From positions 1 to 34,530 of the forward strand of contig CANSAF010000027.1 in assembly GCA_947644645.1 (NCBI GenBank): a stretch of 34,530 nucleotides of DNA. The letters run 5' to 3'. Position 1 is the stretch's first letter; each line of letters starts with the position of its first letter. The notes under the pieces are model-generated. The model had not been told where the DNA came from, did no database searches, and saw nothing but the letters and a program-made list of their open reading frames with translations. This DNA is from an uncultured Sporosarcina sp. (GTDB lineage: Bacteria > Bacillota > Bacilli > Bacillales_A > Planococcaceae). A program made the position numbers and the translations under genes. This document shows, piece by piece, positions 1 through 34,530 of this stretch.

Positions 1-52
1 TTGCCTGTTGTTTAGACTGAAGCGACTCGAGCGGCTGGCGATTGAAGCTGGT

Positions 53-466
53 CTATGAAATACTCGCACCAATAACAAATGACAAACCGACAGAAATTGT
101 CAATGAAATAAAACCAACTGCGCGATTATCCGATTCAATTTCCTCGTCAACTTTAAACTGCGGTGTCATAAATTCAAATAAAATATACGCAATGACAAGC
201 AATGTAAAACCAAATACTCCCCACCCAATCATTTCAGGCAGTGTATTATGTCTTGCTATTGAAAAGCGGAAAATATTGGCAACGCCGAAAATCTTTCCAC
301 CTGTCGCCATCGCAACCGATATATTTCCGTTTTTAATTTGCTCCCAGTTTTGATACTTGGTCACCACTTCGAATAAAACCATTGAAACAATTAAACAAAG
401 TACAACGACGCTAAAATTTCCAGCTGTTTCAACTAATGGATGCGACCAGAATCCCGATTTCGTCAT
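53..466 (-). CDS. yshE: DUF350 membrane protein, YshE-like
   Basis: Small integral membrane protein of the DUF350 family; function unknown. The 137-residue product has about four hydrophobic segments (roughly residues 15-35, 50-65, 75-100 and 115-135). The reading frame extends upstream to 541, but the ATG at 466 follows a GGGGAGG Shine-Dalgarno 8 nt away and begins MTKSGFWSHP just before the first membrane segment, so it is preferred. It lies directly downstream of mutS2 on the same strand, the position yshE holds in Bacillus subtilis; the name rests on this synteny plus the family pattern. No terminator is visible between the two genes, so they may be cotranscribed. Confidence 0.8.
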   Translation of the reverse strand: MTKSGFWSHPLVETAGNFSVVVLCLIVSMVLFEVVTKYQNWEQIKNGNISVAMATGGKIFGVANIFRFSIARHNTLPEMIGWGVFGFTLLVIAYILFEFMTPQFKVDEEIESDNRAVGFISLTISVGLSFVIGASIS

Positions 467-580
467 GAAAAATGCCTCCCCATGAAACTCGTAATTGTCA
501 TCCTTTACGAATGAAAGGCAAATAAGTTTCATATTAACCATTATTATTTTTAAAATCAGTCCGTCGAAACAAAGCGATTT

Positions 581-2938
581 TTACTTTAATTCAACAACTG
601 TTACGCCGTACCCGCCTTCGCCTGCTTCTCCAAAACGGTAGCTTTTCACACGAGAGTGACGCTTCAAATATTCTTGAACGCCTTGACGGAGCGCGCCCGT
701 TCCTTTTCCGTGAATAATGGATACTTGGTGATAATTTGACAATAACGCATCATCAATATATTTTTCAGTGCGTATAATCGCATCTTCATAACGTTCTCCA
801 CGTAAATCGAGTTCCAATTTCACATGGCTTGATCGCCCTCTAACCGAAGCTGTTACGACAGGCGCTTTTTCTTTTTTCGGTTTAACATACTCAAGCCCAG
901 ATTCATCGATAGTCATTTTTAAAATTCCAATTTGAACAACCCAAGCATTCGCGGATGTTTTTTCAAGCAAGGTTCCTTTTTGACCGTATTCGAGCACTTG
1001 GACTTCATCGCCCACTTGAAGTGGTCTAGGTGCGGCCTTCGCTTTTATTTTTTCGCGTTTCTTTTCTTCCGGTGTTGCATCATCTAAACGTTTTCTTGCA
1101 TCAATTAATTCATGCTCTTTGACATTTGCCCCCGCATTTAAACGCATCGCACGTAAATCAGAAATGACCGCTTCCGCTTCACGTTTCGCCTCTTCAACAA
1201 TCGCTTTTGCTTTTTCTTTCGCTTTTGTTTCTAAGCTTTCTTTTAGTTCATCAAACTGTTTCAACTCTTCTTCAAGCTGTTGTTTTAAACGTTCTGTTTC
1301 TTGTAAAATCGCATGCGTTTCATCCGCATCTTTTTCCGAACGTAATCGACTATCTTCTAAAGAAGCAATCATCGATTCTACTTCACCACGGTCTGTTCCT
1401 GTAAATGAATTTGCACGATCGATAATATGTTTCGGCAATCCTAAACGCTCTGAAATTTCAAAAGCATTACTGCGTCCAGGCACACCGATTAATAAACGAT
1501 AGGTCGGACTTAATGTATCCACATCAAATTCAACACTCGCATTCGTCATACCAGGTCTGTTGTAGCCATATGCTTTTAATTCTGGATAATGCGTCGTTGC
1601 CATAACGCGCGCCCCGTGACCATGCACTTCATCCAAAATTGAAATCGCAAGCGCCGCTCCTTCTTGCGGATCTGTTCCCGAACCAAGTTCATCGAATAAT
1701 AATAAAGAACGATCATCATACTTCTTTAAAATATCTACAATATTAACCATACGTGATGAAAACGTACTTAAACTTTGTTCAATCGACTGCTCATCACCAA
1801 TATCTGCATAAACCGAGCTAAAGACAGACAGTTCCGAACCGTCTAATGCCGGAATTGGTAAACCAGATTGCGCCATTAACGTACTTAAGCCAACCGTTTT
1901 AAGTGTCACCGTTTTACCACCCGTATTCGGTCCCGTAATGACGATTGTCGTAACGTCTTTCCCAAACTCAATATCATTGGCAACCGCTTCTTCAACGGGA
2001 ATGAGCGGATGTGTCGCTTGCGAAAGACGAATATACCCTTCATGATTTACTTTCGGTTTCGTATATTTATGGGCGACACCGTATTTCGCTTTCGCCAAAA
2101 TGGCATCGACTTCTGCAAGTAAGTTCACAAGCACAAATAAATCATGCGCAACTTCTTGAACAGATAATGACAATGCGATTAAAATGCGCTCAATTTCTTC
2201 TTGCTCTTGCATTTTTAAGTTTCGAATTTCATTATTCGCTTGCACAATTGCATCTGGTTCAATAAATAATGTCTGCCCAGATGATGACATATCATGAATC
2301 ACACCGCCGTAATGCGAGCGGTATTCCGCCTTAACAGGAATCACATAACGATCATTGCGAATCGTCACAATCGCATCTGACAACATTTTCGCCGCATTGC
2401 GTCCACGCGTATAGCTTTCTAATCGTTCACGGATACGCCCTTCTTGCAAGCGCAGCGCTTGTCGAACAGAACGTAATTTTTCTGAAGCACTGTCCAACAC
2501 ATAACCATTTTCATCAATAGAATGATTAATTTCCCGCTCTAAATCAGTTAAAATTGGAAAAGCATCTTTTTTCCCAACAAAATGTGGGATTTCAATATCT
2601 TCATCTTCAATCACCGCTTCAATAAATTGGCGGAAGATCCGGCTTGCACGAATCGTACTCGAAATTTCCATCAGCTCAACAGCACTTAACATGCCGTCCA
2701 TTTGCGCTCTTTTCGCATGTGGGCGTACATCTTTCATCCCACCCATCGGCACATTGCCACGAAGACGTAAAATCGCAAGTCCTTCGTCCATTTCTTCCAA
2801 TAAACGAACGACGGTTTCAAAATTATTTTCTGGTGTTAACTGTTCAATTAACGCCTCACCCGCAGAAAACGTACTATGTTCTTTGACGAGGTCGATAATT
2901 TTATCATATTCAAGTGTATTTAAGACACGGGTTTCCAA
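581..2938 (-). CDS. mutS2: MutS2 endonuclease / ribosome-collision ATPase
   Basis: MutS2 family, 785 residues, the usual length. A MutS-like core is followed by an ATPase with Walker A GPNTGGKT (about residues 334-341) and Walker B LLLFDELGSGTDP (about 412-424), a charged helical stretch (about 520-610), a KOW-like segment (GDEVQVLEYGQKG) and a C-terminal Smr domain with LDLRG and HGKGTG. The mismatch-recognition domain of MutS1 is absent, as expected. In B. subtilis the family limits homologous recombination and splits collided ribosomes for quality control (known of the family, not tested here). The start is TTG with a GGGAG Shine-Dalgarno 10 nt upstream. It follows polX by 17 nt, so the two are probably cotranscribed. 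Confidence 0.96.
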   Translation of the reverse strand: METRVLNTLEYDKIIDLVKEHSTFSAGEALIEQLTPENNFETVVRLLEEMDEGLAILRLRGNVPMGGMKDVRPHAKRAQMDGMLSAVELMEISSTIRASRIFRQFIEAVIEDEDIEIPHFVGKKDAFPILTDLEREINHSIDENGYVLDSASEKLRSVRQALRLQEGRIRERLESYTRGRNAAKMLSDAIVTIRNDRYVIPVKAEYRSHYGGVIHDMSSSGQTLFIEPDAIVQANNEIRNLKMQEQEEIERILIALSLSVQEVAHDLFVLVNLLAEVDAILAKAKYGVAHKYTKPKVNHEGYIRLSQATHPLIPVEEAVANDIEFGKDVTTIVITGPNTGGKTVTLKTVGLSTLMAQSGLPIPALDGSELSVFSSVYADIGDEQSIEQSLSTFSSRMVNIVDILKKYDDRSLLLFDELGSGTDPQEGAALAISILDEVHGHGARVMATTHYPELKAYGYNRPGMTNASVEFDVDTLSPTYRLLIGVPGRSNAFEISERLGLPKHIIDRANSFTGTDRGEVESMIASLEDSRLRSEKDADETHAILQETERLKQQLEEELKQFDELKESLETKAKEKAKAIVEEAKREAEAVISDLRAMRLNAGANVKEHELIDARKRLDDATPEEKKREKIKAKAAPRPLQVGDEVQVLEYGQKGTLLEKTSANAWVVQIGILKMTIDESGLEYVKPKKEKAPVVTASVRGRSSHVKLELDLRGERYEDAIIRTEKYIDDALLSNYHQVSIIHGKGTGALRQGVQEYLKRHSRVKSYRFGEAGEGGYGVTVVELK

Positions 2939-2955
2939 TGTCTAGACACTCCCTT

Positions 2956-4662
2956 TCATTTTCTTACAATTTCTGTAATAAACTTTTCAACAGGCCATGT
3001 ATTGACCACATTATCTTTTTTCAGCCATGCTTTTTTCGCATAATTTGTCCCAATTTCCATAAAATCTAATTGATCAATGGCATGCGCATCTGTATTAATC
3101 GCAATGAGTACGCCGTGTTCTTGCGCTTCCATTAAGTAATCTGTTTTTAAATCTAAACGATACGGATTGGCATTTAACTCCAATATTTTCCCGTACTCTT
3201 TCGCCCATTGAATGAGCTGCGACACGTCTGGATTATAGCCATCACGTTTCCCGATAATTCTTCCCGTCGGATGCGCGATCATATCCACATGCGGATTTTT
3301 CATCGCTGCATGTAGTCTTTCCATAATTTGTTCTTCTGATTGGCTAAAACTCGAATGGATGGCCGCAATGACAAAATCTAGTTCTTGTAGTAATTCATCA
3401 TCAAAATCCAATGTCGCATCTGGCAATATGTCCATTTCTGTACCACAGAAAATTTCAATATCATCGTACTCATCATTTAATGTACGAATTTCCACAATTT
3501 GTTCGCGCAATCTTTCCGGCGTTAAACCATTTGCGACTTTTAAATACTGTGAATGATCCGTAATGACAATATGCGAATAACCTTTCGCGCGCGCCGCTTC
3601 CACCATTTCTCGAATCGAATAACCACCATCCGACCAAGTTGTATGCATATGGAGATCAGCACGAATATCTTTCACATCGATTAGCGTTTCGATTTCTTCA
3701 ACGCGGTCCAACTCGCGTCCATCACGTCTTAATGCAGGTGGAATAAATGGCAAATCGAAATGGGCAAAAAATGCTGTCTCATCTTCGAATGTATGCATTT
3801 CTCCGTGCTCATCTTCTACGCCGTACTCACTAATTTTCCAACCCTTAGATTTTGCGAGTTGACGCATGCGTACATTATGATCTTTTGAACCTGTAAAATG
3901 ATGGATTGCTGTTGCGAATTGCTCATCTTTCACGAAACGAAAATCCGCATCGATTGGATCTTCCACATCCAATGTAATCGATAATTTCGCATCCCCTGCC
4001 GCAATCGTTTCAAGGATTGGAAGTCCTTCCAATAACTTTCCGCGTACAATTGCCGGTTCTGTCGTGACGATGATAAAATCAACATCGCTACTTTCTTCCT
4101 CTGTTCTACGATAACTGCCCGCGACTGAAAAGCGCGTCACTTCCTCTATTGAACGAAGTGTTTCTTCAATCATTGAAACTGATTGCTCTACTTTCCAAAT
4201 CGGGAACTTATCGCTTCTCGTTGCCAATGCTTCAATAGACGCTAAAATATTTTCTTCCGTCTTTTTACCGAAGCCAGACACTTTGCTCACTTCATTATTC
4301 AAACACGCTTCCTTCAATGCCTCAATTGACGCCACGCCGAGCGCATCATGGAGCTTCGCGATTCGTTTACCGCCTAGACCGGGAATTTTCAGCATCGGAA
4401 TTAACCCTTTTGGAACCGTTTCCTCTAATTCTTTTAATAAATCAGATTCGCCTTTTTCCATTAAATCTGTAATGACGGCGCCCGTTCCTTTCCCAATGCC
4501 TTTTAAACTTAAAATATCGTCCATTTCGGCTAAGCTGCGCGGATCGAGTTCTAAGACGTTCGCCGCTTTTCGAAATGCGGCGATTTTAAAGTGATTTTCA
4601 CCTAATAATTCCATATATAAAGCAATTTTTTCAAATGTACGGATGATTGTTTTTTTATTCAA
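2956..4662 (-). CDS. polX: Family X DNA polymerase with PHP domain
   Basis: Bacterial PolX, a gap-filling repair polymerase with a PHP 3'-5' exonuclease/AP-endonuclease domain. The N-terminal 8-kDa-type domain carries helix-hairpin-helix motifs (LKGIGKGTG, IPGLGGKRI, VSGFGKKTE). The palm holds GSYRR followed by DVDF near residues 180-195 with the catalytic aspartates. The PHP domain begins near residue 336 with DLHMHTTWSDG and continues through ITDHS, GTEMD, AAIHSS, AHPTGR and NTDAH, which supply the metal ligands. The frame opens at a TTG at 4677, but the TTG at 4662 has GGAGGG 7 nt upstream and gives a start (NKKTIIRTFE) that aligns with known PolX proteins; the product is 568 residues. An intrinsic terminator lies just upstream of its ribosome binding site. 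Confidence 0.95.
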   Translation of the reverse strand: MNKKTIIRTFEKIALYMELLGENHFKIAAFRKAANVLELDPRSLAEMDDILSLKGIGKGTGAVITDLMEKGESDLLKELEETVPKGLIPMLKIPGLGGKRIAKLHDALGVASIEALKEACLNNEVSKVSGFGKKTEENILASIEALATRSDKFPIWKVEQSVSMIEETLRSIEEVTRFSVAGSYRRTEEESSDVDFIIVTTEPAIVRGKLLEGLPILETIAAGDAKLSITLDVEDPIDADFRFVKDEQFATAIHHFTGSKDHNVRMRQLAKSKGWKISEYGVEDEHGEMHTFEDETAFFAHFDLPFIPPALRRDGRELDRVEEIETLIDVKDIRADLHMHTTWSDGGYSIREMVEAARAKGYSHIVITDHSQYLKVANGLTPERLREQIVEIRTLNDEYDDIEIFCGTEMDILPDATLDFDDELLQELDFVIAAIHSSFSQSEEQIMERLHAAMKNPHVDMIAHPTGRIIGKRDGYNPDVSQLIQWAKEYGKILELNANPYRLDLKTDYLMEAQEHGVLIAINTDAHAIDQLDFMEIGTNYAKKAWLKKDNVVNTWPVEKFITEIVRK

Positions 4663-4683
4663 TGAATAACCCTCCAACTCTTT

Positions 4684-4714
4684 AAAAAACTTCCCTCCTT
4701 TTTGAAGGGGGAAG
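4684..4714 (-). terminator. Terminator between cvpA and polX
   Basis: On the minus strand CTTCCCCCTT pairs with AAGGAGGGAAG (one bulged A), followed by six T. It lies 6 nt beyond the cvpA stop and 22 nt before the polX start, inside an otherwise conserved gene string. It should reduce read-through from zapA-cvpA into polX-mutS2. Confidence 0.8.
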
Positions 4715-4719
4715 CTCCA

Positions 4720-5259
4720 TTAACCTCTATAAACGTACCACCAAGTTTTTACTTTTTCGGATAATAATGGCGTATGTTCAAACATTGTTTTGGCAAGGAT
4801 CGACTTTTGGATAAATGATTGGATAAAATCGATTGGCAATAAATAAGCGACATATAAAATAAAGAAAATCGATAAATAAAATTCGATAAACCCTAATGCC
4901 GCCCCAAACAATTGAGAAACAAATCCTAAAACTGGTAAATACTTCAAGAAATCAAACATCGACGCAATCAGTTGCACGCCAAATTTCACAACGACGAAAA
5001 TTAATACAAAAGCCAATAATCGATAAAACGTGAGTTCTAAATCTAACTCCCCTACCGCAAAGGATAGTTGAGTATGCGCTGTTACGCCCGGATAAGGTAC
5101 CCATAATACGAACTTATCCGCTAAATCTTTATAATACAAAAATGAAACGATAAGTGCCGCAATAAATCCGACCATATGTATCGCTTGTACAATAAGCCCT
5201 CTTCTAAAGCCTGTAATTAAGCCGCCAATGAAAAAGGCCAAAATGAGTAAATCTAACAT
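4720..5259 (-). CDS. cvpA: CvpA family membrane protein
   Basis: CvpA/YshB family, 179 residues, with four predicted membrane segments (about 1-20, 25-45, 80-100 and 115-145). The start MLDLLILAFFIGG and the early GFRRG motif are typical of the family. Its role is not settled; it has been linked to colicin V production and envelope functions in other bacteria. It starts 9 nt after the zapA stop; the only Shine-Dalgarno-like match (AAGGG) lies inside the last zapA codons about 13 nt upstream, so translational coupling to zapA is likely. A terminator follows the stop codon. Confidence 0.88.
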   Translation of the reverse strand: MLDLLILAFFIGGLITGFRRGLIVQAIHMVGFIAALIVSFLYYKDLADKFVLWVPYPGVTAHTQLSFAVGELDLELTFYRLLAFVLIFVVVKFGVQLIASMFDFLKYLPVLGFVSQLFGAALGFIEFYLSIFFILYVAYLLPIDFIQSFIQKSILAKTMFEHTPLLSEKVKTWWYVYRG

Positions 5260-5268
5260 ATGAGACCG

Positions 5269-5529
5269 TCAACCCTTCAACTTTTTCAATTCTTCTTCCA
5301 TTTGTTCATTTTGCTCTTTTAATTTAAGATAGTCATGTACACAATTTACAGCTGCAAGAACCGCAATTTTTGCAGTATCGAGACTTGGATTGCGTTCGCT
5401 CACCGCTCTCATTTTATCATCAACTATCGATGCAACTTGTCTCATATAACTACTTTTTTCAGTACCAACCATTTTATATGTTTGACCATATATTTCAACT
5501 GCTATACGTGTTTTCTGTTCTTCTTCCAA
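5269..5529 (-). CDS. zapA: Cell division protein ZapA
   Basis: ZapA, 86 residues, the normal size. It binds FtsZ and promotes filament bundling at the division ring. The N-terminal part ([16 protein letters not shown]) matches the ZapA fold, and the C-terminal part (about residues 55-86) is a charged coiled coil ([19 protein letters not shown]). The start is TTG with AGGGGG 10 nt upstream. It is the first gene of the minus-strand unit diverging from rnhC; an extended -10 promoter (TGGTATGAT) lies 34 nt upstream of the start. Confidence 0.93.
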
Positions 5530-5562
5530 GGACCTGACACCCCCTGTAAAACTCTGTGTCTT

Positions 5563-5571
5563 ATCATACCA
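5563..5571 (-). promoter_or_regulatory. Extended -10 promoter for zapA
   Basis: On the minus strand TGGTATGAT is a TGn-extended -10 element 34 nt upstream of the zapA TTG start. No good -35 hexamer is seen at 17 nt, which is acceptable for extended -10 promoters. Confidence 0.5.
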
Positions 5572-5620
5572 TGAAATCGACTTATTTGTGAATCAACTAG
5601 ACGAAAGGAAGTTTTTTAAT

Positions 5621-6556
5621 ATGGCCAATGAAGTTTTAAAATTAACCGAACAGGAGATCAAAACGGTTATAAATACCTACCAAAATGCACAAGTGACGCG
5701 CAATGCGCCAGGTGTACGCTTTGCCGCAAAAACATCAGATACCTCAATTACAATCTATAATTCTGGTAAAGTTTTATTCCAAGGTGCGGGTGCAAGTAAA
5801 GAAGCTGGACGTTTTGGGACAGCAATTCCAAAAGTCACAACGAAAAAACAAGGATCAAAAGGCGATACTTTACCCCAAAATTTGGCAGCTCTTTCAGTCG
5901 TAGGTTCTGATGAAACAGGCACAGGCGATTTTTTCGGACCTGTCACAGTTGCTGCTTGTTATGTCCCAGCGGATAAAATCGAACTTGTGAAAGAACTCGG
6001 CGTAAAAGATTCTAAACAATTAACAGACGATTTAATGCGCGAGATTGCACCAAGCTTAGAAGCAGCGCTCATTCATAGTGTGTTAACTGTACCAAACCCT
6101 AAATATAATGAAATTCAACAACAAGGAAATTCGCAAGGAAAAATTAAAGCCTTGCTGCACAATCAAGCGTTAAAGCATGTATTGCGAAAATTGAAAGATG
6201 AAAAACCCGATTATATTTTAATCGACCAATTTGCCGAGCGCGGGGTCTATTATAATTATTTAAAAAATGAATCAGAAGTCGTACGCGAAAATGTTTTACT
6301 TGCGACAAAAGCAGAAGGTCTCCACTTATCTGTAGCAGCTGCTTCCGTTTTAGCACGCGTCGCGTTTTTAGAAGAAATGGATCGAATGAGTGCTTCTGTC
6401 GGCATGACACTGCCGAAAGGAGCAGGCCCAAAAGTGGATGAAATAGCCGCAAAAATCTTATTAAAACACGGCGAAGACAAATTAAAAACCATAACAAAAT
6501 GGCATTTTGCGAATTTAGATAAAGCGAGGAAGTTGGTTGCTAAGAAGAGAGGGTAA
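5621..6556 (+). CDS. rnhC: Ribonuclease HIII
   Basis: RNase HIII, 311 residues, cleaving the RNA strand of RNA-DNA hybrids. The N-terminal TBP-like domain (about residues 1-85) is followed by the RNase H core with GSDETGTGDFFGP (about 94-106), which carries the Asp-Glu of the active site; further acidic residues include those in DYILIDQFAERG and in the C-terminal half. The frame extends upstream to 5588, but the ATG at 5621 has AAAGGAAG 9 nt upstream and gives the normal length. It diverges from zapA, as in B. subtilis. Confidence 0.95.
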   Translation: MANEVLKLTEQEIKTVINTYQNAQVTRNAPGVRFAAKTSDTSITIYNSGKVLFQGAGASKEAGRFGTAIPKVTTKKQGSKGDTLPQNLAALSVVGSDETGTGDFFGPVTVAACYVPADKIELVKELGVKDSKQLTDDLMREIAPSLEAALIHSVLTVPNPKYNEIQQQGNSQGKIKALLHNQALKHVLRKLKDEKPDYILIDQFAERGVYYNYLKNESEVVRENVLLATKAEGLHLSVAAASVLARVAFLEEMDRMSASVGMTLPKGAGPKVDEIAAKILLKHGEDKLKTITKWHFANLDKARKLVAKKRG

Positions 6557-6579
6557 CTGATAAAGCGAGCTGAGGTTTC

Positions 6580-6642
6580 CGCGGACATTATTGGCGATTG
6601 CGCGGACATTTTAATTTCCCAACATATTATTAGCAATTCGCC
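6580..6642 (+). repeat. Short 21-bp intergenic tandem repeat
   Basis: CGCGGACATT occurs at 6580-6589 and again at 6601-6610, a 21-bp period. A third, degenerate copy (ACATATTATTAGCAATTCGCC) follows. It lies 24 nt after rnhC in non-coding sequence; no function is evident. Confidence 0.5.
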
Positions 6643-6710
6643 AATCAACTTTCTTTGTAACACTTCCTCTTGTTATCCGTCTACTTAGGTAATTGTAAGG
6701 AGGGATTTTT

Positions 6711-7136
6711 ATGAAGAAGAAATTATTAATATGCATCTTTTTATTAACGCTACCTCTTTCAACAGCACAAGCTTTAGATTGGGCTTTTCCGTTTGTCGTT
6801 TGGAAAGGGAATGTTTATGAAGTCCAAGATAATACCCCTTTAGATGAAGATAAAATTGGTAAATCCATCGGGAAAGTCAATTCAACGGTAAATCAATTGA
6901 CTGGTGCTTACTACATGAATGCGTCCAATGTTTATCCAGTTGGGACTAAATACTATGAAATTCATGACATCCCAACATCTGAAGCAATTGCTGTTCAAGT
7001 AGATGATGAATGGCTGGAAGCAGTCTACGCCTATAAAGCGCCGTCACATATTATGAACATTATCGGACATCCACTATTCTTTATGGCAGCCGTCATCGCC
7101 ATTATTGTAGTGATTGCCAAGTTCGCTAGGCGATAG
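6711..7136 (+). CDS. Secreted/membrane-anchored protein, unknown function
   Basis: I do not recognise this 141-residue protein. It has a signal peptide (MKKKLLICIFLLTLPLSTAQA, likely cut after about residue 21), an extracytoplasmic region of about 90 residues rich in Trp, Tyr and acidic residues, and a C-terminal membrane helix (about 117-137) ending in KFARR. This predicts a protein anchored by its C terminus and facing outward. The ATG has a strong Shine-Dalgarno (AAGGAGGG, 6 nt spacing), and a hairpin terminator follows the stop closely, so it is a real, separately terminated gene. It lies between rnhC and pheT, where B. subtilis has no counterpart that I know of. Confidence 0.8.
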   Translation: MKKKLLICIFLLTLPLSTAQALDWAFPFVVWKGNVYEVQDNTPLDEDKIGKSIGKVNSTVNQLTGAYYMNASNVYPVGTKYYEIHDIPTSEAIAVQVDDEWLEAVYAYKAPSHIMNIIGHPLFFMAAVIAIIVVIAKFARR

Positions 7137-7144
7137 AGAAAATA

Positions 7145-7179
7145 ACGCAGTGACAGTGAGCTGTCACTGGTGCGTTTTT
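7145..7179 (+). terminator. Terminator of the secreted-protein gene
   Basis: ACGCA plus GTGACAG pair with CTGTCAC plus TGCGT around a TGAG loop (with a small internal bulge), followed by TTTTT. It starts 9 nt after the stop at 7136. Confidence 0.85.
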
Positions 7180-7292
7180 CTCCTTTTTTTGCATTCAAGG
7201 CGGTAAATCAGCATAGCAACCCGTAAAAAAATCACATCTTCTATAAACACGCAAACGCCTTCAAAACTACTCAAACTCCACGAACCATAAAA

Positions 7293-7343
7293 ACACAAAG
7301 CGCCCCGCTAAAAAAGCCTGAACTTCGGCTTTTTTAGCGGGGC
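7293..7343 (-). terminator. Terminator of pheST
   Basis: A perfect 17-bp stem (GCCCCGCTAAAAAAGCC, 7302-7318, with 7327-7343) and an 8-nt loop lie 9 nt downstream of the pheT stop on the minus strand. A T-rich tract follows in that direction. Confidence 0.88.
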
Positions 7344-7352
7344 AGCTTTCCA

Positions 7353-9764
7353 TTATCCTCTTAACAATGCACCAGCTTCAGAAGTGAGTGCAGCTAATAC
7401 TTTATCATGTGCTTTCACAACTTCTTCATCTGTTAATGTTCTTGCTGGATCTTGATATGTTAATGAGAATGCGATTGATTTTTTACCTTCTTCTACATTA
7501 TCGCCTTCGTATAAATCGAATAATTTAACGCTTGTCAGTAACTTTCCACCTGCGCGGCGAATCACTTTTTCAAGTGTATGCGCCGATGTTTCGCTTGCAA
7601 CGACAAGTGCGATATCACGTGAAATTGCTGGGAAACGTGGTACTGGCGTGTAAATTAATTTCTCCAATTGAACAGCTAAAATTTGATCTAAATTCATTTC
7701 AAAGACATATGTCTCTTTTAAATCACGTTCGTTTTGGACAGTTGGGTGAAGTTGACCAACGAAACCAACACGCTTGTCACCTACAAAAATATTTGCCGTA
7801 CGTCCAGGGTGCATACCGTCTAATGTCGCTTTTTCAAACGTAACGCCAGTTGTTAGGCCAAGTTTTTCCATTAAGCCTTCGATGATGCCTTTCATCACGA
7901 AGAAATCGACTTTTTTCGTTTCACCTTGCCATGCATGGTCAACCCATTTACCCGTTACAACTGCTGCAACATGTGCAACTTCTTTCGGTAGGCCATCAGA
8001 TTCTTCATCTAAGAAAACTGAACTGACTTCATATAACGCAACAGAATCATTACGACGCGCCACATTATACGTTGTCGCTTCTAATAAATGTGGAAGAATA
8101 CTTTGTCTTAACACACTACGTTCTTCACTAATTGGCATTAAAAGCTTCGTAACAGGTGCAGTTTCTAATGCATATTTTTGTGAAGATTTTTCAGATGTCA
8201 ATGAATATGTTAATGTTTCATAAAGACCCGCACCTTCTAAAAATGCCTTTACTGTACGACGTTGTTGTTGATAAGGTGTTAGGCCACCTGGTTTTGATTC
8301 TGTCACTGGCAACGTCATTGGAATATGATCATAACCATACATTCTTGCGATTTCTTCGATGACATCTTCTTTAATGCGAATATCTTGTCTACGTGTCGGC
8401 GCATCAATGACTAATTGACCGTTAACTGCTTCAACATCGACTTTCAAGCGATGTAAAATCGACAACATTTCTTCCAATGAAATCTTCATCCCAAGACGAC
8501 TATTAATATAATCCGGTGAAATTGTAATGCGAACTGGTGTCTTATCAAGTTCATCTACCATGACAGAACCTTCCAGTACTTCTCCTTCAGCAAGCTCTGC
8601 AATTAAAGCTGCTGCACGTTCAATTGCCGGAACAACACGATTTGGATCTACACCTTTTTCAAAACGTGTACTTGCATCACTGCCTAAACCGAGATCTTTT
8701 GACGTTTGACGAACAGAAGCGCCAGTGAAATAAGCTGATTCTAGAACGATTGTAGTTGTGCCGTCATGAACTTCAGAATTCGCACCACCCATTACACCTG
8801 CAACAGCAACGGGTTCTACACCATTCGTAATAACAAGATGATTGGCTTTTAACGTTCTTTCAGTTTCATCTAATGTTGTAATTTTCTCGCCTTCATTCGC
8901 TAGACGTACAACGATTTCGCCCGTTTCTAGACGATTATAGTCAAATGCGTGAAGCGGTTGACCGTATTCCAATAAAACATAATTCGTCACGTCAACAACA
9001 TTATTATGTGGACGAATTCCTGCTGCCATTAAACGATTTTGTAACCAAAGTGGTGATTCTTGTATTTTTACATTTTCAATGACTTTTGCTACATACATCG
9101 GGTTTTCTTCTTTTGCTTCAACGCGCAGTTTTAAGACGTCTTCTGCTTTTTTAGTTGAAGCTGTATAAGTTGCTGTTGGTTGTTCGATTTCTTGATCTAA
9201 AATCGCCGCCACTTCATACGCAACACCTAACATACTTAAAGCGTCTGAACGGTTTGGCGTTAAATCAAATTCAAGTACCGAATCGTCTAATCCCATGAGT
9301 TCTAAAGCATTTGAACCAACAACCGCATCTTCCGGTAAAACATAAATCCCTTCAGCATATGCTTTCGGTACAAGTTTTCCGTCAATTGCCAGTTCTTGTA
9401 ATGAACAAATCATTCCGTTTGATTCTTCACCGCGAAGTTTTGCTTTTTTAATTTTGAAATTGCCTGGAAGTACTGCACCAGGACGTGCAACAATTACTTT
9501 TTGACCTGCTGCGATATTCGCTGCACCACAAATAATTTGTGTCGTTTCTTCTCCAACATCGACTTGACAAATATTTAATTTATCTGCCTCTGGATGTTTC
9601 ACACATTCTAAAACATGTCCAACAACAACATTTGTCATGCCGTGAGAACGATCGATAATGCCGTCCACTTCAATTCCTGAACGTGTAATTCTTTCTGCCA
9701 GTTCATTTACTGGAATTCCATCTATCTTCACATAATCTTTTAGCCATTTTGTAGAAACTAACAT
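7353..9764 (-). CDS. pheT: Phenylalanyl-tRNA synthetase beta subunit
   Basis: PheT, 803 residues, full length. It forms the alpha2-beta2 enzyme that charges tRNA-Phe. The N-terminal EMAP-type tRNA-binding domain (VVVGHVLECVKHPEADKLN, about residues 46-64) is followed by the B3/B4 editing region, the B5 DNA-binding-like domain, the inactive synthetase-like core and a C-terminal ferredoxin-fold anticodon-binding domain starting near YTPVPRFPAISRDIAL. The start ATG is preceded by AAGGAGG at 7 nt, and this Shine-Dalgarno overlaps the pheS stop codon (12-nt gap), indicating tight coupling. Expression is controlled by the T-box leader upstream of pheS. Confidence 0.98.
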   Translation of the reverse strand: MLVSTKWLKDYVKIDGIPVNELAERITRSGIEVDGIIDRSHGMTNVVVGHVLECVKHPEADKLNICQVDVGEETTQIICGAANIAAGQKVIVARPGAVLPGNFKIKKAKLRGEESNGMICSLQELAIDGKLVPKAYAEGIYVLPEDAVVGSNALELMGLDDSVLEFDLTPNRSDALSMLGVAYEVAAILDQEIEQPTATYTASTKKAEDVLKLRVEAKEENPMYVAKVIENVKIQESPLWLQNRLMAAGIRPHNNVVDVTNYVLLEYGQPLHAFDYNRLETGEIVVRLANEGEKITTLDETERTLKANHLVITNGVEPVAVAGVMGGANSEVHDGTTTIVLESAYFTGASVRQTSKDLGLGSDASTRFEKGVDPNRVVPAIERAAALIAELAEGEVLEGSVMVDELDKTPVRITISPDYINSRLGMKISLEEMLSILHRLKVDVEAVNGQLVIDAPTRRQDIRIKEDVIEEIARMYGYDHIPMTLPVTESKPGGLTPYQQQRRTVKAFLEGAGLYETLTYSLTSEKSSQKYALETAPVTKLLMPISEERSVLRQSILPHLLEATTYNVARRNDSVALYEVSSVFLDEESDGLPKEVAHVAAVVTGKWVDHAWQGETKKVDFFVMKGIIEGLMEKLGLTTGVTFEKATLDGMHPGRTANIFVGDKRVGFVGQLHPTVQNERDLKETYVFEMNLDQILAVQLEKLIYTPVPRFPAISRDIALVVASETSAHTLEKVIRRAGGKLLTSVKLFDLYEGDNVEEGKKSIAFSLTYQDPARTLTDEEVVKAHDKVLAALTSEAGALLRG

Positions 9765-9776
9765 CTTTTTTCCTCC

Positions 9777-10820
9777 TTATGCATTTGCCTCATGAAATTG
9801 CGTGATAAAACGTACATCATTTGTATAGAAGTGACGAATATCTTCAATTCCGTATTTCAACATCGCAATTCTTTCTGGACCCATTCCAAAGGCAAAACCA
9901 GACATTACTGTTGAATCATAGCCTGCCATTTCAAGGACATTCGGGTGAACCATACCCGCACCTAAAATTTCAATCCAACCTGTTTTCTTACAAACATTAC
10001 AGCCGTCTCCACCGCATTTAAAGCAAGAAATATCCATTTCAACAGATGGTTCTGTAAACGGGAAGAAACTTGGACGAAGACGAATTTCACGCTCTTCACC
10101 AAACATTTTTTTTGCAAATAAAGAAAGCGTACCTTTTAAATCACTCATACGAATATTTTCCCCAACAACAAGTCCTTCGATTTGTGTAAATTGGTGAGAA
10201 TGCGTCGCATCATCGCTATCACGACGATACACTTTTCCTGGACAAATAATTTGAATTGGTTGTCCTTTTTTCGCTTCCATCGTACGTGCTTGAACTGGTG
10301 ATGTATGTGTACGAAGTAAAACATCTTCTGTAATATAGAACGAATCTTGCATATCACGTGCTGGGTGACCTTTTGGTAAATTTAGCGCTTCAAAGTTATA
10401 ATAATCCTTCTCAACTTCCGGACCTTCTGAAACCGCGTAACCCATGCTGATAAAGAAGTCTTCAATTTCTTCAACAACACGTGTTAATGGGTGGTGATTT
10501 CCCGTTTGGACTGGACGACCTGGTAAAGTAACATCGATCGACTCTTTTTCAAGCTGTGCGTTGATCGCTTCTTCTTCCAGTTTCGCCATTCTTTCTTCTA
10601 ATACTTCTGTCACAGATTCGCGGATGACGTTAACGAGTGCCCCCATTTTCGGACGCTCTTCAGCAGGGAGTTTCCCCATTCCTTTTAATAAATCTGTAAT
10701 CGGCCCTTTACGACCTAAATAAGCGACACGTACGTCGTTTAGTGCTTTAGAGTTACTTGCTTCTTTAATCTTCGCAAGCACTTCTTCTTTTAATGCGTTT
10801 AATCTTTCTTCCATTTCCAA
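9777..10820 (-). CDS. pheS: Phenylalanyl-tRNA synthetase alpha subunit
   Basis: PheS, 347 residues, the catalytic subunit. An N-terminal coiled coil (about residues 1-90) contacts tRNA. The class II core contains [33 protein letters not shown], the [17 protein letters not shown] segment common in PheS, and motif 3 ([17 protein letters not shown], about residues 306-322). The first of two close ATGs is chosen because AAAGGAG lies 8 nt upstream. The leader contains a T-box riboswitch, so transcription should rise when uncharged tRNA-Phe accumulates. Confidence 0.98.
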
Positions 10821-10873
10821 TTCTCCTTTCGAATTTAACGAGCTATTAAGCAGACTTCCATAAAAAAAAACAA

Positions 10874-11135
10874 TAAAAAAACGCCCCTTATCAAAATAAG
10901 GGACGAGGATTTATGTCTTCGCGGTACCACCCTGATTTATTGTACAATCCATAAAATTATACAATCACTCAAAACTTCGATTTAACGGTCCGGTGCCGGC
11001 GCGCCTTTATAGATTCACTAGTCCTGGCGGCAGCTCTTGGGGTGAACATTGATTAACAAAATTTATTTGCATTTTCAGTCATGATGCAAATTCCCTGTTA
11101 ATTTCTTTATAATCAATTTTTCCCAGTCAATGCTT
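10874..11135 (-). promoter_or_regulatory. T-box leader (tRNA-Phe) of pheST
   Basis: Read on the minus strand, the conserved T-box AGGGTGGTACCGCG occupies 10920-10933, and the terminator (CGTCCCTTAT / ATAAGGGGCG plus seven T) lies at 10874-10905. Upstream is a stem-I-like fold: TTAACA pairs with TGTTAA, enclosing ATTTGCAT / ATGCAAAT. A UUC codon at 11044-11046, in the context GTTCACC after the fold, is the best candidate specifier and matches phenylalanine. Uncharged tRNA-Phe would stabilise the antiterminator and allow read-through into pheS. The 5' boundary is approximate, and no clean promoter was identified. Confidence 0.92.
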
Positions 11136-11173
11136 TTAGTTTTTAGTTCATTTATCAGTATACCCGATATTTT

Positions 11174-11326
11174 TCATTCATTCAACATTTGATATTGATA
11201 ACTGTTATATTTCTTAATGTAGGGGGAACTATTAGTATGATACATATCCGCACTTTTCCCACTAAGTTCTGAATATGCTGCGATAGCAGTAAAACGAAAA
11301 TCATGACGAACAAACCGCTTCATCAT
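11174..11326 (-). CDS. Candidate small ORF, 50 aa
   Basis: A 50-codon frame starting with two ATGs (MMKRFVRHDFRF) and preceded by AAAGGAAGGA at 4-8 nt, an adequate ribosome binding site. The product is basic at its start and rich in Ser and Tyr towards the end; I recognise no family. It sits just upstream of the pheS T-box leader on the same strand, with no terminator between. The support is the ribosome binding site and the uninterrupted frame only, so it could be chance. Confidence 0.35.
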   Translation of the reverse strand: MMKRFVRHDFRFTAIAAYSELSGKSADMYHTNSSPYIKKYNSYQYQMLNE

Positions 11327-11458
11327 CCAATCCTTCCTTTCATTGCTCAATTAACAAAAGAATAACAAATGCAAATTCATTGGATTAGCTGGCATTTCAA
11401 TCGGAATACCTGTCTAGTTCCCTGGACATTAAGTCGAATGTCAAAACTGCCGGTATGA
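11327..11458. other. Intergenic stretch, nothing recognised
   Basis: Between the small ORF and the rpn promoter I see no convincing gene. Plus-strand frames give short readable pieces interrupted by stops near 11415, which could be gene debris but match nothing I know. Confidence 0.4.
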
Positions 11459-11488
11459 TTGGCAAAGAACGTGAACAGATTGTATAAT
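11459..11488 (+). promoter_or_regulatory. Promoter of the Rpn nuclease gene
   Basis: TTGGCA (11459-11464) and a perfect TATAAT (11483-11488) are separated by 18 nt, a sigma-A type promoter. Transcription would begin near 11495, giving a leader of about 50 nt that contains the ten-G tract (11527-11536). Confidence 0.7.
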
Positions 11489-11543
11489 ATAGAATAAGGA
11501 GTATTAACTGAAAGCATGTTGTAAAAGGGGGGGGGGATACCTG

Positions 11544-12575
11544 TTGGTGAAGATGCAAAATGTACATGACAAGTTTTTCAAAGAAACCATGGGCGATGTG
11601 TCAACCGCAAAAGATTTTCTTACCCATTACTTGCCGAATAACATCATGAAAATTGTCGATGTGAACACATTAGAACCACAGAAAGACAGTTACATCAACA
11701 AAAAGCTAGAAGAAAATTTCTCCGATTTGCTTTTTAAAGTGGAGATCAATAAAAAAGAAGGTTATCTTTATTTTCTGTTTGAACATAAAAGTTATGAGGA
11801 CAAAGGGATTGCTTTCCAGCTATTGAAATACATGGTTGAAATTTGGGAAGCCAAAATGAAAAAAGAGAAAGCTAAAGAACTACCCATCATTATTCCACTT
11901 GTTATTCATCATGGAAGGTCGAGTTGGCGTATACCTTCTAACTTGGGGGCTATGCTAGATGGCTACGAAGAACTTTCAGAAGAATTGAAAATTCACGTAC
12001 CAAATTTTGAGTATTTACTCTACGATTTAACAATCTATGATGACGAAGATATTAAAGGAAATGCGCTAACAAGAATCTGGATGACCCTTTATCGTGATAT
12101 ATATACAAAAGATCCAAACGAGCTGTTACAATCTATATTCCGTTCAATCCATTATCTAATTGAATTAGAAGATAAACAAACGGGATTGGAATACTTTGAA
12201 ACGATGATGCGTTATATCTTTAGCGCCGCAAAAGATATAACGAAAAAAGACGTAGAAAAAATCATCCAACGACTGGAAACGACTTATCCTGAAGGGAGTG
12301 ACATCGCAATGACTTTAGCTGAAATGTGGAGAGATGAAGGGGTTCAACAAGGGCTACAACAAGGGCTGCAACAAGGGCTGCAACAAGGGCTCGAAAAAGG
12401 CGGAGCTTCTGCTCTTTCTGAAACAGCGATTCAATTATTGATTGAGCGATTTGGAAAAGTACCACAAGATATTAAAGACGGCATCGCAAACTCAGATACA
12501 GCTGCTTTGAAACTCTTATTAGTGAACAGCTTCAAGTTTCAGGAAATAGATGAGGCTAGAAGGTATATTCAATAA
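11544..12575 (+). CDS. Rpn-family PD-(D/E)XK nuclease (transposase_31-like)
   Basis: Member of the Rpn / YhgA-like family, related to recombination-promoting nucleases; 343 residues. The N-terminal nuclease domain has HDKFFKETM (residues 8-16), SDLLFKV with D61, and FLFEHKS with E80 and K82, forming the D...ExK active site, then PLVIHHGRSSW typical of the family. Residues 267-283 are four QGLQ-type repeats encoded by a 12-bp tandem repeat, followed by a helical C-terminal domain. The start is TTG at 11544 (or GTG at 11547), both just after a ten-G run that serves as Shine-Dalgarno. It has its own promoter and terminator, and sits between pheS and ysgA, where B. subtilis has none. Family members act in DNA breakage and phage defence; the role here is inferred. 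Confidence 0.88.
   Translation: MVKMQNVHDKFFKETMGDVSTAKDFLTHYLPNNIMKIVDVNTLEPQKDSYINKKLEENFSDLLFKVEINKKEGYLYFLFEHKSYEDKGIAFQLLKYMVEIWEAKMKKEKAKELPIIIPLVIHHGRSSWRIPSNLGAMLDGYEELSEELKIHVPNFEYLLYDLTIYDDEDIKGNALTRIWMTLYRDIYTKDPNELLQSIFRSIHYLIELEDKQTGLEYFETMMRYIFSAAKDITKKDVEKIIQRLETTYPEGSDIAMTLAEMWRDEGVQQGLQQGLQQGLQQGLEKGGASALSETAIQLLIERFGKVPQDIKDGIANSDTAALKLLLVNSFKFQEIDEARRYIQ
12309..12575 (+). CDS. Candidate intragenic C-terminal product of rpn (RpnS-like)
   Basis: Inside the rpn frame, ATG codon 256 is preceded by AAGGGAG (12292-12298) with 10-nt spacing, a better ribosome binding site than that of the full gene. Initiation here would give an 88-residue protein (MTLAEMWRDEGVQQG...) comprising the repeats and the C-terminal helical domain without the nuclease. 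Rpn loci of Escherichia coli have been reported to make such in-frame small C-terminal proteins that inhibit the toxic full-length nuclease. That parallel is inference; the internal start is seen directly. Confidence 0.45.
   Translation: MTLAEMWRDEGVQQGLQQGLQQGLQQGLEKGGASALSETAIQLLIERFGKVPQDIKDGIANSDTAALKLLLVNSFKFQEIDEARRYIQ
12345..12392 (+). repeat. Four 12-bp tandem repeats in rpn
   Basis: Four adjacent copies of CAACAAGGGCT[A/G/C], at 12345, 12357, 12369 and 12381. Each keeps the frame and encodes a QGLQ-type unit. The near-identity of the copies points to recent slippage or expansion. Confidence 0.95.
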
Positions 12576-12614
12576 CTCTAACACGATTCAGAGGGCTTAT
12601 TTCCTTTGACGCCG

Positions 12615-12666
12615 AAAACGAACCATCCGCAAAAGTTTTCATACAACTTTGCAGATGGTTCGTTTT
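12615..12666 (+). terminator. Terminator of rpn
   Basis: AAAACGAACCATC plus AAAAGTT pairs with AACTTT plus GATGGTTCGTTTT, a long imperfect hairpin ending in TTTT, 39 nt after the rpn stop. Confidence 0.65.
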
Positions 12667-12668
12667 AT

Positions 12669-12776
12669 CGTTTTCAAATTCATCGCCCGGTACATAAATG
12701 CCACAAATTGTGCACCTGTAACAAGTTCACTTGGTTCGTAATCTCCGTTATCTCCCAGCGTGATGTCATGAATCTA
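12669..12776 (-). pseudogene. Decayed SLH-domain fragment
   Basis: On the minus strand, 12767 down to 12669 reads DITLGDNGDYEPSELVTGAQ followed by FVAFMYRAMNLKT. The pattern (YEPSELVT-AQFVAFMYRAMNL) resembles the second half of an S-layer homology repeat, which anchors proteins to cell-wall polymers. A TAG lies two codons upstream at 12774-12776, and the preceding sequence (IPIRATYDLDS) is in another frame, so there is no start and at least one frameshift. It is best read as the remnant of a surface-protein gene lost from this spot. Confidence 0.5.
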
Positions 12777-12850
12777 AATCATAGGTTGCACGAATTGGAA
12801 TAAATAATCTCTTCCTCTTTCAAATCCCATATTCCATTCTACCCACTTGA

Positions 12851-13645
12851 TTATCCTAACACAGTTTGGTCACTTTCCAATTGTCTGCCGCGGATTCGTT
12901 GGAATTCATCCATCAAATTTTTAATCGTTAATTTCTTTTTCGCTTCTCCGCTTACATCAAAAATAATTTGCCCGGCATCCATCATAATTAACCGATTGCC
13001 CATATCAAGCGCTTGCTGCATATTATGCGTCACCATTAATGTCGTTAATTGGTGATTTTCTACAATTTCAGACGTTAAATCGGCAATTAATTCGGCACGT
13101 GCTGGATCGAGTGCTGCTGTATGTTCGTCTAATAATAAAATATCTGGCTCCGTAAAAGTCGCCATTAACAAAGACAACGCTTGCCTTTCTCCCCCGGAAA
13201 GTAAACCGACTTTAGCGTTTAATCGATTGTCTAACCCTAAATTTAATGTTTTCAATGCTTCTTTAAAAAATTCACGGCGTTGTTTTGTGACACCGAGCCT
13301 AAGCGTCCGCTTTTTATTTCTCGAATAAGCAATGGCTAAATTTTCTTCGATTGTCATTTCTGGTGCTGTCCCTGCCATTGGATCTTGGAAAACGCGACCA
13401 ATATATTTCGCACGGCTATATTCTGGGAGATGTGCAACTTGTTTTCCATCAATAAATATATCTCCCACATCTGCGATTAAGTTGCCCGAAATAATATTCA
13501 TCAATGTTGATTTGCCAGCACCATTCCCACCAATAACCGTAATAAACTCACCTTTTTTGAGTTCCAAATTAGTGTTTTTTAAAGCGCGTTTTTCATCTAA
13601 AGTGCCTTCATTAAAAGTCATTTCGATATGATTAAGCTTCAACAT
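12851..13645 (-). CDS. ABC transporter ATP-binding protein
   Basis: Nucleotide-binding subunit, 264 residues. Walker A GGNGAGKST lies at about residues 37-46, signature LSGGERQ near 148, and Walker B DILLLDEHTAALDP near 167-180, followed by the H-loop in VTHNM. It energises the permease encoded just upstream. The frame opens at an ATG at 13654, but the ATG at 13645 has GGG 10 nt upstream and is preferred; either start overlaps the permease stop, implying translational coupling. Together with a PF04392-type binding lipoprotein this is the set known for tryptophan/tyrosine-type uptake in other Firmicutes; the substrate here is not proven. Confidence 0.93.
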   Translation of the reverse strand: MLKLNHIEMTFNEGTLDEKRALKNTNLELKKGEFITVIGGNGAGKSTLMNIISGNLIADVGDIFIDGKQVAHLPEYSRAKYIGRVFQDPMAGTAPEMTIEENLAIAYSRNKKRTLRLGVTKQRREFFKEALKTLNLGLDNRLNAKVGLLSGGERQALSLLMATFTEPDILLLDEHTAALDPARAELIADLTSEIVENHQLTTLMVTHNMQQALDMGNRLIMMDAGQIIFDVSGEAKKKLTIKNLMDEFQRIRGRQLESDQTVLG

Positions 13646-14624
13646 TTTTTGCATTCCCTACTTTCAAAGCCGCGCGCTTCGCTAAACGACGCTTCTTCTC
13701 TTTTTGTACTTGTACAAATTTCGGCGTCACTAAAGCTAGAATAACAAGAATCGCTGTAATTAACTTCATATCTCCCGTTTCCAAAAAGCCAACGCGAAGT
13801 GCAAGTGCCACAACGATTCGATAAATCACTGCACCAAGAATAACCGCCAATGTCGCTTTCGCAACTGTTTTCGCTCCGAACAAAGCTTCCCCGATAATGA
13901 CTGACGCCAGTCCAATAATAATCATTCCAATGCCCATTCCGACATCCGTAAAGCCACCATATTGCGTAATTAAAGAACCTGAAAGCGCAACAAGCCCGTT
14001 TGAAATCCCTAACCCAATAATAATTAATGTATCCGTATTCGCCGAAAAACTACGGCTCATTACTTTATTATTTCCTGTCGCTCTAAGCCCTAAGCCAATT
14101 TCTGTTTTCAAGAAATAGTCAATTGTTAGTTTCATCATGATCATAAAGATAATCATAATAAACAAAATTCCCCATGTTGCCGGTAAACGATCTATCCCCA
14201 TGGAAGTGAATAAATTATTAATCACTCCATCAATGCCTGTTTTCTCCCAAATTTCAACAAATTGCTTTTTCAACGTCGACTCTCTCGACAAAGATAAGTT
14301 CGGTTTCCCCATAATTCGCAAATTAATCGAATAAAGTGCGATCATCATTAAAATTCCTGAAAGGAGCGCATTAATTTTTCCTTTTGTATGTAAAATTCCC
14401 GTTACACAACCCGCTAAAAAGCCGGCTAACGCACCAAATAAAGTGGCGAGCATTGGCGGAACACCGTTAATAATCGAAATGGCCGTTACAGCACCACCCG
14501 TTACAAAGCTTCCATCCACTGTTAAGTCTGGGAAATCTAGTATTCTAAAAGTTAAATACACACCAATCGCCATAATTGCATAAATAAATCCTGATTCAAC
14601 AGCACCAAACAAAGCTAAGAACAT
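13632..14624 (-). CDS. ABC transporter permease (BPD_transp_2 type)
   Basis: Integral membrane permease, 330 residues, with about nine hydrophobic segments and the early LTFRILDFPDLTVDGSF region typical of permeases paired with PF04392 binding proteins. The GTG at 14636 lacks a ribosome binding site; the ATG at 14624 has GAGGTGG 8 nt upstream and is chosen. It is the second gene of a three-gene operon. The gap to the upstream lipoprotein gene (about 257 nt) is unusually long because it carries an inverted-repeat insert. Confidence 0.92.
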   Translation of the reverse strand: MFLALFGAVESGFIYAIMAIGVYLTFRILDFPDLTVDGSFVTGGAVTAISIINGVPPMLATLFGALAGFLAGCVTGILHTKGKINALLSGILMMIALYSINLRIMGKPNLSLSRESTLKKQFVEIWEKTGIDGVINNLFTSMGIDRLPATWGILFIMIIFMIMMKLTIDYFLKTEIGLGLRATGNNKVMSRSFSANTDTLIIIGLGISNGLVALSGSLITQYGGFTDVGMGIGMIIIGLASVIIGEALFGAKTVAKATLAVILGAVIYRIVVALALRVGFLETGDMKLITAILVILALVTPKFVQVQKEKKRRLAKRAALKVGNAKNVEA

Positions 14625-14688
14625 TTCAATTTCCACCTCACTACTTTATATTTTCACCTTTATAGAGATTCGAAATATACAGTCTTTT

Positions 14689-14883
14689 AAAGAGGCTGTC
14701 CCAGAAGTCGAAAGGACGCGACTTTTAAGACGCCTTCCGTTTGTGCGAGCGCGGAAATGATACATTCCTTTACTTTTTGGGCTTCGTGCCTTGTAAGGAA
14801 AGTTCAATCAGCAGAGAAATGCACAAAATAAGCACACGCACAATCGGGAGGCGTCCAATAGCAAAGCTATTGGACAGCCTTTT
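14689..14883. repeat. MITE-like inverted-repeat element in the ABC operon
   Basis: About 195 bp is bounded by AAAGAGGCTGTCC (14689-14701) and GGACAGCCTTTT (14872-14883), near-perfect terminal inverted repeats of about 12 bp. Inside is a second perfect hairpin, GTCCAATAGC (14853-14862) with GCTATTGGAC (14866-14875), and no coding frame. It begins within the stop codon region of the lipoprotein gene. This fits a small non-autonomous transposable element, but other copies cannot be seen in this window. Confidence 0.45.
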
Positions 14884-15883
14884 ATTCTACAAACTCCGCG
14901 TCATCCCACTCATCATTCCACTCAATGCCTTGTGCTTCTGCCGCATCTTTATTGATAAATAATTTCAACTCTGGCGGATACTCCGCAGGAATTTCACTTG
15001 GATCTTTACCTTCTTTTAAAATTTCAGCAGCCATTTCCCCTGTACGGTATCCAATTGAATAATAATCAAATCCATAAGTCGCAAATCCACCTAATTCAAC
15101 AGAATCTGGTTCACCAACGATTAAAGGAATTTGTTGTTCATTCGCCACATCTACCACACTATCAAGTGCCGAAACGACTGTATTGTCTGTGAAAATATAA
15201 AACACATCAACATCGCCAACTAAAGTCATCGCTGCTTGTTGAACGTCTGCCGCTGTCGCAACTGTTCTTTCAACAAGCGTTAAACTTGTACCCTCTGCAA
15301 TTTCTTCAATTGCTTTCATTTGTGTTACGGAGTTTTGCTCTCCAGCATTATAAATAATACCGACTGTTGCATCTTTAAAATATTGATCGATAAATTCTAC
15401 TGTTTTTTCAATTGCCTCTGGATGTAAATCCACAACACCTGTAATATTTCCACCTGGGCTTTCCATCGAATCAATTAAATCCGCATCCACTGCATCTGTC
15501 ACTGATGTAAATAAAATTGGAATATCACTTGTCGCATTTTGCGCACCTAGCGCACTTGGTGTTGAATTCGCAAAGATTAGATCGACACCATCTGCCACAA
15601 ATTTATCCGCAATGACCGCAACATTATTCATATCATTTTGCGCACTTTGATAATCAATTTTCACATTAAGTCCTGATTCTTTAATTGCCGCTTTAAATCC
15701 TTCTGTTGCCGCATCTAGTGAAGGGTGTTCTAAAATTTGCGTAGCACCAATTATGTATTCCTTTCCAATACTTTCGCCATCACTACTGCTACTTCCACCT
15801 TCATTTTCTCCTTCACTTCCACAAGCCGCCAAAATAAACATACTTATTACCGCAAGGATCGTGAACTGTAAAAACTTTCTCAT
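14882..15883 (-). CDS. ABC transporter substrate-binding lipoprotein (PF04392 type)
   Basis: Binding protein, 333 residues. The signal peptide ends in a lipobox with LAAC (Cys21), then a Ser/Gly/Glu-rich linker leads to the mature two-lobed domain beginning EYIIGATQILEHPSLD, characteristic of the ABC_sub_bind family, with SATPSALG-type and VGEPDSVELGG motifs. It captures a small ligand outside the cell for the permease and ATPase that follow; members are known for tryptophan, tyrosine and similar ligands. The ATG at 15883 is preferred over the upstream GTG because a GGAGGGGG tract lies 11 nt before it. A strong promoter lies 59-87 nt upstream. Confidence 0.92.
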   Translation of the reverse strand: MRKFLQFTILAVISMFILAACGSEGENEGGSSSSDGESIGKEYIIGATQILEHPSLDAATEGFKAAIKESGLNVKIDYQSAQNDMNNVAVIADKFVADGVDLIFANSTPSALGAQNATSDIPILFTSVTDAVDADLIDSMESPGGNITGVVDLHPEAIEKTVEFIDQYFKDATVGIIYNAGEQNSVTQMKAIEEIAEGTSLTLVERTVATAADVQQAAMTLVGDVDVFYIFTDNTVVSALDSVVDVANEQQIPLIVGEPDSVELGGFATYGFDYYSIGYRTGEMAAEILKEGKDPSEIPAEYPPELKLFINKDAAEAQGIEWNDEWDDAEFVE

Positions 15884-15941
15884 CTGTCTATTTTCCCCCT
15901 CCACCTAATTGTTCGATAATTCAAACCTTATCGATTTATAC

Positions 15942-15970
15942 ATTATACTGACAAGCAATCTATGAAGCAA
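15942..15970 (-). promoter_or_regulatory. Promoter of the ABC transporter operon
   Basis: On the minus strand TTGCTT (15965-15970) and TATAAT (15942-15947) are separated by exactly 17 nt. No T-box or other leader element is visible between it and the lipoprotein start. Confidence 0.8.
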
Positions 15971-16002
15971 GTTAATTTTTCAGTATATTTATTATTTTGA
16001 AA

Positions 16003-16043
16003 TAAAAAAAGAAAGTTAGGGGCATCTTTCCCACTAACTTTCT
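16003..16043 (-). terminator. Terminator of ysgA
   Basis: AGAAAGTTAG (plus GGG) pairs with (CCC plus) CTAACTTTCT on the minus strand, followed by seven T, 15 nt after the ysgA stop. Confidence 0.88.
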
Positions 16044-16057
16044 GTCTGATTTTCTAA

Positions 16058-16825
16058 TTAGTTTTCTTCTGAATAAGCATACAAAAGAATCCCCGTCGCT
16101 ACCGCTACATTTAAAGATTCCGCTTTTCCGTAAATTGGAATGCGCACATTGACATCCGTTTGTTTTAATAACTCAGGACTCATGCCGCTTCCTTCATTCC
16201 CAACAATTAACGCAAACTTCCCATTTGTCTTCGGTGCTTTATAATCAACAGATTCTTCCAAACTTGTCCCAATGACTTGAATATCATTGTCCTTCGCTTT
16301 TTGAATCCAATCATTTAAATCACCACGAATAATTGGGATATGGAAATTCGATCCTTGCGCAGAACGCACTGTTTTTGGGCTGTATGGATCTGCTGCGCCT
16401 TTTCCAATAATAACCGCATCCATCCCCGCTGCGTCTGCAGTACGAATCATTGTCCCAACATTTCCAGGGTCTTGAACGGCATCAACAAATAAAAACTTCG
16501 TCCAGTTCGCTTGAATTTCTTCCTCGTATTCCGTTTGACGACAATGCGCATAAACACCTTGCGATTGTTCCGTTTCCGAAATCTCTTTCGCAACAGCTTT
16601 CGTAATTTCATTTACCACAATATTATCTAATTCCCAATGCAAAGGAAGCTCAACATCTTCACGTTTCATAATCGTTAACACAACATCTTTTGTCTTTAAC
16701 GCTTCTTCTACAAGATGAAAACCTTCAACTAAAAACTCTTTTGATTTATCCCGTTCTTTCCGCGTTAACACAAGCTTTTTCCAATGTTTCACCAATGCAT
16801 TTGAAGTTGATTCAATTCGTTTCAT
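16058..16825 (-). CDS. ysgA: SpoU/TrmH family RNA 2'-O-methyltransferase (YsgA)
   Basis: SPOUT-class methyltransferase, 255 residues. The N-terminal substrate-binding domain (about 1-95) has LVEGFHLVEEAL. The knotted catalytic domain carries motif 1 near DAVQDPGNVGTMIRTADAAG, motif 2 ALIVGNEGSGMS and motif 3 IPIYGKAESLNVAVATGI, which form the SAM pocket. It should methylate a ribose in rRNA or tRNA; the target is not known from sequence. In B. subtilis ysgA lies next to pheS; here rpn and the ABC operon separate them. Confidence 0.92.
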   Translation of the reverse strand: MKRIESTSNALVKHWKKLVLTRKERDKSKEFLVEGFHLVEEALKTKDVVLTIMKREDVELPLHWELDNIVVNEITKAVAKEISETEQSQGVYAHCRQTEYEEEIQANWTKFLFVDAVQDPGNVGTMIRTADAAGMDAVIIGKGAADPYSPKTVRSAQGSNFHIPIIRGDLNDWIQKAKDNDIQVIGTSLEESVDYKAPKTNGKFALIVGNEGSGMSPELLKQTDVNVRIPIYGKAESLNVAVATGILLYAYSEEN

Positions 16826-16916
16826 TAATCCTAGAACCGCCTTTTTCTTTTAGTGTACCAAATGACAGTATAGTTAGCGATAGTTGTGGCTAAAATAGTT
16901 GCAGGAGGGTGATAAA

Positions 16917-17129
16917 ATGAACTTTCAAATACGTGATGTAATTACAGCCAATATGACGAATAATTCGGCGGAGGATGTACGAAATGTAGTAGAAGATGCT
17001 ATAAATCGCGGCGAAGAACATTTACTGCCGGGGCTTGGCGTGTTTTTTGAAAACCTGTGGAAGCGTGCAGGAGAAGAAGAAAAGAACAAAATCGCAAACG
17101 AACTCGCACAAGAATTTCAAGCAAGTTAA
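16917..17129 (+). CDS. sspI: Small acid-soluble spore protein I
   Basis: SspI, 70 residues, a minor spore-core protein made in the forespore. The segment VVEDAINRGEEHLLPGLGVFFENLWKRAG is the family signature. The frame extends upstream to 16899, but the ATG at 16917 has GGAGG at 8 nt. It diverges from ysgA and shares a bidirectional terminator with the convergent zinc-ribbon gene. Its presence marks the organism as an endospore former. A sigma-G promoter is expected for this family; I could not assign one with confidence. Confidence 0.95.
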   Translation: MNFQIRDVITANMTNNSAEDVRNVVEDAINRGEEHLLPGLGVFFENLWKRAGEEEKNKIANELAQEFQAS

Positions 17130-17175
17130 AAATAGGCTACCGACACACATTCCGTCTCGGTAGCCTATTTCTTTT
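17128..17175. terminator. Bidirectional terminator, sspI / zinc-ribbon gene
   Basis: A perfect 14-bp stem AAATAGGCTACCGA (17130-17143) with TCGGTAGCCTATTT (17157-17170). T-rich tracts follow in both directions, between two convergent genes. Confidence 0.88.
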
Positions 17176-17392
17176 ATGACCTTTCGCCTGATTCTTTTGG
17201 CGGTTGGCATACATCACATTTTCGTTGGTTTCTATTTTTAAACTTCGTAAAAGTCTTTTCGAAATTTTGACCACATGCACATTTAAATAGTAATTTTTGA
17301 GAAAAACCGTGATATTCTTTCGATAACAACGTACTTTCCGAATTTTTCTGGGCGAATTCTTTAATCTCTAAAATTGTCCATCTTTTTCCCAT
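17174..17392 (-). CDS. Small zinc-ribbon protein, unknown function
   Basis: A 72-residue protein with one likely zinc site: two cysteines in FKCACGQ and two in RKCDVCQ, 20 residues apart, in a basic C-terminal half. The N-terminal half (MGKRWTILEIKEFAQKNSES) resembles the short helical segments seen next to such ribbons in phage and homing-endonuclease-associated proteins. It may bind nucleic acid, but this is inference. The ATG at 17392 has GGAGG 9 nt upstream and is preferred over the upstream in-frame codon at 17419. Confidence 0.75.
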   Translation of the reverse strand: MGKRWTILEIKEFAQKNSESTLLSKEYHGFSQKLLFKCACGQNFEKTFTKFKNRNQRKCDVCQPPKESGERS

Positions 17393-17501
17393 TCGTTCAC
17401 ACCTCCATATCTGAATCACAAGTGGAGGCTTTTGGGCATCTAACTAATGATTAGCATTGATTATCGATAGATATGTAACTGTTTGTTTTCGAATATGGGA
17501 T

Positions 17502-17834
17502 CTACCCATTATTCTTGGTTTTTTTGAAACGATCACGGTTTTTATTCGTATATATCGGGATGAAAATCGTCATCAACAAAGTCAATGTTATGCCAATACC
17601 AATTGCAAACCTGCTTTCGAATAGCAGCTCCCCTAAAGCAATGATCCAAAGGCAAATACAAGCGCCGTACATGATTTTTCCCGTAAACTTACATACAGCC
17701 ACTTCATCATATTGCGCTCTTTTCTCATTCGACATTGTATTATAGCCAGCAATCATTCCAATCCCCTTGCCTTTTGAGAACACAATGGCAAAAATGAGCA
17801 ACGGAATTGAAGTAACAATCATTGCGATTCCCAT
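17502..17834 (-). CDS. DUF3784 membrane protein
   Basis: Predicted DUF3784 protein, 110 residues. The signature GKGIGMIAGYNTMSNEKRAQYDE follows the first membrane helix; two more helices follow (about residues 52-70 and 75-95). The ATG at 17834 starts directly at the first helix and has GGCGG 8 nt upstream. An alternative ATG at 17864 overlaps the TAA that ends the displaced part of the upstream lipoprotein frame (TAATG), which would allow coupled initiation and add ten residues. Function unknown. It is the last gene of the YhfC-DUF3887-DUF3784 unit. Confidence 0.75.
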   Translation of the reverse strand: MGIAMIVTSIPLLIFAIVFSKGKGIGMIAGYNTMSNEKRAQYDEVAVCKFTGKIMYGACICLWIIALGELLFESRFAIGIGITLTLLMTIFIPIYTNKNRDRFKKTKNNG

Positions 17835-17863
17835 ATGTCTCGCCGCCTTTTCACACAAAAACA

Positions 17864-18243
17864 TTATTTAATAAAAAATCCTACAACTTCCTCATCTTCA
17901 CTAAAACTAATTGTATAAATACGTTTTATCTCACTGTATTTTGCGACCAGTACAGTGACATAATATCCATCTTTTTCTAGAACTTATCTACTTTCTCAAA
18001 TGTACCAGCTTCTTCAATCAATGGCGTCAATTCGTCCATTTGCTCAACAGGTAAACCTTCCTTCATTTGCTCACCAAACATTTCATGAAGTGTGGCATAA
18101 TCCCCAGCATTTAATAAAGAAACGACTTGTTCCGCTACTGCACGATACTTTTCAGTCGTCGCATCGTCTACCTTCGTTCCGCCACATGCCGCAAGACTCA
18201 AAACCATTAACATCAAGACCACCATCATTGTCATTTTTCTCAT
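17864..18243 (-). pseudogene. DUF3887-like lipoprotein gene, frameshifted
   Basis: The first frame (18243 to 17977, 88 codons) encodes a lipoprotein with signal MRKMTMMVVLMLMVLSLAAC (Cys20) and a region resembling DUF3887 (AEQVVSLLNAGDYATLHEMF). It stops at TAG after EKVDKF. The next frame, without a start, continues EKDGYYVTVLVAKYSE and ends DEEVVGFFIK at 17864, exactly the expected C-terminal half of the domain. One small insertion or deletion near 17980-17985 therefore splits the gene. The ATG has AAAGGGGA 7 nt upstream and overlaps the YhfC stop as ATGA. It could be a real mutation or a sequencing error. Confidence 0.7.
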
Positions 18244-18923
18244 GATAAAATCCCCTTTCTTTTTATCCACAAACTATATAATAATACCATTGAGGCGATG
18301 AACGCTAATGCACCTTCCACTACAAATAACGCAATCTCTTGCCTTACAAATAACGGGATAATGACGACAAGTGCATCGACCAATGTATGAATTAAAATAG
18401 CGAATAGGACATATCGAAATCTTTTTTGTACGATCGCTTGTAAAATAAGAATTGAAAGACCAATATGTAAAACAATCGCAAAAAATCTTTCAATGCCACC
18501 CATAAAAGCCATTTCACTAGATAAAGCCATAGTTGGTGAAAATAATAATGTCGCTACTGGAATTCCTACAATGAGAACTGCTTCAATTCCACCATGCCCC
18601 GCACCAAAGTAAAATCCAGCTTGAAAATTTCGCTGCTTCACCAGAAATGTCATCAATATAAAACGGGCGAGTTCTTCAAATAAACCTGCGGATAGTCCAA
18701 TCATGATTGCAAATAAAATCGGATTTGTCATACTCATCATCGTATAAGCTGGATAATTTTCGCCTAAATATTGCAAGAGCGGAATACGCAATAATATTTG
18801 TGACAATAAAAACGCCGCACTCCCCAATAAGAAAGGCATGACTTTCTTTTGCCGATAAGCATAAAAAAACAGTAGTAACGGTAAACCAATACTGATGATT
18901 ACGGTAAAAATTATCCCGAACAT
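18240..18923 (-). CDS. YhfC-family intramembrane metalloprotease
   Basis: YhfC-type polytopic protein, 227 residues, about seven membrane helices. Conserved polar residues sit inside helices: FEELARF (about residues 79-85), GAGHGGIEA (about 104-112), GGIERFF and two later His residues in LHIGLS and LIHTLVDA. This is the pattern of the glutamic/CPBP-like putative intramembrane proteases. The frame opens at a GTG at 18932, but the ATG at 18923 has GAGG 8 nt upstream. Its stop overlaps the start of the DUF3887 lipoprotein gene, so the two are translationally coupled and the lipoprotein may be a partner or substrate (inference). Confidence 0.85.
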   Translation of the reverse strand: MFGIIFTVIISIGLPLLLFFYAYRQKKVMPFLLGSAAFLLSQILLRIPLLQYLGENYPAYTMMSMTNPILFAIMIGLSAGLFEELARFILMTFLVKQRNFQAGFYFGAGHGGIEAVLIVGIPVATLLFSPTMALSSEMAFMGGIERFFAIVLHIGLSILILQAIVQKRFRYVLFAILIHTLVDALVVIIPLFVRQEIALFVVEGALAFIASMVLLYSLWIKRKGILS

Positions 18924-19014
18924 TGTCATCACCTCTTACTATAAAAGTATAATGCAATGCTCAAATTTTGTATGTATTCTTTCATAATTGGTTCATTTCC
19001 CTACATATTCGGTC

Positions 19015-19062
19015 AAAAAAGGCTATTCCAAAAGTTTAAGCGCAGACTTTCGGAATGCCTTT
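19015..19062 (-). terminator. Terminator of the LytTR/kinase operon
   Basis: AAAAGGC-ATTCC-AAAGT pairs with ACTTT-GGAAT-GCCTTTT on the minus strand, with a run of six T, 4 nt after the kinase stop. Confidence 0.8.
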
Positions 19063-19065
19063 TGT

Positions 19066-20391
19066 TTAATTTTCTTTTTTTAAGATTAATGTTTGTGTAA
19101 AATAAGGCGCGATGAAAGTTGTTTCTAATGTCGCTGTATTCATTTGCTTCAATATTCTTTTTAACGAAAACAAGCCATATCCTCGTCTTCCATTTTTATT
19201 AGAATAACGTTTTTCATATAATCGGTGTAAGTTGATTTCTTTCTGTCGACAGCTATTTTTAACAATAAAATACACTAGATCATTCATTTCAAAAAAAGCA
19301 ATTTGAACTTTTTTCTCATCACTTACCACAGCTTCTTCAATCGCATTATCCACTAAAATAGATATTACCCGAATGAAATCAACAATTGGCATTTTGATTT
19401 TTTCAATCGTTTGTGGAATATCTATCATTACTTTTATCCCTTGTTGCTGTGCAGCAATTACCTTCACACTTAATACGCTTTTCACTTCTGGAATTTTAAT
19501 AGAAGCTAATTTCACGATGTCCAGTTCATGATTGTTCATTAAATCTGAAGTGGGTGCAATCACTTCATAGTAAATTCGTTCAATTTGCTGTAAGTTTTTT
19601 GCTTTCACACTCGTATCTAATGCCATCAATATATTCATATAATCATGCCTGAAATTTGCTAAATCTGCATGCATATACTCCAATTTCTCTACATAATCAA
19701 GACGTTCCGCATTTAATCTTTCCGCTTGCTCCTCCATAAATCTTTCCTTTGCCAAATACGAACCAACAATTGCCATTAATAGTAATATCATAAATAATAT
19801 GAATGCAATGATCACGCTCATTTCACCATATCGTTCATTCGCAATGGCTAGAAATCGAGTAGAAGGTGTTGTTAAGATTAAACTTAAAAGAAAACCAATG
19901 AATAATAAAGCATAGCTTATGTAATACAGTCTACTACTTTCAATATATGCTGCAAAACGTCCAATTTTCTTGCGCCAAAGGACAATACAACTCCCAATCA
20001 GGATGATAATCATAAGATGCATAATGCTCGTTGTCCATAAATACAAATTGAATGGGCTCACCATAAATAATTGAAACATTAACTCCAAGATGAATTTTCT
20101 TGCAAATGTGATGCCGATTAAACTGATCAATGCAAAATATAAATTTTGCATAAATGAAAGCTCATTTTGCATTAATCCCAAACTTAATAAAAATAATAAT
20201 AGCAAGATACTATTCCATTCCGGATATCCGGTAACTGTCACGACAAAGCCGAGAAGTATTGTGAAAACAATGCTTAATATAATCATCATTTTATACGGCA
20301 TTCGATCATAACGGATTAACAGCAAATATAAAACAACATGACAAATTCCAGCCAACACACCAGCAATCAAGTCATAAACATACATCATCAT
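19066..20391 (-). CDS. AgrC-like sensor histidine kinase
   Basis: GHKL-type kinase, 441 residues. About six hydrophobic segments fill residues 1-215. A coiled coil (AKERFMEEQAERLNAERL) leads to the H-box with FRHDYMN near residue 248, typical of the AgrC/ComD group. The ATPase domain has DNAIEEAV (N-box) and a GYGLFSLKRI G-box. It should autophosphorylate in response to an unknown extracellular signal and pass phosphate to the LytTR regulator just upstream. Its first ATG overlaps the regulator stop (ATGA). No agrB or agrD gene for a peptide signal is seen nearby. Confidence 0.92.
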   Translation of the reverse strand: MMMYVYDLIAGVLAGICHVVLYLLLIRYDRMPYKMMIILSIVFTILLGFVVTVTGYPEWNSILLLLFLLSLGLMQNELSFMQNLYFALISLIGITFARKFILELMFQLFMVSPFNLYLWTTSIMHLMIIILIGSCIVLWRKKIGRFAAYIESSRLYYISYALLFIGFLLSLILTTPSTRFLAIANERYGEMSVIIAFILFMILLLMAIVGSYLAKERFMEEQAERLNAERLDYVEKLEYMHADLANFRHDYMNILMALDTSVKAKNLQQIERIYYEVIAPTSDLMNNHELDIVKLASIKIPEVKSVLSVKVIAAQQQGIKVMIDIPQTIEKIKMPIVDFIRVISILVDNAIEEAVVSDEKKVQIAFFEMNDLVYFIVKNSCRQKEINLHRLYEKRYSNKNGRRGYGLFSLKRILKQMNTATLETTFIAPYFTQTLILKKEN

Positions 20392-21119
20392 TCACCTTTT
20401 ACAAGCTGCCGCACTGTTTTTCCCATTCGTCTAGATACTGGAATGGTTTCTTTGTTTTTTAACACAATATTCTTTCGCGCCGCATCATAAGCAGATATTT
20501 GTTCAGTATTGACGAGATAAGATTGGTGACAACGAAGTAGCCGGTCATCTATCTTTTCAATTTCTTTCAACGTACCATAAAAATGAATGTTACGATTCGT
20601 CGTCACCAAAGTTAAGCGATGTGGACCATCCGTCATTATATAAACTACTGTTTCAAATGGAACTCGAACAGTCGTATGGCGATTCTCAATAATAAAATCA
20701 TCCGTTGGCATTTTTGTCTGATTAAGTGCTTGATAATGAAGTAAACATTGCGTCATTAATTGGTTGCGTTCATCATTTGGTAAACCTTTGTCAATAAACG
20801 TTAACGCCGACACCATGTACTGGTAAGAAATCGGCGCAAAATTGGCGTGTGTTGTCACAAAAACAATAATTCCTTGCGTATCATGCTTTCTAATTTCCTG
20901 TGCAACTTGTAAACCTTTACGCTCTTCTCCTTTAATTTCAATATCCAAAAAGTAAATCGGTACAAAATTCGTCAATGGAATTTTTTCAATAATCTCTTCA
21001 TATTTACTTGTGACGTGAATAAAATCAAAAGGTAATTGAAATTGTTCTGAAATTTTTTCTACTACACTCCTAAGTTGCGCCGCCTGAATGATATCATCTT
21101 CCAAAATAAAAATACTCAT
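20388..21119 (-). CDS. LytTR-family response regulator
   Basis: Response regulator, 243 residues. The receiver domain has the acidic pocket ILEDD (residues 5-9), the phospho-acceptor D59 in YFLDIEIKG and a conserved Thr in VFVTTHA; the C-terminal LytTR DNA-binding domain contains VPFETVVYIMT, LLRCHQSYLVN and IPVSRRM. It belongs to the AgrA/ComE group and probably activates genes by binding imperfect direct repeats. It is coupled to the kinase gene. A 16-bp dyad (TATCAT-CTAA-ATGATA, 21142-21157) lies 22 nt upstream of its start. Confidence 0.93.
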   Translation of the reverse strand: MSIFILEDDIIQAAQLRSVVEKISEQFQLPFDFIHVTSKYEEIIEKIPLTNFVPIYFLDIEIKGEERKGLQVAQEIRKHDTQGIIVFVTTHANFAPISYQYMVSALTFIDKGLPNDERNQLMTQCLLHYQALNQTKMPTDDFIIENRHTTVRVPFETVVYIMTDGPHRLTLVTTNRNIHFYGTLKEIEKIDDRLLRCHQSYLVNTEQISAYDAARKNIVLKNKETIPVSRRMGKTVRQLVKGE

Positions 21120-21141
21120 ACAATCACTCGCTTTTAAGTCA

Positions 21142-21157
21142 TATCATCTAAATGATA
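21142..21157. promoter_or_regulatory. Dyad upstream of the response regulator
   Basis: TATCAT, four bases, ATGATA: a perfect 6-bp inverted repeat in the 65-nt gap between the export-protein gene and the regulator. It may be a regulator binding site; no T tract follows, so it is not a terminator. Confidence 0.4.
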
Positions 21158-21184
21158 CCATAAAGCCACCGAGCCACTGTTTTT

Positions 21185-21652
21185 TCATGAAAACAAACTC
21201 TGTCCTATACGATCACTCACAAAAAAGTCAAAGCCCATTGCAGTTAAGACGCCTAAAATAAGTGTCCACAATGCGATGCTAATCGTCATCCAGACAGCCG
21301 CATTTCCTTTATTTGCACCGAATACCAAACCAATAAAAGCTGCTAAATGTGAACCGATTAAAAAAGGTCCAAGAAGCGCAACACCCGGCATTCCGTATTT
21401 ATTCCAAATTCTTTTCCCGCGCTCTTCTTTTTTAGACGGTTCATCTTCCTTATTTTTCTTTCTTTTTGCCAACCACACTTTCACTTTTTCAAATCCAAAA
21501 ATGACAAATAATACTGTTAATAAATTCCCCGTAAAAGCAGCAATCATCACGCCAACTGGAGATAAACCACTAATAACACCCAATGGAACGACGAGTGCGA
21601 TTTCGAGCCACGGAATCGCACCGCCTAAAAACACTAATAAATATTCAATCAC
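21185..21652 (-). CDS. Small multidrug export family protein
   Basis: Matches the Sm_multidrug_ex family (PF06695/COG2426 type), 155 residues. About four hydrophobic segments, the early GGAIPWLEIALVVPLG motif, a charged cytoplasmic loop (AKRKKNKEDEPSKKEERGKR) and GMPGVALLGPFLIGSHLAA are typical. The transported substrate is not known despite the name. It starts with GTG overlapping the stop of the preceding membrane-protein gene (GTGA), so it is translationally coupled to it. Confidence 0.85.
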   Translation of the reverse strand: MIEYLLVFLGGAIPWLEIALVVPLGVISGLSPVGVMIAAFTGNLLTVLFVIFGFEKVKVWLAKRKKNKEDEPSKKEERGKRIWNKYGMPGVALLGPFLIGSHLAAFIGLVFGANKGNAAVWMTISIALWTLILGVLTAMGFDFFVSDRIGQSLFS

Positions 21653-22158
21653 TCTTCTTCCCCCGCATCCTTAAACATTTTTCGAATTGTTGAATAATAA
21701 ATCCAATATTGCCCTAGTGCGACAAGTAAAATTCCGACTAATATAATTGTACGATGCCACATACCACCTAAAGCTACACCTACTAATAATGGTAAAACAA
21801 AAGAATAATAGGAATATACTTTTTTCGTTGCACGTTTCGTAATTTCATCGAAAAACTCATCATCCTCAATATACTCCTGTGGTTTGAACGTAAATGTTTT
21901 TATTTTCCGAGTTGGGTAGCGCTTATTATGCCGATAAATATTAACAGACATCATCACAATATAAACGACTAGAATGAGAAGCGCGCTTGAAAAAATAATT
22001 CCACTGATATGCCCCATATTCATCTCAAAATAGTAGCCATCTTCACTCGTCACAAATGTCGTTTCGGACGAAAATCCAATCACGAGGGTTAATACTAATA
22101 ATATGAAAATCGATCCCATTTGCCATAAAGGCAGTGTAAACCGCATATCACCTTTCAT
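21649..22158 (-). CDS. Predicted membrane protein paired with XRE regulator
   Basis: No named family recognised. The 169-residue product has four hydrophobic segments in two pairs: near residues 15-35 and 55-80, and near 115-155, split by a charged cytoplasmic part (YIEDDEFFDEITKRATKK). The ATG at 22158 lies inside the end of the XRE gene with GGGGAGG 6 nt upstream; the in-frame codon further upstream (22191) has no such site. Small XRE repressor genes followed by a membrane protein are a common pair in Firmicutes, and the repressor probably controls this gene. Confidence 0.75.
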   Translation of the reverse strand: MKGDMRFTLPLWQMGSIFILLVLTLVIGFSSETTFVTSEDGYYFEMNMGHISGIIFSSALLILVVYIVMMSVNIYRHNKRYPTRKIKTFTFKPQEYIEDDEFFDEITKRATKKVYSYYSFVLPLLVGVALGGMWHRTIILVGILLVALGQYWIYYSTIRKMFKDAGEEE

Positions 22159-22363
22159 GTTCTTCCTCCCCTTCCAACCAAAATAATTCATTTAAATCAA
22201 CTTCCAACGCTTTTGCCAATTTTAATGCCAATGTGACAGATGGTGAAAACTCCCCTTTTTCAATAAAGCCAATCGTTTGTCGCGTCACGCCGACTTTTTT
22301 CGCTAGTTCAATTTGTGTGAAACTATGTCTCGCTCTTAATTCTTTCAATCGATTTTTTAACAC
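22148..22363 (-). CDS. XRE-family transcriptional regulator (YgzD-like)
   Basis: A 71-residue single-domain helix-turn-helix protein (RLKELRARHSFTQIELAKKV, then GVTRQTIGFIEKGEFSPSV, ending LEVDLNELFWLEG), the classic small Cro/CI-like type. The start is GTG with AGGAGG 7 nt upstream. It heads a minus-strand string (membrane protein, export protein, LytTR regulator, kinase) with overlapping or short junctions. The upstream region has a dyad and direct repeats that could be its operators, suggesting autoregulation. Confidence 0.92.
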   Translation of the reverse strand: MLKNRLKELRARHSFTQIELAKKVGVTRQTIGFIEKGEFSPSVTLALKLAKALEVDLNELFWLEGEEEHER

Positions 22364-22391
22364 CCTGCCACCTCCTAGTTTAAATTGTATA

Positions 22392-22444
22392 GTAAACTTA
22401 ACATCACGTAAAGTTTAGTTAACTTTAAGTTATGTGAACTTAAC
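22392..22444. promoter_or_regulatory. Candidate operator array of the XRE operon
   Basis: A dyad TAAAGTT (22409-22415) / AACTTTA (22421-22427) is flanked by two direct repeats GTRAACTTAAC (22392-22402 and 22434-22444) spaced 42 bp apart, four helical turns. A possible -10 (TATACA) lies between this array and the start. The arrangement suits cooperative binding by the small XRE repressor encoded just downstream. Confidence 0.5.
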
Positions 22445-22455
22445 ATGATATATGC

Positions 22456-22502
22456 AAAAAAAGCGTATGAAATAAAGGCTCTCCCCCCATATCATACGCT
22501 TT
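22456..22502 (-). terminator. Terminator of glpK
   Basis: A perfect 11-bp stem AAAGCGTATGA / TCATACGCTTT with a 21-nt loop, followed on the minus strand by a T run, 9 nt after the glpK stop. Confidence 0.82.
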
Positions 22503-22511
22503 CATAAGTTT

Positions 22512-24017
<1,506 letters not shown>

Positions 24018-24021
24018 CTAC

Positions 24022-24049
24022 TACATCATTATCTTAAAATAATGATGTA
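24022..24049. promoter_or_regulatory. Perfect inverted repeat in the glpK leader
   Basis: TACATCATTAT and ATAATGATGTA (11-bp arms, 6-nt spacer) end 3 nt before the glpK Shine-Dalgarno (24013-24019 region). No T tract follows on the minus strand, so it is an operator or an RNA hairpin affecting translation rather than a terminator. Confidence 0.6.
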
Positions 24050-24103
24050 TTTTCTCATTCAATTTTGTATTGTGATTAATGCGTTAATTCGCTTAAAAAA
24101 GGC

Positions 24104-24148
24104 AAAAAGACTCCGAACAGAATTTTTTTAAATTCTGCGAAGTCCTTT
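24104..24148 (-). terminator. Terminator of argF
   Basis: On the minus strand GGACTTCG-CAGAATTT pairs with AAATTCTG-TTCGGAGTC (G-T pairs included), followed by TTTTT. It separates argF from glpK. Confidence 0.8.
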
Positions 24149-24205
24149 ATACTTCCAATATAATAATCTAAAAACATGTTTATTTCAAATGTTATACAAC
24201 CCGAT

Positions 24206-25180
24206 TTATAATAAAGCAGCTAAAACTGCTTTTTGTGCATGCAAACGATTTCCCGCTTGATGGAAAACATAAGAGTTTTCTCCGTCAATGACCGATGTCG
24301 CGACTTCTTCTTCACGAATGGCTGGTAAACAATGTAAAAACATATAATCATCTTTCGCATGACTCACCAGTTCATCATTAATTTGAAAGTCTTTAAAATC
24401 AATCAGTCTTTGCGCTGTTTCTTCTTCCTGACCCATACTCGTCCAGACATCTGTATAAATTGCATCTGCATTTGTGACAGCTTTTACTGAATCATTCGTC
24501 TCTTCAAAAGAGCTGCCATTATTTTCGGCAAGTTGTTTAGCCGTTTGAATGACTTCAGGATCGCACTCATATCCAGCTGGTGTCGCAACAACAACGTCCA
24601 TGCCAACATGCGCTGCCGCAATGACGAGTGAATGTGCAACATTATTGCCATCCCCAACGTAAACAAGTTTTTTCCCTTTAAAACTACCTTTTACTTCATA
24701 GATTGTCAGTAAATCAGCAAGTGCTTGGCATGGATGATACATATCTGTTAATCCATTAATGACAGGCACTGATGCATGTTTTGCCAATTCTTTTACACGC
24801 TCATGTGAATTTGCACGAATCATAATGCCATCTACAAATTCTGAAAGCACTTTCGCCGTATCATGAATCGATTCGCCGCGCCCCAACTGCAAATCTTTCG
24901 CATTCATATAAATCGCATGCCCACCAAGTTGTACAGTGCCCACTTCAAAGGAAACTCTCGTACGCGTAGAATTTTTTTCGAAAATCATCCCAAGTGTCTT
25001 CCCCGCAAGCACTGGCTTTAATTTCCCATCTTTCGTGTCTTTCTTTAATTTCACCGCTTTATCAATTAAATACTTCACTTCTTCACTTGAAAAATCTAAT
25101 AAACTTAACATATCGCGACCTTTTAAATTACTTTCTATATCAGCCATCTTATCATTCGTTAATAAAGTAAGTTGTACCAT
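24206..25180 (-). CDS. argF: Ornithine carbamoyltransferase
   Basis: Ornithine carbamoyltransferase, 324 residues, making citrulline from ornithine and carbamoyl phosphate. Motifs: KNSTRTRVSFE (carbamoyl-phosphate site, about residue 68), HPCQALADL (about 147), DVWTSMGQE and HCLPA (about 283). The frame opens at 25204; the ATG at 25180 has GGGAG 10 nt upstream and is preferred, with another ATG at 25147 possible. No other arg or arc genes are adjacent. The promoter overlaps two ARG-box-like sites, favouring a biosynthetic, AhrC/ArgR-repressed enzyme over a catabolic ArcB. Confidence 0.96.
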   Translation of the reverse strand: MVQLTLLTNDKMADIESNLKGRDMLSLLDFSSEEVKYLIDKAVKLKKDTKDGKLKPVLAGKTLGMIFEKNSTRTRVSFEVGTVQLGGHAIYMNAKDLQLGRGESIHDTAKVLSEFVDGIMIRANSHERVKELAKHASVPVINGLTDMYHPCQALADLLTIYEVKGSFKGKKLVYVGDGNNVAHSLVIAAAHVGMDVVVATPAGYECDPEVIQTAKQLAENNGSSFEETNDSVKAVTNADAIYTDVWTSMGQEEETAQRLIDFKDFQINDELVSHAKDDYMFLHCLPAIREEEVATSVIDGENSYVFHQAGNRLHAQKAVLAALL

Positions 25181-25221
25181 TTTCAACCATCTCCCAATTC
25201 CCAATTTAGATTGTATAACAA

Positions 25222-25265
25222 AGTATAAGACTGCATAATTATAAAGTCAAGTGGATTTTTATAAT
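25222..25265 (-). promoter_or_regulatory. argF: argF promoter with two ARG-box-like operators
   Basis: TTGACT (25245-25250) and TATACT (25222-25227) lie 17 nt apart. Two 14-mers resembling the ArgR/AhrC half-site TNAATNNNWWTNCA overlap it: ATTATAAAAATCCA (25252-25265) and TTTATAATTATGCA (25232-25245). Their centres are 20 bp apart, about two helical turns, as expected for arginine-repressor binding. Confidence 0.65.
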
Positions 25266-25269
25266 TAAT

Positions 25270-25484
25270 TGTCTATTCTAAAGTTTTGCTTTTGAATGAC
25301 AGCGTTTATGGAAGCGTTTAGTTTGTTGAAATCTTCGCACCCCTTTGCGTGTTCGTGGCAGGCATGGTTAACATATGCATCGTTAAATAAAAACATGACA
25401 TAATGCAAAAAACGAGCCTACGCAGCACGGTAAACCCGCCTAGCAACACGAAACAAGCAAACAATCACATCACCGCTCAAAACA
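25270..25484. other. Intergenic stretch without recognised content
   Basis: Between the argF promoter region and the terminator of the M42 peptidase gene I find no open frame with a ribosome binding site, no RNA gene and no clear repeat. Confidence 0.6.
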
Positions 25485-25485
25485 C

Positions 25486-25540
25486 AAAAAAAGCGAAGCG
25501 GCGCGAAAGTCGTTTTCCAGACTTTCGCGCCAGCTTCACT
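25486..25540 (-). terminator. Terminator of the M42 peptidase gene
   Basis: A 19-bp stem with one bulge (GCGAAGC-GGCGCGAAAGTC with GACTTTCGCGCC-GCTTCAC) and a T run on the minus strand, starting 4 nt after the stop. Confidence 0.9.
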
Positions 25541-25543
25541 TTT

Positions 25544-26632
25544 TTAGTCGAACGTAATTTTATTTACTGTTTCACGATCTAATTTTTTAATCACTTCTAC
25601 AATAAGTTTCACTGTATTTTCATAATCATCACGATGTAAAATGCCTGCATGTGAATGAATATATCTTGTCGGAATACAAATTGCGAGTGACGGAACCCCA
25701 TTATTTGAAATATGGATTGAACCCGCATCTGTTCCACCCGCTGGAATTGAACCGAACTGATATGGAATACCTTTTTCCTCTGCCGTATCGACAACTAAGT
25801 CGCGAAGACCTTTATGCGATACCATAGAAGCATCGAATAATAAAACTTGTGGTCCATCGCCCATCGTGCCTGTCGCTTCTTTTTCTGTAATTCCCGGCGT
25901 ATCTCCAGCAACACCTACATCGACCGCAAAACCGATATCAGGCTGAATTTTCGCAGCCGCTGTTTTTGCACCACGAAGGCCAACTTCTTCTTGAACAGCG
26001 CCGACGCTGTAAACTGTATTTGCATGTTTTTCGTCTTTTAATTGTTTTAACACATCAATTGCGATCGCGATACCGATTCGGTTATCCCAAGCTTTCGCAA
26101 GTAAATGTTTTTCATTATTCATCACCGTAAATTCGAAATACGGAACAACCATATCTCCCGGAAGAATGCCCCACTCCATTGCCTCTTCCCTAGACGTCGC
26201 ACCAATGTCGATAAACATATCTTTAATATCGACCGGCTTATTACGCGCTTCGGGCGATAAGATGTGTGGCGGTTTCGAACCGATTACTCCTGTTACGGTA
26301 TCCCCTTTACGCGTAACAATCGTAACACGTTGTGCAAGCATGACTTGTGACCACCAGCCACCAACTGTTTGGAATGAAACGAAACCTTTTTTATCGATTT
26401 TTGTGACCATAAAACCGACTTCATCCAAATGACCTGCGAGCATAATTTTCGGTCCATTTTCATCGCCAACTTTTTTAGCAATTAAAGAACCTAATCCATC
26501 TTGTTCAATTTCATCTGCAAATGGTGCAATATATTTTTCCATTACTGAGCGCGCTTCACGTTCATTCCCAGCAATCCCTTTTGCATCTGTCAATTCTTTT
26601 AACATCGTTAATGTTTCATCTAACTTCGTCAA
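25544..26632 (-). CDS. M42 family metallo-aminopeptidase (YsdC/FrvX type)
   Basis: M42 glutamyl/deblocking aminopeptidase family, 362 residues. Metal ligands and catalytic residues are seen in [11 protein letters not shown] (about residues 65-75), [34 protein letters not shown] and the late RYIHSHAGI. Members form large tetrahedral complexes that trim peptides in the cytoplasm. The start is TTG at 26632 with GGGAGG 8 nt upstream; the nearby ATG is out of frame. It is a single-gene unit with its own terminator. Confidence 0.93.
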
Positions 26633-26725
26633 TCATTTCGCCTCCCTAAATAAATACTTATTCATTATAAATCAGTTTTCAACATTTTTCAAAATAATAT
26701 TCATTTATGAAGTGCAAACCACTAC

Positions 26726-27712
26726 TTATAAAAATTCTTTCCTTAATTCAGCTGCGCTTCTTGGCGATAAAAGACCTGGTGCAATATCATAAACCGTTTT
26801 CGCACCGTATTCTCCTTTTTCATTTAACCGATAAGCTGCTCTTGCATAAGCAACGAGTACACTCGCGGTAAATTCTGGATTACTTTCAAGCTTTAATGTA
26901 TATTCAATCACTTGATTATTGCCTTCGCCTGTCTTTCCACTGCGAATGACAAACCCACCATGTGGCATTTTACTATGATTTTTCGCTAATTCTTCTTCAG
27001 AAATAAAATGCACTGTCGTATCATGGTTTGTAAAATAGTTCGGCATTGTAACAATTGCTTGCTCGACTTCTTTTGGATCTGCACCTTCTTCAAGCACAAC
27101 AAAACATTCTCTCGTATGTTCATCTCTTGTCGTTAAGGTTGGCAGCTCACCCGCGCGCACTTGATTGACCGCAGTTTCGTTTGGAATTGTATATTGAACC
27201 GCATTTTTCACCCCAGGAACTCTACGAACTGCATCAGAATGCCCTTGACTTAGCCCTTTTCCGTAAAATGTATACGTCGTTCCTTCTGGCAAAATTGCCT
27301 CACCGAAAACACGATTTAGTGAAAACATCCCTGGATCCCAACCGACTGAAATAATCGATGTCTTTTCATTTGGTTTTGCAGATGCATCCACTTTCTCAAA
27401 ATAAGCTGGAATATCTGCATGTGTATCGAAACTATCGATTGTCGTAAAATGCTTCGCAAGCGCTGGACCTTGTTCTGGTAAATCATTTTTCGACCCGCCA
27501 CATAAAATAAGCACATCGATTTTCCCTTGAAACGCTTCAATATCTTGTAAAGCATGTACTGGAATTTCATCATTTAAAATCTTTAAATCTTCTGGCTTTC
27601 TACGTGTGAAAACAGCAATCAATTCCATATCATCATTTTGATAAATCGCCGATTCCACTCCGCGCCCTAAATTCCCGTATCCTGCAATGCCCACTCGAAT
27701 TTTCTTTGTCAA
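26726..27712 (-). CDS. ddh: meso-Diaminopimelate dehydrogenase
   Basis: Ddh, 328 residues, converting tetrahydrodipicolinate to meso-DAP in one NADPH-dependent step for lysine and cell-wall synthesis. The Rossmann motif is VGIAGYGNLGRGVE (about residues 7-20); substrate-binding segments include GGSKNDLPEQ, SVGWDPGMFSLNR and GKGLSQGHSDAVRRVPGV. The TTG at 27712 has GGGG 8 nt upstream and is preferred to the TTG at 27718. The enzyme is sporadic in Bacillales and well known from Lysinibacillus and Ureibacillus, supporting a Planococcaceae-type host. Confidence 0.95.
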   Translation of the reverse strand: MTKKIRVGIAGYGNLGRGVESAIYQNDDMELIAVFTRRKPEDLKILNDEIPVHALQDIEAFQGKIDVLILCGGSKNDLPEQGPALAKHFTTIDSFDTHADIPAYFEKVDASAKPNEKTSIISVGWDPGMFSLNRVFGEAILPEGTTYTFYGKGLSQGHSDAVRRVPGVKNAVQYTIPNETAVNQVRAGELPTLTTRDEHTRECFVVLEEGADPKEVEQAIVTMPNYFTNHDTTVHFISEEELAKNHSKMPHGGFVIRSGKTGEGNNQVIEYTLKLESNPEFTASVLVAYARAAYRLNEKGEYGAKTVYDIAPGLLSPRSAAELRKEFL

Positions 27713-27785
27713 TGTCAAAACCCCTTTATGTATATATTGCCAAACTTCTATGTATAAGTTTAAATCGAAAGAATTTGAAAGTAAA

Positions 27786-27821
27786 TAATAAAAGCATTCC
27801 CAGATTTCTCCGGGACGCTTT
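27786..27821 (-). terminator. Weak terminator of recQ
   Basis: AAAGC-TCCC pairs with GGGA-GCTTT with small mismatches, followed by a T-rich tract on the minus strand, 9 nt after the recQ stop. Confidence 0.6.
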
Positions 27822-27829
27822 ATGTTTCA

Positions 27830-29611
27830 TTAAGAAGTAGAGACCGTTTCGTTTTGGAATACGCGAATTTCATTTAAAAACGGCTCGCCGTATCGTTCTA
27901 ATTTCGTTAAACCGACACCATTCACTTCTAAAAATTCTTCTTCAGTTGTTGGCATACGACTGGCCATATCTTGTAATGTTTTATCTGAAAACACGACGAA
28001 CGGCGGTACACCAGCATCTTGTGCAAGCTGACGACGAAGTGCACGTAATTTCTCGAATAATGGATTGTCTTCTGTAATTTGTTTCGTGACAACAGAAACT
28101 TTGCGGAAAACTTTTTGCTGCCCCATTAAGACCGCTTTGCCATTTTCTGTCACATAAATAATCGGAAACTGACCATTTTCCACACCTAAATAATTTTCAG
28201 AAATAATAAACTCTATAAAATCAGACACATCTTTTGAACTGCGACCTTTTAATATGCCGTATGTCGTTAATTTTTCAAAACCAAAATCTTTTATTTTTTT
28301 ATTACGAGAACCTGTCAACACTTGCGCAATCATTGTCTTACCAAATCTTTGCCCCATTCGTATGACACAAGACAACACTTTTTGGACATCTTCTGTTACT
28401 TCCAAACTTTCCCTTGTATCCGTACAATTTGCGCAACGACCACAATCCTCGGCATTTTCCTCGCCAAAGTATTGGACGATAAATTTCTGCAAACAAACTT
28501 CCGTGTGACAATAATCGACCATCGATTGTAATTTGCCAAGCTCCATTGGAATTCGTGACTCATCCAAAGACTGGTCAATTAAAAAGCGTTGCGTTTGGAC
28601 ATCTTGTGAGGAAAACAATAATGTACAATCACTTTTCAAGCCATCCCGACCAGCACGCCCCGCTTCCTGATAATAACTCTCCATATTTCGCGGCATTTGG
28701 TAATGAATGACATATCGAATATTACTTTTATCAATGCCCATTCCAAATGCATTCGTTGCAATCATCACGGAAGTTTCATCATTCAAAAAGCGCTCTTGCC
28801 CCTCGGCACGCGTTTCATCTGATAAACCGGCATGGTATTTCCCGACTTTCACACCACGTTTTGACAATACTTCGTATAAATGATCGACGGCTTTTCTCGT
28901 TGCAGCGTAAATAATGCCTGCCTCATCTTCATTCTTCTTCACATAATCCAGCACAAATTTCTCGCGATTTTGTCCTTTAATGACGGAGAACGTAAGGTTT
29001 TCTCGTTCAAATCCAGTCATGACTGTACTGCTATCATCAATCGTTAATTGTGCACAAATATCTTCACGAACAGCTGGCGTTGCTGTTGCAGTAAGTGCAA
29101 GCACGACTGGTTTATCATGAAACAAAGAAACCATGCGACGAATATTACGGTAACTCGGTCTAAAATCATGTCCCCACTGGGAAATACAATGCGCTTCATC
29201 AATCGCTACAAGCGGCACATTCATCAATTGCAAACGATTCGTAAAGGCCGGCGAATCAAGTCGTTCTGGCGCAATATATAATAAACGATAGTCGCCACGA
29301 ATCGTCGCATCCATCGTTTCCTGATACTCTTCCGTTGTCATCGTACTATTAATATATGCTGCCGAAATGCCTGCTTGTCTTAAAGCATCGACTTGGTCTT
29401 TCATCAAAGAAATCAGCGGAGAAATCACTAACACAGTTCCCTCCATAACAAGTGCCGGAACTTGATAACATAGCGATTTTCCGCCCCCAGTTGGCATCAC
29501 ACAAAGCGTATCTTGACCCTTTAAAACTTTTTCAATGACTTTTTCTTGCCCTGTCCTAAATGAGTCGTACCCAAAATAATCTCGTAAAACGTCTGTTGCA
29601 CGCGTTAGCAA
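27830..29611 (-). CDS. recQ: ATP-dependent DNA helicase RecQ
   Basis: RecQ, 593 residues, a 3'-5' helicase for recombination and fork repair. The helicase core shows [12 protein letters not shown] (Walker A, about residue 40), [17 protein letters not shown] (about 140) and [10 protein letters not shown] (motif VI). The RQC zinc-binding cysteines lie in [10 protein letters not shown] and CGRCANC, and a C-terminal HRDC domain begins near [13 protein letters not shown]. The frame opens at an ATG at 29632, but the TTG at 29611 gives a start ([14 protein letters not shown]) that aligns with B. subtilis RecQ and has AAAGGGG 11 nt upstream. The longer start remains possible. Confidence 0.94.
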
Positions 29612-29779
29612 AACTCGCTTCGCCCCTTTCATTCAAAGTCTTCTTTGTACTAGTGTAGCATATATTTGAGTGGTCCGATGAATAAAAATGAGCATGATTT
29701 TATCAACAGCACAGCCGTGTTTATCAACGCTTCGGCATGCTTGATCAAAAACAAAAAAATCAGCAGAAATTTTCCATAC

Positions 29780-29816
29780 AAAAAAGCATCCAACAAATAA
29801 TATTGGACGCTTTTCA
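29780..29816 (-). terminator. Terminator of the hemerythrin-domain gene
   Basis: AAAAGC-TCCAA pairs with TTGGA-GCTTTT (one mismatch) with a T run on the minus strand, 6 nt after the stop. Confidence 0.8.
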
Positions 29817-29820
29817 CACC

Positions 29821-30237
29821 TTACGATTCAAATAATAAACGTTCCTCATCACGACTGTGAATCTCATTGACAATTTGGAGCGCATAAAACTTTTGTAAAA
29901 CAGCAGGGCTTAATCCTTCTTCAGCACGTAATTCTTTTAAATCTTGAATGATGATTCTAAGTAAATCGTGATCACGCGTCAACATGGTTACCGCGTCTTT
30001 TAGTGATGGATTTTCTTCTGAAACTTCCAAATAAAATCCACTTTCCTCCGCATCCGCGTGCGCAATAACACGTGTTTCCCAATATTCAATGAGATCGTCC
30101 GCAGCTAAATTAGCGGTTTCTACTTCCCCGTCTCGTAAATGCTTCATTAACTCTTCTGTTTTCATAATGGCTCCCGATAAACCACCTTCATGAATCGCGC
30201 GGTGTGCATGTAGCTGACGTAATGCCGGTCCTGACAA
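29821..30237 (-). CDS. Hemerythrin HHE-domain protein
   Basis: A 138-residue helical protein with the spaced His/Glu pattern of HHE cation-binding domains: HAHRAIHEGG, VIAHADAEESGFY, LTRDHDLLR and IHSRDEERLLF. These would form a di-iron site for binding O2 or sensing NO or redox state; which one cannot be told from sequence. The frame opens at GTG 30246 directly against the Shine-Dalgarno, while the TTG at 30237 sits 9 nt from AAAGG and is preferred. Single-gene unit. Confidence 0.82.
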   Translation of the reverse strand: MSGPALRQLHAHRAIHEGGLSGAIMKTEELMKHLRDGEVETANLAADDLIEYWETRVIAHADAEESGFYLEVSEENPSLKDAVTMLTRDHDLLRIIIQDLKELRAEEGLSPAVLQKFYALQIVNEIHSRDEERLLFES

Positions 30238-30293
30238 ATCAATCACCCTTTCTAATCTTTCTACTTTTAGAATACCAAATATTTAGCATTTAA

Positions 30294-30324
30294 CAAAAAA
30301 AGTTGCCCTTTTAGAGCAACTTTT
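30294..30324 (-). terminator. Terminator originally of the DUF368 gene
   Basis: AAAAGTTGC pairs perfectly with GCAACTTTT around a 9-nt loop, with seven T on the minus strand. No gene ends next to it now; the nearest upstream gene on this strand (DUF368) ends about 220 bp away, with a mobile-element-like insert between. Confidence 0.8.
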
Positions 30325-30333
30325 ATCATTTAT

Positions 30334-30541
30334 CCCGCATTAACGGGCAGTAAAACTCCCACTTCAAGATTTAAGCAAAAGCTCTAAAGACAAGTGGGAG
30401 ATCAACTGTCCGTAAAAGCCCGATTGGTTCGGGGCAACAGGATGTTGGTCACATAGGCGAAGGCATCAGGACGTGACGAACTTAGCCTATGTTCTTTCGT
30501 ATCAGTGGGGGATGAAGCCCCCCACTGATACGAAGTTTCAC
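30334..30541 (+). mobile_element. Orphan IS200/IS605-type element, possible omega-RNA relic
   Basis: About 208 bp, non-coding and highly structured: CCCG/CGGG (30334-30347), CTCCCACTT/AAGTGGGAG (30356-30400), ACATAGGC/GCCTATGT (30451-30492) and a perfect 16-bp stem TTCGTATCAGTGGGGG / CCCCCACTGATACGAA (30496-30534). TTTAT lies directly to its left (30329-30333), a pentamer like those used as target or TAM sites by IS200/IS605 elements, and there is no flanking target duplication. Subterminal hairpins, the pentamer and the GTTTCAC-like right edge fit a non-autonomous derivative that kept its ends and perhaps the guide-RNA scaffold. tnpA and tnpB are absent. Orientation is inferred. Confidence 0.55.
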
Positions 30542-30542
30542 T

Positions 30543-31364
30543 TTATTTTGTTGTTTTCTTTTCAAAAGAACTAAATAAACTCGCAACCAATAACCCAATA
30601 AATAGTGTGAGTAAACACATCATAAAGTAAGTACCGTCTTCTGGAAAACCTGGGTAAATCACAAATACTGAGCCAAGAATTAACCCGATAATAACAGAGA
30701 ACGTTACATATTTAAAACGTGCCAATAAAAAGCGAATAACTTTACTACTTACAATAAACCCGACAACTACACCAGATCCAATGACCGCAATAATTGGGAT
30801 ATTAAAATTAGATAATGCACCAATTGCAGTTGAATAAACACCAAGCAATAGCAAAATAAATGAACCACTAATACCAGGTAATAACATCGCCATACTTCCA
30901 GCCCATCCGGCTAAAAATAGTCCTAAAGCATTCGATGCTGTTAATTTCGTAATCGTACCATGATCGACTGGATTCACAAATGCCAACGAAGCAAGTGCTA
31001 CCCCGACAATTAAAATAATGAAGAAATGACCTATTTTAAAGTTTTGCTTCACATTGACTTCCCTAGCAATATACGGCACAATTCCAATGATTAAACCTAA
31101 AAAGAAAAACTGTGTTTGTGCATGATAATTTTTCAGTAAATATTCGATGACTCGACTAAAAATTACTAAAGTACCACCCATTCCAATGGCTAATGGCAAT
31201 AAAAATCCAATATGTTTTTTCCAGTCTTTACTAAAAAATCCGCTGATTGCATTCAATAAATCTTCATAAATTCCGAGGATGAAAGCGATTGTTCCACCAC
31301 TCACACCCGGGATTAAATCGCTAATTCCAATAAAGAAACCGCGATAAATATTCTTCCAGTGCAT
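30543..31364 (-). CDS. popT: DUF368 family transporter (PopT-like)
   Basis: DUF368 membrane protein, 273 residues, about eight helices. The two inverted signature motifs are clear: DLIPGVSGGTIAFILGIYEDLL near the start and LLPGISGSFILLLLGVYSTA in the second half. DUF368 proteins (PopT) have been identified as candidate undecaprenyl-phosphate translocases that recycle the cell-wall lipid carrier. The frame opens at 31391, but the ATG at 31364 has GGAGG 9 nt upstream. The structured insert begins directly after its stop codon. Confidence 0.88.
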   Translation of the reverse strand: MHWKNIYRGFFIGISDLIPGVSGGTIAFILGIYEDLLNAISGFFSKDWKKHIGFLLPLAIGMGGTLVIFSRVIEYLLKNYHAQTQFFFLGLIIGIVPYIAREVNVKQNFKIGHFFIILIVGVALASLAFVNPVDHGTITKLTASNALGLFLAGWAGSMAMLLPGISGSFILLLLGVYSTAIGALSNFNIPIIAVIGSGVVVGFIVSSKVIRFLLARFKYVTFSVIIGLILGSVFVIYPGFPEDGTYFMMCLLTLFIGLLVASLFSSFEKKTTK

Positions 31365-31556
31365 AACAAAAATCCTCCATTTTACAATCAATTACATATT
31401 GACCTACTTACGCTTATGAACAACTGCCAAGAAATCGGCTCGAATCAATGTTTATCAATTCAAACCTCAACATTGGAATTTTAACATGTTCAGTCAAACG
31501 ACATCAAGCCTTCTTCAGAAAAACGAATGGGAATCATTTTAGTTTCATCACTTCAC

Positions 31557-31606
31557 CCAAAAAGAAATCGTTTAGACAGAACATAATCTTCTCATCTAAA
31601 CGATTC
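31557..31606 (-). terminator. Terminator of trhO
   Basis: GAATCGTTTAGA pairs with TCTAAACGATTTC on the minus strand around an 18-nt loop, followed by TTTTT, 36 nt after the trhO stop. Confidence 0.8.
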
Positions 31607-31641
31607 CATTCACTTCATCTTTCATTTTCAAGAATAATTTT

Positions 31642-32625
31642 TCAGTTATTCGCCGAAACGAGTCCTTCACTGCGACGACGTTCAATCTCTTCAAGACGTG
31701 CATTAAACTCATCTACAGTCATCTCATGTTCGATAAAGTAACGGTTGCGTGGGTGTACACGACACTCATCCGTACAGCTACGCATATATAAATACTCATT
31801 TTCTTCCGAACATAAAACTTGTTCGTTACATTCAGGGTTCGCACAGTTTACATAACGTTCACATGGCTCCCCGTCAAAATGATCGCGACCAACCACGACA
31901 TGTTCCACTTGGTTAACGGGAACGACAAGTCTCTCATCAAAGACGTAACATTGTCCATCCCATAACTGACCTTTTGCTTCAGGATCTTTTCCGTATGTGA
32001 CAATTCCGCCTTCTAATTGGCTTACATTGTCAAATCCTTCACGAACAAGCCAACCAGAGAATTTCTCACAACGAATTCCCCCCGTACAATACGTTAGGAC
32101 TTGTTTGCCTTCAAATAACTCTTTATTGTCACGAACCCATTGTGGCAGCTCTCTGAAAGTGCGAATATCCGGACGAATTGCACCGCGGAAATGACCAACA
32201 TCATATTCATAATCATTACGCGCGTCAAGAATGACTGTATTCTCTTCTTGCATTTTCTCCAAGAATTCCGCAGGTTTTAAATAATTTCCTGTTAATTGAT
32301 TTGAATCGACATCATCTTCTAAACTTAAGTTCACGATTTGTTCACGAACACGTACATGCATTTTCTTAAATACATGGTCATCTTCTACATCGATTTTATA
32401 CGTAATATCATTAAAATATTCATGCTGATTCATCATTTCCATATATGCGTCTGTTTGTTCAACAGTACCCGAACAAGTTCCATTAATTCCTTCAGATCCA
32501 ATAAAAATACGGCCCTTTAAGCCGATTTCCTGACATGCTTTTAAATGTTCAGCAACAACTGTTTCAGGATCTTCAATCTTTACATACTTATAAAACAAAA
32601 GAACCCGATATGCGCCTTTTTCCAT
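31642..32625 (-). CDS. trhO: tRNA uridine 5-hydroxylase TrhO (rhodanese-like)
   Basis: TrhO/YceA/YbfQ family, 327 residues, the full length. It performs O2-dependent 5-hydroxylation of U34 in certain tRNAs, a step towards wobble modifications. An N-terminal acylphosphatase-like domain contains [16 protein letters not shown]. The rhodanese domain (about residues 120-215) holds [17 protein letters not shown] and the active-site loop [12 protein letters not shown] (about 178-190). A cysteine-rich C-terminal part ([27 protein letters not shown]) may bind metal. An extended -10 promoter lies about 60 nt upstream. Confidence 0.95.
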
Positions 32626-32685
32626 TTTTTCCTAACCACCTTGTTATTGTTGTATCTAATTTTTTTCACATAATGAGATAATCGC

Positions 32686-32694
32686 ATTATAACA
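32686..32694 (-). promoter_or_regulatory. Extended -10 promoter for trhO
   Basis: On the minus strand TGTTATAAT combines a perfect TATAAT with an upstream TGn, 60 nt before the trhO start. The -35 region is only a T-rich tract. Confidence 0.6.
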
Positions 32695-32750
32695 TAATTT
32701 TTCATCTAAAAAAAGAGTTAACATTAAAATGTAATTAGGACTTTTATTAG

Positions 32751-32779
32751 TTGGAATCACACTCTTTTTCTTGTATACT
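32751..32779 (+). promoter_or_regulatory. Promoter of the deacetylase gene
   Basis: TTGGAA (32751-32756) and TATACT (32774-32779) are separated by 17 nt, giving a leader of about 135 nt before the ATG at 32921. A second, weaker candidate lies closer to the gene. Confidence 0.6.
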
Positions 32780-32920
32780 TTCATTATATGACTTTTTCCG
32801 CGCTTTTTCGCAAAGCGTTCATTATCTCAAATCTTAATAGAATATTTACATAAATTAAACTTATATAGATTTATCATATAAACACAAATTAGATGAAAGT
32901 TAAAAAGGAGTTCCTATTTT

Positions 32921-34375
32921 ATGAAAAAAACTAAGAAACGTTTCCCTTTTTTCGATATTTTACTTACTAGTCTAACCATTATTTTACTAGGTGCCAGTGC
33001 TTATTTATTATTTATTTTTAACAATAATTCTTCTGCAAGTTCAGCATTACCCAAAAATGTAGATGATATTTCTTCAACAATCGATGAAGTAGACTCAAAT
33101 TTTGCTGGGATTAAAATCGTAACAGAAATTGCAAATGATCCAAACACACCATTTGCCATTCAATATCCACAAAGTAAACATATTACATTTAATGATAAAG
33201 TGAAGAAATATATTCATCGTCTAAAATATGACTATTTGATGAATATTGCAGATTATAAACGAGACCATAAAGATTTCACAAGTGAATTAAATATTTCCTT
33301 TGAAACTTTTCAACATCCAAATGGTCTTTATTCCTTTGTTATTGTGAACCATGAGTCAATTGATGCCGATGACGGTAAAACAGATATGCAAACATTTCAC
33401 TTAAATCCTGAAACTGGTGAAATGCCAACGATAACAGAAGTGCTTAAAGCAGACGAAGAAGCCCTTGATCTATTCTCAAAAGTAGTCGCAAATTATGCTT
33501 CAGAAGACGAAAAGCTTAGCGAGACTTTATCTGATGACGAACTGGCAACATTAACAGCAACAGATGCTGACAATTTTCAACAATTTGCGTTGACAGATGA
33601 TCAGCTCACTTTATATTTCACTGAATATAAGACAAGTCAAGAAACACCTACAGTTTCCATTCCTTACAAGGAAGTGAATCATTTACTCGCAACAGATTTC
33701 CAACTTTCTGTAGATGATTTAGCTATAAAAGGCGATTCGTCAACTGATGCCGATGAAACGCCAAAAACAGATGAAGAAGATGAAGGCAATCCAGATGTGG
33801 ATGCGGACAAAGAAGTTTCTAATAAAAAACGAGTTGCACTTACATTTGACGATGGTCCAGATCCAAATGTGACAATGCGCGTATTGGAAACACTTGAAAA
33901 ATATGATGCAAAAGCAACATTTTTCATGCTTGGAAGTCGCGTGGAATATTATCCAGAAATCGCCAAAAACGTACAAGAAGCAGGCCATGAACTAGGCAAC
34001 CATTCTTGGACACATCCAGATTTATCAAAAGCTTCTATTGAAAAAGTTTTTGACGAGATTAATAGAACGTCTCGCATTATTGAAGAAGTAACGGGTGAAA
34101 AACCTTATTCATTCCGACCGCCATACGGGGCTTTCAATGATGTTGTGAGACAACAAACAGATTTACCAATTGCTTTATGGGATGTGGACACGCTAGACTG
34201 GAAACATCGAAACGGACAGCAATTACTTGCTTCCGTAAAAGATAGCGTGAAAGATGGCAGTATCATCTTAATGCATGATATTCATCCATCAACCGCTGAC
34301 GGTCTAGATGCAGTTATGGCATATTTACAAGAAAATGGCTATACATTTGTAACTGTATCTGAATTATTGGATTAA
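32921..34375 (+). CDS. Polysaccharide deacetylase, PdaC-like
   Basis: Membrane-anchored peptidoglycan or polysaccharide deacetylase, 484 residues. One N-terminal helix (about residues 12-33) is followed by an extracellular region (about 50-270) resembling the DUF4163/DUF3298 pair, an acidic linker (about 275-300) and the NodB catalytic domain. The latter shows LTFDDGPDPN (about 307-316), HSWTH (361-365, metal ligands), FRPPYGAF, DVDTLDW and ILMHDIH. The layout matches B. subtilis PdaC, which deacetylates MurNAc in peptidoglycan. The ATG has AAGGAG 10 nt upstream, and a terminator follows the stop at once. Confidence 0.9.
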   Translation: MKKTKKRFPFFDILLTSLTIILLGASAYLLFIFNNNSSASSALPKNVDDISSTIDEVDSNFAGIKIVTEIANDPNTPFAIQYPQSKHITFNDKVKKYIHRLKYDYLMNIADYKRDHKDFTSELNISFETFQHPNGLYSFVIVNHESIDADDGKTDMQTFHLNPETGEMPTITEVLKADEEALDLFSKVVANYASEDEKLSETLSDDELATLTATDADNFQQFALTDDQLTLYFTEYKTSQETPTVSIPYKEVNHLLATDFQLSVDDLAIKGDSSTDADETPKTDEEDEGNPDVDADKEVSNKKRVALTFDDGPDPNVTMRVLETLEKYDAKATFFMLGSRVEYYPEIAKNVQEAGHELGNHSWTHPDLSKASIEKVFDEINRTSRIIEEVTGEKPYSFRPPYGAFNDVVRQQTDLPIALWDVDTLDWKHRNGQQLLASVKDSVKDGSIILMHDIHPSTADGLDAVMAYLQENGYTFVTVSELLD

Positions 34376-34420
34376 AAAAAACGCCCCTAAGTCAATCTAC
34401 AGGACTTTGGGGCGTTTTTT
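34376..34420 (+). terminator. Terminator of the deacetylase gene
   Basis: AACGCCCC-AAGTC pairs with GACTT-GGGGCGTT around a short loop, followed by six T, directly after the stop. Confidence 0.9.
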
Positions 34421-34530
34421 GGACAGATTTAATAGGAACTAGCATAAAAACAGGAGACGTACCGAAATTGACTTTCTAAAATGGTCCCCAAGTCAAGGAC
34501 AGATTAAAAAAAGAAGTTAAGCTACTAAGA
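34421..34530. other. Possible edge of an insertion sequence at the window end
   Basis: GGACAGATT occurs at 34421-34429 and again at 34496-34504, the second copy just after TGGTCCCCAAGTCAA. The latter looks like the outer end of an IS3-type element running off the window. No transposase frame is included, so this is weak. Confidence 0.25.

Follow-up and report, generated by a model that had tools for sequence, protein, structure and literature searches.

The single rpn gene on the forward strand of the window, running from 11544/11547 to a TAA at 12573-12575, is best read as a one-gene rpnL/rpnS toxin-antitoxin unit, with a probability of roughly 0.8. The window is the whole 34,530-nucleotide stretch of DNA analysed, from an uncultured Sporosarcina sp. 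(contig CANSAF010000027.1). The full frame is predicted to encode a DNA nuclease, and a second, conserved start inside it most likely produces a small separate protein that restrains this nuclease, as in the E. coli relatives. For this organism, the synthesis of RpnS, its inhibitory action, the toxicity of RpnL and a role in phage defence are extrapolated from the E. coli work and would apply here by analogy. The features of the locus are as follows.

11459..11488, + strand: candidate rpn promoter, TTGGCA-18-TATAAT, 11/12 consensus positions
11527..11536, + strand: G10 tract, in the Shine-Dalgarno (SD) region of the full-length rpn start
11547..12575, + strand: rpnL, full-length Rpn nuclease, 342 aa from GTG 11547 (343 from TTG 11544)
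11724..11819, + strand: PD-(D/E)XK core, D61, E80-x-K82 and Q92 in 343-aa numbering
12292..12298, + strand: internal SD AAGGGAG, extended pairing AAGGGAGTGA
12309..12575, + strand: rpnS, predicted C-terminal protein, ATG start, 88 aa, TAA 12573-12575
12339..12404, + strand: four-residue repeats of GxxQ/E type, six Gly in register in the window
12405..12572, + strand: DUF4351-like C-terminal domain, PF14261 matched by 18/27 aligned RpnS but not by the window's own

The product of the gene passes the model cut-off of the Rpn / Transposase_31 nuclease family (PF04754, COG5464), scoring 213 bits against PF04754 (E 3.6e-63, cut-off 21) and 66.5 bits against TIGR01784 (cut-off 52.1). Compared with solved structures, the full-length protein found no match at E <= 1. 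Its nuclease motif is intact, with D61, E80, K82 and Q92 unchanged in all 14 aligned copies, the window among them. In RpnA, the substitutions D63A and E82A abolish activity (PMC5350276). The window residues D61, E80 and the others of the motif probably correspond to those of RpnA, as judged from the motif and its equal spacing.

Translation of the full-length protein probably begins at GTG 11547, as homologues place their start codon in this column. This was the case in 11 of the 12 other homologues examined, seven of the 11 using GTG or TTG there; one of these seven (L026) has an additional ATG two codons upstream. The SD region of this start contains the G10 tract, which is the sole run of G or C of at least seven within the window; in 12 other homologues the G runs of this region reach a maximum length of 2 to 5. 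The tract is possibly a slippage site that could tune RpnL translation by changing length, or it may be a sequencing artefact. The TTGGCA-18-TATAAT sequence likely drives the full-length rpn mRNA. A promoter scan of the rpn region returned three candidates, a number not above that of shuffled sequences (mean 4.3), and TATAAT occurs within 110 nt before aligned codon 7 in 9 of the 12 other homologues covering the region.

The second start lies at codon 256, counting TTG 11544 as codon 1. The window reads tgAAGGGAGtgacatcgcaATG here, with AAGGGAG at 12292-12298, a spacing of 10 nt, and ATG at 12309-12311. The preliminary description had given this motif, its spacing, the in-frame ATG and the 88-residue product, all of which are correct to the base. 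The predicted RpnS begins MTLAEMWRDE and contains GVQQGLQQGLQQGLQQGLEKGG, with GxxQ repeats followed by a further domain. The duplex of the internal SD with the 16S tail has an energy of -13.8 kcal/mol, the strongest among 469 internal in-frame ATG, GTG and TTG codons (214 of them ATG), the runner-up being -10.4. These codons were drawn from 28 long non-overlapping window ORFs, including the rpn ORF, which were picked mechanically and are not annotated. The SD had also been credited with a better spacing than the full-length SD has, which does not hold up: the full-length SD is comparable (-14.6 for TTG 11544 and -13.9 for GTG 11547), and its G-run likewise ends 10 nt from the GTG. The two starts differ instead in the start codon, GTG or TTG in 7/11 at the full-length position versus ATG in 28/28 at the internal one, which fits an excess of antitoxin.

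Conservation was assessed over 28 aligned rpn ORFs, comprising the window gene and 27 relatives of the same genus, family and class selected for covering the site; as these ORFs are related, counts over them are not independent. All 28 carry both the ATG and an SD at the internal site, with SD energies of -11.3 to -15.1. A lack of conservation of this SD and ATG among homologues had been named beforehand as a refuting outcome, and the site proved to be conserved. This conservation strongly supports the core of the earlier proposal, in which an internal start of the Rpn gene gives a putative nuclease-free C-terminal protein of the RpnS type. The SD is held through changes of residue and codon, as in EGS (gaa ggg agt), KGS (aaa ggg agt), ERS (gaa agg agt) and KGE (aag gga gag). 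Codon 251 is GGG or GGA in 27 copies and AGG in one, and never GGC or GGT. Codons 248-252 rank first of 337 five-codon windows for synonymous conservation, with an observed/expected ratio of 1.51.

An alternative view, on which these data bear, is that the conserved residues EGSD preceding M256 account for the SD-like letters and that no separate protein is made. The residues alone do pair fairly strongly, with a mean of -9.0 over the 28 copies after synonymous shuffling. In the window gene by itself, real and shuffled values overlap, with a fraction of 0.116 of synonymous shuffles pairing equally well, which is not significant. However, the real mean is -13.9, a mean gain of about 5 kcal/mol through codon choice, and copy by copy 26/28 fall in the best quarter of their shuffles (below 0.25) and 10/28 below 0.05. 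The excess of pairing through codon choice is therefore apparent over the set and not in the window gene singly. The 162 other internal ATGs of the same 28 ORFs show no such excess (real -3.7, shuffled -3.8), and one of them reaches -11. The restriction of Gly and Ser codons, the retention of the SD while residues change, and the strong SD and start found before the repeats of Rpn ORFs with other residues also argue against a by-product, which is consequently very unlikely. Comparison of these sequences indicates that the internal site is not chance, and shows it to be constrained at the nucleotide level and conserved. The region around the internal start in the window folds weakly relative to its shuffles (z 1.83). 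RNA accessibility was rejected as a conserved feature of the site, with only 12 of the 28 copies less structured at the internal start than the gene mean.

A wider survey covered Rpn-related ORFs of at least 240 codons, found by iterated profile search of 125 loci, 74 of which remained after de-duplication, from 70 loci. The criterion was a best internal start at E <= -9 located 45-125 codons from the end, and non-Rpn ORFs of the same loci served as controls. The best internal start is strong and lies before the C-terminal domain in 69/74 Rpn ORFs versus 12/103 controls, and at E <= -11 the counts are 66 of 74 versus 2 of 103. In the five Rpn exceptions the best site lies closer to the 5' end of the ORF: four have it 128-141 codons from the end, and one has it at 300. 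The residues at the internal start vary by subfamily (MTLAE, MEITTSW, MMHNLE, METKE). An rpn from an Acetoanaerobium noterae plasmid record has an ATG as its best internal start, located 73 codons from the end and with an energy of -11.9. The single E. coli plasmid rpn examined has a weak SD (-6.1) at the matching ATG, and its best internal start is a different one; the energy measure therefore does not carry over to every Rpn. Homologues are patchy in distribution, with a match at E <= 0.001 in 24/68 genomes of the genus and 35/261 of the family, own genome included.

The start codons of the 69 survey sites are ATG in 63, GTG in four and TTG in two, therefore it is the start codon that is kept, and not methionine. 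SD-like sites inside genes can slow ribosomes, and the internal SD might accordingly act as a pause or frameshift signal between the nuclease and the C-terminal domain. A pause site needs no start codon, however, and the constant in-frame ATG of the aligned ORFs, together with the use of GTG or TTG as best internal start elsewhere, makes this the most improbable of the alternatives.

The preferred reading remains a toxin and antitoxin encoded by one gene. Ribosomes starting at GTG 11547 would make RpnL, in which a PD-(D/E)XK DNA endonuclease is linked to an oligomerisation domain at the C-terminus. A separate initiation at ATG 12309, using either the same mRNA or a short one, would yield this C-terminal domain alone as RpnS. 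RpnS would then bind its counterpart domain in RpnL by way of the long helix that bears the repeats, holding the nuclease inactive, and release, for example upon phage infection, would allow RpnL to cut DNA. As RpnL and RpnS share one coding region, a change in repeat number alters both partners together.

Instead of inhibiting the nuclease, RpnS might serve as one of its structural subunits or help in its assembly, like the internally translated Cas11d, which is unlikely but the best placed of the alternatives. From a conserved internal start one can conclude only that the short protein has some importance, and the repeat helix of RpnAS is situated in the dimer interface (PMC10327210), both of which are compatible with a structural role. 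In E. coli, however, the RpnS of RpnA, RpnB and RpnP2 counteracts RpnL (PMC10327210), and the lesions of related loci also fit inhibition better. Lesions were classified in 41 loci at >=40% identity, five duplicate loci having been removed first, and the nuclease was taken as intact when one open frame ran from residue <=30 to >=250 (L034 begins at 29). Both halves are intact in 14 loci, and RpnS is intact with a broken or missing nuclease half in 13, while an intact nuclease half without RpnS was found in 0 of the 41.

The scripted count was 14 with both, 14 with RpnS only and 13 with neither, from which L012 was set aside, as it is another full-length Rpn matched solely at the repeats, leaving 13 RpnS-only loci. 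The 13 loci with neither include cases at contig edges or of other subfamilies (L054, L055, L056, L060), and some short match places were left out of the classification. L027, in which RpnS is intact and the nuclease half replaced, is below the identity filter and uncounted. The asymmetry is suggestive, being the pattern an antitoxin would give, and one that 5' truncation and relatedness could also yield. Several truncated relatives consist mainly of RpnS plus its SD and start.

Individual partial copies illustrate these arrangements. The genome of the window itself holds a second, truncated rpn remnant (L002 250-615; G000 contig C103), with an internal start SD of -12.2, which ends in the repeats. 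L027 (1498-1989) combines the end of a RelE-like toxin gene (PF06296 at E 0.0053, which is below cut-off) with an intact RpnS that follows in frame and keeps its SD and start, an arrangement that is chimeric or decayed. Purifying selection on orphan RpnS was considered from the pair L040 and L049, which seemed constrained in RpnS and neutral upstream, and was rejected as an artefact of misaligned repeats. A recount gave one amino-acid change and no silent change in 41 upstream codons, and two of each in the 80 codons of RpnS.

The repeats vary in number, with 3 to 7 in-register Gly across the 27 aligned RpnS; in the window the first repeat Gly is RpnS residue 11. The near-identical copies L040 and L049, from two genomes, differ by one repeat. 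The domain that follows had been described as very different from that of the E. coli proteins, and this stands in so far as the window's own 88-residue RpnS has no DUF4351 (PF14261) match at E <= 1. It does not hold more widely, 18/27 aligned RpnS matching DUF4351 at this threshold (best 1.5e-9). An RpnS profile run against solved structures gave six chance-level matches (best E 0.24), with no Rpn protein among them.

Two relatives keep the internal start while carrying a different C-terminal end: L006 (1393-2361), with a nuclease half 63% identical to the window, and L009 (1498-2490), at 48%. The alignment of L006 to the window stops at residue 286-288, and L006 and L009 jointly place the change at about residue 286-291, at or directly after the repeats. 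It is conceivable, if rather doubtful, that the internal start defines Rpn genes far beyond E. coli and that the repeat region forms a joint for swapping antitoxin domains. Decay would then lose the nuclease half, with RpnS surviving as a free antitoxin able to neutralise an incoming Rpn, so that orphan RpnS would be anti-addiction or anti-defence genes.

The rpn gene lies in a block at 11500-16058 that also holds an ABC transporter (substrate-binding protein, permease and ATPase), between pheS and ysgA. In 9/9 same-genus relatives examined, ysgA adjoins pheS with a gap of < 1 kb and no rpn or transporter match between them, which fits acquisition of the block. When the window flanks were compared with the 125 loci, the only match besides the window's own loci was 63 nt before rpn in L003. 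None of five neighbours scanned with Pfam is a defence gene, and PADLOC, run on the rpn products only, returned a single weak hit, to the repeats. Just 3' of rpn, at 12605-12675, a long imperfect inverted repeat (aaacgaaccatc...gatggttcgttt) appears as a self-match and is absent from the terminator scan; it is likely a terminator. An internal promoter for RpnS was also considered and is not proposed, since the best promoter-like scores fall at scattered places and are close to the scores in a control segment taken from these genes. No promoter-like site occurs at a conserved place before the internal start in the 28 copies, by a consensus scan that cannot exclude one.

Few features of these genes are as well conserved as the internal site, so an annotation of one protein per rpn would miss a second product. 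The survey turns a finding made in E. coli and C. difficile into a testable rule, namely a strong, well-placed internal start in 69/74 Rpn ORFs. The candidates in Sporosarcina-like hosts and the natural RpnS-only copies offer material on the restraint and release of Rpn toxins.

The gene-within-gene toxin-antitoxin arrangement of RpnL and RpnS was reported by Zhong et al. 2023 for the E. coli set RpnA-E and RpnP2 and for a tested C. difficile rpn (PMC10327210). The same study describes four-residue repeats of variable number in RpnS, listing those of B. cereus too, an internal transcript for RpnS in E. coli rpn genes, and the name DUF4351 (PF14261) for RpnS, including the stand-alone RpnS genes YpaA/RpnES (PMC10327210). 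A literature search on Rpn, intragenic antitoxin, DUF4351 and Sporosarcina found the intragenic antitoxin in this one paper among the matches listed (PMC10327210). The preliminary description held that the locus would extend this toxin-antitoxin type, a weaker part of its reading, since the Gram-positive C. difficile rpn, the B. cereus repeats and DUF4351 were already published (PMC10327210). The assignment of the window locus to the known RpnL/RpnS kind is real and well supported; the principle, the Gram-positive example and the repeats are prior work (PMC10327210). What the present analysis adds to the main text of that paper is the survey count and the RpnS-only copies.

Like the E. coli and C. 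difficile RpnL/RpnS, the window gene encodes a PD-(D/E)XK Rpn nuclease and has a predicted internal ribosome binding site and a start codon ahead of the C-terminal domain. It also shares the four-residue repeats, which vary in number and begin soon after the short protein's start, 8-20 residues from it by the criterion used. Where the window has MTLAEMW, the E. coli plasmid rpn has the similar MTIAERL. Directly after this plasmid gene (L141 1465-2672) there is a small CDS resembling a stand-alone RpnS, annotated as hypothetical and containing MTIAERL...GFKEGFKEGF repeats. The window differs from the E. coli RpnL/RpnS in having what is probably a DUF4351-like C-terminal domain and in that no internal promoter was found here, and its internal SD (-13.8) is much stronger than that of the E. 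coli plasmid rpn (-6.1). The stand-alone YpaA/RpnES belong to the same domain class, whereas RpnS of the window is encoded within an intact rpn.
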